Shown here piece after piece: positions 1 to 64,000 of a stretch of DNA of 64,000 nt. Position numbers and translations under genes: made by a program. Under the pieces are notes generated by a model. It was given only the letters and a program-made list of their open reading frames with translations. It was not told where the DNA came from and searched no databases. Location of the stretch: NCBI GenBank assembly GCA_963718745.1, contig OY970370.1, forward strand, positions 1,674,001 to 1,738,000. Reading direction: 5' to 3'. Numbering within the stretch: the stretch's first letter is position 1; the number at the start of each line of letters is the position of its first letter. The DNA comes from Fermentibacter sp963718745 [NCBI: Candidatus Fermentibacterota bacterium]. GTDB taxonomy: Bacteria; Fermentibacterota; Fermentibacteria; Fermentibacterales.

Positions 1-253
1 TCGGGATCGAGTCGTACCAGTCGGCCCGGGATTCAAGGGCGCCGATCACGTGGTCCATGAGAGCCTCGGAGTTCATCTCGAGCCGGTCCAGGCGCGGGAT
101 CGAGCCGAACAGGTACTCGACAGCCTCCAGGACCTCGCCTCTGTAGGATGACATGGTCTCCCCCCAGAAGTCCGAGTTCCCGGGCGTATCCGCGAGCAGG
201 CTGTCCCGTTCCGCCGGGGTGAGCAGCGTGAGTGCGACGAGGAGAAGAGTCAT
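1..253 (-). CDS. Exported protein of unknown function, N-terminal part only (cut by window start)
   Basis: The frame opens with ATG at 253 and runs open to the window edge, giving at least 84 residues. The first 12 residues (MTLLLVALTLLT) form a short hydrophobic segment like a secretion signal, followed by a charged, mostly helical stretch rich in Glu, Leu and Ser. The ATG overlaps the TGA of the upstream transglutaminase-like gene (ATGA), so the two are translationally coupled and probably act together at the cell envelope. I do not recognise the family; the upstream partner suggests it could belong to a related extracytoplasmic transglutaminase-like protein, but that is only inference. Confidence 0.6.
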   Translation of the reverse strand, partial: MTLLLVALTLLTPAERDSLLADTPGNSDFWGETMSSYRGEVLEAVEYLFGSIPRLDRLEMNSEALMDHVIGALESRADWYDSIP

Positions 254-1233
254 GGCTGCTCCTCCAGGTTCAGGGTGACGAGAGCCGGCATCGGTTCTCC
301 CGAGGAGAGGTCGACCCAGACAGTATCTCCTGCCGAGACCGTCACAGTGTTGGTAGTTACGGGCCATCCCCACGAGACCAGATAGATCCCCTGGCCCAGC
401 TCGACCTCGCGCCTCGGGTACCTGAGAGTGACGACGGGTCGGAGGGCTCCCCAGTTGACGATGCTGACGTACACGGGAGCCAGGGCGTCTCCGACCACCC
501 TCAGGAGCCCGGTCGGGGCATAGTTGCCGGTGACGTTGACGAGGGAGGCGCTCCCCCTCGTGATGAGCGCTCCGGGGACCTCGCCCTGTGCCACGGAGAC
601 GACGAGGGCGGCGCGCGATGCGTTGGAGGTGAACCATGTCGGCTGGTCCAGCGAGTCCACCGAGACTCCCGACTCGGTCGAGACCCAGCCGGATGGAGTC
701 CAGACCTCGGTCCAGGCGTGGTTGTTGTCGCAGACGGTCCACCAGGGCGTGTAGGTCTGGCGGCAGGGGATGCCGACGGCGCGCAGGGCGTCCATCTGCA
801 GTATCGTCAGTTCCTCGCACCTGCCGGAGCCGCATGATATCGTCACGAGCGGGGACTGGTCCCGCCTCTGGGTCTGCCTGAACTCGGCCGTGCTGTCGCA
901 CCAGGAGAGGACGAACTCGGCCGCCCGCTCGATGCCCCCGGCGGACATCGCGAGGGGCATCAGCTCGTCGTAGAGCACCGGGCGCCATGCGGTGAGGGGT
1001 TCCTGGCTCACCCTGACCGGCAGGACGTACCTGAGGAAGATCGAGTCGGGGATCGCTCCGCCCCACGGGACCGAGTCGACCGCGCGTACGGCAAGGGCGC
1101 AGTTCTCCTCCAGAAGGGAGGCGTAGGCCGGTACGAGGTCGCAGGGGGGCGAGTTCTCTTCGAGCCATGCCGCGGCGTCCGCGCCACCAACCCTGCCTGT
1201 CGCCAGAACCAGCAGCAGGAAGCCAGTTACCAT
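250..1233 (-). CDS. Exported transglutaminase-like domain protein
   Basis: 327 residues with an N-terminal signal-like segment (residues 1-19). The core carries a transglutaminase-like thiol-protease signature: Cys139 in the stretch SCGSGRCEE, His172 in NNHAW, then Trp183 in SGWVSTE. The third catalytic position, normally Asp, appears to be Glu187. Proteins of this superfamily act on peptide or amide bonds; the substrate here is unknown. The part after residue 190 is beta-rich by eye and could be a carbohydrate- or protein-binding domain. The gene is coupled by ATGA to the truncated downstream gene. The family call is fairly firm, the activity is not. Confidence 0.75.
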   Translation of the reverse strand: MVTGFLLLVLATGRVGGADAAAWLEENSPPCDLVPAYASLLEENCALAVRAVDSVPWGGAIPDSIFLRYVLPVRVSQEPLTAWRPVLYDELMPLAMSAGGIERAAEFVLSWCDSTAEFRQTQRRDQSPLVTISCGSGRCEELTILQMDALRAVGIPCRQTYTPWWTVCDNNHAWTEVWTPSGWVSTESGVSVDSLDQPTWFTSNASRAALVVSVAQGEVPGALITRGSASLVNVTGNYAPTGLLRVVGDALAPVYVSIVNWGALRPVVTLRYPRREVELGQGIYLVSWGWPVTTNTVTVSAGDTVWVDLSSGEPMPALVTLNLEEQP

Positions 1234-1263
1234 CTTCCCCGCCTCCCGTGTATGTTACTCCAC

Positions 1264-1617
1264 ATGAAACGATTCATAATCTCCTGGGTGATCGCCGCCG
1301 CGAGCCTGTACCTGGTCTCGCTGCTGCTGGGTCCGAGAATGGAGTTCGAAGGCATCCTGCCGGTCGTCTGGACCGCGCTCCTCGTCGGCCTTCTCAACGC
1401 CATAGTCGCCCCCGTGGTAAGGCTGCTCACCTGCCCGGCATACCTGCTCACGCTCGGTCTCTTCAGGTTCGTCGTCAGCGCCGCCTTCCTGCTCCTGGCC
1501 CGCTCCGTGGTCCACGGGTTCTGGATCGCCGGGTTCTGGTGGGCGGTTCTAGCATCGATCCTGATCTCGGTCTCGACGACCATCCTGGGCGGCCTCGTCA
1601 AGAAGGAAGAGGACTGA
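1264..1617 (+). CDS. Phage-holin-IV-like small membrane protein
   Basis: 117 residues from ATG at 1264; an in-frame ATG at 1252 would add four residues. Nearly the whole chain is hydrophobic and forms about four membrane segments, ending in a charged tail (KKEED). Length, segment pattern and the motif NAIVAPVVRLLTCP are typical of the 'mycobacterial four-TM holin' family (PF04020 type), which is widespread in bacteria and not necessarily phage-derived. No phage genes are nearby. There is no Shine-Dalgarno sequence before either ATG; a TATGTT hexamer at 1252-1257 lies just upstream of 1264, so a leaderless message is possible. The 3' end overlaps the convergent gene by 20 nt. Confidence 0.7.
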   Translation: MKRFIISWVIAAASLYLVSLLLGPRMEFEGILPVVWTALLVGLLNAIVAPVVRLLTCPAYLLTLGLFRFVVSAAFLLLARSVVHGFWIAGFWWAVLASILISVSTTILGGLVKKEED

Positions 1618-2290
1618 GGATCCCCACCGGGGTGCCTTCGCACCCCTGGCCCAGAGGATTGTCCGCCAGCGCCTCCAGCAGCATCCCTCTGTCCAGCGAA
1701 GCCGGCCAGCAGCCCAGGATGTTGCCTCCCAGATCGTTCACATCCACGACGGCGGCGCTGCAGCCGAAAGCCTCCGCCAGCCTCTCCGAGACCCTGTCCG
1801 GTTCGAGCGGCGCCAGGCTCACGGCCCTGTCGAATGGCGGGATCGTGCCTTTCGTGGGGCCGTCTATCGAGCGGGCCAGCGGCCCTGCGATCCTGTAGAA
1901 ATCCCCCCGGCGCCCGAAGAGCTTCGTGACGGCGGATACAAACGAGGCTAGGAGTATCCGCGGAGTGCCCACCTCCCGGAGGGCGCACTCCATCGTCTCC
2001 GGCATGCCCAGGCCGATCCCCGAGGGAGTCCGCTTCACGAACCGCGAGAGGAGCTTCGCAAGCGGGCGCGCCCGGAGTGTGCCGTCATCGAGCAGGAAGT
2101 ACCTGCCCTGGCTCGCTCCCACTGCCTTCTCGCTGACGAACAGTATGTCATTCACGCCGGGAGCCGCGCCTGCGCGGGCAAGCCCCTCGGCGATGGCCTC
2201 CACCAGGTCGTCTCCCGCAAGGACGAGCCTGGTGCCCACGGGAATCCTTGCGTACCTGCGGCCCCGGACCTCGATCTCGCGAGACTTCAT
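1598..2290 (-). CDS. CofE-like coenzyme F420-0:glutamate ligase family protein
   Basis: 230 residues resembling the F420-0:gamma-glutamyl ligase fold over the full length. Recognisable conserved blocks are IPVGTRLVLAGDDLVE near the start, DILFVSEKAVGASQGR, KRTPSGIGLGMPETME, FGRRGDFYRIAG, IDGPTKGTIPPFDRAV, and DVNDLGGNILG and NPLGQG at the end. CofE adds glutamate to F420-0 with GTP. No other F420 biosynthesis gene is seen in this window, so this could be one of the CofE homologues that ligate an unrelated acid; that is inference. The SD sequence GGAGGGG lies 8-9 nt before the ATG. The 3' end overlaps the holin-like gene convergently. Confidence 0.75.
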   Translation of the reverse strand: MKSREIEVRGRRYARIPVGTRLVLAGDDLVEAIAEGLARAGAAPGVNDILFVSEKAVGASQGRYFLLDDGTLRARPLAKLLSRFVKRTPSGIGLGMPETMECALREVGTPRILLASFVSAVTKLFGRRGDFYRIAGPLARSIDGPTKGTIPPFDRAVSLAPLEPDRVSERLAEAFGCSAAVVDVNDLGGNILGCWPASLDRGMLLEALADNPLGQGCEGTPVGILSPLPS

Positions 2291-2326
2291 GTATATTCCC
2301 CTCCAGTGTCTCTGATATGACTCGAC

Positions 2327-3088
2327 ATGCCGCTCCAGACAAGTTCGGGGGATTTCTTGGATCTGTCGCTCATGACCTTCGCGCAGGTGCGCTCATACCT
2401 GGAGACGCGCTCCCTGGTGACGATCCCGCTCGGAAGCACCGAACAGCACGGTGCTCTGGCCCCGCTATGCTGCGACGCGGCGGTGGCCCTCGAGTTGTGC
2501 AGGAGGGCATCAGACCTCGCGGGGACCGTCTGTGCGCCGGTTCTCTCCTACGGCTCCTCCGAATGCCACAGGGGCTTCCCCGGCACGGTCAGCCTGTCCC
2601 GGCGGACGCTCTCCTCGGTAGTGGAAGACATCGTCGGGAGCCTCGTCCCGCACGGATTCAGGACCATCCTGTTCCTGAGCGGGCACGGAGGGAACAGGGC
2701 TCCCGTAGAAGAGGCTCTGGGAAGGCTGGAAGGCTCTCATCCCGGTGTCCGGCTGGTGTACGAGGGCTACTGGAACCTGCCGGGGGCACGGGAGATCGAG
2801 GAGCGTCTCTTCGAGGGGCGGAGCGGCTATCACGCGACCGCCGCGGAAGTCTCCATGTACATGCATCTGTTCCCCGGATTCTGCATACCGCCCGAAGCAT
2901 TCCACCGGTACCCCCCGTCTCCCGCCGGTCCGATGACCTCCCTCGAGTGGCTCGAAGCCTATCCCGAAGGTCCTGCCGGCGTGGACGCGGAGCAGATCTC
3001 GCCCGTGAAGGGCGCGGAGATCTTCGACTTCCTCTGCCGGAGCCTCGCCGGAGTCCTGGGCGTGATGGCGGGAGCCGCCGATGCCTGA
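2327..3088 (+). CDS. Creatininase/MftE-family metal-dependent amidohydrolase
   Basis: 253 residues. The family motif for the binuclear metal site is visible as PLGSTEQHG, with Glu39 and His41, then Asp50, and SGHGGN with His120. The GHGGN form is that of MftE, ArfB and related peptidase/amidase members rather than of creatininase itself (GHYEN), so the substrate is likely a small amide or a modified peptide and not creatinine. The ATG at 2327 has no clear SD; a TATATT hexamer at 2292-2297 could be its -10. The 3' end overlaps the following ABC ATPase gene by 8 nt, suggesting an operon with the exporter. Confidence 0.8.
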   Translation: MPLQTSSGDFLDLSLMTFAQVRSYLETRSLVTIPLGSTEQHGALAPLCCDAAVALELCRRASDLAGTVCAPVLSYGSSECHRGFPGTVSLSRRTLSSVVEDIVGSLVPHGFRTILFLSGHGGNRAPVEEALGRLEGSHPGVRLVYEGYWNLPGAREIEERLFEGRSGYHATAAEVSMYMHLFPGFCIPPEAFHRYPPSPAGPMTSLEWLEAYPEGPAGVDAEQISPVKGAEIFDFLCRSLAGVLGVMAGAADA

Positions 3089-3959
3089 AGACGCGATCCT
3101 CCTGGAAGGCCTGACCGTCGACTACGGCCGGAACAGGGTCCTCGAGGATCTGGACCTGCGCGTCAGGAGGCAGACCGTGCACGGGCTGCTGGGCCGGAAC
3201 GGTGCCGGCAAGACGACGACGATCAGAGCGGTGGCAGGGCTCCTCGAGCCGGTCTCCGGCCGCCTGTCCGTACTCGGACGCGACCCCGGGGCAGGTTCGG
3301 TGAGACGCCTCCTGTCGATACTCCCCGCGGATGACGGGCTGGTCCCGGGCCTCACCGTCACCGAGAACCTGGAGGTCTGGGCCTCCATCTGGGGGATGAA
3401 CCGGAAGGATGCCGCCAGGGCAGCCGCCCTCGCTCTCGAAGCGGTCGGGATGGAGGGAAGCCCCTCGCGCCCGGTCCGCACGCTGTCCACGGGCAACCGC
3501 AGGCTGGCCGCCCTCGCGCGGACCTTCATGATCCCGGGCGAGATAGTGATCCTCGACGAGCCCACGTCCTCTCTCGACCCGGTGGCCGCCTCCAGGATAA
3601 GGGAGGCCGTCTCGGCAGTCTCGAAGGCGCGCACCGTCGTGCTCTCGACCCACAACCTGGAGGAGGCCCGGAACCTCTGCTCCGAGGTGACCATCATCCA
3701 TCACGGCCGGACCGTCTTCACCGGGACTCCCGGGAGCGTCGGGCGCGAGGGCAGCTACCACGTCCGGACCGAATCGGGTGCGCTCGGATGGAAGGGGGCG
3801 ACCCTCGAGGCCGGCGCCGACGGAACCGTGCTGCTGGATTCGGGGCTCCCCGCGGCGGAGACCCTTGCGGAGCTCGTCCGCCAGGGCGTGCGCGTGATCG
3901 AGTTCAGGCCGGCAGTGAAGACCCTTACGGACATCTTCATGGAGACGGCGGGCGACTGA
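3081..3959 (+). CDS. ABC-2 type transporter ATP-binding protein
   Basis: 292 residues. Walker A is at residues 38-45 (GRNGAGKT), the signature is LSTGN (135-139) rather than LSGGQ, Walker B is ILDEP (157-161), and the H-loop follows in LSTHNLEEA. The C-terminal 80 residues form the accessory region usual for ABC-2 ATPases. It energises the membrane protein encoded next, whose ATG overlaps this stop codon (TGATG). The exported substrate is unknown; drug, lipid or polysaccharide exporters and gliding/NatA-type systems all use this arrangement. The start overlaps the creatininase-family gene by 8 nt. Confidence 0.85.
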   Translation: MPEDAILLEGLTVDYGRNRVLEDLDLRVRRQTVHGLLGRNGAGKTTTIRAVAGLLEPVSGRLSVLGRDPGAGSVRRLLSILPADDGLVPGLTVTENLEVWASIWGMNRKDAARAAALALEAVGMEGSPSRPVRTLSTGNRRLAALARTFMIPGEIVILDEPTSSLDPVAASRIREAVSAVSKARTVVLSTHNLEEARNLCSEVTIIHHGRTVFTGTPGSVGREGSYHVRTESGALGWKGATLEAGADGTVLLDSGLPAAETLAELVRQGVRVIEFRPAVKTLTDIFMETAGD

Positions 3960-4684
3960 TGACATGGGCGGTCATGCTCAGGGACTGGCTCCACTTCAGG
4001 AGCACGATGGGCAGGATCGGCTTCGTCCGGCTGATCGCGGCCTACTGCCTGCTGCTCGGCGTCTACGTCCCGAGCCGTTTCGACGATCCCGGCTCGTCGG
4101 TGTTCGTCTTCGCCCTGATACCGCTCTATCTGGCCGGACCGCTGGCCGTGGATGCGATAGCCGGAGAGCGCGACAGGAAGACCCTCGAAGCCCTGCTCTG
4201 CACACCCCTCGGCACGCGGGACCTGATGCTCGGGAAACTCCTTTTCCCGGTCGTCACGGCTCTGTCCTTCTCGCTGCTGGCGATGATCTGCAACGTCGGC
4301 TACTCGATCGCTGCCGGGAAGCCCAATGCCGGTCCGGCCGGGTTCGCCGCGGCGGCGGCGCTCGGGCTCTCCCTTTCGGTCACCTGCTCGTCGATCGGCC
4401 TGCACATATCCCTCAACGCCTCATCCTCCAGGAGCGCGCAGCAGTGGTACTCGGTGGTGCTCCTGATGCTTTCCGTGGGGCTGCCGCTGGGGCTGAAATC
4501 CCTCCTGCCATTTCTGAACAGCAATACCGCGTCTGCCGTGGGACGGCTGTTCGAGGGCGGACCCGTATCCATCGGAACGGCCATGCTCGTCGCCTTCTTC
4601 CTGCTGTCCGGCCTGGCCCTCGCGTCAGCGGCGCAGCGCCGTTTCCGGAGTCTCTGGAGGATGAACGGAAGGTCGCAGATCTGA
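3959..4684 (+). CDS. ABC-2 type transporter permease
   Basis: 241 residues with about six membrane-spanning segments and the cytoplasmic-loop motif VDAIAGERDRKTLEALL, which is the conserved coupling region of ABC-2 permeases (E-R-E/D-x-x-T-L-E). The ATG at 3959 shares its A with the TGA of the ATPase gene, so the pair is made together. The last 30 residues are basic (QRRFRSLWRMNGR) and should lie in the cytoplasm. It forms the transmembrane half of the exporter; what it exports cannot be told from the sequence. Confidence 0.8.
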   Translation: MTWAVMLRDWLHFRSTMGRIGFVRLIAAYCLLLGVYVPSRFDDPGSSVFVFALIPLYLAGPLAVDAIAGERDRKTLEALLCTPLGTRDLMLGKLLFPVVTALSFSLLAMICNVGYSIAAGKPNAGPAGFAAAAALGLSLSVTCSSIGLHISLNASSSRSAQQWYSVVLLMLSVGLPLGLKSLLPFLNSNTASAVGRLFEGGPVSIGTAMLVAFFLLSGLALASAAQRRFRSLWRMNGRSQI

Positions 4685-4700
4685 GAGGAGGCTGCCTTTC

Positions 4701-5024
4701 ATGTCGGGAGTCGCGGTCGAGCTCTGCACCACTGTGCCGGACAGGGAGCTGGGTCTTGAGTTGGGCAGGGCGGCCGTCGGGGCCGGCCTTGCGGCCTGCG
4801 CCCAGATCTCCGGTCCCATCACGAGCATATACACGTGGAAGGGCGAAAGCGCCGAGGAAACCGAGTGGCGGTTGAGCCTGAAGACATTCCAGCGCCTCGC
4901 CTCCGACCTCGAAGCGTTCATCCGCAGCCGCCACCCCTACGAAGTGCCCGAGATCGTCGTCATGGCCGCCGCGGCCGTCTCGACGGACTATCTCGACTGG
5001 ATGACCGGGTCCACCAGGTCCTAG
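4701..5024 (+). CDS. cutA: Divalent-cation tolerance protein CutA
   Basis: 107 residues, the usual size for the trimeric, ferredoxin-fold CutA1 family. The hallmark blocks are present: GLAACAQISGPITSIYTWKG, then EWRLSLKT and HPYEVPEIVVM. CutA proteins bind divalent copper and other metals and have been linked to metal tolerance, though the biochemical role is unsettled. A strong SD (GAGGAGG) precedes the ATG. It starts 17 nt after the permease stop and could be read with the ABC-2 operon, while the next gene has its own promoter. Confidence 0.9.
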   Translation: MSGVAVELCTTVPDRELGLELGRAAVGAGLAACAQISGPITSIYTWKGESAEETEWRLSLKTFQRLASDLEAFIRSRHPYEVPEIVVMAAAAVSTDYLDWMTGSTRS

Positions 5025-5037
5025 TCCAGATGGGAAG

Positions 5038-5066
5038 TTGACGGGGGCGGACCGGTTGGTTAAAAT
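5038..5066 (+). promoter_or_regulatory. Sigma-70-type promoter of the Rrf2-hcp-cupin operon
   Basis: TTGACG at 5038-5043 and TAAAAT at 5061-5066 are separated by exactly 17 bp, matching the vegetative promoter consensus at 9 of 12 positions or better. It lies 14 bp after cutA and would start transcription near 5073, about 45 nt before the Rrf2 gene. An imperfect palindrome sits directly on the expected start site. Confidence 0.7.
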
Positions 5067-5067
5067 A

Positions 5068-5088
5068 GGAATTGAGATTCTTGATTCC
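5068..5088 (+). promoter_or_regulatory. Probable Rrf2 operator (imperfect palindrome)
   Basis: A 21-bp imperfect inverted repeat begins GGAAT and ends ATTCC, centred on AGATTCT. It is AT-rich in a GC-rich surrounding and covers the expected transcription start of the promoter at 5038-5066. A repressor bound here would block the operon, which begins with an Rrf2-family regulator; negative autoregulation is the natural inference. No binding data are implied. Confidence 0.45.
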
Positions 5089-5118
5089 CATTACTTGCAG
5101 CCGGGATGCGGGGGCAGC

Positions 5119-5556
5119 GTGTCACACAGATTCGGTTTCAGCGAAGCAGCCAACCTCGCCGTTCACTCGTGCGCGCTTATCGCATCGTCCCGGACCGGGG
5201 CAGCGGTGAGGGCGCACGAGATCGCCGAAGCCCTGGGCGTCTCCGAGTCCCATCTGCGCAAGGTCCTGCAGACGCTGGTCAGGATGGGCATCCTGACATC
5301 CGTGAAAGGCGCGGCGGGCGGGTTCGGGATGGCGGTCCCGGCCGCTTCCATATCCCTGAAGCAGATCATAGAAGCGATCGACTCGAGGCAGTCGCCCGGG
5401 GGATGCCTCCTCGGCGCCCCCGTATGCCCTGCCGGAAGGTGCGTTTTCACCGAACTCACCGGGAAGATTGTCTCCACGATGGATGAGTGTCTGTCAGCAA
5501 CGACGCTGGAATCCTTCGCATGCGCCCTGCCGGGCGGCGGAGGGGGAAGGGAGTAG
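5119..5556 (+). CDS. Rrf2-family iron-sulfur transcriptional regulator
   Basis: 145 residues from the GTG at 5119. The frame is open upstream to 5038, but that stretch contains the promoter, and a GGGGGC SD sits just before the GTG. The start of the domain (FGFSEAANLAVHSCALIAS) is typical of Rrf2 proteins, followed by the winged helix (AHEIAEALGVSESHLRKVLQTLVRMGIL) and the Cys cluster C-x6-C-x4-C in GGCLLGAPVCPAGRC that would bind a [2Fe-2S] or [4Fe-4S] cluster. Members such as NsrR and IscR sense nitric oxide or cluster status. Sitting immediately upstream of hcp, it probably senses nitrosative or redox stress and controls its own operon. Confidence 0.8.
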   Translation: MSHRFGFSEAANLAVHSCALIASSRTGAAVRAHEIAEALGVSESHLRKVLQTLVRMGILTSVKGAAGGFGMAVPAASISLKQIIEAIDSRQSPGGCLLGAPVCPAGRCVFTELTGKIVSTMDECLSATTLESFACALPGGGGGRE

Positions 5557-5558
5557 AG

Positions 5559-7226
5559 ATGTTCTGTTATCAGTGCGAACAGACGGCCCAGGGGAAGGGC
5601 TGCGACAGGTTCGGTGTGTGCGGGAAGGACCCCGAGACCGCCGCCCTCCAGGACGCCCTGCTGATGCTGCTCAAGGGCATCGGGTGGTTCGGGTCGAAAG
5701 CCCGGGCGAAGACCGGGGGCTGGCGCGACCGTGATGTGGACCTCTTCGTGATCGAGGGCCTCTTCACCACCATCACCAATGTTGATTTCGATCCCGAGAG
5801 GGTCGAGGGCTTCATCAGGCGCGCGGTTACCATGAGGGATCGCGTCGCCGCTGCAGCAGGCACGGACGGTTCGGAGCTCCACAGCCATCTGCCCGTGAAT
5901 CCCGCGACCTGGACGCCCCCTGCGGACCGGGCTGCGGTCGTGGCCGCCGCCGCGGCGTTCTCGATAGCCGAACGCAGGCTCCATCAGGGTGACACCGCCA
6001 CGGGCATCGAGGAGCTCATCACCCAGGGGCTCAAGGGTGCCGCCGCCTATGCCGACCATGCACATGTGCTCGGCGTATCCGACGACGAAGCCTTCGGCGG
6101 GTTCTACGAAACCCTGGCCTCGCTGTGCGAGAGGCACGAGGTCCCCGAACTCCTCGGCGCGGCCCTGAGGGTCGGCGAGCTGAACTACAAGGTCATGGAG
6201 CTCCTCGACCGCGCGAACACGACCGCCTACGGACACCCCTCACCCACCAGCGTGCGTGTGACACCCCGCAAGGGGCACGCGATCCTGATATCCGGCCACG
6301 ACCTCAAGGACCTGGAGGAGCTGCTGAAGCAGACCGAGGGTGCGGGGATCGACATCTACACCCACGGCGAGATGCTGCCCGCCCACGGGTATCCCGCCCT
6401 CAACAGGTATCCCCACCTCGCCGGCAACTACGGTGGAGCCTGGCAGAACCAGCAGAAGGAGTTCGACGAGTTCCCCGGGGCGATCCTGATGACCACCAAC
6501 TGCATACAGAAGCCTCGGCCGGGATACTTCGACAGGATATTCACTTCCGGAGTAGTAGCATGGCCCGGGGTCAGGCACATATCCGACAGGAAGTTCGGCC
6601 CCGTGATCAAGGCCGCCCTGGCGCAGCCCGGGTTCACCGAGGACCAGCCCGAGAAGAAGATACTGGTCGGCTTCGGGCACAATGCCGTGATGACCGCCGC
6701 ACCGAAGGTGATCGATCTCGTGAAGCAGGGCCGGATCAGGCACTTCTTCCTCGTGGGCGGATGCGACGGCGCCAAGCCCGGAAGGGACTACTACACGGAG
6801 TTCGCGGAGAAGGTGCCGGGAGACTGCATCATCCTCACCCTGGCCTGCGGGAAGTACCGCTTCAACAAGATGGATTTCGGGGACATCGACGGCGTTCCCA
6901 GGCTGCTGGACGTCGGTCAGTGCAACGACGCCTACTCTGCGATACAGATCGCACTGGCACTCTCCCAGGCCTTCGGCGTGGGCGTCAACGAGCTCCCGCT
7001 GTCGCTCGTGCTCTCCTGGTACGAGCAGAAGGCCACGGCGATCCTCCTGACCCTCCTGCACCTCGGCATCAGGAACATCCTGATCGGCCCCTCGCTGCCG
7101 GCCTGCCTGACCCCCGAGAGCCTGCAGGTGCTCGTCGACATGTTCGCGATTAGACCCATAAGCAATCCCGACGCCGATCTGCAGTCCATCCTCGCCCCGT
7201 CCTGCGGGTGCGGGAGCTGCAGGTAA
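5559..7226 (+). CDS. hcp: Hydroxylamine reductase / hybrid-cluster protein
   Basis: 555 residues. The N-terminal cubane ligands are Cys3, Cys6, Cys15 and Cys21 (MFCYQCEQTA...GVCGK), and the hybrid-cluster region carries the conserved blocks GHDLKDLEELL, GEMLPAHGYP, TTNCIQKP, GGCDGAKPGRDYY, LACGKYRFNK and GQCNDAYSA. Hcp reduces hydroxylamine in vitro and is considered a nitric-oxide reductase in vivo. The ATG at 5559 has a GGAAGGGAG SD and follows the Rrf2 stop by 2 nt, so the two are co-transcribed. The unusually Cys-rich end (SCGCGSCR) is noteworthy and might bind metal. No reductase partner (hcr) is adjacent. Confidence 0.93.
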   Translation: MFCYQCEQTAQGKGCDRFGVCGKDPETAALQDALLMLLKGIGWFGSKARAKTGGWRDRDVDLFVIEGLFTTITNVDFDPERVEGFIRRAVTMRDRVAAAAGTDGSELHSHLPVNPATWTPPADRAAVVAAAAAFSIAERRLHQGDTATGIEELITQGLKGAAAYADHAHVLGVSDDEAFGGFYETLASLCERHEVPELLGAALRVGELNYKVMELLDRANTTAYGHPSPTSVRVTPRKGHAILISGHDLKDLEELLKQTEGAGIDIYTHGEMLPAHGYPALNRYPHLAGNYGGAWQNQQKEFDEFPGAILMTTNCIQKPRPGYFDRIFTSGVVAWPGVRHISDRKFGPVIKAALAQPGFTEDQPEKKILVGFGHNAVMTAAPKVIDLVKQGRIRHFFLVGGCDGAKPGRDYYTEFAEKVPGDCIILTLACGKYRFNKMDFGDIDGVPRLLDVGQCNDAYSAIQIALALSQAFGVGVNELPLSLVLSWYEQKATAILLTLLHLGIRNILIGPSLPACLTPESLQVLVDMFAIRPISNPDADLQSILAPSCGCGSCR

Positions 7227-7567
7227 TGAAATTCTCGAGTCCTCAGAGTGCCGCGCGGATCGAGACCCCTCACGGTATCGAGGCGCGGAAGATCCACGAG
7301 AACGACTCGGTCCAGGTGATGTACCTGGTGCTCGCCCCGGGCGAGGCGCTGAAGCCCCACACCACTCCCGTCGACGTGTTCTTCTACGTGCTGGAGGGCA
7401 GGGGAACGGTGACGATAGGCGACGAGTCGGCCGAGGTGGAGGCCGAGACCATCGTGGACAGCCCGAAGGGGATCGTCCACTGGTGGAGGAATTCGGGTGA
7501 CGCGACCCTGCGCCTGCTCGTGGTGAAGACCCCCAGGCCGGGAGCCCCCGCGAAGATGGCGGACTGA
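7226..7567 (+). CDS. Cupin-domain protein
   Basis: 113 residues starting at the ATG that shares one base with the hcp stop codon. A single cupin barrel is indicated by PHTTPVDVFFYVLEGRGTV (first motif, with Asp where Glu is usual) and SPKGIVHWWRN (second motif, with the metal-binding His). Small stand-alone cupins bind metals or small molecules; location at the end of an Rrf2-hcp operon suggests a role in nitrosative or oxidative stress. An upstream in-frame GTG at 7208 is possible but lies inside hcp. Confidence 0.8.
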   Translation: MKFSSPQSAARIETPHGIEARKIHENDSVQVMYLVLAPGEALKPHTTPVDVFFYVLEGRGTVTIGDESAEVEAETIVDSPKGIVHWWRNSGDATLRLLVVKTPRPGAPAKMAD

Positions 7568-7581
7568 GAATCGAAGATGGG

Positions 7582-7608
7582 GGAGGAGCGGGCCGGACCC
7601 GCTCCTCC
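7582..7608. terminator. Bidirectional terminator hairpin between convergent genes
   Basis: An 11-bp perfect stem (7582-7592 with 7598-7608) closes a 5-nt CCGGA loop. It lies between the cupin gene and the convergent sugar-transferase gene and overlaps the stop codon of the latter. There is no long T-run on either side, so its strength as an intrinsic terminator is uncertain. Confidence 0.5.
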
Positions 7609-9056
7609 TACACTCCTCCGCGGCCGAAGAATACGACCGGGATGGTCTTCAGCAGAAGCCTGATGTTCAGACCCACCGTCCTCTTCAGAGCATAGCAAAG
7701 GTCCAGGAACTGGGCTGCATCGAAGGGCAGCCTGCTCCTGCCGTAGACCTGCCAGATCCCCGTGAGGCCCGGCCTGACCGAGAAGCGGAACTTCTGCCAC
7801 TCGCGGTAGTAGCTCATCTCGTATGCTATGCAGGGCCTGGGTCCGACGAGGCTCATGTCGCCGCGCAGGACGTTCAGGAGCTGGGGCAGTTCGTCTATCG
7901 AAGTGCGCCTCATGATCCTGCCGATCCATGTCACTCGGTTGTCGTCCCTCATCTTGAAGCCGCTCCCGCCATCATCGGCATCCGCGGCTATGCCCCTGGC
8001 GTACTTGTCGAAATAGTCCCTGTGGGCCTTCACGTTCGACGACGTGGTGTCCCGCATCGACCTGAACTTGAGGAAGACGAACGGCCTGCCGTCCAGTCCT
8101 ATCCTCTTCTGCCTGAAGAAGACGGGTCCGGGGCTGGTGGTCCTTATCACTACCGCGAGCACGGCGAAGAGAGGCAGCAGCACCAGCAGGGCCAGCGCGG
8201 AGAAGACCACGTCCACTACCCTCCACAGGCGCTCGCCCGCCCGGGACATCGGCGGGGTGAAGAAGACTAGGGCCGGCCGCTCCAGGAAGCTTATCCACGA
8301 GTCGAAGTAGCCCAGATTCTCGAAGATGGATGAGTAGAAGCTGAGAGAAACGCCCTCGTTGAAGCACTCGATGATGAAAGGCGCAATCGTGTCGAAATCG
8401 GTTTCGTCGATCGCGATGCACAGGTCGTCGCAGCCCCGCTCGCGCATCCACGAGCGGTACTGCCGCAGCTTCTCGCCGACATCGACGGGGCCCGGGGCGT
8501 CACACGCCTGGAAGTCGAGGAAATGCCGGTACAGCGGTGACTTGGCCAGCATGCCGCCCACGCGGGCGACCGTCTCCTGTTCTCCGCAGGCGAAGATGCT
8601 CAAAGGCGGGATGCGCACGATCCCGAGCTTCGAGAGGAATACGACGAACACAGGAAGCAGGAATCTCAGGAGGATCGAGATCCCGCTCCAGAAGATGAAG
8701 GTCATGACGATTACGAGACGGCTGTGGATGAACCAGCAGGAGGGCAGCCTGAAGATGAACACGGCTATCACGTAGATGATCGTGACTATCAGAGCGATCC
8801 GGATGAGTCTGTACGCGAGCAGGGATCTGTTGACGCATGTCCTGGCGTGATAGACGCTCTCCATGTCGGAGAGGAGGAGGGCGAGAACCGAATAGAACGC
8901 CCAGGTCCCGAGGAAGGGCATGCAGTTCCCGAGCGAATCCGGACCCAGCCTGAGCATGCCGGCGACGACCAGCGCAACTGCGATGGAGATCGAATCGAAG
9001 ACGAAGCTCAGGACGCTGTAAACGCCGTCGAGCCGCATCCCCTTCTCGCGTCCCAT
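7608..9056 (-). CDS. Polyprenyl-phosphate sugar-1-phosphate transferase (WbaP/EpsE-like)
   Basis: 482 residues: about four N-terminal membrane segments (to roughly residue 150), a nucleotide-binding-like middle, one more membrane helix (VVFSALALLVLLPLFAVLAVV), and the catalytic domain at the C-terminus with FFRQKRIGLDGRPFVFLKFR, IDELPQLLNVLRGDMSLVGPRP and RPGLTGIWQVYGRS. Enzymes of this class transfer a sugar-1-phosphate to undecaprenyl phosphate and begin exopolysaccharide or O-antigen repeat synthesis. It directly abuts the O-antigen-ligase-type gene upstream, with no gap, so both are one operon with the long GreA protein. Confidence 0.88.
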   Translation of the reverse strand: MGREKGMRLDGVYSVLSFVFDSISIAVALVVAGMLRLGPDSLGNCMPFLGTWAFYSVLALLLSDMESVYHARTCVNRSLLAYRLIRIALIVTIIYVIAVFIFRLPSCWFIHSRLVIVMTFIFWSGISILLRFLLPVFVVFLSKLGIVRIPPLSIFACGEQETVARVGGMLAKSPLYRHFLDFQACDAPGPVDVGEKLRQYRSWMRERGCDDLCIAIDETDFDTIAPFIIECFNEGVSLSFYSSIFENLGYFDSWISFLERPALVFFTPPMSRAGERLWRVVDVVFSALALLVLLPLFAVLAVVIRTTSPGPVFFRQKRIGLDGRPFVFLKFRSMRDTTSSNVKAHRDYFDKYARGIAADADDGGSGFKMRDDNRVTWIGRIMRRTSIDELPQLLNVLRGDMSLVGPRPCIAYEMSYYREWQKFRFSVRPGLTGIWQVYGRSRLPFDAAQFLDLCYALKRTVGLNIRLLLKTIPVVFFGRGGV

Positions 9057-10577
9057 CTACTCTCCCCGCAGCTTTTCCCGAGTATCGGAGTTCGCCGGAC
9101 CGGCCCCGTCGCCGGGACAGGGTGCGGATTCCGCCCTCGTGGAGGAAAGCGAGATCATAGCGCCTATCCCCAGCCAGAAGAAAGCATTGATCTGGGGCCA
9201 TCGGAGCAGATGGTCCACGAGCTGGTGCCCTGCGAAACCCGAAAGCGCGCAGACTATCGCCGCCTCGGGCATCCGGGCGCTCCTGCGCATCGAGACGACG
9301 ATGGCCCGCAGCACGGCCCAGCAGAGGAGGCCGAGTGATGCGACCGAGAGTATCCCGCCCTTCACCGCCTGGTTGAGGAAGAGGCTGTTCCCTCCGCCGA
9401 AGTAGGGGATGTCGGTCGTGGAGATGGTATGGCGGATGTCCCAGAATGTGTAGATCTGCGTCCTGCCGGTGAAGAACCCCAGCGCACCCCATCCCACCCC
9501 GGTCCACGGGTGCTGGAGGAAGGTGTTCCAGAAGCTCCTGTATGTGATGTAGCGATGGACCAGGGTCGGCTGGCTCACGACGTCCGAAGGGGAGGTGACC
9601 AGGCTGAGCTGCCTCGCGAAGGTGCCCGAGTTGCTCGCCATGACATAGATGACGACCGCGACGAAGGCGGCCGGGAGGATTGGTCTGTTCCGGAATCTGG
9701 CTATCAGCACCAGTACGGAACCGAGGACGGTCATGAGGAATCCGCCCCTCGAGAACGTGTAGAGCGTCGCCATGAAACCCAGCACGAAGGCTGACAGAGA
9801 GATCGCCCGCCAGATCCTGTCCCTCTCGTGCAGGAACAGCCCCAGCGCAACCGGGACCGTGAGCTCGAGGAATCCCGCGTAGACGTTGGCCCCCGGGAAG
9901 GTGGCCTCGATCCTGTCCCTGAACACGTAACCTATCACCACATCCACGCGGCTGAAGCCGGTCGTCCCGAGGTACTGCGCCACTCCGACGGCGCCGAGCA
10001 CCAGGAGCGAGAGGACCGTGCTGCGCACCAGGCGGATCGCCATGCGTTCCGTGCGGAGCTGGTCGACCGCAACGAGCGCGAGCGGCATGAACAGGAAGAG
10101 GCTCCAGCCCTCCCGGACCGCGTTCCAGAAGTGCTGGCCCACTACCTGCACCGAGACGGCCATGCTCACGACCTGCAGCAGAGCCGCGGCCATGGCAATG
10201 CCGAGACCCGCCCTCCACGGGATGCGGAACGGTTCGTCCCGGACGATCTTCTCGAGGAGCCACAGGATCGTCACCGCAAAGCTGAAAAGCGTCGCGACCG
10301 TAGGCTGGAACGGGCCGATCGAGAAATCGGCGTTTCCGAAGCCGAACACGAGCGGGGCTATGAAAAGGAGGTCCACCGCCCGGAAACCAGACATCACTGA
10401 GATCGGAACGAGCACCGCCGCACAGGCGCCTGCGAGCCGGAGATGTCCCGGGACCATCACGTAGAGCCACATGTAGAGGAGCGCTGCGCCAGCGATAATC
10501 GCGATCCAGAGGGGCTTCGACCTGACGGCGGGTGCCATCCCGGTACATCCGTCCGCCCGAGCCCGGTTCCCCTGCAT
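9057..10577 (-). CDS. O-antigen ligase/polymerase-family membrane protein
   Basis: 506 residues with 10-12 membrane segments and the Wzy_C-type block LYTFSRGGFLMTVLGSVLVL followed by a large outside loop (HPWTGVGWGALGFF). The family polymerises or ligates lipid-linked sugar repeats at the outer face of the inner membrane. The ATG at 10577 shares a base with the stop of the zinc-ribbon gene; a second in-frame Met at residue 14 is also possible. Next to the sugar-phosphate transferase it is a plausible Wzy-type polymerase or ligase of an exopolysaccharide. Confidence 0.82.
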   Translation of the reverse strand: MQGNRARADGCTGMAPAVRSKPLWIAIIAGAALLYMWLYVMVPGHLRLAGACAAVLVPISVMSGFRAVDLLFIAPLVFGFGNADFSIGPFQPTVATLFSFAVTILWLLEKIVRDEPFRIPWRAGLGIAMAAALLQVVSMAVSVQVVGQHFWNAVREGWSLFLFMPLALVAVDQLRTERMAIRLVRSTVLSLLVLGAVGVAQYLGTTGFSRVDVVIGYVFRDRIEATFPGANVYAGFLELTVPVALGLFLHERDRIWRAISLSAFVLGFMATLYTFSRGGFLMTVLGSVLVLIARFRNRPILPAAFVAVVIYVMASNSGTFARQLSLVTSPSDVVSQPTLVHRYITYRSFWNTFLQHPWTGVGWGALGFFTGRTQIYTFWDIRHTISTTDIPYFGGGNSLFLNQAVKGGILSVASLGLLCWAVLRAIVVSMRRSARMPEAAIVCALSGFAGHQLVDHLLRWPQINAFFWLGIGAMISLSSTRAESAPCPGDGAGPANSDTREKLRGE

Positions 10578-10861
10578 CAGCCCCTTCCGCCGAAGAGGCC
10601 CAGGAACTTCGACCTGGCGTCGTCCGAGCCGGCGGCTTCGCCACCGTCACGCTTCGCATTCAGCGGCTCGAACTCCTCGCAGAAGTTCCTGTGGACCGGA
10701 TCGGCCGGCTGTTCCGACGTCGACGAGATGCACCTGCGGGTCGAGACCACGTACAGCCTGCACTGGCTGCAGGAGTGGAGGTATCTGCCGCAGCCCTCGC
10801 AGACGGCTCCGAAGGATCCCTTCGGGAAGGCGCCCTCCGCTCCGCAGTGGGAGCAGATCAT
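10577..10861 (-). CDS. Small zinc-ribbon protein
   Basis: 94 residues with C-x2-C at positions 3-6, C-x2-C at 21-24 and C-x2-C at 31-34, a typical zinc-ribbon layout, followed by two further Cys and a disordered tail. I do not recognise a specific family. Its ATG overlaps the TGA of the GreA-like gene (ATGA) and its own stop overlaps the ligase start, so it is a firm operon member. It may be an RNA polymerase- or ribosome-associated accessory protein, given the GreA partner; that is inference. Confidence 0.65.
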   Translation of the reverse strand: MICSHCGAEGAFPKGSFGAVCEGCGRYLHSCSQCRLYVVSTRRCISSTSEQPADPVHRNFCEEFEPLNAKRDGGEAAGSDDARSKFLGLFGGRG

Positions 10862-12915
10862 GCATCCTCCCCGGCAGGCAGGATCCGGATCGACTCCACC
10901 GTGAACACCCCGTCCCGGCCGGGGAGCTCGATGAGTTCGCCGGGGTGTCTTCCCAGGAGGGCCGAACCGAGGGGTGCGAGGTAGTTGACCCTGCCCTCCT
11001 CGGGCCTGGCTTCGAGGGGGCCCACCAGATCGATGACTGCCTTTCCCGCGACTCCCGCGAGGCTCACGGACGTCCCGGGGGAGCTCACCGAGGTGACGAG
11101 ATCATTCATGGGGTATGGCCTCAGCCTGCTGAACTCGTCCGACCACCGGGCCATCCTCTCCAGGAGGAGGTCCCTTCTCTCGAGGGCGGCCTTGTATTCT
11201 GCATTTTCCGAGAGATCGCCGTGGGAGGCGGCTTCGCCGACCGAGGCGGCGGCAGCGGGAATCTCCACCGTCCGGAGTTTCTCGAGAGCGTCGGCCCTCC
11301 TCCTGATGGCGAGAGGGCTGTCGAACACGTAGTCGGACTCCCAGAAGAAATACGTCCTGCCCGAGTCGGCGCTCCGGCCCGAGGACTCGCGGCGGATCTC
11401 GAGGCAGAGCCCCGCCTCGTGCGCCGGCCCGCACCCACCCAGGATATCGGAGAGGTTCGCGAGCTTTCTCGCGTCTAGGTTCTTCAGAAGTACCCTCAGC
11501 TCATCGCCTGCGCGCTCCACTATCATCCTCGATGCCCTCCGCTGGCTGTCGGCCCTGCCTCTGGGAATCGCATCGAGCGCGGCCCTGATGATGGCCGTGG
11601 TCTCCTCCGGAGAATCCAGCCCGCGGTCCAGCAGGACCGAGGACGCCCAGAGGAGGAGATCGGGGTCGGTGCCTGCGAAGACTATCCCGCGCAGGTAGGT
11701 ACCGGCCCATCCGGGGTGCGTGCGGGCCGCCGCCTCCAGGAGCATGGGCCTCTGGCCGGCGGGAAGCTGCTCCACCATCTCCTCGAGGGCTGCAGGGTCT
11801 GCGGTCTTCGTCCAGCGGGACAGGTAGTCCTTCCGGCACTTCGGCGCGGAGATCTCCGAGAGCGCCTGCAGGGCGCGCATGGGCACCGGATCGACGAGGT
11901 CGGAGAGGATCGGGTCCGGTTCGTCCCCGGAGGCCTGGGCCAGCAGCCACGCGAGCTCGTACCTGGCGCCCGACTCGACGCTCCTGAGGTCCGGCATGTC
12001 CTGGAGCAGGGCGTGCGCGGACGCCTTCTGCTCTCCGGCCGGGGTCGCCTTGAGGAGCGCCGCCGCCCGTTCGACCCTTGCGGCGAGAGGCTGCCTCTGG
12101 AGCAGGGTCGCCCGGAGGGCCTCCTCGAGGCCGCCCTTGTGCAGCATCTCGATGGTATCCGGTCCCTCCATCATGCCCGGAGAGGCCTTCGCGGCATCTC
12201 TCAGGGCCTTCCATATCTCCGGCGCCTGACGTCCGAGCACGGGCGCGAGGGACTGCCTGTCCACGGAGCCCCCGTTCTCCTCCAGGAGCCTCTCCAGGAG
12301 GGCACCCGGGTCGGCGCACAGCCTCGAGAACGCGGCCGGATCCTTCCGTCCCAGGACCGCTACGCTGCCCGTCGCGATGGGCGAACTGGTCTCCACCAGG
12401 TTGTCGAGCGGGATGTCGAAGTTGTGGTTGGAATCGAAATCCAGAACGGCCGATGTCCGGCTCAGGCGGCGTATCAGCCCGGGACCGTAGATCCTGTGCA
12501 GGACCCAGTTCCCCTCGTCGAAGCGCAGGAGCCTGGAGAGGATGCCCCATGCCTTGGAGACATCGCAGCCGGGCCGGTCGAGGCCGGAATCGGACAGGAA
12601 GCGCTCGAGCGGACCGAGCATTATGTGCCTGTCCCGGAGCAGCTCCACGAGGTGCTCCCGGAGGAATTCGTTCGTGCCGAAGTGAGGCGCAGCCGACTCG
12701 ACGAGGGCGGCCATCCTCGAAGGGTCCGCGGCCTCCATCTCATCGACCGCGATTTCGAGCAGTCCGGCGGCCAGGCCCCCGGCGCCCGACCTGACAAGGG
12801 TCTCGAGGAGGGCCGATGCCTCCGCAGGTTCCAGGGATGAGGGCAGCATGTCGAGCCAGAGGCCTTCCAGCTCCTCAAAACTCCCGGCGGCAGCAAGATC
12901 GTCGAGTCTGGACAA
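10858..12915 (-). CDS. Long GreA/GreB-type transcription elongation factor
   Basis: 685 residues, against about 158 for ordinary GreA. Roughly residues 525-685 are the GreA domain: a coiled coil with the tip motif HGDLSENAEYKAALE, whose acidic residues reach the RNA polymerase active site, then the FKBP-like end (YLAPLGSALLGRHPGELIELP). The first 500 residues are helical repeats (HEAT/TPR-like by eye). Fused GreA proteins of this size are known from Chlamydiae and some spirochaetes. It would rescue backtracked polymerase; the N-terminal part may add a partner contact. It heads a coupled operon with a zinc ribbon and two polysaccharide genes. Confidence 0.82.
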   Translation of the reverse strand: MSRLDDLAAAGSFEELEGLWLDMLPSSLEPAEASALLETLVRSGAGGLAAGLLEIAVDEMEAADPSRMAALVESAAPHFGTNEFLREHLVELLRDRHIMLGPLERFLSDSGLDRPGCDVSKAWGILSRLLRFDEGNWVLHRIYGPGLIRRLSRTSAVLDFDSNHNFDIPLDNLVETSSPIATGSVAVLGRKDPAAFSRLCADPGALLERLLEENGGSVDRQSLAPVLGRQAPEIWKALRDAAKASPGMMEGPDTIEMLHKGGLEEALRATLLQRQPLAARVERAAALLKATPAGEQKASAHALLQDMPDLRSVESGARYELAWLLAQASGDEPDPILSDLVDPVPMRALQALSEISAPKCRKDYLSRWTKTADPAALEEMVEQLPAGQRPMLLEAAARTHPGWAGTYLRGIVFAGTDPDLLLWASSVLLDRGLDSPEETTAIIRAALDAIPRGRADSQRRASRMIVERAGDELRVLLKNLDARKLANLSDILGGCGPAHEAGLCLEIRRESSGRSADSGRTYFFWESDYVFDSPLAIRRRADALEKLRTVEIPAAAASVGEAASHGDLSENAEYKAALERRDLLLERMARWSDEFSRLRPYPMNDLVTSVSSPGTSVSLAGVAGKAVIDLVGPLEARPEEGRVNYLAPLGSALLGRHPGELIELPGRDGVFTVESIRILPAGEDA

Positions 12916-12999
12916 GTGAACTCCCCCGTCTTAGAGATAAGCGTCTGGAAAATAGCGGAGAAGGCCCGCTCGGGGAAGCACTCAGGGAAGGGAGCCGGG

Positions 13000-13881
13000 A
13001 TGAACAGGAGACAGTTCTTCAGGAAGGCCGGCAAGGCCGGCGCAGCCGCGGTCCTCGGTTCAGTGGCGGGCGGCATCTTCGCGGGCAGGGCATCCGCCGG
13101 CGAGTGGGAGCAGGGAGCCGTCGAACACTGGGATTCCGGTCTGTTCCGCCAGGACAACGTCGACATAGGCCTCGAGGCTGAAGGCATCGTGAGAGCCAGG
13201 ATCGACGGAGAATGGCTGGAATTCCCCAGGACTCCGCTGCCCCAGGGCTTCCTAGACTGGAACCTCAACGCCCGTATCGACATGCTCGCCTCCATCGGGG
13301 ATCTGATGAGGGGCGGCGGTGGTGAAGGACCCTCTCTTGCGGGACCGCACAATGCAGCCATGGCGACGACCTCCGCCCGGCGCCGCGACAGCATGCTGGT
13401 TATAAACAACGCCTTCAAGGGCATCGGGATGTGCCCGACCCGGGACAAAGTGAAGGATCTGATCCAGCACATGCGCGACACGGTCGAGGCTCCGATGCCC
13501 GAGAAGCTCGGCACGCTGACATCCCTGTACGCCGATTCCGGGAACTTCGACCATACCAGGCTGATAACGCTGGAGCTCTATGCCACGCCGAACTTCGAGA
13601 CCCACACATTCCTCAACCTCATGGAGAACCCGGCCACGTCGCTCGTCTACCTCGACAGCGTCTCGTACGAGGTGAGAGGGATAGCGGAGCTCGTCCACCC
13701 CGAGAACGCCGACGCGTCCGAGTACAGCCGCGACCTCGTGACTTACACGAACCTCGCCCACTCCTACTTCCACGGCGAGTTCCCCAGGCTGTTCCCCGGG
13801 ATAATAGTCCACGTGGTCGAGGTGTTCGACAACAGCCCGGGCTCCGGCCTCGGCGTCAGGGTGGCACCAGCCACGGTATAG
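13000..13881 (+). CDS. Tat-exported protein, possible FMN split-barrel (PNPOx-like)
   Basis: 293 residues from ATG 13000 (SD AGGGAAGGGAG). The N-terminus is a twin-arginine signal: MNRRQFFRK, then a hydrophobic Ala/Gly stretch ending ASA at about residue 33. The second half (HTRLITLELYATPNF, LNLMENPATSLVYLDS, YEVRGIAELVHPEN) reads like a pyridoxamine-phosphate-oxidase-type split barrel. Tat export fits a protein that folds with a flavin in the cytoplasm. Function unknown. The frame is open upstream to 12916 but the longer version would hide the Tat signal. It is followed 12 nt later by the HAD gene. Confidence 0.65.
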   Translation: MNRRQFFRKAGKAGAAAVLGSVAGGIFAGRASAGEWEQGAVEHWDSGLFRQDNVDIGLEAEGIVRARIDGEWLEFPRTPLPQGFLDWNLNARIDMLASIGDLMRGGGGEGPSLAGPHNAAMATTSARRRDSMLVINNAFKGIGMCPTRDKVKDLIQHMRDTVEAPMPEKLGTLTSLYADSGNFDHTRLITLELYATPNFETHTFLNLMENPATSLVYLDSVSYEVRGIAELVHPENADASEYSRDLVTYTNLAHSYFHGEFPRLFPGIIVHVVEVFDNSPGSGLGVRVAPATV

Positions 13882-13893
13882 GCCGGAGGCCGA

Positions 13894-14541
13894 TTGGCAA
13901 CCGTCTTCGTCGATCTCGACAGCACGCTGATAACGGGCTCCTCGGAGAAGTCCTTCTTCCTGCACCTCCTGCGCCGGGGAAGGCTGCGCCCGGGCGGGCT
14001 CTTCCGGTTCGCCCTCGGGTACCTGCTGCACCTGCCCCATACCATCGTCCACGGGCCGGGCTGGAACAGGCTGTACCTGAAGGGTCTCGATGCCGAGGCC
14101 GTGCGAGGTCTCGCAACGGGGTTCTCGCAGGGCTCGCTGGTCCCCAGGATCAGGCCGGCCGTCGCCGCCGAACTCGAAGGCCTCCGCACGGCGGGGGACT
14201 CTCTCATAATCCTGTCCGCCGCCCTGGAGTGGCTCGTCGAACCCCTGGGCAGGGCGGTCGGGGCGGACCGGGTGATCGGCAGCAGGCTGCAGGTCAGGGA
14301 CGGCCTGCTCACGGGCCGGCTGGACGGCGCGCGCCCGTTCGGAGAGGACAAGCTGGTGATCGTGAAGGAGACATGCGGACGTGAGGGCCTGGAACCGGAC
14401 GCGTGCACCGCATACGGCGACTCCTGGGCCGACCGTCACGTGCTGGGTTACTGCGGCACGGCCGTGGCCGTGAATCCGGGGCCGAAGCTTGCCGCGCTTG
14501 CGCGCGACCGCGGGTGGCGCATCATCGAGCCCCGGCGATGA
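13894..14541 (+). CDS. HAD-superfamily IB hydrolase (SerB-like phosphatase)
   Basis: 215 residues from a TTG start preceded by GGAGG. HAD motif I is DLDSTL (residues 6-11), motif II lies in IILSAALEW (Ser), and motif III/IV are EDK (around 152) and YGDSWADRHVL. The subfamily includes phosphoserine phosphatase and CicA-like enzymes of phospholipid or polysaccharide precursors. The stop overlaps the next ATG (ATGA), so it is coupled to the PP-loop ATPase. The substrate is not clear from the sequence. Confidence 0.83.
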   Translation: MATVFVDLDSTLITGSSEKSFFLHLLRRGRLRPGGLFRFALGYLLHLPHTIVHGPGWNRLYLKGLDAEAVRGLATGFSQGSLVPRIRPAVAAELEGLRTAGDSLIILSAALEWLVEPLGRAVGADRVIGSRLQVRDGLLTGRLDGARPFGEDKLVIVKETCGREGLEPDACTAYGDSWADRHVLGYCGTAVAVNPGPKLAALARDRGWRIIEPRR

Positions 14542-15494
14542 GCCGCAGGGCGAGGGGTCTGGGCGCATTCTCCGGCGGGCTCGACGGGCTGATCGCGGCG
14601 AAGCTCCTGGACGACATGGGCGTGGAGCTCCTGCTGGTGACGTTTTCGAGCCCCTACTTCAGCGCGGACCATGGGAGGGCCGGAGCCGCCCGGCTGGGCC
14701 TGCCCTGGCGCGAGGTCGACTTCACCGCAGAGATCATGGCGCTCCTGGCCGACCCTCCGAGCGGGTTCGGCTCCTGCCTCAACCCCTGCATCGACTGCCA
14801 TGCGGCCATGATCGCCAGGCTCGGCGGGATCATGCGCGAGGAGGGATTCGACTTCGTCTTCACCGGCGAGGTGCTCGGCCAGCGGCCGATGTCCCAGAGC
14901 TTTCCCTCGCTCAACCGCGTCGCGAAGCTCTCCGGCATCTCGGGAAGGCTCCTCAGGCCGCTCTCCGCGAAGCTGCTCGCTCCGACCATCCCGGAGGCCG
15001 AGGGGCTCGTCGACCGGGAGAGGCTCCTGGACCTGAGCGGCCGCGGCCGCAAGCCCCAGATGGCGCTGGCCGCACGATGGGGGCTCACCTTCCCGCCTCC
15101 CGCGGGGGGGTGCCTGCTCACGGACCAGGGCTACAGCAGGAGGCTGGGTGCGCTCCGGGACGCCGGTCTCCTGAGCCCCCTCAACTCGAGGCTGATACTG
15201 CACGGCCGGATGTTCCGGCTCGGACCGGGATCGTTCCTCGTGCTGGGCAGGGACGAGAAGGACAACCTCGCCCTGGAGACCCTCACGGGCGGAGCCGTGT
15301 TCACACCGCTGGACATCCCCGGCCCATCCGCCGTTCCCATCGGCGCTCCATCTCCTCCGGAAGCCGCCGCCCTGGTAGCGCTCTATTCACGCGGATCAGG
15401 TACCGGCAGCATGCGGATCGCAGCTCCGGACGGCACGGTCCTGTCGACCCTCCCCGCCGATGCCTCGATCGCCGAAAGTACAGTCATCCGCTGA
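14538..15494 (+). CDS. PP-loop ATPase, ThiI/MnmA-like (putative tRNA sulfurtransferase)
   Basis: 318 residues. The N-terminal PP-loop is SGGLDGLIAAKLL (the usual last Ser of SGGxDS is Gly). A Cys-rich block CLNPCIDCH and GEVLGQRPMSQ follow, as in the ThiI/MnmA group that adenylates and thiolates tRNA; the C-terminal third resembles the NFACT-R-like RNA-binding region seen in stand-alone homologues. The ATG lies inside the HAD gene stop (ATGA). Closest annotation in the literature is 'tRNA(5-methylaminomethyl-2-thiouridylate) methyltransferase-like', which is not a proven activity for this form. Confidence 0.7.
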   Translation: MSRRARGLGAFSGGLDGLIAAKLLDDMGVELLLVTFSSPYFSADHGRAGAARLGLPWREVDFTAEIMALLADPPSGFGSCLNPCIDCHAAMIARLGGIMREEGFDFVFTGEVLGQRPMSQSFPSLNRVAKLSGISGRLLRPLSAKLLAPTIPEAEGLVDRERLLDLSGRGRKPQMALAARWGLTFPPPAGGCLLTDQGYSRRLGALRDAGLLSPLNSRLILHGRMFRLGPGSFLVLGRDEKDNLALETLTGGAVFTPLDIPGPSAVPIGAPSPPEAAALVALYSRGSGTGSMRIAAPDGTVLSTLPADASIAESTVIR

Positions 15495-15502
15495 GCATTC
15501 CA

Positions 15503-15532
15503 TTGACCCTTGCTCCCCCGATTGTGTAAATT
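15503..15532 (+). promoter_or_regulatory. Promoter of the leader-peptide/ABC exporter operon
   Basis: TTGACC at 15503-15508 and TAAATT at 15527-15532 are 18 bp apart. The predicted start near 15540 leaves about 20 nt before the leader peptide's ATG, with an AGGGAGG SD at 15548-15554. The region is AT-rich relative to its surroundings and lies 8 nt after the PP-loop gene. Confidence 0.65.
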
Positions 15533-15561
15533 CACCGATTCTTACCCAGGGAGGCCGCAGT

Positions 15562-15588
15562 ATGATCAACAACGACACACACCTCTAG
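15562..15588 (+). CDS. Eight-residue leader peptide upstream of the ABC exporter
   Basis: ATG at 15562 to TAG at 15588 encodes MINNDTHL. A strong SD (AGGGAGG, 15548-15554) is spaced 7 nt from the ATG, and a good promoter lies just upstream, so the peptide is very likely translated. It ends 120 nt before the first ABC gene, with a stem-loop immediately after the stop codon. The layout copies ribosome-monitored leaders of drug-resistance genes, for example bmrB in front of the heterodimeric exporter bmrCD in Bacillus subtilis. The sequence has no runs of a single amino acid, so amino-acid starvation is a less likely signal than ribosome-targeting compounds; both points are inference. Confidence 0.6.
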   Translation: MINNDTHL

Positions 15589-15598
15589 CGGGGGCTCC

Positions 15599-15632
15599 TC
15601 AGCGCAGCTTCATCTCACGGGCTGACCGCTGA
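15599..15632 (+). promoter_or_regulatory. Stem-loop after the leader peptide (attenuator candidate)
   Basis: TCAGCGCAGC at 15599-15608 pairs with GCTG (15621-15624) and CGCTGA (15627-15632), with a two-base AC bulge and a 12-nt loop: ten base pairs in all. It begins 11 nt after the leader stop codon, so a ribosome stalled on the leader would cover or alter it. No U-run follows, so it may act on translation, pausing or RNA stability and not as a classical terminator. Confidence 0.45.
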
Positions 15633-15708
15633 AGGCAGCCGCACCGAGTCGAATCGGATCCATAATCCAGAACAAGGTTCAACTCAGGCCCCGACGGGAT
15701 AGGCTGCT

Positions 15709-17505
15709 ATGTATTTCGACGATTTCATGGATGACGACGACCATCCCCAGCGCAGGTTCCCCCTGCGGGTACTGTGGAGGGGTCTCAAGCCGATAGCGAG
15801 TTCGCACGCGTGGTCCTTCGCGGCGGCCGCCGGCCTGCTGATGCTCGGTGTCGCAGGCGAGCTGTGCGGTCCCCTGATCCTCCGGCGGATCATCGACGTG
15901 GCCATACCCGCCCGCTCAACCGGGCAGATAGCCGCGCTCGCCGGGCTCTACGCGGTCCTGTTCATCGCAACGATGTCCGTGTTCTACCTCCAGGTGATGG
16001 TCACCGCGAGGCTGGGCCTCTACATCGTGCGCGACCTCAAGGGCAGGGTCTTCGAGCACATGCTCTCCCTCTCGCAGGCGTTCTTCGACTCCTTCCCGTC
16101 CGGCAAGCTGATGGCCAGGGTCGAGAGCGACAGCGAGCGCGTCAGGATGCTGTTCAGCGAGACATCGATGGCCATCCTGCGAAGCCTCACGCTCATGGCC
16201 GGGACGATAGGGATAATGGCCGCCACCAACCTGCGCATCACGGGCTTCGTGATGATCCTGGTGCTGCCGGTGGCCCTGACGACGATCCCGGTGCTCAGGC
16301 TGATGAGGAAGCTGTGGGCGCAGGTGCGGGCATCGTACGCCCGTATCTCCGGCCTGGTGGCGGAGTATGTCCGCTCGGTTCCCGTGCTCCAGGTGTTCAA
16401 TGCCACCGAGGTCGCGGCCGGCAAGCTCTCCCGCGAGGGCAGGCGCTTCCTGGGCCTCGAGGTGAAGGCCTCCCTCTGGGAGTACGGTTTCTGGAGCTTC
16501 CTGGGCTCGTGCGAGGTGGCCGCCGTTGCGGTGATCCTCACCGCGGGCAGGGGCGGGGTGCTCGCCGGCACCATCACGATAGGCTCCGTGGTGCTCTTCA
16601 TCGAGTACACGCGCAGGCTCTTCATGCCCATCGTGATGTTCTCGGAGACCCTGAACCAGGTCCAGAGGGCGCTCGCCTCGGCCGACAGGATCAACTCGAT
16701 CCTGTCCACCGAGACCCAGACGCCGGACGGGGACCTCGGAGAGGAGGACTTCCCCGAGGACTGGGACGAGATCCGCTTCGAGGACGTCTGGTTCAGCTAC
16801 GGCAGGGAGGAGTGGGCGCTGAAGGGCGTGACGCTCTCCATACCCAGGCGCGCCGTGGTCGCGCTGGTGGGCGCCTCGGGCGGCGGGAAGAGCACGATTG
16901 TGAGCCTCCTGATGCGCTTCTACGAGCCCACCCGCGGGTGCATCACGATAGGCGGGATGGACATAAGGCGCTTCAAGCTGGACACCTGGCGCAGGAGGCT
17001 CGGCCTCGTGCTGCAGAATGTCAGCCTGTTCTCCGGCACGTTCTCGGAGAACCTGACCGTCTTCGACCCCACGGTGACCCCCGGCGCGCAACTGGAAGCT
17101 CTGCGTACGATCGAGGCCGAGGACCTGCTGGACAGGTTCCCGGGCGGGCTCGCAGGCGAGATTTCCGAGGGCGGGCAGAACCTCTCCATGGGCGAGAGGC
17201 AGCTCATCAACTTCGCCCGGGCGGTGCTGCACAGGCCGGAGATCCTGGTCCTGGACGAGGCCACCTCGTCCGTCGACCCGGGCACCGAGAAGCGCATCCA
17301 GAGGGCGATGGACATGGTTTTCGAGGGACGGACCGCGCTCGTCGTCGCTCACCGGCTGACGACCGTAAGGAACGCGGACCGGATCTACGTCATACAGGCG
17401 GGGCAGGTCGTAGAGACCGGGACCCATCTGGAACTGATAGAATGCGGTGGCGTCTATGCCGGGCTCTGCAGGCTGCAGCTCGTGCCGGAGGCCGTAAATG
17501 TTTAA
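15709..17505 (+). CDS. ABC exporter half-transporter, subunit with catalytic Walker B Glu
   Basis: 598 residues: six membrane helices (about 25-320) and a nucleotide-binding domain (about 355-598). Walker A is GASGGGKST, Walker B ends LVLDEATS with the catalytic Glu, and the H-loop is VAHRLTT. The signature is NLSMGERQ, a degenerate form of LSGGQ. This pattern, together with the complementary changes in the next gene, marks a heterodimeric type IV exporter of the BmrCD/LmrCD/TM287-288 kind, mostly drug or lipid exporters. It overlaps the partner gene by 8 nt. Expression is probably governed by the leader peptide 120 nt upstream. Confidence 0.9.
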   Translation: MYFDDFMDDDDHPQRRFPLRVLWRGLKPIASSHAWSFAAAAGLLMLGVAGELCGPLILRRIIDVAIPARSTGQIAALAGLYAVLFIATMSVFYLQVMVTARLGLYIVRDLKGRVFEHMLSLSQAFFDSFPSGKLMARVESDSERVRMLFSETSMAILRSLTLMAGTIGIMAATNLRITGFVMILVLPVALTTIPVLRLMRKLWAQVRASYARISGLVAEYVRSVPVLQVFNATEVAAGKLSREGRRFLGLEVKASLWEYGFWSFLGSCEVAAVAVILTAGRGGVLAGTITIGSVVLFIEYTRRLFMPIVMFSETLNQVQRALASADRINSILSTETQTPDGDLGEEDFPEDWDEIRFEDVWFSYGREEWALKGVTLSIPRRAVVALVGASGGGKSTIVSLLMRFYEPTRGCITIGGMDIRRFKLDTWRRRLGLVLQNVSLFSGTFSENLTVFDPTVTPGAQLEALRTIEAEDLLDRFPGGLAGEISEGGQNLSMGERQLINFARAVLHRPEILVLDEATSSVDPGTEKRIQRAMDMVFEGRTALVVAHRLTTVRNADRIYVIQAGQVVETGTHLELIECGGVYAGLCRLQLVPEAVNV

Positions 17506-19219
17506 GTACTTCAAATGGATCTTCAGGTACTACAGGACGCACAAGGCGCACACCGTGCTCCTCGCCCTGCTGACCTTCATATCGGGCACCGTCGCGCTGG
17601 CCTTCCCGCTGGTGTTCCGCTACCTGCTGGACAACGTGCAGGAAGTGCTGGCCCCGGAGAACTCGGGGATGTTCGTGAAGCTGCTGCTGGCGCTGGCCGG
17701 CGTGGGTCTCGCCCGGATGGTGGCGGGGTTCTACCCCGGGGCGAGGGCCTGGCTGAACAGCAAGATCGGCATGGAGGTCAGGGACGACGCGTTCGGCGAG
17801 ATACTGAAGAAGGACTACAGGTTCTTCTCGAAGTTCGGCCCCGGCGACCTCTCGACGCGTCTGACCGACGACATAGTCGAGTACCCCCGGATCGCCTGGT
17901 TCAGCTGCTCGGGCATCTTCCGGGCCGTGGAGTCGTCTACGAGGCTTCTCTTCTGCCTGAGCGTGATGTTCTTCATGAGCGTCGAACTGACGCTGCTCGC
18001 GCTCGCGCCCCTTCCGATAATGCTGTGGATCTTCTACAGGACGGAGCGGAAGCTCGGGAAGCGGGTGGAGGAAAGCCGGAAGGCGACCAGCCGCACCAGC
18101 GACCTCCTGGACAGCACCTTCGCCGGGATAGCCATCATCAAGGCGTATCGCGCGGAGAAGGGGCAGTCCGGAAGGCTCCGCGGGCTCCTGGACACCAGGC
18201 TCTCCATCGACCTGTCGATAACGAAGCTCGTCATGGCGATCGAGTCGCTGTACAGCATCCTCGGCGAGGTGGGGAAGGTCACGGTGCTCTTCCTCGGCGG
18301 GCTGTTCGTGATCCAGGACAAGATCACGATAGGCGACCTCTACGCCTTCTACGTGTACCTGGACATGCTGCTCGCGCCCATGCTCGACATCCCCAACCTC
18401 TTCGTCACGTCGAAGCAGGCCTTCGCCTCGATCGACAGGGTGCGCGAGGTGATGGACTTCCCGCCGGCGCCCGTGAAGAGCGGTCTGCGGAAGCTCAGCC
18501 CCGTCAGCTCGGTGGAGTTCAGGAACGCGGGCTTCCGCTACCCCGGCTGCGATACCGGCGTCATCGGCCTGAAGGGCCGGTTCGAGGGCCCGCTGACGGT
18601 GGCCGTCGTGGGAGAGGTGGGCAGCGGCAAGTCCACGCTCGTGAAGATGCTCTCGGGGCAGCTCCCCTGCACCGAGGGGGAGATACTGGTCAACGACATC
18701 CCGCTGGGCGAGATCGATCCTTCGGACATGGCGCTGGAGATGGGATACGTACCGCAGGAGTCCTCGCTCTTCTCCGACAGCGTCGGGGAGAACGTGAAGC
18801 TGGGCAGGGAGATGGACGACGAGTCCGTCCGGAGGGCGCTGACCCTGGCCGACCTCCCCGCCTCCGATCTGCCCGAGGGGCTGGATACGAAGCTTGGGCA
18901 GGGCGGCACCGGCGTCAGCGGCGGGCAGAAGCAGCGCGTCGCCATCGCAAGGTCGCTCGCGGGCGATCCGAGCATCTGCCTGTTCGACGACTGCACGGCG
19001 GCGCTGGACGCCGACCTGGAGCAGAAGTTCTGGGAGGGCCTGCGTGCCGAGGGCGGCAGGAGGCTCGTATTCGTGGTCACCCATCGAGAGGCGACCGTCA
19101 GGCAGAGCGACCGCGTGATCTTCCTGCACCGCGGGATACTCCATGCGATCGGCACGCACGACGAGCTGCTCCGCTGCAACGAGGTCTACCGCCTCGTGCT
19201 GGCGACGGAGATGAGCTGA
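17498..19219 (+). CDS. ABC exporter half-transporter, degenerate-site subunit
   Basis: 573 residues with the same six-helix plus NBD layout. Walker A is GEVGSGKST and the signature is intact (GVSGGQKQR), but the Walker B end reads LFDDCTAALD, with Asp replacing the catalytic Glu; the H-loop His is kept (VVTHREA). Its Walker A/B site therefore pairs with the poor signature of the first subunit to form the degenerate ATP site, while its good signature completes the active site of the partner. The ATG (SD GGAGG) overlaps the end of the partner gene. Confidence 0.9.
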   Translation: MFKYFKWIFRYYRTHKAHTVLLALLTFISGTVALAFPLVFRYLLDNVQEVLAPENSGMFVKLLLALAGVGLARMVAGFYPGARAWLNSKIGMEVRDDAFGEILKKDYRFFSKFGPGDLSTRLTDDIVEYPRIAWFSCSGIFRAVESSTRLLFCLSVMFFMSVELTLLALAPLPIMLWIFYRTERKLGKRVEESRKATSRTSDLLDSTFAGIAIIKAYRAEKGQSGRLRGLLDTRLSIDLSITKLVMAIESLYSILGEVGKVTVLFLGGLFVIQDKITIGDLYAFYVYLDMLLAPMLDIPNLFVTSKQAFASIDRVREVMDFPPAPVKSGLRKLSPVSSVEFRNAGFRYPGCDTGVIGLKGRFEGPLTVAVVGEVGSGKSTLVKMLSGQLPCTEGEILVNDIPLGEIDPSDMALEMGYVPQESSLFSDSVGENVKLGREMDDESVRRALTLADLPASDLPEGLDTKLGQGGTGVSGGQKQRVAIARSLAGDPSICLFDDCTAALDADLEQKFWEGLRAEGGRRLVFVVTHREATVRQSDRVIFLHRGILHAIGTHDELLRCNEVYRLVLATEMS

Positions 19220-19223
19220 GGGG

Positions 19224-20188
19224 ATGGCCCTCGCAGCGGCTCTCGGGTACGGCCCGCTCATGGAAAGGGCGGCAGCGCTCCGCGCGATGATGGAGCGCTG
19301 CACCCTCTGCCCCCGGAGGTGCCTCGCCCGCAGGACGGCTGGGGAGACTGGGTTTCTGCGGAGGCACGGGCGATCTCGAGATCGCCTCGTGGTGCATCCA
19401 CGGAGGCGAGGAGCCCGTTCTCGGCGGCGCAGTGGGCGTGGGCAACTTCTTCCTGGCCCACTGCAACATGCGCTGCGCCTTCTGCCAGAATCACCAGATC
19501 AGCCAGACCGGAGGCGAGGTTCCCGGTCTCCACGAGCCGGATGGCGGAGGAGATGATCGCCTTCCAGCGCGCCGGGTGCCCCACGGTTGGCTTCGTCTCC
19601 CCGGTGCAGTACCTGCCGCAGATCGTCGAGGCGACGGCACTAGCCGTGCGTGAAGGCTTCGACGTGCCCCTCGTCTACAATTCGAACGGCTTCGACGGGG
19701 TCGAGGCTCTCCGGCTCCTGGAGGGCGTTATCGACATCTATCTGCCGGACTTCAAGTACGCGGGAGAGACCGAGGCGATCGAGTTCTCGCAGACCCCCGG
19801 CTATCCCGATGCAGCTCTGGCGGCACTGCGCGAGATGTTCCGCCAGGCGGGCCCACTCTCGCTCGATGCCGGCGGAACGGCCCGGAGCGGGGTGCTGGTC
19901 CGCCATCTCGTCCTTCCCAACGACCTGGCCAGGACTCGCGAGGTGCTCTCGATGATCGCGGGCGTCTCGCCCCTGATACCGGTCAGCCTGATGGCCCAGT
20001 ACAACCCGGTCCACAGGGCGGGGGAGTTCCCGCTGCTCTCCAGGGGCCTGCGGGAAGCCGAGTACGACAAGGCCGTCGATGCCCTGGAGGAGTGCGGGCT
20101 GACCGCGGGTTTCACGCAGGACTGGCGCGAGTCCCCCGGTGCCTGGCTCCCGGACTTCGACAGGGAGAAGCCCTTCACGGACGCCTGA
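19224..20188 (+). pseudogene. PflA/PflX-like radical-SAM protein, interrupted by two frameshifts
   Basis: Three consecutive pieces of one protein occupy three frames. Piece one (from ATG 19224) has CTLCPRRC and AGETG. Near 19348-19354 the homology moves to the next frame (FCGGTGDLEIASW, then the radical-SAM cluster CNMRCAFCQ at about 19465-19491). Near 19515-19530 it moves again, to MAEEMIAFQRAGC ... LLEGVIDIYLPDFKYAGETE and the end SLMAQYNPVHRAGEF. Both shifts are consistent with one extra base, at GGGTTT and GGTTCCC. The family (COG1313) resembles pyruvate-formate-lyase activases. Either the gene is decaying or these are homopolymer errors in the assembly; the rest of the chain is fully conserved, which favours recent events or errors. 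Confidence 0.75.
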
Positions 20189-20375
20189 GCACCCCCCGGG
20201 GCGCCCCGGATCCTCCCGCATCCCGATGCCGTGAACGGGCGAAAGCCTGTCCCGGAACCGGCCCTCCCGCGTGCCGTCGGCACGGCTTGACCCGGGGCCG
20301 CCCGGAAGGCAGATTGCCGCGGCAAGGTCATGTTCAGGCTCGCAAGCCACCCAGGCCCTGCGGGGAGGGGTGGCC
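20189..20375 (+). other. Intergenic region, weak promoter-like and palindromic elements only
   Basis: The 187 nt after the interrupted radical-SAM gene contain a 14-bp GC palindrome (CCGGGGCGCCCCGG, near 20197-20210) that might act as a terminator, and a TTGACC at 20287-20292 with only a poor -10 (CAGATT) after 17 bp. No gene is seen; the GGGGAGGGG at 20362-20370 is the SD of the next gene. Confidence 0.4.
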
Positions 20376-20981
20376 TTGTCATATCTGCCGTCATCTGAAA
20401 GCCCTGGATGCAGTCCGGCCGGGTTCCGGCCGGCTCTTCTCGCGGTCGACTGCCAGCTCGCGTTCACTTCACCCGACAGCAGGTCGTGCGTCGCCGGCGC
20501 AGACGAGGCTGTAGCGGAGATCGCCGGTCTGATCCGCCTCTTCCACGGGGCGGGCCTGCCCGTGGCGGCCACGCGACATGCGCACGCCTCGAGGCCGGGA
20601 CCCGGCGGCATGGGGTCCTGGTGGCGGAGCTTCATCCTGGAGGGAACGCCCTGGGCCGGCCTCGATCCCCGCCTCCCAGCAGGCTCGATCGACAGGGTCT
20701 TCACCAAGGATCGCTACTCCGCCTTCCATGGCACCGGGCTCCGTGGATACCTCGCCGGGTTCCCGGTGACGACCCTGGTGCTCTGCGGATTCCAGACCCA
20801 CATCTGCATCGAGTCGACTGCACGCGAAGCCTTCGACGCGGGCTTCGACGTCATGGTCGTGCCGGAGGCCTGCTCTTCGGTCCGGCGGGACCTCCACGAG
20901 GCCGCCCTGCTCTGCATGAGCCACGCCCTGACGCGTCCGGCGGGGGTTTCCGAGCTGGAGGAAAGGCTGGCCCGGGAATGA
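20376..20981 (+). CDS. Isochorismatase-family cysteine hydrolase
   Basis: 201 residues from TTG 20376, chosen for the GGGGAGGGG six bases upstream. The catalytic triad of the family is present: Asp25 (LAVDCQLAF), Lys111 (FTKDRYSAFHGTG) and Cys144 (THICIESTAREAF), with the cis-peptide region just before the Cys. Enzymes of this fold hydrolyse nicotinamide, ureidoacrylate, isochorismate and similar small compounds. The stop overlaps the start of the FAD oxidoreductase (ATGA), tying the two in a coupled operon. The substrate is not evident. Confidence 0.83.
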   Translation: MSYLPSSESPGCSPAGFRPALLAVDCQLAFTSPDSRSCVAGADEAVAEIAGLIRLFHGAGLPVAATRHAHASRPGPGGMGSWWRSFILEGTPWAGLDPRLPAGSIDRVFTKDRYSAFHGTGLRGYLAGFPVTTLVLCGFQTHICIESTAREAFDAGFDVMVVPEACSSVRRDLHEAALLCMSHALTRPAGVSELEERLARE

Positions 20982-21883
20982 CTCCCGCACTGCCCCTCGT
21001 GATCGTCGGCGCAGGCCCCTGCGGGGTTTCCGCGGCTGTGGAGGCCGCCCGGCTGGGGTTCCCGCCGGTCGTCCTGGACAGGACCGGGGAGGCGGGCGGC
21101 CTGATCCGCCATGCCTTCGAGGTCAGGAACTTCCCCGGGGGGCCGGTGTCAGGCCGGGAAATCGCCGGGCTCTTCGCCTCTCAGCTCATCCAGTGGGGGA
21201 TCGCCGTCCTCGGATGCGAGATCGTTTCAGTCGATCACGGCATCGGATCGGTGCTGCTGACCGACTCCGCGGGGGGCGTGATCGAGGCGGCCGCTGCGAT
21301 CGTGGCCACGGGGACCGAGCCCGTCCCGCCTTCGATCGAAGGCCTGCCGCAGGTGCCCGGGGGGAGCCTCCATACAGATGCCTCGTCGGTCCTCGCCGTC
21401 ATCGGGAACAGGAAGGTCGCGGTCATCGGGGGGTCGGACGCGGCGTTCGACCAGGCGAGGCTCCTCGTCCATACTGGAGTAGCCGCGGTGGTCATCTGCA
21501 GGTCGGAAAGGCCCAAGGCTCCTCCATGGCTCGTTGCCGCCGCGCTCGGGGAGGGCGTGGGACTCGTCACAGGGGCGGTCGTCGCAGAAGCCCGGCCCCT
21601 GCGAGGCGGAGTGCTCGTCGAGATCGAGAGGTCACGGACCTCGGAGGAGGCCGGATTTGAAGCATCCGTCGACGGATCCGCGTGGTTCGACGCCTTGCTG
21701 GCTGCGACCGGCAGGAGACCGGTCCTGCCGGTGCTGACCCCGCCGGGCGGAACCGACCGGGTCGTGGTCGCCGGCGATGCCCTGGGGAGGACCGGACGGT
21801 ATCTGTGCGCCGCCATGTCGGACGGCTGCCTGGCGGCAAGGCGCCTGCTCGGGCCGGATGCATCTGTTGGAGGGGAAAGTTGA
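20978..21883 (+). CDS. Thioredoxin-reductase-like FAD oxidoreductase without redox disulfide
   Basis: 301 residues. The FAD-binding GxGxxG is at residues 11-16 (VIVGAGPCGVSAA), the NAD(P)-binding motif is VAVIGGSDAAFDQA, and the second FAD contact is in VVVAGDALGRTGRYL near the end. The overall length and domain order match thioredoxin reductase, but the CxxC pair expected between the two NADP strands is absent, so electrons must go to another acceptor (ferredoxin, a radical-SAM partner or a small molecule). The gene is coupled to the hydrolase before it and to the radical-SAM gene after it. Confidence 0.8.
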   Translation: MTPALPLVIVGAGPCGVSAAVEAARLGFPPVVLDRTGEAGGLIRHAFEVRNFPGGPVSGREIAGLFASQLIQWGIAVLGCEIVSVDHGIGSVLLTDSAGGVIEAAAAIVATGTEPVPPSIEGLPQVPGGSLHTDASSVLAVIGNRKVAVIGGSDAAFDQARLLVHTGVAAVVICRSERPKAPPWLVAAALGEGVGLVTGAVVAEARPLRGGVLVEIERSRTSEEAGFEASVDGSAWFDALLAATGRRPVLPVLTPPGGTDRVVVAGDALGRTGRYLCAAMSDGCLAARRLLGPDASVGGES

Positions 21884-22785
21884 TAGCAGAGAGAGCCGCC
21901 GATGTCGGGGTCGTCGCCCGGGTGCACCTGGTGCGCCTCCGCCCCGGACCCTGGGGCGCAGTCGAGTGCGTGGGTGCGCTCGATCCCGTCCTGCCGCGGG
22001 CTGAAAAGATGGTTCTGGTCGTCTCCTCGCAGTTCGGCTGCCCCGTCGGGTGCCTGATGTGCGATGCAGGGCGCGCCTTCCACGGCGACCTCACGGCCGG
22101 GGAGATCCATTCTCAGATCGACTTCCTTCTGGACTCCTGGGCAGGCTCCGAAGCCCGGACATGCCCCAAGCTCAAGGTCCAGTTCGCGCGGATGGGGGAG
22201 CCCTCGCTTAACCCTGCGGTGCTGGACGTGATCCGCGAGCTCCCCTCGCGGCACCGCCTGCCGGGCCTGATGCCCTGCGTGGCCTCGGTGGCGCCTCGCC
22301 GCTCGGCGGACTGGTTCGAGCGCCTCCGGGAGACGAAGGATCTCCTGTATCCGGGCGGGATGTTCCAGCTCCAGCTCTCGCTCCAGTCCACCTCGGAGAA
22401 GGAGCGCCGGAGGCTGATCCCGTACGAGATCCTGGACCTGGACGGGCTCTCCCGGCTGTGCGGGCGGTTCGCCGGGCAGGGCGACAGGAAGGTCTCGCTC
22501 AACTTCGCCGCCATCTCGGGGGTGCCGATCGAGCCGGGGGTGGTGCGCGATGCATTCGATCCGGAGGCGTGCATCGTGAAGATCACCCCGCTCAACGTCA
22601 CCGGGAGAGCGGGCGAAACCGGGCTGGCCTCGCTCTTCGAGAGCGGATCGGACGGCAGGGTGCGGGACCTGGCGGCGGCCTTCGCGGAGGCCGGCTTCGA
22701 GGTGATAGTTAGCGTCGGGCTGCCCGAGGAGGGCGAAAACGGCACGAGCTGCGGCCAGCTAGCGTTCCTGTCGACCGGGCTGTGA
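21880..22785 (+). CDS. RlmN-like radical-SAM protein lacking one catalytic cysteine
   Basis: 301 residues from TTG 21880 (SD AGGGG), inside the previous stop codon. The radical-SAM cluster ligands are Cys54, Cys58 and Cys61 (SSQFGCPVGCLMC). Blocks typical of RlmN/Cfr follow: FARMGEPSLNP, LSLQSTSEKERRRLIP and, at the end, Cys291 in TSCGQLAF, which matches the methyl-carrying cysteine of RlmN. The second catalytic cysteine of RlmN, just before VSSQ, is Val47 here. It is also shorter than RlmN (about 350-380). So it may methylate another RNA or do different chemistry. It converges with thiE 10 nt downstream. Confidence 0.78.
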   Translation: MIAERAADVGVVARVHLVRLRPGPWGAVECVGALDPVLPRAEKMVLVVSSQFGCPVGCLMCDAGRAFHGDLTAGEIHSQIDFLLDSWAGSEARTCPKLKVQFARMGEPSLNPAVLDVIRELPSRHRLPGLMPCVASVAPRRSADWFERLRETKDLLYPGGMFQLQLSLQSTSEKERRRLIPYEILDLDGLSRLCGRFAGQGDRKVSLNFAAISGVPIEPGVVRDAFDPEACIVKITPLNVTGRAGETGLASLFESGSDGRVRDLAAAFAEAGFEVIVSVGLPEEGENGTSCGQLAFLSTGL

Positions 22786-22795
22786 CGGAGGGCTT

Positions 22796-23452
22796 CTATC
22801 GCCCGGGCTGCGCCTCTCCGGGATCCTTCCGCGGGGCGTAGCGCTCGAGGAGAGGACCGTCGAGGCGGATGCGGACGCCCGCGAGGCAGTCCGCCCCGGC
22901 CGCAAGCACCGCTTCCGCGTTCTCCGAGGAGATGCCTCCGATGGCGACGAGGGGGAGGGGCGTCGCAGAGCGGATGAGCCGCAGGCCCTCGAGTCCCAGC
23001 GGTCCGTCCAGATCTGTCTTCGTAGGCGTGGTGAAGACGCCGTTCGCAGCGACGTAGTCAGCGCCGTCCATCTCCGCCTGCACGGCCTCTCCGGGGGTGC
23101 GCACCGACACTCCGACGACCGCGTCCGGGCCCAGAGCCTCCCTGACCGCTTTCGCGCAGGAGTCTCCCTGGCCCAGGTGCACTCCGTCCGCGCCTGAAGA
23201 AAGCGCTGTCTCGTGGTCGTCGTTCACTATGAAGAGCGCGCCGTAGTCATGGCAGAGAGTCCGGAGCCTGCGTGCGGCCGGCAGCAGGACATCCCCGGAG
23301 GCCGTCTTGTCCCGGAGCTGGATTGTCCTGACGCCCGCCTCGAGCATCTCCCGGCAGGTCTCCTCGACCGTCGCGGGCCTGAACAGGTCCGGGTCGGTGA
23401 CGAAATACACGCGCATCAGCCTGATCAGGCGTTCTCTCGGGATCACGCTCAT
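22796..23452 (-). CDS. thiE: Thiamine-phosphate synthase
   Basis: 218 residues. The TIM-barrel motifs of ThiE are clear: VRTIQLRDKTASG (pyrophosphate and Mg contacts), IVNDDHETAL followed by DGVHLGQGD, VGVSVRTPGEA, VFTTPTKTD (the thiazole-phosphate loop) and VAIGGIS. It joins HMP-pyrophosphate and thiazole phosphate to give thiamine phosphate. The ATG at 23452 overlaps the thiM stop (ATGA). With thiM but without thiC/thiG in view, the pair could serve thiazole salvage as well as the last step of synthesis. Confidence 0.93.
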   Translation of the reverse strand: MSVIPRERLIRLMRVYFVTDPDLFRPATVEETCREMLEAGVRTIQLRDKTASGDVLLPAARRLRTLCHDYGALFIVNDDHETALSSGADGVHLGQGDSCAKAVREALGPDAVVGVSVRTPGEAVQAEMDGADYVAANGVFTTPTKTDLDGPLGLEGLRLIRSATPLPLVAIGGISSENAEAVLAAGADCLAGVRIRLDGPLLERYAPRKDPGEAQPGR

Positions 23453-24258
23453 CTCGCCATCGCCTCCGCCTCGGCCGGTGTGATCGAGGCGAGGGCGTCG
23501 AGGAAGAGCGGCACGAACGTGCCCGGGCCGCCCGCGGACAGGGCCGCCTTCTCGGCGGCTGCACCGTAGACCGAGAGCGCTCCGGCGGTCCGCGCCAGGA
23601 GATCCCCGCCGGATGCGACGAAGCAGGCGACGGCTGTGGTTGCGCCGCAGCCGGTGCCCGTGACCCTTCCCAGGATCGGATGGCCGTTGCCGACCTCGAA
23701 GCTCCGATCGCCGTCCGTTGCGTAGTCGACGGGCCCCGTCGCCGCAACGACCGCCCCCCACTCCTTTGCGAGGTCGTCGAAGAGGACCCTGTCTCCCTCC
23801 GCCTGGATGGAGTCCACGCCGCGCACAGCTCCGGGGCGCCCTCCCAGGGCCAGGATCTCGCCTGCGTTCCCTCGGACAACCGCGATCCGGACCTCCTTCA
23901 TAATCCAGGTGCATGCGTCCCTGCGCAGCGTGGTGGTGCCGGCGCCCACCGGATCGAAGACGACCGGGATCGAGAACTCGTTCGCCCGCCTCCCCGCGGA
24001 GATCATGCTGCCCACCAGGGCCGGGTCGAGCGTACCGATGTTCAGGACCAGCGCTCCCGCAGCCCTCACCATGTCGGCCGACTCCTCCATCGCCGGGGCC
24101 ATGACCGGCGCGGCCCCCAGGCACAGTGTGATGTTCGCGGTGAAGTTGGTGACCACCGAGTTGGTGATGTGGTGCACCAGAGGGCGGCTTCTTCGGAGCG
24201 CCGCGAGCCCTGCGGATGCGGCCTTCTTCAGTTCCTGTGTGTTCTGGATCGATGACAC
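23449..24258 (-). CDS. thiM: Hydroxyethylthiazole kinase
   Basis: 269 residues from a GTG start; the SD GGGGGAG sits five bases upstream and is itself partly paired in a small hairpin. The ThiM motifs are HHITNSVVTNFTAN at the start, VLNIGTLDP, VVFDPVGAGTT, and GTGCGATTAVACF with the anion hole near the C-terminus. It phosphorylates 4-methyl-5-(2-hydroxyethyl)thiazole with ATP, a salvage reaction. The gene lies directly behind a TPP riboswitch and is coupled to thiE, so both enzymes fall under TPP control. Confidence 0.93.
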   Translation of the reverse strand: MSSIQNTQELKKAASAGLAALRRSRPLVHHITNSVVTNFTANITLCLGAAPVMAPAMEESADMVRAAGALVLNIGTLDPALVGSMISAGRRANEFSIPVVFDPVGAGTTTLRRDACTWIMKEVRIAVVRGNAGEILALGGRPGAVRGVDSIQAEGDRVLFDDLAKEWGAVVAATGPVDYATDGDRSFEVGNGHPILGRVTGTGCGATTAVACFVASGGDLLARTAGALSVYGAAAEKAALSAGGPGTFVPLFLDALASITPAEAEAMAR

Positions 24259-24263
24259 GGCTC

Positions 24264-24279
24264 CCCCTTCGGACAGGGG
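24264..24279 (-). promoter_or_regulatory. Small hairpin covering the thiM Shine-Dalgarno sequence
   Basis: On the minus strand CCCCT (24279-24275) pairs with AGGGG (24268-24264), with a six-base loop. The 3' arm is the start of the GGGGGAG ribosome-binding site of thiM. It lies between the TPP aptamer and the start codon, so it is a candidate expression platform acting on translation. Confidence 0.45.
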
Positions 24280-24305
24280 CGGAGGACCTGCATCAAGACT
24301 GCAGG

Positions 24306-24390
24306 CAGCGGGGTTCCTTCCGCCGATATTACTCGGATCAAGTTCCAGGGGTTCTGTCTCAGGCCGCACCGGGCCGCCCCCACCCGCGGG
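24306..24390 (-). promoter_or_regulatory. TPP riboswitch (THI element) upstream of thiM-thiE
   Basis: Read on the minus strand, the conserved blocks of the thi-box appear in order: GGGTGGGGGC, CTGAGA, ACCCCTGGAACTTGATC and CGAGTAATATCGGCGGAAGGA. These match the pyrimidine- and pyrophosphate-sensing arms of the TPP aptamer. It sits about 50 nt upstream of the thiM GTG. A TATATT at 24399-24394 is a candidate -10 just before the aptamer. Binding of TPP would lower thiM-thiE expression, probably by hiding the SD. Confidence 0.9.
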
Positions 24391-24542
24391 GGGAATATAC
24401 ATGCGGGCGGGCATCCGGCATCCGGTGGGCGCCTTGGAACGGGGAGCCCATGAAGGTAGATTGCCACAGTCGGAGGGCTGCGGGATGCCCGTGACCGGGA
24501 AACGGCGCCGAAGATGCGAATTGACGTATATGAATGCCAGAT

Positions 24543-24590
24543 AGAATGATACACGTGCATCTGAAGGATCTGAAACCAGGAACTGGCTGG
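24543..24590 (+). repeat. 48-bp intergenic direct repeat, copy 1
   Basis: This copy and the one at 24648-24695 agree at 46 of 48 positions. Each contains CATCTGAAGGATCTGAAACC followed by the short inverted repeat CCAGGAACTGG. The region from 24401 to 24705 has no gene on either strand that looks real, is less GC-rich than its neighbours, and seems to be built largely of this repeat. The copies lie 105 bp apart, with a partial third copy between them. Confidence 0.7.
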
Positions 24591-24591
24591 C

Positions 24592-24615
24592 AGATCTGAA
24601 ACCAGGAACCGGCTG
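24592..24615 (+). repeat. Partial copy of the intergenic repeat
   Basis: 24 bp that match the 3' half of the 48-bp unit with two differences (AGATCTGAAACCAGGAACCG...). It directly follows copy 1, so the array reads full unit, half unit, spacer, full unit. Confidence 0.6.
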
Positions 24616-24647
24616 AAACCGCACAAACAGTGATGTGATTGATCAGT

Positions 24648-24695
24648 AGAAAGATACACGCGCATCTGAAGGATCTGAAACCAGGAACTGGCTGG
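24648..24695 (+). repeat. 48-bp intergenic direct repeat, copy 2
   Basis: Differs from copy 1 only at unit positions 5 and 14. It ends 10 bp before the GTG of the GDD/Y repeat protein, and its last bases run into the G-rich stretch (GGGGGGG) that serves as that gene's SD. The repeat thus supplies part of the 5' untranslated region of the gene. Confidence 0.7.
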
Positions 24696-24705
24696 GGGGG
24701 TTGAC

Positions 24706-27108
24706 GTGATTCTGCTGCTGGTGCTCTGTACGCTGCCGTCCGCCGGGATGTCTCCGTCTCCCGGGATGCCTCCGGGCGTCGATTCCGCCCTGGCCGCCGC
24801 CCTGGATACCCTCGGCATCGTCCCGGGGCAGATGAACTTCGACCGCAACTGGGCGCCCTCTGTCCTCCTGCCCGACAGCACCGTAATCCTCTGCCTCCAG
24901 GACATCTTCGCCATCCCCGGCGTCCTTGCGGATCACGTCGACGCAGCCTCCGCCCTCCTCGGGGCGGCTCCTGCCGACGAAGACGACGACGCGCCGCTCG
25001 GCGACCTCGTCTCCCTCGTGGCGGAGCGCGAGAGCGCCTACCGCGCCGCGGCCCGGTCTCTCAGCCCGTCCGCGCTGGACTCGCTCGCGGGGCTCGGGGC
25101 GTGGCTGTGGGCGGACTCGGACAATCCCGGACCCTGGGGCGGATGGGGTGCATTCCACGAGTCGCGCGGCCTGACTCCTCCCCCCGAGTTCGAGGGGGAC
25201 CCCGACACGCTGGCGATGTGGCTGGAGAAGTGGCCCACCGTACCGCCCGTCGATCCCTCCGTCGTCATCGCACTTGCGGAGGCCCTGGAGGGCGTGGAGT
25301 GGCACGAGCCCTCCGTGTTCTCGCTCAGCGGCGTACAGGGCAGCGTCTGCGCCTTCGATCCCGCCTCGGGATACATCGTCGGCGGGCCTGGTGACAACAG
25401 GTACGGCCCCGGCACGGCCTTCCGGATCATCGTAGACGTAGGCGGAGACGACGTGTACGAGGACCTCGGCGGCGCCTTCGGGCTCGACGGACGCTTCGCC
25501 ACGCTGATAGTCGACCTCGCAGGCAACGACAGGTACGTGTCCGACGTCCCGGTCGCAGCCGGTGCGGGATTCATGGGCTTCGGCGCCCTCGTCGACCTCG
25601 CGGGTGACGACATGTACGAATGCGGGCCCGTTGCCCTGGGCGCCGGCCTGATGGGCGAGGGGATCCTGGCCGACCTCGGTGGCAACGACACCTATGCAAC
25701 CGACTTCTTCGGCGAGGGGGCCGGATGCCTGGGCACGGGCACCCTGGTCGACCGGGCCGGAGACGACACCTACAGGACCGCCTGCTACGGGCAGGGCTTC
25801 GGCGGCCCGGCGGGGGTCGGTACGCTGGCCGACGGCGGCGGGTCCGACTGCTATCTGGCGGGTTTCGAGTACTCGCACGCCCCGCTCCTCCCTGACGACA
25901 ACAGGGCAATGTCCCAGGGCTTCGGCATGGGCCTCCGGCCGCTCGTCGCCGGGGGGCGCGGGCTGCTCGCCGACTTCGGCACCGGCAACGACACCTACCG
26001 TGCGGAGGTGTTCGGCCAGGGCGGCGCGTACTGGTACGGCCTGGGCATGCTGTTCGACGAGGCCGGCCAGGACTGCTACAACGCCGCGCAGTACGCCCAG
26101 GGCTCCGGCATACACCTGGCCTCGGGCTGCCTCTGGGACGGCGCCGGGGACGACATGTACATCTCCAGGTTCGGCCCGTCGCAGGGCGCTGCGCACGATC
26201 TCTCCACGGGCCTCCTCTACGACGCCTCGGGAGACGACCGCTACGTGTCCGACGGAGCCCAGGGCTTCGCCATAAACAACTCCGCCGCCCTCTTCGTCGA
26301 CGCCTCGGGCACGGACCTCTTCGTGTGCGGCTCGGACGGACAGGGCGTCGGCTCCTGGTCCAGGGGCTCGGCGGGATGCGGCGTGTTCATCGACCTTGCC
26401 GACGACGACCGCTTCCTCGGCAGGGGTTCGGATTCGCTGCGCTGGACCGACGGGGCGTGGGGCGCGGGCCTGGACCTCGCCTCCGCCACCCCGGTCGACT
26501 CCGTGACCCCGGAGGAGATCGGCAACCCGGAGGAACTGGAGATGGACTCCCTCTTCAGCGTGGCGGCCGAGTGGGAGGTCGGCGAGAACCGCGACCGGGT
26601 GGTGGCCCACCGGGACGAGCTGGCCTCGCGAGGCATGGAAGCTCTGGAATACATAGTAGAGGAGCAGATGAACACCACGGACGGGCTGGCGCTCCGGGCC
26701 ATGCAGGAAGTCGTCGCCCGCAACGCGGAGATCTCGGTGCCCATGCTGACTGCGCTCCTGGACAGCCTCACCGGCCGCAGGCTGCGCAACACGATCTACC
26801 TGCTGGGCGAGGCGGGCGGCGAGGAGGCCAGGCTGCCGCTGGAGGCCCTGCTGGAATCCGATACGCTGGCCGTGCGCCTCTCGGTCATGCAGGCCCTGGG
26901 GATCATCGGGAACCCCGCCTCCCTGCCGAGGGTACTGCCGTTCGCGGCGGACAGCTCCGAGAGGATGAGAAGGCAGGTGGCGGTGACCCTGGCCGGCCTG
27001 GGTGACTCCAGTGCGGTCGGGACGCTCGAAGAACTGTCGCGGGACTGGTTCCTGGACGTTCGCACGGCCGCACTGAAGGCGATCGAGACGCTCGAACCGG
27101 AGGAATGA
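24706..27108 (+). CDS. Exported repeat protein: twelve GDD/Y repeats plus C-terminal HEAT repeats
   Basis: 800 residues from GTG 24706, with a signal-like N-terminus (ILLLVLCTLPSAG). Between about residues 238 and 565 there are twelve units built on D-x-x-G-(D/N)-D-x-Y, e.g. VDLAGNDRY, VDLAGDDMY, ADLGGNDTY, VDRAGDDTY, WDGAGDDMY, YDASGDDRY, each followed by a glycine turn of the type GQGFG. The Asp-rich turns could bind calcium, and the regular spacing suggests a beta-solenoid. Residues from about 620 on are HEAT-like (LRNTIYLLGEAGGEEA, LSVMQALGIIGNPASLP, VAVTLAGLGDSSAV). No known family is recognised with confidence. It is followed by a strong promoter for the next lipoprotein gene. Confidence 0.8.
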   Translation: MILLLVLCTLPSAGMSPSPGMPPGVDSALAAALDTLGIVPGQMNFDRNWAPSVLLPDSTVILCLQDIFAIPGVLADHVDAASALLGAAPADEDDDAPLGDLVSLVAERESAYRAAARSLSPSALDSLAGLGAWLWADSDNPGPWGGWGAFHESRGLTPPPEFEGDPDTLAMWLEKWPTVPPVDPSVVIALAEALEGVEWHEPSVFSLSGVQGSVCAFDPASGYIVGGPGDNRYGPGTAFRIIVDVGGDDVYEDLGGAFGLDGRFATLIVDLAGNDRYVSDVPVAAGAGFMGFGALVDLAGDDMYECGPVALGAGLMGEGILADLGGNDTYATDFFGEGAGCLGTGTLVDRAGDDTYRTACYGQGFGGPAGVGTLADGGGSDCYLAGFEYSHAPLLPDDNRAMSQGFGMGLRPLVAGGRGLLADFGTGNDTYRAEVFGQGGAYWYGLGMLFDEAGQDCYNAAQYAQGSGIHLASGCLWDGAGDDMYISRFGPSQGAAHDLSTGLLYDASGDDRYVSDGAQGFAINNSAALFVDASGTDLFVCGSDGQGVGSWSRGSAGCGVFIDLADDDRFLGRGSDSLRWTDGAWGAGLDLASATPVDSVTPEEIGNPEELEMDSLFSVAAEWEVGENRDRVVAHRDELASRGMEALEYIVEEQMNTTDGLALRAMQEVVARNAEISVPMLTALLDSLTGRRLRNTIYLLGEAGGEEARLPLEALLESDTLAVRLSVMQALGIIGNPASLPRVLPFAADSSERMRRQVAVTLAGLGDSSAVGTLEELSRDWFLDVRTAALKAIETLEPEE

Positions 27109-27135
27109 GCGCCTCCGGCGGCCGCATCGATTTCG

Positions 27136-27164
27136 TTGACACTGTTGGTGCATCTTCCTATCTT
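27136..27164 (+). promoter_or_regulatory. Strong sigma-70-type promoter of the lipoprotein gene at 27207
   Basis: TTGACA (27136-27141), a 17-bp spacer and TATCTT (27159-27164). Transcription would start near 27171, about 36 nt before the ATG at 27207, whose SD is AAGGAGAT. This is the best -35/-10 pair seen in the window. Confidence 0.8.
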
Positions 27165-27206
27165 GGGAACGGTTTCGCGACCCGTACATCTCTGGAAGGA
27201 GATCCT

Positions 27207-28019
27207 ATGAAGAAGTGGACTCTGTTGCTCGCATGCACGGCGATGGCCCTGATGACCGCCTGCGAGGGCGACGACCCGGCAGGCCCCGGCGGCACCATGC
27301 CCACCGTGACCGGACTTGCAGTTGACTGGACAGCATCCGACGGCGTCGACATCGTCCTGGACTGGGATGCGGTCACCGACGCCGAGGGCTACAAGGTGTA
27401 CTTCAGCACCACAGCCGGCGGCTCCTACACCGAAGTCGACGACGTCACCGGCACCACCGCCACCCACACGGCCTCCAGCGCGGGCTACTACGTCGTGACG
27501 GCGTACGAGGGCGACGACTCCTCCGAGAACTACTCCAACGAAGTCAACACCATGCCCAACATCATCAATGACACCTACATGATCTACGATCAGTACTCGC
27601 CCGCAGCCTACCACTCCGGCATCTTCTTCGACGAGAATGGTGCCACTACGGGTCTTGCAAGCTCTGGCGATTTCGACCAGGACATCTATGCCTACGACGA
27701 AGTCGAGCCGTCGGGCGACCCTGCGGCAGCATTCTTCTACTCCGGTGACACCGGCACGTACGGCGACGGCTACCACACCGAGATGGTGGAGGCTACTGGC
27801 AGCTTCGGCGCCGCTCCTTCCGGTGGCTACTGGCTGACCGGTTACATCGATGATGGAGACGTCATCTTTGCAATGCTCGAGAACGGCCGTTACATCAAGA
27901 TCTACGTCATCGACGAGTTCCCCGACGGCATAACCGAACACGGCACCGGCGTCGAACTTGCCTATGAGTATCAGCCTCAGGAGGGTATCCGCCTCTTCAC
28001 TGCGGACTCTTCCTGGTAG
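27207..28019 (+). CDS. Lipoprotein with a fibronectin-III-like domain
   Basis: 270 residues from ATG 27207 (SD AAGGAGAT). The signal ends in a lipobox, LMTAC, with the lipidated Cys about residue 19, so it is anchored in a membrane. An FN3-like domain follows (VDIVLDWDAVTDAEGYKVYFSTTAGGSYTEV), then an acidic, aromatic-rich domain of about 150 residues ending EYQPQEGIRLFTADSSW. The protein downstream at 28202 has the same layout and a related end, so the two are paralogues. Own promoter and terminator make it a single-gene unit. Function unknown; the abundance of Asp and Gly suggests an extracellular, possibly calcium-binding, surface protein. Confidence 0.8.
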   Translation: MKKWTLLLACTAMALMTACEGDDPAGPGGTMPTVTGLAVDWTASDGVDIVLDWDAVTDAEGYKVYFSTTAGGSYTEVDDVTGTTATHTASSAGYYVVTAYEGDDSSENYSNEVNTMPNIINDTYMIYDQYSPAAYHSGIFFDENGATTGLASSGDFDQDIYAYDEVEPSGDPAAAFFYSGDTGTYGDGYHTEMVEATGSFGAAPSGGYWLTGYIDDGDVIFAMLENGRYIKIYVIDEFPDGITEHGTGVELAYEYQPQEGIRLFTADSSW

Positions 28020-28039
28020 ACTGAGTCAGATGTTCCTGG

Positions 28040-28070
28040 GAGGGCGGGGGCGACCCCGCCCTCTTCCTTT
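28040..28070 (+). terminator. Intrinsic terminator after the lipoprotein gene
   Basis: A perfect 10-bp GC-rich stem (28040-28049 with 28054-28063) with a GCGA tetraloop, followed by TTCCTTT. It lies 21 bp after the stop codon. Confidence 0.8.
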
Positions 28071-28201
28071 GTCCGAGGGAACACCCGGCCCCCTTCGCCT
28101 GTATATTCCCCATGAAGCCCGCCCGGCCGAAAGGGGCGGCGTCACGGCATGAGCCTCCCTCCCGGGAGCGCCCCTGCGATCGGTACGTCTGGAGGAAGGC
28201 G

Positions 28202-29278
28202 ATGAGGAGACTGCTCTTTGCATTCACGGCGCTTGCAGGCATCTCGGGCTGCGGCGGCTCGGGGGGCGACCTGTCCGTGACCGTGACCGCCCCGCCAGCG
28301 GGCGGAGCGGTTGCGGACGACAGCTACATAATCGAGTGGGACGCCGAGAACGTCTACTCCACCGACGCATTCGTGAACATCTACGCCGACACCGATACCG
28401 ATCCGGCGACAGGCCTGGTGCTCCTCGAGGACTCGATAGCGACCGAGACCTCGGGCTGGCTCTGGGACTGCTCGGACTGGCCGGCCGACGACTACTACAT
28501 CAGGGCCGTCATCCACGACGAATCTGCGGAAGAATCCGACTACAGCGACGGCGCGGTGACCGTGACCCACGAGCCGCTGGGGGACGTGAGCGGCCTCTCG
28601 ATCCTCGCGGACTCCACGTCCGGCACCGGGGTGTATCTCACGTGGGAGCCGCTGTTCGGCGCGGAGGGCTACAGGGTCTACTTCGACGCCGACTCGGCGG
28701 GCGGATGGCTGGAGATAGCCGAGACCCCGAACGCCTACTACCGCCACGAAGCGCCCTCGGCCGGCATCTACGGCGTGAAGGGATACCGCGACGGCGAGGC
28801 CTCGCCCGGCTTCTCCGGGACGGCCGGTACGATGCCCTTCCTGGACGACTCGGTCTACACGGTGTGGGACGACACCTCCCCCGAGGGCTCCTTCACAGCC
28901 GTCCGGCTGACCCCCTGCGGAGCGTTCCTCACGACCTACGACGACCCGGACCAGGACCTGCACTGCAGGCAGGCCGGCACCGGTTTCCCGGTGCACCTGT
29001 TCGCGGGCGACGCGCCGCCCCTGGGGGCGGGGAACAGCACGCCCCTGGCGGCCCCGGCGGAAGGCCCCGGCATCGCGCCTGGCTCGGGCTACGCGGATTC
29101 GCTTGCACTGTCCGGAAGTGGAGTGCTGTTCGCGCACATGGAGGAGATGGGCTACTACGCCAAGCTGATAGTCGACAGCCTGCCTTCGCACCCCTCGGTC
29201 TCCGGGTGCCGGGGTGCGAGCTTCCATTACGAGTTCCAGACCATCCAGGGCCTCCGGCTCTTCACGACCGGATCGTGA
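28202..29278 (+). CDS. Lipoprotein with FN3-like domain, paralogue of the preceding lipoprotein
   Basis: 358 residues from ATG 28202 (SD GGAGGAAGG). The lipobox is ISGC with Cys at about residue 17. It has two beta-sandwich-like segments: an N-terminal one (VTVTAPPAGGAVADDSYIIE) and an FN3-like one (VYLTWEPLFGAEGYRVYFDA), the latter matching DIVLDWDAVTDAEGYKVYFS in its neighbour. The end, FHYEFQTIQGLRLFTTGS, also mirrors the neighbour's EYQPQEGIRLFTADSSW. So the genes arose by duplication with the addition of a domain here. A TATATTCC element at 28100-28107 may be the -10 of its promoter. Function unknown. Confidence 0.78.
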   Translation: MRRLLFAFTALAGISGCGGSGGDLSVTVTAPPAGGAVADDSYIIEWDAENVYSTDAFVNIYADTDTDPATGLVLLEDSIATETSGWLWDCSDWPADDYYIRAVIHDESAEESDYSDGAVTVTHEPLGDVSGLSILADSTSGTGVYLTWEPLFGAEGYRVYFDADSAGGWLEIAETPNAYYRHEAPSAGIYGVKGYRDGEASPGFSGTAGTMPFLDDSVYTVWDDTSPEGSFTAVRLTPCGAFLTTYDDPDQDLHCRQAGTGFPVHLFAGDAPPLGAGNSTPLAAPAEGPGIAPGSGYADSLALSGSGVLFAHMEEMGYYAKLIVDSLPSHPSVSGCRGASFHYEFQTIQGLRLFTTGS

Positions 29279-29336
29279 ACCTCCGGGTCATTTCCGGCGC
29301 CGGTCGAGCCGCGCCATCCAGAAAGAAGGAAGACAG

Positions 29337-30149
29337 ATGACGATCCCCGTTCTCATGACGATACTCGCCGCGATCCCGGGGCATGGCCCGAAGCAGGGCG
29401 ACATCCCCTCCATCCTCATGAATCCCGACACCCTGATATCCGCGCCTTCGGGCGGCATCTCCGACCTCCGCTCGGCCGCCCGCGAGGCCATCGCGCTGGA
29501 GGGCGGGCACTTCGGCATAGCGGTAAGGGACTTCGAGACGGGCGAGAGCTTCGTCGAGACCGAGGGGGGCACCTTCGACATAGGCAGCCCCGAACTCATC
29601 GTGGCCGCCTGCGCCATAGACCTGGACAGGGCGGGAATAGTGTCCCTCGACACGCTGTCCTCCAGGGGCGAGACCGTAGGTGACCAGATCATCATGGCAA
29701 GGGAGGGCAGCCAGGAAGCCCTCAACAGGGTGACAAACCGGGTCAGACCGCAGAGCATCGTAGAGTGGCTGGATCAGGAAGGCTTCACCTCCACGACCTA
29801 CTCGGGAATACAGTTCTTCTGGCCGGGGGCACCCGAGGTCGATCCCAACATCTCCACCCCGTCCGACTGCATGGGCATGCTCTCCATAATCGAGAGCCGG
29901 CTCGGCGAGGCCGAGATAAGGCGCCTCGTGCGCAACCCCTTCACCCGGACCGGGCTCGAGGAACTGCAGGGAGGCTCGGCGACCATCTACGGCTTTTGTT
30001 CGAGGGGGCAGGAAGGCGGGCGTGTCCGCGCAGCAATTGTCTCACTGGCTGGTGAACATAGGATCGGCATTGTAGTCCTGGCCGACCAGCTCTGCTGCGA
30101 GGCCAAGGTCGACCTCGCCTTCAGCATGATCTGGGAGGCCCTGAAGTAG
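29337..30149 (+). CDS. Class-A beta-lactamase-fold protein lacking the catalytic lysine
   Basis: 270 residues from ATG 29337 with a short hydrophobic N-terminus. The stretch GGHFGIAVRDFETGESFVETEGGTFDIGSPELIVA follows the pattern of serine beta-lactamases/DD-peptidases, where the nucleophile motif is SxxK. Here that position reads S84-P-E-L87: the Ser is kept but the Lys is gone, so beta-lactam hydrolysis is unlikely. Later blocks (SPSD-like TPSDCMGML; ATIYGFCSRGQ near the KTG position) are equally divergent. It probably binds peptidoglycan or a protein, or is a non-catalytic paralogue. SD is AGAAGGAAG. Confidence 0.6.
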   Translation: MTIPVLMTILAAIPGHGPKQGDIPSILMNPDTLISAPSGGISDLRSAAREAIALEGGHFGIAVRDFETGESFVETEGGTFDIGSPELIVAACAIDLDRAGIVSLDTLSSRGETVGDQIIMAREGSQEALNRVTNRVRPQSIVEWLDQEGFTSTTYSGIQFFWPGAPEVDPNISTPSDCMGMLSIIESRLGEAEIRRLVRNPFTRTGLEELQGGSATIYGFCSRGQEGGRVRAAIVSLAGEHRIGIVVLADQLCCEAKVDLAFSMIWEALK

Positions 30150-30222
30150 AAGCGGCGCCCCCGACACGGGCGCCAGATTCCGGTTCAACCCGGCCCGGGG
30201 GGCCGGCACACAGGAGGGTGAT

Positions 30223-30789
30223 ATGAGAGTACTGGTACCGCTGATGCTCCTCGCCATGTCCGCAACCGTTGCGGCTGGCGGCTTCTCCCTGGGGTTCAAG
30301 GATTTCGAGGTTCCTTTCTACATCAACGCCGGAGGCGACATGACGGGGGCCGACATGGCCCTGCTCCGGCTCGGTAGCGCGCTCGCCCCCGAGTTCAGGA
30401 TCGAGGTCCTCTTCGGCTACGGCAAGAGCACCACCGAGATCGAGGACGAGGACTCCGACTTCAGCACGTTCGCCATCGGCGGGTCGGGCTTCTACGTCGT
30501 GGCCAACCCCGCGAACACCGTGTTCAGCATCGGCGGATCGCTTGTCTACGCCAAGTCGAACAACGGCGAGGACGTCAGCACGAGCGACCTCACCCTGCTG
30601 CCGGTGATGCGCGCCGACTATGCCGTCCCCGGCATGAGCAGCGTCGGCTTCTTCAGCGAGTTCGGCCTCCGCTACGACAACGCCACCACCACCACCGAAA
30701 CCAGCGGCGACGACCTCGAGTACTCCTACAGCCACTTCGGCACATACGCCTCGCCCCACGTCCTGGGCGGCGTGTACTACAGCTTCTAG
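30223..30789 (+). CDS. Small outer-membrane beta-barrel protein
   Basis: 188 residues with a cleavable signal (MRVLVPLMLLAMSATVAAGG). The mature part alternates polar and hydrophobic residues in segments of about 10, as expected for roughly eight barrel strands, and ends in an aromatic residue (GGVYYSF), the usual signal for barrel insertion. Asp/Ser-rich loops are visible (STTEIEDEDSDFS). No specific function is apparent. SD AGGAGGG precedes the ATG. It is followed by a strong hairpin terminator. Confidence 0.75.
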   Translation: MRVLVPLMLLAMSATVAAGGFSLGFKDFEVPFYINAGGDMTGADMALLRLGSALAPEFRIEVLFGYGKSTTEIEDEDSDFSTFAIGGSGFYVVANPANTVFSIGGSLVYAKSNNGEDVSTSDLTLLPVMRADYAVPGMSSVGFFSEFGLRYDNATTTTETSGDDLEYSYSHFGTYASPHVLGGVYYSF

Positions 30790-30807
30790 ACCCTGCTTCC
30801 GACAGGA

Positions 30808-30837
30808 GGGGCGGGTGGGAGAGCCACCCGCCCCTTC
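30808..30837 (+). terminator. Intrinsic terminator after the outer-membrane protein gene
   Basis: An 11-bp perfect stem (30808-30818 with 30824-30834) with a five-base GAGAG loop, then TTCC. It lies 18 bp after the stop codon and 21 bp before the argF promoter. Confidence 0.7.
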
Positions 30838-30857
30838 CGCATCCTGCGGAACCGCTT

Positions 30858-30887
30858 TTGCCACACGGCGCGGGCCTGTGTTATCTT
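30858..30887 (+). promoter_or_regulatory. Promoter of argF
   Basis: TTGCCA (30858-30863), an 18-bp spacer and TATCTT (30882-30887). The start near 30894 would leave a 57-nt leader before the argF ATG. No ARG-box palindrome was recognised. Confidence 0.65.
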
Positions 30888-30950
30888 CGCGTTCCGAACA
30901 GCCAGTCGACAAGGCACACCCGCCTGCGAACCGATCGAAAGGAGCCTCCC

Positions 30951-31892
30951 ATGGGCGTCAACCTCAGGGGCAGATCCCTGCTCACACTCCTCGACTACGA
31001 ACCGGAAGAGGTCCGATATCTCCTCGACGTCTCCCACAGCGTGAAGGCCGAGAGGATGACGGGCAACCGCCACCAGAGGTTCCAGGGCATGACGCTCGCC
31101 ATGCTCTTCGAGAAGCGCTCCACCCGCACCCGCTGCGCATTCGAGACCGCCTTCGGCGAGGAGGGCGGCCACCCCGTCTTCCTGTCCAACAACGACATAC
31201 AGCTCGGTTCCAAGGAGAGCGTCGAGGACACCGCAAGGGTCCTGGGCCGGATGTTCGACGCGATAATGTTCCGCGGCTTCAGCCAGGAGACAGTCGAGAT
31301 GCTGGCGGACTACTCCGGCGTCCCCGTCTACAACGGCCTGACCGACATGTTCCATCCGACCCAGGTGCTCGCGGACCTCATGACGATCGAGGAGAGGCTC
31401 GGGGACCTGCACGGCCTGGAGTTCGTGTACGCGGGCGACGGCCGCAACAACATGGCCAACAGCCTGATGATCGGGTCCGCGCTCATGGGCATGAACTGCA
31501 CCATCCTCGCCCCGGAGGGGCTGCATCCGGAGGAGGAGCTGCTGAAGACCGTGAGGTCCATAGCCGAGGACTCGGGCTGCGAGATAATAGTCACCTCCGA
31601 CCGCGCAGAGGCCATTCCCGGCGCCGACGTGATCTACACCGACGTCTGGGCCTCCATGGGCGAGGAGGAGAAGATGAAGGAGCGCATCGCGCTCCTCGAG
31701 CCCTACCGCGTGGACGACGACATGCTGAGGCAGACCGAGAACCCCGACGTGATCTTCATGCACTGCCTGCCCGCGGTGAAGGGCAACGAGGTGACGTTCG
31801 ACGTCATCGAGGGCTCCCACTCCGTGGTATGGGACGAAGCCGAGAACAGGAAGCACACGATAAAGGCCCTCATGATAGCCACCCTCCTCTAG
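30951..31892 (+). CDS. argF: Ornithine carbamoyltransferase
   Basis: 313 residues from ATG 30951 (SD AAAGGAG). The carbamoyl-phosphate motif is FEKRSTRTRCAFE, followed by the conserved HPTQVLADL, DGRNNMANSLM (ornithine side), DVWASMGEE (the SMG ornithine loop, distinguishing it from aspartate transcarbamylase) and MHCLPA with the catalytic Cys. It makes citrulline from ornithine and carbamoyl phosphate in arginine synthesis, or runs in reverse in the arginine deiminase pathway. It stands alone; no other arg gene is nearby. Confidence 0.94.
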   Translation: MGVNLRGRSLLTLLDYEPEEVRYLLDVSHSVKAERMTGNRHQRFQGMTLAMLFEKRSTRTRCAFETAFGEEGGHPVFLSNNDIQLGSKESVEDTARVLGRMFDAIMFRGFSQETVEMLADYSGVPVYNGLTDMFHPTQVLADLMTIEERLGDLHGLEFVYAGDGRNNMANSLMIGSALMGMNCTILAPEGLHPEEELLKTVRSIAEDSGCEIIVTSDRAEAIPGADVIYTDVWASMGEEEKMKERIALLEPYRVDDDMLRQTENPDVIFMHCLPAVKGNEVTFDVIEGSHSVVWDEAENRKHTIKALMIATLL

Positions 31893-31923
31893 GCCGGGAA
31901 CGGCTGGAGACGGGGCGGAGCTG

Positions 31924-33117
31924 ATGCATCCGGCACTGATCGCGGCGGCGCTGACCGGCCAGGTCCTCCAGCAGGGGATCCTGACCGACCTGTCACGGAC
32001 CCCGGCCCCCGCCATGGAGGCCGTGGACCCGGAGGAGTACGTCCTCGGGCCGGGGGACCTCCTGTGGGTGGCCTCCGAGGGGGGGCTCCCGTTCGAGTTC
32101 AGCGCCGGCAGCGCCGCTGGATCGGTCTTCTACACTGCCGTCTCCATCGACGGCCACGTGCTCCTGCCCATGGTGGGGGCGGTCGACGTCAGCGGGCTCT
32201 CGCTCGCCGAGGGTGCCGCCCTGATCGAGCAGAGGATGAGATCGAGGATAGTCGGATGCCGGCCTTCGGCCGGCCTCTCCGTCGCCAGGACCTCCATGGT
32301 ATCGGTGACGGGGGGAGTGGCGTCCCCCGGAGCCGTGACAATCAAGGGCACGGACAGGCTCTCGGACGCACTCCGGGCCGCCGGCGGCCCCGTTCCGGGC
32401 GCGGCCCTGTCCCGTGTCGAGATACTGGGAAATGAAGGAGACACTGCATTCGTCGACCTCTACGGCTTCCTCCTCGAGGGCGATCCGCGGGACAACCCCC
32501 TTCTCGCCCCGGGGGAGAGGGTGCACGTCGAGACCGCGGACAGCCTGGTCACGATCGAGGGCGCCGTATGGATAAGGGGTCCGTTCAATCCGGGGCCGAG
32601 TGCCGAGACCGGGGTGGCGGAAGGCGCCTCCGCAGTCCTCGAGCACCTCGAGGGCGAGAGCCTGGCGATGCTCGTGGTCCGCGCCGGAGGATACACTCCC
32701 TGGGCGCGGAGGGAAGCCTGCTACATCGTCCGTGAGCCTTCGGGAACCGGCGCTCCGGAGATCATCCCCGCGCAGTCCGAAACCGCAGTCCTGCCCGGGG
32801 ACCGGGTCGTGGTGCCGGGCGCGCCGCTCTCGATCGCGGTCACGGGCTACGTGCCATCCCCCGGGACCTATCCCCATGTCGCGGGGCGCGACGCCTTCTA
32901 CTACATCGCCGGCGCCGGGGGCTTCGGTCCGGAGGCGCGCAGCTCCGGCACGACGGTCACGCTTCCCGGCGGCGAACAGGTCGATGCCGAAGGGATGGCC
33001 GACATCCCGGCCGGCTCGATAATCACCGTCCCCCGGAAGTCCCTGGTCTGGTGGCAGGACTGGTTCACCATCCTGACCGGCGTCGCCACACTGGTCATCG
33101 CCTGGCAGAGCATATGA
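31924..33117 (+). CDS. Wza-like polysaccharide export protein with SLBB domains
   Basis: 397 residues. After an N-terminal hydrophobic stretch comes the polysaccharide-export domain (YVLGPGDLLWV ... ISIDGHVLLPMVGAVDVSGL), then SLBB beta-grasp domains (VTGGVASPGAVTIKGTDRLSDALRAAGGP and VTGYVPSPGTYPHVAG). It ends in a membrane helix (WFTILTGVATLVIAWQSI), which anchors it in a membrane. No lipobox is visible, unlike Wza of E. coli. It forms the export channel for capsule or exopolysaccharide and is coupled by ATGA to the Wzz-like gene. Confidence 0.82.
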   Translation: MHPALIAAALTGQVLQQGILTDLSRTPAPAMEAVDPEEYVLGPGDLLWVASEGGLPFEFSAGSAAGSVFYTAVSIDGHVLLPMVGAVDVSGLSLAEGAALIEQRMRSRIVGCRPSAGLSVARTSMVSVTGGVASPGAVTIKGTDRLSDALRAAGGPVPGAALSRVEILGNEGDTAFVDLYGFLLEGDPRDNPLLAPGERVHVETADSLVTIEGAVWIRGPFNPGPSAETGVAEGASAVLEHLEGESLAMLVVRAGGYTPWARREACYIVREPSGTGAPEIIPAQSETAVLPGDRVVVPGAPLSIAVTGYVPSPGTYPHVAGRDAFYYIAGAGGFGPEARSSGTTVTLPGGEQVDAEGMADIPAGSIITVPRKSLVWWQDWFTILTGVATLVIAWQSI

Positions 33118-34397
33118 CCGCACCGGAACGGACGCCCTCCTGGTACCTGTTCGTGATCCTCAGGAACCGCTGGTTCCTCCTGAAGGCGCTCCTCGCGGTG
33201 ATGGTCCCGACTGTCGTCGTGAGCTACCTCCTGCCGAGGCAGTACACGGTGAAGACCGTCATCATGCCACCCGAGACCCCGGTCGAGCCTTCGCTCTCCT
33301 TCGGGGGGATGGGCCTGACCGACTTCATGGGCTACTTCGGGGGCGGGATGGGCTTCTCCCTCCCGCTCATGACCACGATGTCCGATGTCTATGTCGAGAT
33401 CCTCGACAGCCGCACGCTTATCGACAGGGTCATCCTCCAGACGGCCTGGATCGACTCGATGGACCTGCGCGACAAGTACGACAGGGACCAGTGGGTCGGG
33501 ATGTACTGGGCGCGCCGGATGTTCAGGAACAACTACAGGGCCTCCGTCACGCCCTCCGGCTTCATCGAGGTCCAGGTCAGCACCGGTGATCCGTTCTACT
33601 CCGTGCAGGTGTCCGAACGCGTGGTGGCGGTGCTGGACAGCCTCAATACCTGGATAACCACGAGCAGGGCAACCATGGCCAGGGAGCTTGTCGAGATGCG
33701 CCTCGGGTCGGCGGACAGCCTGCTCGCGAGCGCGTCCTCCGACCTGGCCTCCTTCGAGCTCGAGAGAGGGATGATCGCCCCCGACGAGCAGCTCGGAGAG
33801 CTTATCTCGAGCCTGGCCGAGCTGAAGAGGCAGTATCTGGAGTACAGGGCGTCGGCCCGGGCCATATCGGCCGGCTACGGGATGGGCGGCACGGCCGCCT
33901 CGCTCGACATGGAGCGTCGCGCGACCGCCCTGCTGGGGGTGATACGCGAGCTGGAGAGCGGGACGATGCCCACGGGCATGGATTCGCTGTTCCCTGCGAT
34001 CTCCCTCGCCGACTTCCCGGAGATCCAGTTCGAGTACGCCAGGCTGCGGAGCGACTACGAGATGGCCCTGCAGCTCTCCACCGCGCTCCGGCTCAGCCTC
34101 GAGCAGGCCAGGGTGGAGGAGAGGCGTGAGGGCGGCTCGATAAGGCTGCTGGACGCTCCGTCGCACCCCGGATGGAAGAGCAAGCCCAAGAAGCTGCTGA
34201 TATGGCTCGAAGTCTTCGGCGTGGCGCTCGCGCTGCTCCTGACTTTCCTCTTCGCTCGGGAGAACGTGAGGCAGATGAGGGAGGACAGGCCCGAAGCCTG
34301 GTCGAAGTGGAGCCAGCTGTTCTCGGAGATCGGGAGGGACTTCGCCTTCGCGAGGAGGCGTCACCCCCCGGAGAGTTCGGCGAAAAGCTCCAGATAG
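33114..34397 (+). CDS. Wzz-like chain-length determinant / polysaccharide co-polymerase
   Basis: 427 residues: a membrane helix near residues 17-40 (FLLKALLAVMVPTVVVSYLLP), a long periplasmic coiled-coil region (residues 50-350) and a second membrane helix (LLIWLEVFGVALALLLTFLFA, about 360-380). The conserved P-x-x-P-x-x-P/K element before the second helix is seen as LDAPSHPGWKSKPKK. This is the Wzz/GNVR layout that sets polysaccharide chain length. No tyrosine-kinase domain is fused. The ATG overlaps the wza stop; the end overlaps rsgA convergently by 37 nt. Confidence 0.83.
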   Translation: MTAPERTPSWYLFVILRNRWFLLKALLAVMVPTVVVSYLLPRQYTVKTVIMPPETPVEPSLSFGGMGLTDFMGYFGGGMGFSLPLMTTMSDVYVEILDSRTLIDRVILQTAWIDSMDLRDKYDRDQWVGMYWARRMFRNNYRASVTPSGFIEVQVSTGDPFYSVQVSERVVAVLDSLNTWITTSRATMARELVEMRLGSADSLLASASSDLASFELERGMIAPDEQLGELISSLAELKRQYLEYRASARAISAGYGMGGTAASLDMERRATALLGVIRELESGTMPTGMDSLFPAISLADFPEIQFEYARLRSDYEMALQLSTALRLSLEQARVEERREGGSIRLLDAPSHPGWKSKPKKLLIWLEVFGVALALLLTFLFARENVRQMREDRPEAWSKWSQLFSEIGRDFAFARRRHPPESSAKSSR

Positions 34398-35281
34398 GAC
34401 GCATACCTCTCCACCGAGATCAGACCGCCTTCCGAAGCCCCCCGCACGGCGCACCCGGGTTCCGAGACGTGCGCACAGTCCCTGAACCTGCACGAATCCG
34501 TGAACGCCTCGAACTCCCTGAAGCAGTCCTGCAGCCTGGCGGGCGGGATCTGCTCGATCGGGAAGACCCGCAGCCCCGGCGTGTCGATGAGCATCGTCCC
34601 GCCACCGAGGGGGACGATCCTGGCCCCTACCGTCGTATGCCGTCCCTTCCCCGTCTTCAGGCTCACGGCGCCGATCCTGAGGTCGTCCCTTCCTCCGAGG
34701 ATCCCGGCCAGTGTCGTCTTCCCGGCCCCCGAAGGCCCGGACATCACGACGGTCCTGCCCTCGAGGAGGGAACGAAGGAGCTCCGTCCCCGCGCCGGTTC
34801 TGCAGGACAGCCCCGCATAGGTGGCGCCCGCCCTGCGGCAGTCCCTTTCCAGATTCGCGAGGAGGAGGCTGTCGCCGTCCCTGGCGAGGTCGATCTTGTT
34901 CACCGCCACGCAGGGCTCGATGGAGTGCCATGCCGCCGCGGCCAGGCATCTGTCGACGAAGCCGCGCCTGAGCTCCGGATCGCGCAGGCTCACGAAGACG
35001 AGGGCGATGTCGATGTTGGCGGCTATGACCTGGGTCCCGCCGCCCATGTTGGATCTCTCCAGCGTGTTGCGCCTGGGCTCGACCCCTTCGAGGATGCATC
35101 CCCCTTCCGGGGGGAGGGTGACAGACACCCTGTCTCCCGTCGCCGGGCTCCAGCCCCTGAAGAGCCGCCCCGGAACGCGGACATCCACCTCGGTCCCGTC
35201 ATGGAGGAGAACTGTCGCACCCCGCCTGTGGACGCTCGACAGTACGGCGATCTGAGTGCTCGTGCTCATGCTCGTGCTCAT
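34361..35281 (-). CDS. rsgA: Ribosome small-subunit-dependent GTPase A
   Basis: 306 residues with the circularly permuted GTPase order: OB-fold first, then NKIDL (G4), GPSGAGKTT (G1) and DTPGL (G3). The C-terminal zinc site is C-x5-C-H-x5-C (CRFRDCAHVSEPGC). RsgA releases RbfA late in 30S assembly. The first 24 bases of the gene are a 12-nt sequence repeated exactly, so two ATG codons 12 nt apart (35281 and 35269) can serve as start. It is the last gene of the minus-strand eno-ftsB-rsgA group, one base after ftsB. Confidence 0.92.
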   Translation of the reverse strand: MSTSMSTSTQIAVLSSVHRRGATVLLHDGTEVDVRVPGRLFRGWSPATGDRVSVTLPPEGGCILEGVEPRRNTLERSNMGGGTQVIAANIDIALVFVSLRDPELRRGFVDRCLAAAAWHSIEPCVAVNKIDLARDGDSLLLANLERDCRRAGATYAGLSCRTGAGTELLRSLLEGRTVVMSGPSGAGKTTLAGILGGRDDLRIGAVSLKTGKGRHTTVGARIVPLGGGTMLIDTPGLRVFPIEQIPPARLQDCFREFEAFTDSCRFRDCAHVSEPGCAVRGASEGGLISVERYASYLELFAELSGG

Positions 35282-35282
35282 C

Positions 35283-35606
35283 TCAGTGCGGAGCCTCCTG
35301 TATCCGGTCGAACCTGATTATGAACTCTCCCGGCCTTCCCCAGCCGAGGATCTCGCGCACGGCCTCCTCCATCGCTGTCGAATCGCTCTGAAGCAGGCTG
35401 ATGCGGACCCTCAGCGAGTCCCTCAGGTGCTCCAGGCTGTCCCGGGAAGCCTGTGCGGCGTCCAGTTCGCCCTGGAGGGCGCTGAGGGAGAACAGCCCGT
35501 CCGGGTTTAGGAGCAGGAAGGCGATCAGGACAACTGCCACGGAGAGGACGAGGAGGAGGTAGAATCTCCTCGACGCCCTCCCCGGAGCGTTTCTCGGCCT
35601 GTTCAA
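35283..35606 (-). CDS. ftsB: FtsB/DivIC-family cell-division protein
   Basis: 107 residues from a TTG start. A basic cytoplasmic tail is followed by one membrane helix (YLLLVLSVAVVLIAFLLL, about residues 16-33) and a short leucine-zipper coiled coil (ALQGELDAAQASRDSLEHLR). Length and layout match septum-formation initiators FtsB/DivIC, which join FtsL in the divisome. It lies three bases after eno; the eno-ftsB pairing is found in many bacteria and supports the call. Symbol ftsB is used by analogy; divIC would be equally valid. Confidence 0.75.
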   Translation of the reverse strand: MNRPRNAPGRASRRFYLLLVLSVAVVLIAFLLLNPDGLFSLSALQGELDAAQASRDSLEHLRDSLRVRISLLQSDSTAMEEAVREILGWGRPGEFIIRFDRIQEAPH

Positions 35607-35609
35607 TCC

Positions 35610-36976
<1,367 letters not shown>

Positions 36977-37011
36977 ACGCCTCGAAGGGGGACCCGAGCG
37001 TGCCCGGCGGA

Positions 37012-38400
37012 TCAGCCCTCCGGGGGCTTCTCCGGTTCGACTATCCCGAGGCTGCTCATCCTGGCCAGGAGGGTCGTCCTCTTCATCCCCAGGTACTCGG
37101 CCGCCCTGGAGCGGACCCCGCCGAACCGTTCGAGGGCTTCGACTATGTTCTGCCTCTCGATCTCCTCGAGCATCCTGGGCAGGCTCGCACCCCCCGCGGG
37201 CGTGAACGGGACCCCGGCGGGGCGCGCCGCACCCGGGCCGGATATCCGTACGGGCAGGTCGGTCTCCGATATCGTATCGCCCTCGGACAGGACCGAGGCG
37301 CGTTCCATGGCGTTCTGCAGCTCCCTGACGTTCCCGGGCCAGTGGTAGCCCTCCAGGACCGCGACTGCTCCGGGGGACAGCTTCAGCTCCTTCTTCCTGC
37401 CTGTTTCGGCGACCCTCGCCAGGAAGTGCCGGGCGAGCGGCAGGATGTCCTCCCTGCGCTCCCGGAGCGGGGGGAGGGCGACCTCGATGACGTTCAACCT
37501 GTAATAGAGGTCCTCCCGGAAGCCACCCCGGCGGACCGCCTCCTCGAGATCGAGATTCGTGGCCGTGATCAGCCTCACGTCCACCTTCACCAGATCCGAG
37601 CTGCCTACCGGCGAGAACTCCTGTTCCTGGATGACCCGGAGCAGCTTCACCTGCATGGCCGGGCTCATGTTGCCGACCTCGTCCAGGAAGAGGGTCCCGC
37701 CGTCCGCTATCCGGAAGCGCCCGAGGGAGGAGGTCACGGCGCCGGTGTAGGCTCCGCGGGTGTGGCCGAAGAGCTCGCTTTCCAGGAGGCCTTCGGGGAG
37801 CGCCCCCGAGTTCACCGTGACGAACGGCTGGCGCGCTCTCGCCCCCTGCCTGTGGATCGCCCGTGCGACGAGTTCCTTGCCTGTTCCGCTCTCCCCGGTT
37901 ATCAGCACCGTCGCGTCGGATCTGCTGACCTTGTCGATGAGGTCGATGACCCCGTTCATGCTCCCGCCGCCATGGATGATCTCGCAGTAGGGCCTGTCGT
38001 TCTTCCTTACAGCGGCGAGTCCCGACTGGAGGGCCAGCTCGAGCGAGGCCATGACTGAATCGCGGGTGAAAGGCTTGGGTATGTAGTCCACGGCGCCGAG
38101 GCGCATAGCCTTGATGGTGCTGTCTATAGTCGCATAGCCGGTTATCACGATCACGGGGAGCCAGGGATACTTGTCACGGACCACCGCGAGGAGCTCCAGG
38201 CCGGAGATGTCGGGCAGTCTCACGTCCGTTATCATCACGTCGAAGGTGGAGGTCCGGAGTGCGCGAAGAGCCTCGCGCCCCTCGGAGACGGACTCGGCGG
38301 GATATCCTCCCGCCCTGAGCATCTCCGTGAGGACACCCCTGACGCCCTGCTCGTCGTCTACGATCAGGACCCGGTGCACCTTGCCGCCGCTCTGGACCAT
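37012..38400 (-). CDS. NtrC-type sigma-54 response regulator
   Basis: 462 residues: receiver domain (Asp15-Asp16 and phospho-acceptor Asp59 in MITDVRLPD), AAA+ sigma-54 activator domain (Walker A GESGTGKE; the sigma-54 loop is GAYTGA, a known variant of GAFTGA; GGTLFLDEVG) and a Fis-type helix-turn-helix (SRAAEYLGMKRTTLLARM). It opens sigma-54 promoters after phosphorylation. The ATG at 38400 has SD GAGGGGA. No partner histidine kinase lies nearby. It is divergent from an M23 lipoprotein gene, a possible target. Confidence 0.9.
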   Translation of the reverse strand: MVQSGGKVHRVLIVDDEQGVRGVLTEMLRAGGYPAESVSEGREALRALRTSTFDVMITDVRLPDISGLELLAVVRDKYPWLPVIVITGYATIDSTIKAMRLGAVDYIPKPFTRDSVMASLELALQSGLAAVRKNDRPYCEIIHGGGSMNGVIDLIDKVSRSDATVLITGESGTGKELVARAIHRQGARARQPFVTVNSGALPEGLLESELFGHTRGAYTGAVTSSLGRFRIADGGTLFLDEVGNMSPAMQVKLLRVIQEQEFSPVGSSDLVKVDVRLITATNLDLEEAVRRGGFREDLYYRLNVIEVALPPLRERREDILPLARHFLARVAETGRKKELKLSPGAVAVLEGYHWPGNVRELQNAMERASVLSEGDTISETDLPVRISGPGAARPAGVPFTPAGGASLPRMLEEIERQNIVEALERFGGVRSRAAEYLGMKRTTLLARMSSLGIVEPEKPPEG

Positions 38401-38430
38401 ATTCCCCTCATGTAAGGCAACCCCGTGGTG

Positions 38431-38459
38431 ATAATCACCCGGACCCCGAGGAATGTCAA
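38431..38459 (-). promoter_or_regulatory. Promoter of the NtrC-type regulator gene
   Basis: On the minus strand TTGACA (38459-38454), a 17-bp spacer and GATTAT (38436-38431). The start near 38424 leaves about 24 nt before the ATG. Confidence 0.6.
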
Positions 38460-38480
38460 TAACTTGACGCAGGAGTGCCG

Positions 38481-39524
38481 TTGAAATCCCGGAGAGTCTT
38501 CTGGATGCTCGCTCTGCTCGCGATGGCAGCATCCTGCAGGAAGCCGCCGGGCGAGCCCGTCTTCGTCATCACCCTGCCGGGCGAACACCCCGCCCCCGTG
38601 ATAACCGCTGTCGCGGACAGCACTTTCATCGAGCCTCCCGCCGACAGCCTCGCTGTCGATTCGCTCCCTGCCGACAGCGTGGGAGTTCCCGAACCAAGCC
38701 CCGTCTTCGAATCCCTGGAAGGAGCCCACACCATCGCGATCGAGATATCGGGCTCGCTCTACGCCTCCCTCCAGGCCGCCTGCCCCGACCATGACCCTGA
38801 CGTCCTCGGCGCTCACATGACGAGGTGCCTCTGGTGGAACCTGAACCCCTGGCGGGGCATCTGCGCGGGGGACTCCCTGACCGCAGTCTACAGGGATGCG
38901 GGATGGGGAATGGAGAACCGCACCGTTGCGCTCAGGTACGTCCCCGTGGCGGGTTCCTCGAACCGCGCCTTCACCCTGTACCAGTTCCGCCGCACCGGGG
39001 ACAACTACCCGTCCTACTGGTATCCGGACGGCGCCGAGACTGTCAGGCTCCTCGACGCGATGCCCGTCGCCACTTTCGAGGAGATCACCGGGGTCTACGG
39101 CGAGCCCAGGGGCGACCACAACCACGGGGGGATCGACTTCAAGGCGCCCGAGGGCACCCCCGTCCGCACCCCCCGCGGCGGCCGCGTGGTCAGGATGGAC
39201 TGGAACGGCGAGTACAACGGCCGCTGCCTCGAACTGGACATAGGCGGAGGCTACACGGAGATCTATCTGCACCTCCAGGGCATCGCGCCGGAACTCTCGG
39301 AAGGCTCCACGGCCGCGGCCGGCTCCCTCGTAGGCTGGGTGGGCAATACAGGGCGATCCTACTCCGCGCATCTCCACTACCAGATCAACGACGAGAACGA
39401 CTATCCCATAGATCCGCTGGTATTCAGCGGTTCCCACACGAGAGCGCTCACCGCCTCCGACATGGAGGATTTCGCCCTGTTCCGTGCCGCGTGCGACTCC
39501 CTGATGGCGGCAGGCCCGCGGTGA
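38481..39524 (+). CDS. M23 (LytM) peptidase lipoprotein
   Basis: 347 residues from TTG 38481 (SD AGGAG five bases upstream; a GTG at 38475 is also in frame). Lipobox AMAASC gives lipidation at about residue 19. A Pro/Asp-rich linker and an OapA/LysM-like region follow, then an M23 domain with all zinc ligands: His and Asp in HNHGGIDF, and HLHYQI. It should cleave peptidoglycan cross-links. The glycosyltransferase gene starts 19 nt downstream. Confidence 0.85.
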   Translation: MKSRRVFWMLALLAMAASCRKPPGEPVFVITLPGEHPAPVITAVADSTFIEPPADSLAVDSLPADSVGVPEPSPVFESLEGAHTIAIEISGSLYASLQAACPDHDPDVLGAHMTRCLWWNLNPWRGICAGDSLTAVYRDAGWGMENRTVALRYVPVAGSSNRAFTLYQFRRTGDNYPSYWYPDGAETVRLLDAMPVATFEEITGVYGEPRGDHNHGGIDFKAPEGTPVRTPRGGRVVRMDWNGEYNGRCLELDIGGGYTEIYLHLQGIAPELSEGSTAAAGSLVGWVGNTGRSYSAHLHYQINDENDYPIDPLVFSGSHTRALTASDMEDFALFRAACDSLMAAGPR

Positions 39525-39543
39525 GGCGGGAAGGGATGGCTCG

Positions 39544-40467
39544 ATGAACAGTACGGTGGCGGTGGTCACGCTCAACTTCAACGGCAGGGACTTCCTCCCG
39601 GAGATGGTCGAGTCGCTGGCGCCGCAGATCCGGGCGATCGGAGCCAGGCTAATCGTGTTCGACAACGCCTCCTCCGACGGCTCCGACCGGACGGTGGAGG
39701 AGCGCTTCGGGCGGGAGGCATGGTTCTCCCTCGTGCGGTCTCCCTCCAATCTCGGTTTCGCAGCCGGGGCGAACGCGGTCATGCAGGAGCTGGGCGAGGA
39801 TGTCGTGGTTCTCGCCAACAGCGACACCGTCTTCCTGCCGGGGAGCCTCGAGGCGCTCCTCGAAGGCCTCGGGAGGCATCCCGCAGCGGCTCTCGCGGGA
39901 CCCAGGCTCCTCTGGCCGGACGGCACCCTCCAGCCCTCCCTCAGGGACTTCCCGTTCCCGGCCGCCCTGCTCATGGAGCACCTCCCGCTCCGCAGGCGCT
40001 TCACGGCCAAGTACTCGGACCATGCGGGGGAGCGTCGAGCCGACTGGCTCGTGGGAGCGGTGATGGCCATCAGGACGGGTCCCTTCAGGGCGATCGGCGG
40101 ATTCGACACGGACTTCTTCTTCTACCACGAGGAGACCGATCTGCAGTACAGGTTCCACGAAGCGGGGTTCGAGATCTGGTTCGTCCCGTCCTCTGAGGTC
40201 GTCCACATCGAGGGGGGATCCGCCGCCGCGGTGTATGGACGGGATACCACGCTCCGCTATATTTCCGCGAAAATCCGGTTCCTACGGAAGCACGGCAGGC
40301 CGGGCGACCTGGCCGCCTTCCGGATCATGATGTCAGCCATGAATCTGGGCCGGGCGGCCGCCGGGCTCGCACGGCCGCGCAAGGCGTTGGAGGATGCGAG
40401 GTTCTCGCGCGGCTACTGCGCGAAGGCCTTGAAGGATCTGTGGGGCGGTCCCCCGGGGGCCAGGTGA
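39544..40467 (+). CDS. Family 2 glycosyltransferase
   Basis: 307 residues from ATG 39544. GT-A fold signs: VVTLNFNGRDFL, IVFDNASSDGS, LGFAAGANAVM, VLANSDTVF (DxD-like metal site) and the later VGAVMAIRTGPFRAIGGFDTDFFFYHEETDLQYR, where E-T-D-L is the usual catalytic region. It resembles WbbL-type rhamnosyltransferases that build lipid-linked glycans. A carbamoyltransferase gene follows after 10 nt, so a decorated glycan is likely made by this pair. Confidence 0.87.
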   Translation: MNSTVAVVTLNFNGRDFLPEMVESLAPQIRAIGARLIVFDNASSDGSDRTVEERFGREAWFSLVRSPSNLGFAAGANAVMQELGEDVVVLANSDTVFLPGSLEALLEGLGRHPAAALAGPRLLWPDGTLQPSLRDFPFPAALLMEHLPLRRRFTAKYSDHAGERRADWLVGAVMAIRTGPFRAIGGFDTDFFFYHEETDLQYRFHEAGFEIWFVPSSEVVHIEGGSAAAVYGRDTTLRYISAKIRFLRKHGRPGDLAAFRIMMSAMNLGRAAAGLARPRKALEDARFSRGYCAKALKDLWGGPPGAR

Positions 40468-40477
40468 AAGGTCCGAA

Positions 40478-42178
40478 ATGCCCGTAATCCTGGGGTTCAA
40501 CTGCTACAAGCACGATGCGGCCGCAGCCCTTCTCGTCGACGGGCGCCTGGTCGCAGCCGCCGAGGAGGAGCGCTTCACACGGAGGAAGCACGACGCGGAC
40601 TATCCCGCGAGGTCCGTGGAGTTCTGCCTCAGGCGCGCCGGGATTTCCGCTTCGGACATAGACTGCATCGCCTACTACATGATCCCCGGCGCCGTCGCGA
40701 GGGAGAACCTGTCCTACAGCAGGCACTACCTGCTCTCGCCGGGGGGCGGCAACTTCCTCCTCGGCCAGATGGCGGGGGCGAGGAAGATGTCCCGCGTCGG
40801 CGAGCGGATCAGGGAGCACCTCGGACCCTCGCTCGTGGCTCCTGTCATGTTCGTTGACCATCACACCGCTCACGCCTGGGCTGCGTGGTACTGCTCCGGG
40901 TTCGACAGGACATCCGTCCTGACCATGGACGGTGTGGGCGAGAGGGATACCAGCCTGCTCGGCGAATTCTCCGGCCCGAGGCTCCGGCGGATATCCGGAT
41001 CGGTCTACCCCAACTCTCCCGGCGTCTTCTACAGCGCCGTGACGAAGCACCTGGGCTTCGAGCCCGACGGCGACGAATACAAGGTCATGGGGCTCTCATC
41101 CTACGGGGAGCCCGAATTCGAGAGCCTTTTCAGGAAGATGATACACGCCCTGCCCGACGGCCGGATTTGTGTGGATACCGGGCTCCTCGACATCCACAGG
41201 GGCGTTCATTTCGCGAGGTTCGCACCCGTGGTCGAGAAGCTGATCGGCCCGCCCCGCGAGCCCGGTGCCGAGATGACGCGCACCCACGAGAACGTCGCGG
41301 CATCCGCACAGCGTGCGCTGGAGGCCGTTGGCCTCGATCTCGCGAGGCAGCTCCGGAAGGCGGTCGACAGCGACAGGCTGGTGATCTCGGGCGGCGTCGC
41401 CCTGAACTGCGTCATGAACGGGCTCATAGAGCGCGAAGCCGGATTCGCGGAGATCTATCCGCTTCCCGCCCCGCACGACGCCGGCACCTCCATCGGAGCC
41501 GCCGTGGCGGCTCACGTCTCCATGTTCCGTGACGTCGAGCTGGAGTCCCCGCCCGACATGTACCTCGGCTCCTCCTACACCGAGAAGGAGATAGAGGCGG
41601 CGCTGGTCCAGTCCAAGCAGACCTGGACCCGTCCGGCGGACATTCAACTCGAGACCGCCCGACTCGTCGCCGAGGGCAACGTGGTCGGCCTGTTCCAGGG
41701 CAGGATGGAGTTCGGCCCGAGGGCGCTGGGAGCCCGCTCGATCCTTGCGGACCCGCGCAGGGCCGACATGAAGGACATCGTCAACAGCGTCGTGAAGCAG
41801 AGGGAGGGGTTCAGGCCCTTCGCCCCGAGCTGCCTCGAGGAGAGGGCCGGGGAGTACTTCGAGGGCTGCGTGAAGTCCCGCTACATGATCTCCACCTACA
41901 GGGTGCGGCCCGGCAAGGCGCAGAAGATCCCCGCCGTCACCCATGTCGACGGCACGGCCCGTGTGCAGACCGTGACAAAGGAGATCAACCCGTCCTACTG
42001 GAGGATCATCGAGAGGTTCGGCGACCTGACGGGGGTGCCCGTGGTCCTGAACACTTCCTTCAACGTGAAGGGCGAACCGATCGTGGAATCCCCGGTGGAT
42101 GCCCTGAGGTGCTTCTGGGGCACCGGCCTCGACGCCCTCTCGATGCCGCCGTTCCTGATAGTGAAGCCCAAGGCCTGA
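40478..42178 (+). CDS. NodU/CmcH-type carbamoyltransferase
   Basis: 566 residues. The N-terminal Kae1-like domain has the metal-binding His pair VDHHTAHAWA and ILGFNCYKHDAAAALL; the C-terminal YrdC-like/TobZ part has GRMEFGPRALGARSILADPR, CLEERAGEYF and VVLNTSFNVKGEPIV. Enzymes of this family transfer carbamoyl from carbamoyl phosphate to a sugar or antibiotic hydroxyl. Next to a glycosyltransferase, it probably carbamoylates a surface glycan. Confidence 0.9.
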   Translation: MPVILGFNCYKHDAAAALLVDGRLVAAAEEERFTRRKHDADYPARSVEFCLRRAGISASDIDCIAYYMIPGAVARENLSYSRHYLLSPGGGNFLLGQMAGARKMSRVGERIREHLGPSLVAPVMFVDHHTAHAWAAWYCSGFDRTSVLTMDGVGERDTSLLGEFSGPRLRRISGSVYPNSPGVFYSAVTKHLGFEPDGDEYKVMGLSSYGEPEFESLFRKMIHALPDGRICVDTGLLDIHRGVHFARFAPVVEKLIGPPREPGAEMTRTHENVAASAQRALEAVGLDLARQLRKAVDSDRLVISGGVALNCVMNGLIEREAGFAEIYPLPAPHDAGTSIGAAVAAHVSMFRDVELESPPDMYLGSSYTEKEIEAALVQSKQTWTRPADIQLETARLVAEGNVVGLFQGRMEFGPRALGARSILADPRRADMKDIVNSVVKQREGFRPFAPSCLEERAGEYFEGCVKSRYMISTYRVRPGKAQKIPAVTHVDGTARVQTVTKEINPSYWRIIERFGDLTGVPVVLNTSFNVKGEPIVESPVDALRCFWGTGLDALSMPPFLIVKPKA

Positions 42179-42183
42179 TCAGG

Positions 42184-42203
42184 GGGCGGGAGGGGCTCCG
42201 CCC
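42184..42203. terminator. Hairpin between convergent genes
   Basis: GGGCGGGAG (42184-42192) pairs with CTCCGCCC (42196-42203) with a one-base bulge and a three-base loop. It separates the carbamoyltransferase gene and the convergent sigma-54 activator. No T-run. Confidence 0.35.
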
Positions 42204-42205
42204 GG

Positions 42206-43552
42206 CTACTCCCCGCCGAGCTTCCTCTGGAGGGTCCTGCGGCCTATGCCGAGCATCTCGGCGGCCCTCGTCCTGTTCCCGTCCGCCAGCGCAAGCGTGC
42301 GGTCTATGACCATTTCCTCGATCTCTTCGAGGCTGCGGGGCAGCTCTATCTGGAGCATCTCGGACCCCTTCACGGCGCTCCCCCGTATCTCGTCCGGGAT
42401 GTCGTCCACCGTGATCGTGGAACCCGCCATTATGACCATGCTCTCCATGAGATTGCGAAGCTGCCTGACGTTCCCCGGCCAGGAGTGGCCGGCGAGCATC
42501 GACAGCGCATCGGGATCCATGGAGGGGACCGGGAGGCCGTGTTTCTCGGCCGCTTCGCGGATGAAGGAGACGGCCAGCAGCGGGATGTCCTGCCTCCTGG
42601 CCCTCAGAGGCGGGATGTAGAGCTCGACGACCTTCAGCCTGTAGAAGAGGTCCTCGCGGAACGAGCCCTCCCTCACCCTGGCCGCCAGGTCGCTGTTGGT
42701 GGCCGCGATAAGCCTGACATCGGTGGGTATCGGCCTCGAGCCGCCCAGCCTCGTGACCTGCTCCTCCTCCAGCGCCCGCAGGAGCTTCACCTGCGTCGCG
42801 GAAGGGATCTCGCCGATCTCGTCGAGGAGGAGCGTGCCGCCCCTGGCTGCCTCGAACCTGCCCTCCACGGCGCGCTCCGCCCCGGTGAACGCACCCCTCT
42901 CGTGGCCGAAGAGCTCGTTCTCGAGAAGCGTTTCCGGTATGGCGGCGCAGTTGAGGGCCAGATAGGGGCCGCTCCTGCCGCTCAGCGCGTGTATCTGCCG
43001 CGAGAGGAGGTCCTTGCCGGTACCGCTCTCGCCCGTGATGAGCACTGTCGCCTTCACCGGCGCGACCCTGCGGACGCGGGTCATCAGATCCTCTATCGCC
43101 CTGCTGCGGTAGATGAAGGAGAAGTCCCTGGCGGACGCCTGGCTCTGGGACGGGCGCTCGGTGGAGGCCGAGGTGGAGAAGGCGAAGGCCCTGCCGATCG
43201 CCTCTCTTATCCGCCCCGCGTCGTCAGGGTCCAGGATGACGTCGATCACGCCGGCCTTCATCCATGCGACTGCATCCTCGGCGTTGACGCTGCGGCCGTA
43301 GACCAGGGGCGCGGCCGAAGTGCTGGCCCTGCGCACGGACTCCAGGAAGGTCCCCACGAGCATGTCGGGAATGTCCGCCGACACGAGCACGACGCTGACC
43401 GACCGGGCCATGATCCGCCGGAGCGAGGCCCGGGCGCTCGTTTCGTAGATCACTGTATATCCGGCGGAGGACGCCGTGCGCCCTATGTCCGCCGCCCTGT
43501 CCGTCTTCGAGTCGACTATGAGGACCGTGCCTCTGCCGAGGATCGTTACCAG
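42206..43552 (-). CDS. Sigma-54 activator with a pseudo-receiver domain, apparently starting at CTG
   Basis: The conserved part has the AAA+ sigma-54 domain ([24 protein letters not shown]) and a Fis-type HTH ([19 protein letters not shown]). The first Met/Val start in frame (GTG 43453) has no SD, while the frame upstream is coding: [17 protein letters not shown] ... [12 protein letters not shown] is a receiver fold in which the phospho-Asp is replaced by Ser. A CTG at 43552, six bases after GGAGG and about 18 nt after a TATATT-based start site, is the best start (448 residues). So it is a receiver-like protein that is not controlled by phosphorylation. Start assignment is moderate; the function is firm. 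Confidence 0.75.
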
Positions 43553-43576
43553 TTTCCACCTCCGACTTGAACATCT

Positions 43577-43582
43577 AATATA
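43577..43582 (-). promoter_or_regulatory. -10 element of the sigma-54 activator gene
   Basis: TATATT on the minus strand, in AGATATATTAG. The start site would fall near 43570, leaving about 18 nt to the CTG start at 43552 with the SD at 43563-43559. No -35 is evident. Confidence 0.45.
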
Positions 43583-43638
43583 TCTGCCTGTGCCCCGTGG
43601 AGTGAATCACGGGCGCCCCGAACGCGCGGAGGCCCTGC

Positions 43639-44028
43639 TTGGATGCTGCTCTGAACGACGACTTCTGTTTTGTCTGCGGCAAGGACAACCCGGTCGGGAT
43701 GAGGCTCAGACCCGCCGCATCGGATGGTTCCTGCAGCTTCGAGTGGAACCCTCCGCGGGAGCTGCAGGGCTGGTCCGGCGTGACCCACGGGGGGATTGTG
43801 ACGACCCTGCTGGACGAGGCGATGGCCTACGCGTCGATGAGCCTCGGAGGCCGCTGTGCGACGGTGGAGATCTCCGTCGCCTTCAGGAAGCCCGTCCTCA
43901 CCGGAGTGCAGACCCTGGTTCGCGCCAGGGTCGAGGAGAGCAGGGGAAGGCTCGTGAAAGCCTCGGGAGAGGTGCTGCAGAACGGAGAAGTGCTTGCCAC
44001 AGGCAGGGCCAGCTTCATCCGGCTCTGA
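43639..44028 (+). CDS. PaaI-type hotdog thioesterase
   Basis: 129 residues from TTG 43639 (GGAGG six bases upstream). The hotdog core is GVTHGGIVTTLLDEAMAYAS, with the catalytic Asp/Glu in the LLDEA helix, and the strand VEISVAFRKPVLTG. An N-terminal FCFVCGKDNPVGMRL motif is found in a common subgroup of acyl-CoA thioesterases. It hydrolyses acyl-CoA of unknown chain. The following RmlD-like gene starts within its 3' end. Confidence 0.85.
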   Translation: MDAALNDDFCFVCGKDNPVGMRLRPAASDGSCSFEWNPPRELQGWSGVTHGGIVTTLLDEAMAYASMSLGGRCATVEISVAFRKPVLTGVQTLVRARVEESRGRLVKASGEVLQNGEVLATGRASFIRL

Positions 44029-44823
44029 CCCCCTGCCGGGGGTGCTCCTGCTCGGGGGGTCGGGCCGCCTCGGCAGCGCCTTCAGGCGCACGGCCTCCGG
44101 CCGCTTCAGGGTCGCCTCCCCAGGAAGGATCCCGGCGGGCGGGCTGGACCGCCTCCTCGACGAATCCGCCCCCGATCTGGTCGTGAACGCTGCGGCCATG
44201 TCGTCCCCCGGGGCGTGCGCCCGGGACCTGCGGGGGGCATTCTCCGCCAACGTCCACCTCCCCGGAAGCCTGGCCGCCGCCTGCGCCGGCAGGGGGATAC
44301 CCCTCGTCCATGTCTCGACCGACCTGGTCTACGGAGGAGCGATCCCCCCCTATTCGGAGTCCTCGCCGTGCGTGCCCCGCTCCTTCTACGGCTGGACCAA
44401 GCTGCTGGGGGACAGGGCGGTCGTGCAGGCGTACCCGGATGCGCTCGTGCTCCGGACTTCGGTCCTGTTCGGGCAGGCAGGGGCGGCACGCCCCACGTTC
44501 TCCGAGGAGCTGCTCGCGGGGGGCGTCCGGACGGTGCACGTGGACGCCTTCCGCCACCACACCCCGATCAGCTGGTTCTCTACCGTTATACTGGAAGCGT
44601 GGGGGAAGCGGGTTTCCGGGCTGCTTCTCGCGGCGGGGAGGCATTCCCTGTCCCGCTCGGCCTTCGCCTCGATGCTGTTCGAACACCTGGGCGCCGGGGG
44701 CTGTCCGCCCGAAGGCTACAGGCCCGCAGGCACCCCCGAGGACCTGAGCCTGGACCTGGGCAGGTTCGAGAGCCTTCTCGGGAGGGCTCCCGATCCCTTC
44801 CGGTCGTTCGTGCTCGAGTACCC

Positions 44824-47655
<2,832 letters not shown>

Positions 47656-47898
47656 CCTTTCCAATGCTCCCGGGAGACGGTACAAACAAGCGAATATACT
47701 CTGCGCCGGCCCGGCGTTCCACTCCGCCCCGCCTGCGCCACAATTGCCCTCGGCCCGCCGGGCCCGGACACCCGCGGAGCCGTCCTGCAACACAAATACA
47801 TGTGGAACAAGGCCATGGGTATTGGCGGACTCCTGGCAAACCTGTTGCTGACTACTATGGCGGGACAGGAATGGCCGGTCTCGTGACGGGAGAGGATT
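47656..47898. other. Divergent intergenic region between uvrA and hsp20
   Basis: 243 nt with no recognised gene. A TATATT on the minus strand near 47697-47692 is a candidate -10 for uvrA. On the plus strand no CIRCE, sigma-32-type or good sigma-70 pair was recognised in front of hsp20. A 28-codon hydrophobic ORF (47800-47886) exists but has no SD and is not called. Confidence 0.4.
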
Positions 47899-48324
47899 GT
47901 GACACACTGTGGATGCGGTTCGACAGGCAGGGAAGGGCACTGCGGACAGACGGCCCTGCGCGCCCTGAAGGCAGGCCCGTCCCGTTTGGCGGTCCGGGTC
48001 CTCCCCGAGCCTCCCGCCGTGGATGTCTACCGCGACGACAGGGCCTTCCACGTGATCGCCGAGGTGCCCGGTTTCACGCGCGACGAGATCGAGCTGGAGA
48101 TAGCCGGGGACACGCTGAGGATACTGGGGCGGAGGTCCGGACCCGCGGATGGAGAAGCGGGGACCCTCGTCAGGGAGTGCATGCAGGGCGGTTTCGCGAG
48201 GAGCGTCGAGCTGCCCGGAGGCATCGATGCCGATTCAGTCACTGCTGTACTCGACAGGGGGCTGCTCGAGATCGTCCTCCCGCTTGCGTACAAAGGCCGG
48301 GTCGTGAGGATCAGGCCCGAATAG
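47899..48324 (+). CDS. Hsp20/alpha-crystallin small heat-shock protein
   Basis: 141 residues from GTG 47899 (SD GGGAGAGG three bases upstream). The alpha-crystallin domain runs from about residue 40 (PAVDVYRDDRAFHVIAEVPGFTRDEIELEIAGD) to the end, with the GLLEIVLP motif. It holds unfolded proteins for DnaK. The N-terminal arm is unusual, with Cys4, Cys6 and Cys15 in MTHCGCGSTGREGHC, possibly metal- or redox-sensing; a later start would remove it. It begins the cluster hsp20-dnaK-grpE-dnaJ-htrA. Confidence 0.85.
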   Translation: MTHCGCGSTGREGHCGQTALRALKAGPSRLAVRVLPEPPAVDVYRDDRAFHVIAEVPGFTRDEIELEIAGDTLRILGRRSGPADGEAGTLVRECMQGGFARSVELPGGIDADSVTAVLDRGLLEIVLPLAYKGRVVRIRPE

Positions 48325-48405
48325 GAGTTCTGCGGAGCCGCGGGAGGCCCCGCCCCCGCGGAGGCGTCCGATGAAGTGCGTTGTCAGGTTGAAAGGAAGG
48401 TTGTC

Positions 48406-50304
48406 GTGGGAAAGGTTATAGGGATTGATCTGGGGACCACGAACTCGTGCGTTGCGGTCCTCGAGGGCGGTGAGCCTGTCGTCATCCCGAATTCGGAGGG
48501 CTACAGGACGACTCCGTCCGTCGTCGCGTTCGCGGATTCAGGGGAGCGTCATGTCGGAGTCGTGGCCCGCAGGCAGGCCATAGCCAACCCCGTCAACACG
48601 GTCTTCTCGATAAAGCGGTTCATGGGCAGGAAGTTCGGCGAAGTGGACGCCGAGAAGTCCAGGGTCCCCTACAAGGTGGTCGAGGGCCCCAACGGCGATG
48701 CGATGGTGGAGATCCAGGGCCGGAAGTACTCGCCTCCCGAGATCTCGGCGATGATCCTCCAGAAGATGCGGCAGACCGCGGAGGACTACCTGGGCGAGAA
48801 GGTCACGCAGGCAGTCGTGACCGTCCCCGCCTACTTCAACGACAGCCAGCGGCAGGCCACGAAGGACGCGGGCAGGATAGCCGGGCTGGAAGTCCTGCGC
48901 ATAGTGAACGAGCCGACCGCCGCGTCGCTCGCCTACGGACTGGACAAGAAGGGCGCCAGCAAGACGGTCGCTGTGTTCGACCTCGGCGGCGGGACCTTCG
49001 ACATATCGATCCTGGAGATAGCCGAGGGCGTCTTCGAGGTGAAGTCGACCAACGGCGACACCCATCTCGGAGGCGACGACTTCGACCTCCGGATCATCGA
49101 CTGGATGGTGGAGGAGTTCAGGAAGCAGGAGGGAGTCGATCTCTCACGCGACCCCATGGCTCTGCAGAGGCTCAAGGAGGCTGCCGAGAGGGCGAAGTGC
49201 GAGCTCTCCACCACGCAGACCAGCGAGATCAGCCTCCCGTTCATCACGGCTGACGCCTCCGGACCCAAGCACCTCACCATGAAGCTGACGCGGGCCAGGC
49301 TCGAGCAGCTCGTGAACGACCTCGTGGAGAGGACAAGGAAGCCCTGCCTCGACGCCCTGCGGGACGCGAAGCTCGATGCCGGCAAGCTCGAGGAGATCAT
49401 CCTCGTAGGCGGGCAGACCCGGATGCCCCTCGTCCAGAAGATCGCATCCGAGATCTTCGGACGCGAACCCCACCGGGGCGTGAACCCCGACGAGGTGGTC
49501 GCGGTCGGCGCGGCGATCCAGGCCGGTGTGCTGACCGGGGAGTTCAAGGACGTACTCCTCCTCGACGTCACGCCTCTCACGCTCGGAATCGAGACCCTCG
49601 GCGGAGTCTCCACGGGCATAATCGAACGCAACGCGACGATACCAACCAAGAAGAGCCAGATCTTCAGCACCGCGGCCGACGGCCAGACGGCTGTCGAGAT
49701 CCATGTGCTCCAGGGCGAACGGAAGATGGCCTCCGACAACAGGACTCTCGGGAGGTTCATCCTCGACGGGATCCCGCCGGCGCCCCGGGGCATGCCCCAG
49801 ATCGAGGTCACATTCGACATCGATGCCAACGGGATAGTCCATGTCTCGGCAAGGGACAAGGCCACCGGCAAGGAGCAGAAGATCCGGATCGAGGCGTCCA
49901 GCGGGCTCTCCGAGGGCGAGATCCAGAAGATGGTGACCGAGGCCGAGAAGTTCTCGAAGGACGACGAGGACAAGCGCCAGAAGGCCGAGAAGAGGAACAT
50001 GGCCGACTCCCTCCTCTACGAGGTCGAGAAGGGCATGAAGGACTACGGCGAGAAACTCGACCCGTCCCTCAGGGCGTCCCTGGACGCCGCCGCCGCCGAA
50101 GTGCGCACCGCGCGGCAGGCCGAGGACGACCAGGCGATCGACAGGGCCGTCGAGAACCTGCAGAAGGCCTGGAGCGCCGCCGGAGCATCGCTCCACCAGC
50201 AGAATCCCGAGCCCGGCCCGTCCGAAGGTGCCAGGCAGGGCGGAGAGCAGGGGGCGGACGGCGGCAAGACAGTCGACGCCGACTTCGAAGTGGTGGATGA
50301 ATGA
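48406..50304 (+). CDS. dnaK: Chaperone DnaK (Hsp70)
   Basis: 632 residues from GTG 48406, chosen because the protein then begins [14 protein letters not shown] as in other DnaKs, with SD AAGGAAGG upstream. Further motifs: [27 protein letters not shown] and the substrate-binding domain with [17 protein letters not shown]. The C-terminal lid and tail end in [10 protein letters not shown]. It works with GrpE and DnaJ, whose genes follow with a four-base overlap and a 4-nt gap. Confidence 0.97.
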
Positions 50305-50945
50305 CGGCCGGGGGCGATCCCAGGAGATCTCCGGGCATGCGCCGCCGCGAGACCTGCTCCGACAGGCGGAGGCATCCGGATCCTCCCGCGGAGACGGCGG
50401 AGACTTCACCCCCCGCGGATTCCGAAGCCTGCGCAGAGCAGGAAGACAGGCCCGGGGAGAACCCTGCCGGAGCGGGAACCCCCTCTGAAGAGATGGAGAC
50501 CCTGAAGGACCAGATCCTCAGGCTCCAGGCGGAGTTCGACAACTACCGCAAGAGACAGGCCAGGGAGTTCCACAGGCTCTGCTCGCAGGGCAAGAGGGAC
50601 CTCATCGCGGACCTGCTGGCGATACTGGACGACCTGGACTTCGCCAGGGACCACCTCCGGGCCGGCACCCCGGCCGAGGAGACAGTGACGGGCATGCTGC
50701 AGATCGCTTCGAAGCTGGAGGCCATACTCGGCCGCGAGGGTCTCGAATCCATGAAGCTCGAATCCATGGACCCGTTCGATCCCAAGCTCCACGAGGCGGT
50801 CTTCGCCGAGGAGGTGGAGGGTGTCGACCAGGATGTCGTGCTGGAGGTCCTGAGGAAGGGATACACGCTCGACCAGGAGCTGCTCCGGGTGGCCATGGTG
50901 AAGGTCGGCAGGCCGGGGAAGGCCGCGGCCGAAGGGACGGAGTGA
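50301..50945 (+). CDS. grpE: Nucleotide exchange factor GrpE
   Basis: 214 residues; the first 60 are disordered and acidic/Pro-rich, then a long helix ([19 protein letters not shown]) and the beta-wing domain ending [20 protein letters not shown], the most conserved GrpE stretch (G-Y-x-L-x-x-R-x-L-R-P-A-x-V-x-V). It releases ADP from DnaK. The ATG overlaps the dnaK stop (ATGA). Confidence 0.93.
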
Positions 50946-50949
50946 GCCC

Positions 50950-51987
50950 TTGCCAGCCGAGAAGGACCTGTACGCCGTCCTCGGGGTCGGAGAGAAGGCC
51001 ACCGAGGAGGAGATAAAGAAGGCCTACCGGAAGCTCGCCCGCAGATTCCATCCCGATGCCAACCAGGGCGACAGCCGGTCGGAGGAGAAGTTCAAGGAGA
51101 TCACGGGAGCCTACGACATACTGGGCGACCGGGAGAAGCGGGCCCGCTACGACGAGATGCGGAGCGGGAGGGCGTATTTCGGTGAGGACATGCCCGGCGG
51201 AGGCGGATTCGAACCCTCCGGGGCCGGTTTCGGCGGCCTGGAGGACATGCTCAGCTCGCTCTTCGGCGGCGGGCGGCCCGGCGGTTCCAGGAGACAGGCG
51301 CCCTCCGGCGAGATGGAAGTCCCGTTCATCACGGCAGCCCTCGGCGGGACGGCCGATGCCGTGATACGCATGGAGAAGCCCTGCTCCACCTGCCGCGGTG
51401 CAGGCGGTACGGGCGAGAAGACATGCCCGGCCTGCAAGGGCTCCGGTTCCAGGACCGAGAAGCGTGGCGCCTTCAGCACCATGCACACCTGCTCCAAATG
51501 CGGGGGCACCGGGAGGGTTTTCACGTCGGCGTGCGGCTCCTGCGGCGGATCCGGCCGGATTTCGTCGAGCGAGAGGCGCTCCGTGAGCATCCCTGCAGGC
51601 TCCTCCGACGGAGATGTCCTCCGCCTGAGCCAGTCCGACGGCTCGACTGCCACGATAAGGCTGAGAGTCGCCCCGGACGGTTTCCTTATCCGCGAGGGCT
51701 TCGACATCCACTGCACCGTACCGGTTTCCGTCCCCCGCGCCGTCCTCGGCACGAGGATGATGATAAGGACGCTGGACGGGCGCATCAGGCTGAGGATCCC
51801 CCCCGGCACCCAGCCGGGAACCGTGCTCAGGATCCCGTCCCGCGGAGTTCCCTCCGGGGGTTCGCGGGGGGATCAGTTCGTTCATGTCGATGTGCTGGTG
51901 AACCCGCCTTCGAATGACGAGGAGCGGCGGCTCTGGGAACAGCTCCTCTCGCTCGAGGGTATACGGAAGCGGCATTCAGACGACTGA
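50950..51987 (+). CDS. dnaJ: Chaperone DnaJ
   Basis: 345 residues from TTG 50950. J domain with HPD at residues 34-36, Gly/Phe-rich linker (GGGGFEPSGAGFGG) and four zinc-finger repeats CSTCRGAG, CPACKGSG, CSKCGGTG and CGSCGGSG, then the C-terminal beta domains (PPGTQPGTVLRI, GDQFVHVDV). A complete type I DnaJ, somewhat shorter than the usual 370-380. It stimulates DnaK ATPase and delivers substrates. Confidence 0.95.
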   Translation: MPAEKDLYAVLGVGEKATEEEIKKAYRKLARRFHPDANQGDSRSEEKFKEITGAYDILGDREKRARYDEMRSGRAYFGEDMPGGGGFEPSGAGFGGLEDMLSSLFGGGRPGGSRRQAPSGEMEVPFITAALGGTADAVIRMEKPCSTCRGAGGTGEKTCPACKGSGSRTEKRGAFSTMHTCSKCGGTGRVFTSACGSCGGSGRISSSERRSVSIPAGSSDGDVLRLSQSDGSTATIRLRVAPDGFLIREGFDIHCTVPVSVPRAVLGTRMMIRTLDGRIRLRIPPGTQPGTVLRIPSRGVPSGGSRGDQFVHVDVLVNPPSNDEERRLWEQLLSLEGIRKRHSDD

Positions 51988-52008
51988 AGCATTCCCGGAG
52001 GAGCACCC

Positions 52009-53466
52009 ATGACAGCATCCAGAATGATTACGGCGGCACTCGTCATGCTTGCGGCGACCGCATGCAGGAGCCAGGAGGTCCCGTCCGGCGACTCCGCGGG
52101 ACCGGAGGCGGACACCGTCCTGATCGAGATGCCGGCGGCGGACCCCGAAGCTCTCAGCAGAACATTCAGCGAGATCGCATCGACGACGGGACCCTCGGTT
52201 GTCACGATAACCTCGCGAAGCGTCTTCAAGACCGTCGTCCAGGGCTTCCCCTCCCTCCCCCCCTCGTTCGGCTCCGGCCCCTGGCAGGGTTTCGGGTTCC
52301 CCGCGCCCGAGGAGCGGGAGTACGTGAGGGAAGGGCTTGGCAGCGGCGTGATAATCGACGCCCGGGGCTACATCGTGACCAACAACCACGTGGTCGAAGG
52401 CGCGGACGAGCTCGAGGTTATACTGCAGGACGGGTCGAGGTTCCCCGCCTCCCTGACGGGCACCGACCCGAGGACCGATCTGGCCGTCGTCCGGATCGAG
52501 CCTTCGGGGGCCGTCCTGACCCCCCTGCCCTTCGGCGACGCCGAGAGCCTGCGCGTCGGGCAGATAGTCCTGGCGGTGGGCTCGCCCTTCGCCCTCAGCT
52601 CCTCCGTCACGCAGGGCATAATCAGCTTCATCGGCAGGACGGGCGTGGGCCTGGCTGACTACGAGGACTTCATACAGACGGACGCAGCCATCAATCCCGG
52701 CAACAGCGGGGGGGCGCTTGTCGACCTCGGGGGCAGGCTCGTGGGGATCAACACCGCAATCGCCAGCAGGACTGGCGGTTATGACGGGATCGGTTTCGCC
52801 ATCCCGGTCGACCTCGTGAGATCTGTGACCGACGAGCTGATCGAGTCCGGCTTTGTCTCCCGCGGCTGGCTGGGCGTGATCATCCAGGACATCACCCCCG
52901 GGCTGGCGGCGGAGTTCTCCGAGGAGAACGGGATCATCGTCTCGGAGGTCACCCCCGGCGGGCCTGCGGACCTCGCGGGAGTGGCGACGGGCGATGTGAT
53001 CGTCGAGCTGGACGGCAAACCCGTCGAGTCCGTGCCGTGGTTCAGGAACGAGGTGGCCTCGCTTGATCCCGGTGATCCGGTCACGCTGCTGGTGAGCAGG
53101 TCCGGGCGTCGGTCGACGATCCGTGCGGAAGCCGGGGAGCTCCCGGGCGGGGGATCCCGCGCCGCACTGGCGGAAAGCACCGAAGAAGTCCCGACGACGG
53201 TGGGATGGACCCTCCGCGGACTGGATCAGCGGACCTCCAGGGCTCTTGGATACGATGGTCCCGGCCTGCTCGTGGAGGCTGTGGATGCCGGAGGGGCGGC
53301 CGCCTCGGCGGGTCTTGCCCAGGGCGACATCATTGTGGAGATCGACCGTACCCCGGTGTCCTCCGTTGACGAGGCACACCGTCTCGTGTCAGCTTCGGAG
53401 GGCGGAGTCCTCCTCCTCGTCTTCCGCGGAGGGCACACAATCTTCATCCTGCTCGAGCTGGGCTGA
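52009..53466 (+). CDS. HtrA/Deg-type serine protease, lipoprotein
   Basis: 485 residues with a lipobox LAATAC at the N-terminus, unlike the soluble DegP of E. coli. The catalytic triad is His127 (TNNHVVEGA), Asp157 (TDLAVVRIE) and Ser233 (NPGNSGGALVD). Two PDZ domains follow (GWLGVIIQDITPGLAAEF ... and GPGLLVEAVDAGGAAASAGL). It degrades misfolded envelope proteins. Its place directly after dnaJ makes it part of a stress operon spanning cytoplasm and envelope. SD GGAGGAG. Confidence 0.92.
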   Translation: MTASRMITAALVMLAATACRSQEVPSGDSAGPEADTVLIEMPAADPEALSRTFSEIASTTGPSVVTITSRSVFKTVVQGFPSLPPSFGSGPWQGFGFPAPEEREYVREGLGSGVIIDARGYIVTNNHVVEGADELEVILQDGSRFPASLTGTDPRTDLAVVRIEPSGAVLTPLPFGDAESLRVGQIVLAVGSPFALSSSVTQGIISFIGRTGVGLADYEDFIQTDAAINPGNSGGALVDLGGRLVGINTAIASRTGGYDGIGFAIPVDLVRSVTDELIESGFVSRGWLGVIIQDITPGLAAEFSEENGIIVSEVTPGGPADLAGVATGDVIVELDGKPVESVPWFRNEVASLDPGDPVTLLVSRSGRRSTIRAEAGELPGGGSRAALAESTEEVPTTVGWTLRGLDQRTSRALGYDGPGLLVEAVDAGGAAASAGLAQGDIIVEIDRTPVSSVDEAHRLVSASEGGVLLLVFRGGHTIFILLELG

Positions 53467-53492
53467 CGCCCTCTCGGCAACTGGAGCCGGTC

Positions 53493-53672
53493 TTGGACCT
53501 CAGATACCTGATCCTCGTCGTCGCGGGTTTCGCACTGTCCCTGTGGGGCTTCACGATGCTGGGCAGGGGAAGGCCGCACGCCCTTCCTGCGGGGCTCGTG
53601 TTCCTGGCGGGGGTGGTCTCGCTGGTTCTCGGGATCCTGCTCACCTGCGTCCCCGGATTCTTCAGCGGATAG
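53493..53672 (+). CDS. Small two-helix membrane protein
   Basis: 59 residues from TTG 53493 (SD GGAG six bases upstream) to TAG 53672. Two membrane helices: YLILVVAGFALSLWGFTML and a second one rich in Leu/Val (LVFLAGVVSLVLGILL), joined by a basic turn GRGRPHALP. It follows htrA by 26 nt. No known family is recognised; a small envelope-stress or HtrA partner protein is possible but unproven. Confidence 0.6.
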   Translation: MDLRYLILVVAGFALSLWGFTMLGRGRPHALPAGLVFLAGVVSLVLGILLTCVPGFFSG

Positions 53673-53677
53673 AGAAA

Positions 53678-53700
53678 GCCGGGGGCGGCAGGCCCCCGGC
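53678..53700 (-). terminator. Terminator hairpin for the minus-strand repeat-protein gene
   Basis: Perfect 9-bp GC stem (53678-53686 with 53692-53700) and a five-base loop. On the minus strand it is followed by TTTCTCT and lies 20 nt after the stop codon of the gene at 53721. It may also end the plus-strand stress operon. Confidence 0.6.
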
Positions 53701-53720
53701 GTCGATATCCGATCTCCGGG

Positions 53721-55337
53721 CTACCTGGGCAGAAGCCCCATCCTGCTGAACTTGTCCACGAACGTCAGGAGCAGCTCGTTGCCGGGGTTGGCGGCCAGCC
53801 CCTCGGCTGCGATCGCGGCCGCTGCCGGCAGGGCGCTGAGCTGGATCTGCTCCCTGACCTTGCGTACATAGTCCTCGGCCGTATCGCCCCCGGCGGTTCT
53901 CCCGCCATGCTGGGCCGTCTGCTGGGCGGGCCGGGTCCTGGTCTGGGCGGTCGCATGCGGCGCCGCGGATCCACCCGTACCTGCCCTGCCTCCGCCCGGC
54001 TTCTCCAGGGCTGCCACGAGATCTTCGAGCCCCGGAGCCTGGGGCATCAGGGCGAAGGCCTCCTTCGCTGATGCGAAGGCCTCTGCCGCGGATCCGGCGG
54101 CAAGTTTCCTCTGTCCGATCCTGACCAGGTTTCCCGCCTTGATCCTGCGCTGCAGGTTCATGATGCGGCTCCTGACCTCGGGATCGTCCGGCGCTTCCGC
54201 CTTTGCCTTCTTCAGGAAGCCTACGGCTCCGGCCTCGTCACCCGAGGACAGGGCCTCTTCGGCCATCTCGAAAAAGTTCTTCACGTTGTGAGGATCGGGC
54301 ACGCTGATCCTTTCTCCGGCCGATGGGACGGCAGCAGCCTTCCGGACCGGGGCTGGAGCCGGTGCGTCTCCAGGGACGGCCTGTCTGACGAGTGATTTCG
54401 AAACGTGTCCAGTTGCCGGTCTGGTGGGAGGCGCCGGTGTCACGAGCGCCTGTTCGTCTTCGAGGATGGGAGGCGTGACCAGCGGCCTGGTAGAGTTTTC
54501 CGACGGGCCTGCAACGGGTCTCTTCCGCTCCGGAACGCTGGACTCGGGGTTCTCCCGCTGAGCCTTCACAGGTTCGGCAACCCTTGCCGGGCGAGCGTCC
54601 GGGACGGCCATGGATTCGCGCCTGGCGGGCGTCGGCTGCACGGGGGCCTCCCTGCGGGTGAGGACCGGTGCAGGCGCCTCGCGTTTGACGGGCGCAGGCT
54701 GTTCCGGAGCCTCCCTGCGGGTCTGGACGGGAGCGGGGGTCTCGCGTCTTACAGGTGCAGGCTGTTCTGGAGCTTCCCTGCGGGTCTGGACCGGTGCGGG
54801 CGCCTCGCGTTTGACAGGCGCAGGCTGTTCCGGAGCCTCCCTGCGGGTCTGGACCGGAGCGGGGGTCTCGCGCTTCGCAGGCGCGGGCTGTGCCGGGGCT
54901 TCCCTGCGGGTCTGGACGGGAGCTGGCGCCTCGCGCCTGACAGGCGCAGGCTGTTCTGGAGCCTCTCTGCGCGTCTGGACCGGAGCGGGGGCTTCGCGTT
55001 TCGCGGGCGCCGGCTGCGCCGGGGCTTCCCTGCGGGTCTGGACGGGGGCGGGGGTCTCGCGCCTTGTCGGAGCCGGCTGTGCAGGTGTATCGCGGCGCGC
55101 CGGTGCGGGCGCCTCCTCTGCGGGAAGCGCTTTCCTGGCGGCCTCGGCGGCCTTCTCCTTCCCCTGGATCAGCTCCTTCTCGATCGCGATGATGGCTTCA
55201 GTGACTGCACTGCTGCCCGGATCCATCGAGAGGGCTTTCTTGAGGAGGATGAAGGCATCCTGGCGGTTGCCCCTCTGGAGCTCCTCCTTGGCCTCCCTGA
55301 CCAGGGAGGCGACCTTCGACCTGTTCTCAGTAACCAG
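53721..55337 (-). CDS. TPR-type protein with a Pro/Ala/Arg tandem-repeat linker, apparently starting at CTG
   Basis: 538 residues if it starts at CTG 55337 (GGGGG six bases upstream); the first ATG is at 55226. The segment before that ATG is clearly coding, as it forms a TPR (VREAKEELQRGNRQDAFILLKKALSMDPG) like the one later in the chain (MAEEALSSGDEAGAVGFLKKA). The middle holds seven 21-residue repeats of the type KREAPAPVQTRREAPEQPAP, a flexible positively charged linker. The C-terminal part has two more helical repeats (VRIGQRKLAAGSAAEAFASAKEAF). No enzyme is recognised; it is probably a scaffold. Confidence 0.7.
   Translation of the reverse strand: MVTENRSKVASLVREAKEELQRGNRQDAFILLKKALSMDPGSSAVTEAIIAIEKELIQGKEKAAEAARKALPAEEAPAPARRDTPAQPAPTRRETPAPVQTRREAPAQPAPAKREAPAPVQTRREAPEQPAPVRREAPAPVQTRREAPAQPAPAKRETPAPVQTRREAPEQPAPVKREAPAPVQTRREAPEQPAPVRRETPAPVQTRREAPEQPAPVKREAPAPVLTRREAPVQPTPARRESMAVPDARPARVAEPVKAQRENPESSVPERKRPVAGPSENSTRPLVTPPILEDEQALVTPAPPTRPATGHVSKSLVRQAVPGDAPAPAPVRKAAAVPSAGERISVPDPHNVKNFFEMAEEALSSGDEAGAVGFLKKAKAEAPDDPEVRSRIMNLQRRIKAGNLVRIGQRKLAAGSAAEAFASAKEAFALMPQAPGLEDLVAALEKPGGGRAGTGGSAAPHATAQTRTRPAQQTAQHGGRTAGGDTAEDYVRKVREQIQLSALPAAAAIAAEGLAANPGNELLLTFVDKFSRMGLLPR
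54624..55064. repeat. Seven 63-bp tandem repeats inside the TPR-type gene
   Basis: Seven units of 63 bp (21 codons) code for variants of RRETPAPVQTRREAPAQPAP. Within each unit there is a half-repeat R-R-E-A-P. Units differ at a few positions, so the array grew by duplication and is a likely site of length variation between strains. Confidence 0.85.
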
Positions 55338-55392
55338 ACACTACCCCCAGTGTACGGGTCGAAAGGCTTTCTATCGAAGAAGGGGCTCCGGG

Positions 55393-56817
55393 TCAAGTCC
55401 CCGCCGAGCACCTGCTTCCGATCGATCTCAGAACCGCGGCCGCATCCCGAAGCAGCCCGACCGGTCCCTTCAACAGGAGATGCCGCAGGAGGAGAGCAGG
55501 GATGCGGGTGAACGGCCTCCTCAGCAGATAGTTGAGCCCGATCCGCGCCTGGGCGGTCTTCCTCAGTGCCGAAAGCTCCCCGTCGGTCATGTCGGTCAGG
55601 TTCACCAGCAGGGAGTCAGCCGCGTTCATGCCCTCCAGGAAGGTGTCCAGGTCCCCGATCCTTCCCTCGGCTGAAGCCTTCGCGAAGATCGCGGTACCCG
55701 GGTAGGGGGTGACGAAAAGCATCGGAGCGGTGATATCCGCCTTCCTGCAGAACGAGATCGTCTCCTCGACAGTCTCCCTCGTCTCCCCGTACATGCCGAT
55801 CATGAAGCTGCCCTCGGCGTGGATGCCGGCCCTCCTCGTCAGCCTGAGAGCCTCCAGGCACTCTCCCGGGGTGACCCTGCGGTTCATGGCCTCGAGCATC
55901 CGGGCGCTCCCGGACTCGATCCCGTAGCTGATCCAGTAGCATCCGGACCGCTTCATCTCGGCGAGCAGCTCCGCATCCACGGTGTTGACCCGGCCCAGGC
56001 AGGACCAGCGCAGCCGGGGGAGGCGCTCCCTCATCAGCTTGCAGACCTCCAGCACGAAGGTTCTGTCGCTCGTGAAGAGGTCGTCGGGGAAGCCGGTGTA
56101 CCGGATGTCGTATCTCCTCACGAGCTCCTCGATCTCGCCAACTATCGAGGACGGGCTCCTCCGCCTCACGCGGCGGCCGTAGATCCGGTAGCAGTAGACG
56201 CATTCGAAGGGGCATCCCCTGCTGGCGACGACCTCCATGTGCCGGGTGAGCTTGCCCCTGTGATCGTAGCTGTGGATGTAGCTCTCGATCGGGAAGAGGT
56301 CCCAGGCGGGCCAGGGGAGGGAATCGAGGTTTGCGACGGGCTCCCTCGGGGATGAACAGGCCAGGTTGCCTTCGCCGGTGAGGAATGCCAGCCCGGGCAC
56401 GTCGCGCCACTCCGTGCCCGCCTCGATTGCTGCGGCCAGCTCCACGGAGGTGATCTCCCCCTCGCCGGATACCACGGCATCCAGGCTGCAAGCCTGGAGA
56501 TATGTGCCGGGAAGGGTCGTGGCCCCGCTGTTGCCGGCTACGAGGAAGACCCCGGGGATCTCCTTCCGTATCTCCCGCCCCAGCTCGCGGCTGAAGCGGA
56601 AGCGCGTGACCATCCCGCCGAGCCCCACCATGTCGGGTTTCGAAGCCTTGATGGCGGGTATCGCTTCGTCCATGCCCAGGTCGGATCCCTCCATGTCGAC
56701 GACGGTCACGTCGTGGCCGCAGCCTGCGAGCGAGGCGGCGACATAGGAGAGCCCGAAGGGGAAGTACTTCGATCTTCGCCCCGCGCCGTAGGGAGGATAG
56801 ACAAGGCAGATTCTCAA
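55393..56817 (-). CDS. B12-binding radical-SAM protein
   Basis: 474 residues from TTG 56817 (SD GAGGAGA), which makes the protein begin RICLVYPPYG as is usual. Residues to about 150 form the cobalamin-binding Rossmann domain. The radical-SAM cluster is CPFECVYCYR (three Cys), followed by GRVNTVDAELL and GIESGSARMLEAMNRRVTPGE, typical of the Elp3/MiaB-like B12 family of methylases and cyclases. The last 80 residues are helical and basic. The substrate (lipid, sugar or hopanoid type) is not evident. Confidence 0.85.
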   Translation of the reverse strand: MRICLVYPPYGAGRRSKYFPFGLSYVAASLAGCGHDVTVVDMEGSDLGMDEAIPAIKASKPDMVGLGGMVTRFRFSRELGREIRKEIPGVFLVAGNSGATTLPGTYLQACSLDAVVSGEGEITSVELAAAIEAGTEWRDVPGLAFLTGEGNLACSSPREPVANLDSLPWPAWDLFPIESYIHSYDHRGKLTRHMEVVASRGCPFECVYCYRIYGRRVRRRSPSSIVGEIEELVRRYDIRYTGFPDDLFTSDRTFVLEVCKLMRERLPRLRWSCLGRVNTVDAELLAEMKRSGCYWISYGIESGSARMLEAMNRRVTPGECLEALRLTRRAGIHAEGSFMIGMYGETRETVEETISFCRKADITAPMLFVTPYPGTAIFAKASAEGRIGDLDTFLEGMNAADSLLVNLTDMTDGELSALRKTAQARIGLNYLLRRPFTRIPALLLRHLLLKGPVGLLRDAAAVLRSIGSRCSAGT

Positions 56818-57068
56818 TTGTCTCCTCGGAGGTGTCTCCGGTCCGGTCTGCGACGCTCCCCGGCAGCGGTTCCGCGAGGAGCGGGGGAAGCCTGTCATGC
56901 CGATGACGCGCCCAATATCGCCCCGGAGGGATGCGCGGGCAACGAGCGGCGTCACAGAACCCGGCACTGGCAGTGCGAACGGCAGATTTGCATGATATCT
57001 GGCTGGGAATCGGGCGACCGGCGACGGAGCTGACTCTGCAAACTATTCACTAGATGGAGTTTCCTCAG

Positions 57069-58811
57069 ATGTTCAAGAAGCTGTTCGCGCATGGCGGCCA
57101 TGGACCGAAGATGACCCTGAGGGACAGAGGACCGGTGCAGCTCATCGACCTGTCACTCCGTGACGGACAGCAGTCGCTCCTGGCCACCCGGATGTCCACA
57201 CCCCAGGTCCTCGGCGCCATGCCCGGGATCCTCGACTGCGGCGTGAGGATGATGGAGGTCTGGGGCGGAGCAACGCTCGACAGCGCGATGAGGTTCCTGG
57301 ACGAGAACCCCTTCGACCGCCTGCACAGGATGTCCGATCTCGCTCGCCCCTACGGCTGCGGGCTCCGCACTCTCTCCAGGGGTCAGAACCTGTTCGGTTA
57401 CGACCCCTACCCGGACGACATAGTCAGCGATTTCAACAGCGAGGCTGTGCAGTCGGGAACAACGGTCATGCGCATATTCGACGCCCTCAACTACATCCCG
57501 AACTACAAGGCCGCGCTGGACGGCGTCAGGAAGGCCGGGGGCATCTTCGACGGCGCCGTCTGCTATACGACCGGACCGCTCTACAAGACGGAGTACTTCG
57601 TCGAGAAGGCGCTCGAGCTGGAGGCTGCCGGAGCGGACATGGTCTCCGACAAGGACATGGCCGGGCTCAAGGACCCCGTGAGCGCCTGGGAGTACTACTC
57701 GGCGCTGAAGGAGCGCCTCAGGGTCCCGGTCGTCAGCCACACCCACTGCACCCCCGGCTACGGGCACATGAGCGCTGTCATAGCTCTCCTCGCAGGAGTC
57801 GACTCGATCGACGTCTGCTTCCTGCCTTTCGCCGGAGGATCCTCGCATCCGTCCCTCGAAGTCGTATCCCTCTTCGCCGAACTCCTGGGCATCGAGACCG
57901 GGCTCGATCTGGACGGGAAGAAGCTGGGCACTGTCCACGCCTCGCTCGCCGGGGTCATCGAGGAGTGCGAGAAGAAGTTCTCCCTCCAGGTCCACAGGTC
58001 GGTCTGGCCTGGTCGCGACGTGCTCCTGCCGCTTGCGGAGAAGACCATCGACCAGCTGTCGGAAGGCAGGATCGTGCAGGCTCTGGAGACCATGCACCGC
58101 ATCGAGGAGGCCTGCGGCTTCCCGCCTCCCAGCGATGCAGTGCGGAAGTCGCAGATCCCCGGCGGGATGTACAGCAACTTCAAGAACCAGCTCGCCAAGG
58201 ACGGGAAGAGCGAGTACATGGACAAGGCGCTGGAGGCAGTCCAGCAGGTCAGATCCATGGCCGGCTGGGTGCCGCTGGTGACGCCCACCTCCCAGATCGT
58301 GGGGGTGAAGGCTTACTTCGTCGCGCTCGGCAAGGAGGCGAACCCGGTACAGTACGTCAACCTGATCGCCGGATACTACGGGAAGACCCCATTCCCGATC
58401 GACGCGGACTATCGCGAGCAGGTCTGTGGTTTCCGCGACGAACGCACCTACGACTCCTCGCAGTTCGACCGCACGATCCCGACCCTTCCCGGCACGGAGA
58501 TCCCGATAGCCGAGACCAAGCAGGAGAAGCTCCTCTACTACCTCTTCCCCGACAGCTCCGGAAAGGCCTATCTGGACAAACTGAAGGGCGCCGCCCACGC
58601 CGAGACGATCAGGGAGTCGGCGGCCAGGAGGGAGGAGGAGGACAGGGCCCGCCTCAAGAAGCTCCACGACCAGGCCATCCTCAACAGGTTCGCGGAATCG
58701 ATGTACGATCTCTCGGAGCATCTCTCCGAAGCGATGACCCTCTTGAGCACCGAGGAGGACCCGGCGACCAACAAGCTCATCAAGGAGGCAGCCGAGTACA
58801 CCGACATCTGA
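57069..58811 (+). CDS. Biotin-dependent carboxyltransferase subunit (pyruvate carboxylase B / oxaloacetate decarboxylase alpha type)
   Basis: About 580 residues from ATG 57069 (GGAG nine bases before it; an ATG at 57054 has no SD). The TIM barrel has LIDLSLRDGQQSLLATRMST, metal ligand Asp in SLRDG, the carbamylated Lys in SDKDMAGLKD, and the two His ligands in VVSHTHCTPGYG. No biotinyl-Lys (AMKM) domain is fused, so the biotin carrier is separate, as in transcarboxylase 5S or the split pyruvate carboxylase. It exchanges carboxyl groups between biotin and pyruvate/oxaloacetate. It is followed by the palindrome and the metK leader. Confidence 0.85.
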   Translation: MFKKLFAHGGHGPKMTLRDRGPVQLIDLSLRDGQQSLLATRMSTPQVLGAMPGILDCGVRMMEVWGGATLDSAMRFLDENPFDRLHRMSDLARPYGCGLRTLSRGQNLFGYDPYPDDIVSDFNSEAVQSGTTVMRIFDALNYIPNYKAALDGVRKAGGIFDGAVCYTTGPLYKTEYFVEKALELEAAGADMVSDKDMAGLKDPVSAWEYYSALKERLRVPVVSHTHCTPGYGHMSAVIALLAGVDSIDVCFLPFAGGSSHPSLEVVSLFAELLGIETGLDLDGKKLGTVHASLAGVIEECEKKFSLQVHRSVWPGRDVLLPLAEKTIDQLSEGRIVQALETMHRIEEACGFPPPSDAVRKSQIPGGMYSNFKNQLAKDGKSEYMDKALEAVQQVRSMAGWVPLVTPTSQIVGVKAYFVALGKEANPVQYVNLIAGYYGKTPFPIDADYREQVCGFRDERTYDSSQFDRTIPTLPGTEIPIAETKQEKLLYYLFPDSSGKAYLDKLKGAAHAETIRESAARREEEDRARLKKLHDQAILNRFAESMYDLSEHLSEAMTLLSTEEDPATNKLIKEAAEYTDI

Positions 58812-58832
58812 CTTTCCGATCGGCTGGCCCTC

Positions 58833-58922
58833 AAGATCGGTTTTAACTATTGATCCTAACTCTCATTTCGATAGCGCTGCGTCCAAGCGCCCGAGTTAGG
58901 ATCAATAGTTAAAACCGATCTT
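58833..58922. repeat. 30-bp perfect inverted repeat with a 30-nt loop
   Basis: The arms 58833-58862 and 58893-58922 are exactly complementary over 30 bp (10 of 30 bases are G or C, against about two-thirds around it). The loop holds a second 5-bp stem, GCGCT (58874-58878) with AGCGC (58886-58890). It starts 21 nt after the carboxyltransferase stop and ends about 30 nt before the metK leader promoter. Transcribed from either side it would give a very stable hairpin. It looks like a small inserted element or a special terminator; no run of T follows it. Confidence 0.9.
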
Positions 58923-58956
58923 AACCGGGGAACTGGCCCGGGGCCGTCCGGTTTCT

Positions 58957-58962
58957 TATGAT
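58957..58962 (+). promoter_or_regulatory. Candidate -10 of the metK leader
   Basis: TATGAT, with only a weak -35 (CTGGCC at 58933-58938, 18 bp away). Transcription would begin near 58969, just before the SAM-II aptamer. Confidence 0.4.
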
Positions 58963-58976
58963 CGTCGAGATAAATC

Positions 58977-59028
58977 CGTGGAGTGATTTGGGGCGTATTG
59001 CAACCACGTTAAAAAAAGTGCTAAAAGG
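58977..59028 (+). promoter_or_regulatory. SAM-II riboswitch upstream of metK
   Basis: CGTGG (58977-58981) pairs with CCACG (59004-59008) as stem P1. The conserved SAM-II pieces are in order: GTGATTTG (58983-58990), TATTGCAACCACGTTAAA around 58996-59013, and AGTGCTAAAAGG (59018-59028). These match the published SAM-II consensus (GATTTG ... TTGCA-GCCACG-TTAAA ... GCTAAA). The aptamer is a pseudoknot that binds S-adenosylmethionine. It lies 60 nt before metK, whose product makes SAM, so feedback control is the obvious role. SAM-II is known mostly from Alphaproteobacteria and Bacteroidetes. Confidence 0.88.
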
Positions 59029-59047
59029 CCGTTGATCACGCCTGTGA

Positions 59048-59069
59048 CCGCCCCCCACGGGCGGTTTTT
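59048..59069 (+). terminator. Intrinsic terminator in the metK leader
   Basis: CCGCCC (59048-59053) and GGGCGG (59059-59064) form a 6-bp stem with a CCCAC loop, followed by TTTTT (59065-59069). It stands between the SAM-II aptamer and metK. CGCCCC of its 5' arm could instead pair with GGGGCG (58990-58995) in the aptamer, an arrangement that would let SAM decide between termination and read-through. Confidence 0.8.
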
Positions 59070-59090
59070 CGTTTCCGAAAGCAGAGGTGC

Positions 59091-60257
59091 ATGATGCGCA
59101 AGCTGTTCACGAGCGAATCCGTTTCCGAAGGTCATCCCGACAAGATCTGCGACCAGATCTCGGACGCCGTGCTAGACGCCCATGTCGCTGGTGACCCGAA
59201 CGCCCACGTGGCATGCGAGACCCTGGTCACGACCGACTTCTGCCTGCTCGCAGGAGAGGTGAAGAGCGCCGTCGAGGTGGACTACGAGGCGGTCGCGCAG
59301 GGAGTCATCAGGGACATCGGGTACGACACTCCGGACATCGGCTTCAACTACAGCACCAACAGATACAAGATCCTCATCCATTCCCAGTCGCACGACATCG
59401 ACCAGGGTGTCGTGAAGAACAAGGGTGCGGGGGACCAGGGCCTCATGTTCGGGTTCGCCTGCAACGAGACCGAAGCCCTGATGCCCTTCCCGCTCCAGCT
59501 GGCCCACCGCCTCCTCGAACGATTGTCCGTGGTACGCAAGAACGGGACGCTGGCATGGGCGAAGCCCGATGCGAAGAGCCAGGTGACCGTGATGTACGAG
59601 GAGAACCTGCCGGTGGAGATCTCCGAGATCCTGATGTCCGTGCACCATGACAAGGATGCGGATAACGACGAAATGCGCCGTGACGTCATCGCACACGTGG
59701 TCGGACCCGTCCTGGACTGCATGAAGCCCTCCCTTCCCTGGGACGCCGACATGTTCCTCTACAACCCGTCCGGGCGCTTCGCGATAGGCGGTCCCAACGG
59801 GGACACCGGCCTTACGGGCAGGAAGATAATCGTGGACTCCTACGGCGGAGCCGGCCGTCACGGCGGCGGATGCTTCTCCGGGAAGGACTCGACAAAGGTC
59901 GACAGATCCGCGGCCTACATGGCGCGCTACATCGCCAAGAACCTGGTCGCAGCCGGAGTTGCCGACCGCTGCGAGATCCAGCTCGCATACGCCATCGGCA
60001 AACCCGAACCCGTCTCCGTCCGCCTGGACACCTTCGGAACCGAGAGAGTGGCAGACCTCGTGGCGGTCGAGAAGCTCGTGAGAGCTATATTCCCCCTGGA
60101 GCCCTACGACATCATCGACCACCTGGGACTGAGGAGGCCCATCTTCAGGAAGACCGCATCCTACGGGCACTTCGGAAGGATCCCCGGCGATGACGGCTCC
60201 TTCTCCTGGGAGAGGACCGACAAGGTCTCCGACATCCGGAGGCAACTGGGGCTGTAG
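59091..60257 (+). CDS. metK: S-adenosylmethionine synthetase
   Basis: 388 residues from ATG 59091 (the next codon is also ATG; SD AGAGGT). Motifs: SEGHPDKICDQISDAVLD (ATP), the methionine-binding loop GAGDQGLMFGFACNET, and the P-loop-like GGGCFSGKDSTKVDRSAAY. It joins ATP and methionine to make SAM, the substrate of the many radical-SAM and methyl-transfer enzymes in this window. Expression is controlled by the SAM-II riboswitch and terminator just upstream. Confidence 0.96.
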   Translation: MMRKLFTSESVSEGHPDKICDQISDAVLDAHVAGDPNAHVACETLVTTDFCLLAGEVKSAVEVDYEAVAQGVIRDIGYDTPDIGFNYSTNRYKILIHSQSHDIDQGVVKNKGAGDQGLMFGFACNETEALMPFPLQLAHRLLERLSVVRKNGTLAWAKPDAKSQVTVMYEENLPVEISEILMSVHHDKDADNDEMRRDVIAHVVGPVLDCMKPSLPWDADMFLYNPSGRFAIGGPNGDTGLTGRKIIVDSYGGAGRHGGGCFSGKDSTKVDRSAAYMARYIAKNLVAAGVADRCEIQLAYAIGKPEPVSVRLDTFGTERVADLVAVEKLVRAIFPLEPYDIIDHLGLRRPIFRKTASYGHFGRIPGDDGSFSWERTDKVSDIRRQLGL

Positions 60258-60259
60258 AG

Positions 60260-60280
60260 CCCGGAGGGACTGCCTCCGGG
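60260..60280 (+). terminator. Hairpin after metK
   Basis: CCCGGAGG (60260-60267) and CCTCCGGG (60273-60280) form an 8-bp stem with a GACTG loop two bases after the metK stop. No T-run follows, and the next gene starts 15 nt later, so it could also be a partial terminator or RNA-stability element. Confidence 0.4.
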
Positions 60281-60294
60281 GGTTCGGGGGAACA

Positions 60295-61416
60295 GTGCTC
60301 CACGGGATCGTTCTGGCTCTCGTGCTGGCATCCGGCAATCCCGGGCTGGACAGCCTCGGCGCCCGCCTGGAGGAGACCCGGCGTCTCGCGGCCGAACTGG
60401 AATCGCAGCATGCCGCCGTGTCGGACATCCTGATGGCCATTCACGAGAACCTCCTCGCCGCCAGGGCATATTACTCCAGGCTGCAGGAAGAGGAGGCCCT
60501 CCTCCTCGGCAGCATCGAGAGGATCGACACCCGGTGCGCCGCGGGCGAGTCCCTGCACACTGCACTCTCCTCGGGCCTCGAGGACTATCTTCTGTACATC
60601 TACTCCCACAGGAACCTCATAGGATCCGAGGCGCTCTTCTGCCGGGGCGGCCTTGCAAGGGTGCTCAGACGCGAGGCCTACCTCGAGTTCCTGGCGAGGA
60701 GAGCGGCCTCCGAGGAGAACGAGGTCAGGGGCGCCACGGACTCCCTGATCCATTTCAGGGACTCGCTGCGCACCGCTCAGACGGAGATTGCAGCCCTCCG
60801 GAGAGAGATGGGCGAGATCCAGGACCGGATCGTCTTCGAGGAGGGTCGGCAGGCCCTCCTGCGGCTCCAGCTCGGAAGCGAGCTTGCCAGGGCGCAGGAT
60901 TCCTCCGCAGCGATCGAGACCGAAAGGCAGAGGGTGTCCTCCCTCGTGAGCGACCTGCGCGCGGCCAGCACAACGGTATCGTCCACTCTCAACCTCGGTC
61001 AGCCCGACGTGGAGAGCGTCATCGGGAACTCCGCGGGCGCCCTGCCCTGGCCGGCGGAGGGGGACATCGTCAGGCATTTCGGGCTGGAGGTCCATCCGGT
61101 CTACGGAACCGAGACGACCTGCGACGGGATAAGCGTGACAACCCCGCCGTCCTGCGCGGTCCGTGCGGTCTCGGATGGAAGGGTGCTCTATGCACGAGAG
61201 TTCCTGAGCATGGGCAGGCTGGTGGTCGTGGATCATCTGGACGGGTTCTACACTGTGTACGGCAACCTGGGATCCGTCGAGGTGAACCCGGGGGACATGG
61301 TCGCCTCGGGAGACGAAGTCGGGATCACCGGATCGCTCCCGGACGGCACCGCCGGATACTATTTCGAGATCCGGGCGGGGGGCCAGCCGGTCGATCCGGA
61401 GGAATATCTGAGATGA
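60295..61416 (+). CDS. EnvC-like exported coiled-coil protein with degenerate LytM domain
   Basis: 373 residues from GTG 60295 (SD GGGGGA). A signal-like N-terminus is followed by a long coiled coil (about residues 15-240) and a C-terminal LytM (M23) fold (PAEGDIVRHFGLEVHPVYG ... GRLVVVDHLDGFYTVYGNLG). The zinc ligands are lost: HxxxD is TCDGIS and the HxH motif is YYFEI. So, like EnvC or NlpD, it should not cut peptidoglycan but activate an amidase during division. The ATGA overlap with holB shows co-expression with replication and translation genes. Confidence 0.78.
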   Translation: MLHGIVLALVLASGNPGLDSLGARLEETRRLAAELESQHAAVSDILMAIHENLLAARAYYSRLQEEEALLLGSIERIDTRCAAGESLHTALSSGLEDYLLYIYSHRNLIGSEALFCRGGLARVLRREAYLEFLARRAASEENEVRGATDSLIHFRDSLRTAQTEIAALRREMGEIQDRIVFEEGRQALLRLQLGSELARAQDSSAAIETERQRVSSLVSDLRAASTTVSSTLNLGQPDVESVIGNSAGALPWPAEGDIVRHFGLEVHPVYGTETTCDGISVTTPPSCAVRAVSDGRVLYAREFLSMGRLVVVDHLDGFYTVYGNLGSVEVNPGDMVASGDEVGITGSLPDGTAGYYFEIRAGGQPVDPEEYLR

Positions 61417-62513
61417 GCGGACTGTTCGGCGGTCTTCCCCATCCGGTCGAAGGGCAGGAGGAGGCGGAGGTCTTCCTCCAGGCGGCCCTCTCGAGCGGGC
61501 GCCTCTCGCATGCCTACCTGTTCGCAGGACCCGGCGGGACCGGCAGGTTCTCATCCGCGCTGGCCCTCGCAGCGGCCTTCATGTGCAGCCGCTCACAAGG
61601 CGGCTGGTGCGGCGGGTGCAGGGACTGCAGCAGGATCCTGAAGCTCCAGCACCCCGACGTGCGAATCACCTTCCCCACCCTCGGCACGACGAAACCCGAG
61701 GAGGTGGCCGATCTCCTCTCGCGCAGGATGGAGGACGGGGTCACCCCTCTCGCGGTGCCCGGCAACTCATCCATCGTCATCGACTCCGTGAGGGAGATCC
61801 AGGCCCGGATGGCGCTCCGCCCCTACGAGGGGAAGGGACGCGTCGAGATCCTCCTCGACGTCGACAGGATGAGACAGGAGGCTTCCAACGCCCTTCTCAA
61901 GACCCTGGAGGAGCCCCCTCCGTCGACGCTCCTGATACTCACCGCCCAGAAGCTCTCGGGCGTGATCCCCACCGTCCGCTCCCGTGCGCACCTGATCCGT
62001 TTCGGCAGGGTGCCGGCAGCGACGATAGCCCGGATAGTCGAGGAGCGGACCGGGGTGGCCGGGCCTGAGGCGCAGCGTGCCGCTGCCTCGGCCGACGGCA
62101 GCGTGGGCACCGCCCTTTCCATCGCAAGGGAGGGCTCCCTGCTCCCGGGGGTGCTCGAACAGGGGATGGGGCTCCTGAGGGCGTCGGACCCCGCCCAGAT
62201 AATCCCGGCCGCGAGGATCATGGCGAAAGCCCTGGGCACATCCGGGAGCGCAGGCCTCTGTTCGGTGATCTCCTCGCTCCTCCACGACATGAGGAGATCC
62301 GCGCTGGGGCGTCCGGTCGTCTTCTCCGCGGAGGAAGACCTGCCGAGGGGTACAGGCTGGTCGGTCGACTCCCTGGGCAGGGCGGTGCGGATCTTTCTTG
62401 CATGCGAATCCCGCCTGAGATCCAACGTCGCTCCGGCTTCGGCCTTGACTGCGGCCTTCTCGGGCGCATGGTACGAGCTCAGACGAGGTGAGGTGCCCGA
62501 TGCAGAACGCTGA
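61413..62513 (+). CDS. holB: DNA polymerase III delta'-type subunit
   Basis: 366 residues. Clamp-loader AAA+ features: HAYLFAGPGGTGRFSSALALA, where the Walker A Lys is Arg, a zinc-binding cluster with Cys in MCSRSQGGWCGGCRDC, and RMRQEASNALLKTLEEPPPST. The sensor/SRC region reads TVRSRAHLIRF. The degenerate Walker A fits delta', which does not need ATP binding. The order holB - PSP1 gene - metG is also conserved in Bacillus (holB-yaaT-...-metS), which supports the call. Confidence 0.83.
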   Translation: MSGLFGGLPHPVEGQEEAEVFLQAALSSGRLSHAYLFAGPGGTGRFSSALALAAAFMCSRSQGGWCGGCRDCSRILKLQHPDVRITFPTLGTTKPEEVADLLSRRMEDGVTPLAVPGNSSIVIDSVREIQARMALRPYEGKGRVEILLDVDRMRQEASNALLKTLEEPPPSTLLILTAQKLSGVIPTVRSRAHLIRFGRVPAATIARIVEERTGVAGPEAQRAAASADGSVGTALSIAREGSLLPGVLEQGMGLLRASDPAQIIPAARIMAKALGTSGSAGLCSVISSLLHDMRRSALGRPVVFSAEEDLPRGTGWSVDSLGRAVRIFLACESRLRSNVAPASALTAAFSGAWYELRRGEVPDAER

Positions 62514-63465
62514 CGAGGGAACAGTCCTGGAAAGGGATGCGGAAGCCTGCACCCCCGGCCTTGTGACGCAGGGAGAGTATCTGGAGGTGGCCTTCCGCGC
62601 CAGGCGGCTGGGCCTCTTCGCCAATACCGGCCTGCCGGTGGACGTCGGCGCGATGGTCGTCGTGTCCGTCGAGCGCGGCGAGGATCTCGGAAGGGTGGTC
62701 TGCAAGTATTCGACCGGCGACACCATCCCCGGAGAGCCGCAGGGGAGCTTCGCCCGGCTGGCGGATCAGTCCGATCTCGAGAGGCTCAGGGCGAATCTCG
62801 CCTTCGAGCAGAAGGCCCTCGACTACTGCCGGGAGAGGGTGCGGACGCGCAAGCTGGAGATGAAGCTCACGGGCTGCGAATCCCAGCTGGACCGGAGGAA
62901 GATCCGGGTCTATTTCACGGCGGAGCAGCGCACCGATTTCCGCGCACTCGTCAGGGATCTCGCGGCCGAGTTCAGGGCACGGATCGAGATGAGGCAGATC
63001 GGAGTGAGGGATGAAGCCAGGCACAGGGACGGGGTAGGCATATGCGGCCTCCGGCTCTGCTGCGCGTCCTTCCTCCGCGAGTTCACGTCCGTGACGCTCA
63101 AGTCGGTGAGGGAACAGAACCTGGCGCCTAATCCGAGCAAGGTTTCGGGATCCTGCAGCAGGCTCATGTGCTGCCTCGCGTACGAGACCGACTTCTACAG
63201 GAAGGCGGGCAAGCTGTTCCCCGAGGTCGGATCGAGGCACCGCGTGGACAACAGGAACGCCGCCGTCGATTCATGCGACATATTCCACGACACGATAACG
63301 CTCTCATGGGAGGGCGGCGGTTCGGAGACCCTCGAGATCGGTGAGTTCCACCGGAGGAGAGGCAAGGGGAAGCCCGGCAGGCCGGGCGACCCGGAGACCG
63401 CCGAGGAAGCCTCCGAGCACCACTCCGACGAGGACCGGAACGAAGACCCTCACGGGAGATCCTGA
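62500..63465 (+). CDS. PSP1-domain protein (RicT/YaaT family)
   Basis: 321 residues from ATG 62500 (GAGGTG upstream; a GTG at 62488 is possible). The PSP1 C-terminal domain is marked by RIEMRQIGVRDEA, GICGLRLCCASFL and CSRLMCCLAYETDFY, whose paired cysteines bind iron-sulfur clusters in RicT of Bacillus, part of the Y-complex that promotes RNase Y processing. The tail (from about residue 285) is charged and disordered. It overlaps holB by 14 nt and its stop overlaps the metG start. Confidence 0.85.
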   Translation: MQNADEGTVLERDAEACTPGLVTQGEYLEVAFRARRLGLFANTGLPVDVGAMVVVSVERGEDLGRVVCKYSTGDTIPGEPQGSFARLADQSDLERLRANLAFEQKALDYCRERVRTRKLEMKLTGCESQLDRRKIRVYFTAEQRTDFRALVRDLAAEFRARIEMRQIGVRDEARHRDGVGICGLRLCCASFLREFTSVTLKSVREQNLAPNPSKVSGSCSRLMCCLAYETDFYRKAGKLFPEVGSRHRVDNRNAAVDSCDIFHDTITLSWEGGGSETLEIGEFHRRRGKGKPGRPGDPETAEEASEHHSDEDRNEDPHGRS

Positions 63466-64000
63466 TGGCAACGAGATACCTGGTGACGAGCGCCCTCCCC
63501 TATGCCAACGGCCCCCTTCATCTGGGCCATCTCGCAGGCGCGTACCTGCCCGCCGACACCTATGTGAGGTGGCTCCGGATGTGCGGCGAGGAAGTGATCT
63601 ATGTCTGCGGGACAGACGAGCACGGCGTTCCCATCACGATAACCGCCGAGAAGCAGGGCAGGACCCCGCGCGAGGTCGTGGACGAATACCACGAAACCAT
63701 ACGCAGGGAGTTCGAGGCTTTCGGCATCTCCTTCGACAACTTCTCGAGGACCTCCCGGCCCGCGCACTTCGATTTCGCCCGCAGGGTCTTCCTCGAACTC
63801 AAGGATAAGGGCCTGATAGTCGAACGGACGATGAAGCAGCTCTACTGCCCGAAATGCTCGAGATACCTGCCTGACCGCTACGTCAACGGGACCTGCCCAA
63901 GGTGCGGCACGCCCGGTGCCCGGGGGGACCTGTGCGAGGCCTGCGGAAGCTGGCTCGAGGCCCTGGAGCTGAAGGACCCGGCATGCAGCATCTGCGGGGA
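63465..64000 (+). CDS. metG: Methionyl-tRNA synthetase, N-terminal part (cut by window end)
   Basis: At least 178 residues to the window edge with no stop. The class I signature is HLGH (19-22), in PYANGPLHLGHLAGAYLPAD, followed by CGTDEHGVPI and the zinc knuckles CPKCSRYLPDRYVNGTCPRC and CEACGSWL ... CSIC, the four-Cys-pair form of MetRS. The KMSKS region lies beyond the window. Its ATG overlaps the PSP1 gene stop. Confidence 0.93.
   Translation, partial: MATRYLVTSALPYANGPLHLGHLAGAYLPADTYVRWLRMCGEEVIYVCGTDEHGVPITITAEKQGRTPREVVDEYHETIRREFEAFGISFDNFSRTSRPAHFDFARRVFLELKDKGLIVERTMKQLYCPKCSRYLPDRYVNGTCPRCGTPGARGDLCEACGSWLEALELKDPACSICG

What the first reader, a model, noticed from the sequence alone, without database searches (positions are those of the whole stretch)
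15503..17505. Leader peptide and hairpin in front of a heterodimeric ABC exporter
A promoter (15503-15532), a well-placed SD, an 8-codon ORF (MINNDTHL, 15562-15588) and a 10-bp bulged hairpin (15599-15632) precede a heterodimeric exporter with one degenerate ATP site. This is the same architecture as bmrB-bmrCD in Bacillus subtilis, where ribosome stalling on a leader peptide turns on the drug exporter. Here it occurs in an apparently unrelated, Gram-negative-type organism. The peptide has no codon run, so amino-acid attenuation is unlikely.
Basis: partly seen in the sequence, partly recalled or inferred. Interest (0 to 1): 0.7.

Follow-up and report, generated by a model that had tools for sequence, protein, structure and literature searches.

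The report
Translated leader switch before ABC exporter
In an uncultured bacterial phylum, nearly every copy examined of one two-part membrane exporter is preceded by a tiny 7-10 codon gene that looks like a switch: where the ribosome sits on it should decide whether the exporter is made.

Summary
The window belongs near Candidatus Fermentibacter. In the window and 38 of 39 related upstream regions, an ATG mini-ORF of 7-10 codons with a Shine-Dalgarno-like site (SD) precedes the same heterodimeric ABC exporter. Other genes of the same loci with room for it show one in 7 of 87.

The peptide is under purifying selection in three clades (pN/pS 0.27-0.44) and unconstrained in the window's clade (1.11); there ORF length, UAG stop and downstream hairpin are kept.

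The hairpin is 18 bp (15593-15640). Its lower stem shares bases with a helix over the exporter's ribosome-binding site (15634-15640 with 15702-15708). In the model a ribosome on leader codons 1-4 leaves that site open; one on codons 7-8 closes it. Phylum-wide, 'early open, late closed' holds in 37 of 39 sequences (shuffles 16-24 of 39), with different RNA folds per clade.

The bmrB analogy is half right: no terminator was found, so translational attenuation closest to E. coli toiL is likelier. The trigger is unknown, there is no wet-lab evidence, and the window's own effect depends on the footprint assumed.

The parts
15503..15532 (+). sigma-70-type promoter TTGACC-18-TAAATT
   Evidence: TTGAC plus a -10-like hexamer (at least 3 of 6) in the 80 nt before the leader start in 39 of 39 sequences, against 0 of 87 in the 80 nt before other genes
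15549..15554 (+). leader Shine-Dalgarno GGGAGG
   Evidence: read directly; an SD-like match of 4 nt or more before each of the 39 leaders
15562..15588 (+). leader ORF MINNDTHL*, 8 codons, UAG stop
   Evidence: a mini-ORF of 7-10 codons at this place in the window and 38 of 39 relatives' upstream regions
15593..15640 (+). extended hairpin (anti-sequestor), 18 bp, 15593-15610 with 15619-15640; starts 5 nt after the stop codon
   Evidence: near-identical in four Fermentibacter-type sequences, re-formed with other bases in L028
15634..15640 (+). GGCAGCC, shared between the hairpin's 3' strand and the RBS-sequestering helix
   Evidence: pairs with 15702-15708
15646..15653 (+). 5' strand of a conserved side helix, GAGTCGAA with 15678-15685 TTCAACTC (one mismatch)
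   Evidence: predicted in the window and kept in the four F1 sequences
15701..15708 (+). ribosome-binding region of the exporter (AGG core) overlapped by the sequestering strand GGCTGCT (15702-15708)
15709..17505 (+). ABC exporter subunit 1 (598 aa), non-canonical signature LSMGE
17498..19219 (+). ABC exporter subunit 2 (573 aa), Asp in place of the Walker-B Glu; start overlaps the stop of subunit 1

Best explanation
It is a translational attenuator. The promoter makes an mRNA that should begin some 20-30 nt before an 8-codon ORF with a good SD. After the ORF's stop codon the RNA can form either of two mutually exclusive structures. One is the long hairpin 15593-15640, which holds GGCAGCC (15634-15640). 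The other is a helix of that GGCAGCC with GGCTGCT (15702-15708), which covers the ribosome-binding site of the exporter. A ribosome that runs to the end of the leader covers GGCU (15593-15596), melts the base of the hairpin and so lets GGCAGCC close the exporter's ribosome-binding site: exporter low. A ribosome held on the first codons leaves the hairpin intact and the site open: exporter high. Other clades reach the same logic differently, by pairing the leader's own initiation region with the exporter's start region. Shown by comparison: the ORF and promoter are conserved and, in one clade, the helices are. Shown only in silico: the ribosome-position effect. Inferred: that cells use it to raise the exporter when initiation or early elongation stalls, for example under translation-blocking compounds.
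For: Conserved ORF: 39 of 40 upstream regions against 2.83 of 40 in shuffles; 38 of 40 against 9 of 134 other genes of any spacing; 16 of 17 exporter rows against 7 of 87 other genes with at least 120 nt of room. Paralogous ABC pairs: one weak mini-ORF (SD 4 nt, at -75) among 18 motif-bearing, partly overlapping ORFs in 8 fetched loci. Promoter in 39 of 39, 0 of 87 controls. Peptide selection: pN/pS 0.27, 0.36, 0.44 in A1 (11 leaders), A2 (5) and C (10 of 12). Window switch: P(sequestor) 0.10, 0.07, 0.02, 0.01 with the ribosome on codons 1-4, then 0.25, 0.51, 0.97, 0.98 on codons 5-8. L021 and L027 run the same way, turning near codon 4; L022 turns only at codons 7-8. With a ribosome on the last codon the exporter site closes by 2.7-3.9 kcal/mol in 6 of 6 Fermentibacter-side sequences, equalled by 0-2 of 40 shuffles each. 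Phylum: late minus early opening energy has mean 3.07 kcal/mol and is positive in 37 of 39; 12 shuffle sets gave means -0.30 to 0.55 and 16-24 positives. By group 11 of 12 are positive. Clade C: 93.2% of cells paired, 7 pairs with changes on both sides, no shuffle of 500 equal on four of five measures, slid versions 36-57% paired.
Against: All of the switching is secondary-structure calculation with blocked footprints. With a short late footprint (-12/+10) the window's own effect falls to 0.1-0.2 kcal/mol; with the RBS taken as -12..0, positives fall to 27-32 of 39; clade C depends on an initiation-type footprint. The ribosome-free state is not consistent inside the genus: P(sequestor) 0.09 in the window but 0.62 and 0.83 in L021 and L027, and 0.00 in L022. 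Opening by a ribosome at the leader start is small in F1 (1.3 kcal/mol; 9, 6, 4 and 0 of 25 shuffles reach it) and negative in F3 (-2.0), E2 (-1.2) and A1b (-0.1). The resting exporter RBS is no more buried than that of other genes (F mean 9.9 against 11.0; A 8.4 and C 8.7 against 8.5). Single RBS-partner helices are mostly not unusual against shuffles (window p 0.22, F1 median 0.31, Fisher over groups 0.009), and the leader-to-RBS cross-pairing test is p 0.015, carried by a few groups. L029 and L055 go the wrong way. In one search one measure is no better than shuffles (further pair types, 315 of 500) and the structure came from the same alignment. Rows are related, so counts are not independent.
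Confidence: 0.64

Rival explanations
1. Ribosome-mediated transcription attenuation as in bmrB-bmrCD: the leader ribosome decides between terminator and antiterminator.
For: Same kind of downstream operon and an upstream leader. In clade C a U-run follows the strand complementary to the leader SD.
Against: No terminator-like site in 15300-15900 of the window (the scan was not run on the relatives). The conserved outer pairs in clade C and the predicted window pairs end at the exporter's ribosome-binding site, not at a U-tract.
Confidence: 0.1
2. Rho-coupled version: the leader controls exporter translation, and an untranslated exporter message is then cut short by Rho, as proposed for toiL-topAI.
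For: Same RBS-occlusion geometry as toiL (PMC12121999 abstract and sections 8, 13).
Against: Nothing here tests Rho; it would add to the best explanation rather than replace it.
Confidence: 0.25
3. The ORF is a passive 5' element that only loads ribosomes and protects the message; the RNA structures have no switching role.
For: Peptide unconstrained in the window's clade; resting RBS accessibility ordinary; single helices unremarkable.
Against: Peptide conserved in clades A and C; position-dependent opening beyond shuffles; covarying helices in clade C.
Confidence: 0.2
4. Ligand riboswitch or protein-binding hairpin; the ORF is incidental.
For: Hairpin and loop nearly invariant in four Fermentibacter-type sequences.
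Against: No Rfam match at E up to 1 in the window stretch or in ten relatives' loci at gathering score. By DNA search the leader sequence matches well in only 3 of 42 genomes (next best E 0.019), while the ORF is kept across the phylum.
Confidence: 0.06

Closest known systems
toiL-topAI-yjhQ regulatory uORF (Escherichia coli, PMC12121999; abstract and sections 8 and 13 read)
   Same: uORF in a Gram-negative; its sequence pairs with the downstream ribosome-binding site; start-codon stalls are proposed to open it
   Different: Here the target is an ABC exporter; the uORF is 7-10 codons and found across a phylum; the fold differs between clades; in Fermentibacter the sequestering strand lies after the stop codon; inducers unknown; Rho not examined
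bmrB-bmrCD (Bacillus subtilis, PMC4191407; abstract and passages read)
   Same: Leader ORF ahead of a heterodimeric ABC exporter (one degenerate ATP site of BmrCD is recalled)
   Different: bmrB is a 162-nt ORF with an internal intrinsic terminator; here 8 codons, no terminator found, predicted control of translation
erm/cat/msrD-type drug-induced leader peptides (PMC10314930 and PMC8298421, search listings and starts of abstracts only; the rest recalled)
   Same: Very short leader; most clade A leaders carry the Lys/Arg-X-Lys/Arg pattern at which ketolides predominantly stall ribosomes
   Different: Peptide varies freely in the window's clade, so no fixed arrest peptide; the gene controlled is an exporter found in 39 of 42 genomes of the phylum
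patAB attenuator (Streptococcus pneumoniae, PMC4319486; title and start of abstract in a search listing only)
   Same: Attenuator ahead of the PatAB ABC transporter genes
   Different: Described in the title as a transcriptional attenuator; the details were not read

Membership tests
bmrB-type ribosome-mediated transcription attenuator | leader ORF ahead of a heterodimeric ABC exporter | tested here: met
bmrB-type ribosome-mediated transcription attenuator | intrinsic terminator overlapping the leader | tested here: not met
   none found in window 15300-15900; bmrB terminator in PMC4191407
bmrB-type ribosome-mediated transcription attenuator | induction by ribosome-targeting antibiotics | not testable with these tools
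   needs expression data
toiL/erm-type translation attenuator | conserved short uORF with its own ribosome-binding site | tested here: met
   39 of 40 upstream regions; purifying selection in three clades, none in the window's clade
toiL/erm-type translation attenuator | RNA structure that occludes the downstream ribosome-binding site | tested here: inconclusive
   predicted for F, A and C clades with covariation support in clade C only; mean occlusion no higher than in other genes and single helices mostly not beyond shuffles
toiL/erm-type translation attenuator | ribosome position on the uORF changes that occlusion | tested here: met
   in silico only: 37 of 39; sensitive to footprint, 27-38 of 39 over 15 settings
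toiL/erm-type translation attenuator | drug- or stress-dependent stalling on the uORF | not testable with these tools
   needs ribosome profiling or toeprinting
Amino-acid attenuator (trp type) | run of regulatory codons kept among relatives | tested here: not met
   no shared run among 39 leaders; the longest single cases are three Ala codons in L028 and two Asn codons in the window
Heterodimeric ABC exporter with one degenerate site (TM287/288, BmrCD type) | two adjacent half-transporters, one catalytic site degenerate | tested here: met
   LSMG or ISMG signature in 41 of 42 rows (1 not covered; some genomes appear twice); Asp-Asp Walker B in 10 of 10 rows that cover it, 29 of 39 rows do not cover it fully; PDB sequence relatives include TM0288, YheH and YheI
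Rfam riboswitch | match to a described family | tested here: not met
   no match in the leader or in ten relatives' loci

The most novel reading that the evidence does not exclude
A phylum-wide uORF switch in which the peptide and the RNA fold have both been replaced several times while one rule was kept: ribosome at the start of the leader opens the exporter's ribosome-binding site, ribosome at its end does not. In the window's genus the peptide sequence is free, so the sensor would be ribosome progress itself rather than an arrest peptide: a general gauge of slow or blocked early translation driving an exporter found in nearly every genome held of the phylum.
Probability: 0.42. Interest if true: 0.75.

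Novelty: new variant of a known kind. Interest (0 to 1): 0.62.

Why it matters
If true, translation-sensing control of an ABC exporter is an old and standing feature of an uncultured phylum rather than an acquired resistance trick. The set gives a natural experiment: 39 leaders with one apparent logic, several RNA folds and peptides that range from conserved to free. That makes it possible to ask what such a sensor must keep, and the predictions (which pairs, which codon) can be tested with simple reporters.

Tried and rejected
Whole-genome searches of the window's own assembly: not held. Copies of the element elsewhere: the CGTTCAA-SD-ATG pattern hit 15 of 42 genomes, once each; 14 of the 15 are this leader by sequence and place, and G012:C76 was not followed up. 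The window's leader DNA matched only G001, G002 and G007 well; the next best E was 0.019. Riboswitch: no Rfam match. Amino-acid attenuation: no shared codon run. Simple complementarity of the exporter RBS to the leader: weak by itself, so not used as main evidence. Greater resting burial of the RBS: not found.

Rows left out: G014 (no upstream DNA), G015, G018, G031 (no match at E 1e-110), L055 and L057 from the clade C pN/pS because of length, and L035 from the 39-leader analyses because an insertion splits its leader. L020 and L041 come from the same binned genome. For the pair count I dropped one 3-bp helix inside the leader ORF from the RNAalifold structure (24 pairs to 21). The first control count (23 of 104) still contained the exporter's own rows; one search separates them (17 exporter rows, 87 others).

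Papers: a search for Fermentibacteria together with ABC transporter gave none. No paper describing this leader was seen in those listings, which cover open-licence PMC only and show a limited number of rows each.

Full report
What was checked. The hairpin is longer than stated: 15593-15610 pairs with 15619-15640, 18 bp with three small bulges. The leader stretch 15530-15725 does not fold better than shuffles (z -0.28), so folding energy alone is no argument.

Where it comes from. No assembly is held for the window. The nearest exporter subunits are in Candidatus Fermentibacteria bins, 90% (L001) and 87% (L002, Ca. Fermentibacter daniensis). All 20 loci found bear Fermentibacteria, Fermentibacteraceae, Fermentibacter or Aegiribacteria titles. 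In the phylum of L002's genome, 39 of 42 genomes held encode the subunit at E 1e-110 or better.

The leader is real. I compared the window with 39 upstream regions: 38 genomes plus a second fragment, L020, from one of the same bins. An ATG mini-ORF with an SD-like site is found in the window and 38 of the 39. The exception, L035, has its leader split by an insertion. Lengths are 7 codons in 8, 8 in 17, 9 in 13 and 10 in 1; stops are UAA in 24, UAG in 13 and UGA in 2 (counted). Shuffled regions give a mean of 2.83 of 40 (SD at least 4 nt) or 0.10 of 40 (at least 6 nt) against 39 and 20 observed. Among other ORFs of 200 aa or more in the window and L001-L020, whatever their spacing, 9 of 134 and 0 of 134 have one in the 190 nt upstream, against 38 and 19 of 40 exporter regions. 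With at least 120 nt of room the figures are 7 of 87 and 0 of 87 for other genes, and 16 of 17 and 2 of 17 for the exporter rows. Upstream of paralogous ABC pairs fetched from the same genomes there is one weak case among 18 motif-bearing, partly overlapping ORFs in 8 loci. TTGAC with a -10-like hexamer 26-38 nt before the leader start is found in 39 of 39 and in 0 of 87 control regions by the same rule.

The peptide. In the Aegiribacteria-type clades and in clade C it is conserved with many silent changes (MTKIKRLFQ; MIKxRIQ; mostly MIxRxSVx; pN/pS 0.27, 0.36, 0.44). In the window's clade it is free (MINNDTHL, MSNISVRL twice, MFIYLMHS; pN/pS 1.11, 4 sequences), although the flanking SD, UAG and hairpin hardly change. 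So translation of a short ORF, not one peptide, is the shared feature.

How it could work in the window. The base of the hairpin pairs GGCU-CCU (15593-15599) with AGG-C-AGCC (15633-15640). The same GGCAGCC can pair with GGCTGCT (15702-15708), which carries the exporter's SD core and spacer. In the calculated ensemble a ribosome with its P-site on codons 1 to 8 gives the closing helix probabilities 0.10, 0.07, 0.02, 0.01, 0.25, 0.51, 0.97, 0.98. L021 and L027 run the same way but turn near codon 4. L022 closes only at codons 7-8 (0.43, 0.94) and mostly uses other pairings before that. Without a ribosome the helix is rare in the window (0.09) and L022 (0.00) but common in L021 (0.62) and L027 (0.83), so the resting state is not settled. 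A ribosome on the last codon closes the exporter site by 2.7-3.9 kcal/mol in 6 of 6 sequences of this side of the tree, equalled by 0-2 of 40 shuffles each. In L028 and L026 the inner hairpin strand is instead complementary to the exporter site over 10 bp, with other bases (GCCUGAUCCU/AGGAUCAGGU and GGCCUGACCU/AGGUCGGGCU; p 0.010 and 0.100 against shuffles).

Other clades. In clade C, CCGUUCAA just before the leader's SD pairs with UUGAACGG at the exporter's SD, and the leader's SD pairs with ACCUUC downstream. RNAalifold finds both, plus two covarying hairpins. That structure, less one 3-bp helix inside the ORF, is paired in 93.2% of cells, has 7 pairs with changes on both sides, and no shuffle of 500 equals it on four of five measures; on the fifth 315 do. 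The outer helix itself hardly varies, so its support is conservation and not covariation. In clade A1 the leader's start region faces the exporter's start region. Blocking the leader start opens the exporter site by 3.6 (A1), 4.9 (A2), 3.6 (A3), 4.2 (A1c), 2.6 (C), 1.5 (D), 1.4 (F2), 1.3 (F1) and 0.9 (E1) kcal/mol against 0-0.4 in shuffles; in F3, E2 and A1b it does not (-2.0, -1.2, -0.1).

One rule, several folds. The difference in opening energy between a ribosome at the end and one at the start of the leader is positive in 37 of 39 sequences, mean 3.07 kcal/mol. Twelve shuffle sets gave 16-24 positives and means of -0.30 to 0.55. By group, 11 of 12 are positive; L029 and L055 are the exceptions. 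Over 15 choices of footprint and RBS extent, positives range from 27 to 38 of 39. The window's own value ranges from 0.1 to 3.3 kcal/mol and is lost with the shortest late footprint.

Results against. The exporter site at rest is not more buried than those of other genes. Most single complementarities are unremarkable (window p 0.22; Fisher over groups 0.009). The leader-to-RBS cross-pairing test is only p 0.015. The sequences are related, so counts are not independent. Pseudoknots and co-transcriptional folding were not modelled.

What it is compared with. bmrB-bmrCD shares the downstream operon type but is a 162-nt ORF with an intrinsic terminator (PMC4191407, abstract and passages); no terminator-like site was found here. 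toiL in E. coli is the closest in working: sequence within it pairs with the downstream RBS, tetracycline-stalled initiating ribosomes are proposed to open it, and at least five drug classes relieve repression (PMC12121999, abstract and sections 8, 13). The Lys/Arg-X-Lys/Arg pattern in clade A leaders (10 of 11 in the A1 groups, 5 of 5 in A2, by reading) is the motif at which ketolides predominantly stall (PMC8298421, start of abstract). This is a lead only, and it is absent from the four leaders of the window's clade.

Judgement. That the leader is translated: about 0.93. That it controls the exporter in cis: about 0.75. That early position means open and late means closed: about 0.6. That the natural trigger is a translation-blocking compound: about 0.35. 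It is filed as a new variant of the regulatory-uORF kind.

Noticed in passing
L035 (Ca. Aegiribacteria), leader region upstream of the exporter: The leader ORF is split by an insertion of roughly 160-170 nt with inverted termini TAGGAGTGTGTCTGA.. / ..TCGGACGCGCTCCTA and TA at both ends, like a small TA-inserting element; the rest of the leader is still recognisable.
   Followed up: partly
window 58968-59044 (+): SAM_alpha riboswitch (RF00521), a family described as alphaproteobacterial, in a window from the Fermentibacteria.
   Followed up: no
window 24298-24391 (-): TPP riboswitch (RF00059) on the minus strand, upstream of ORFs that look like thiamine genes by eye.
   Followed up: no
window 14541-15494 (+): The gene just upstream of the leader has only marginal Pfam matches (NFACT-R_2, DUF7411; both below the curated cut-off); some Aegiribacteria loci appear to end a similar gene at the same place (by eye).
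   Followed up: no
clade A leaders (L020, L024, L030-L034, L036-L042, L058): Leader peptides keep Lys/Arg-X-Lys/Arg at positions 3-5, with a variable middle residue in the 7-codon form (KGR, KNR, KRR); this is the pattern known for ketolide stalling. L025 lacks it.
   Followed up: partly
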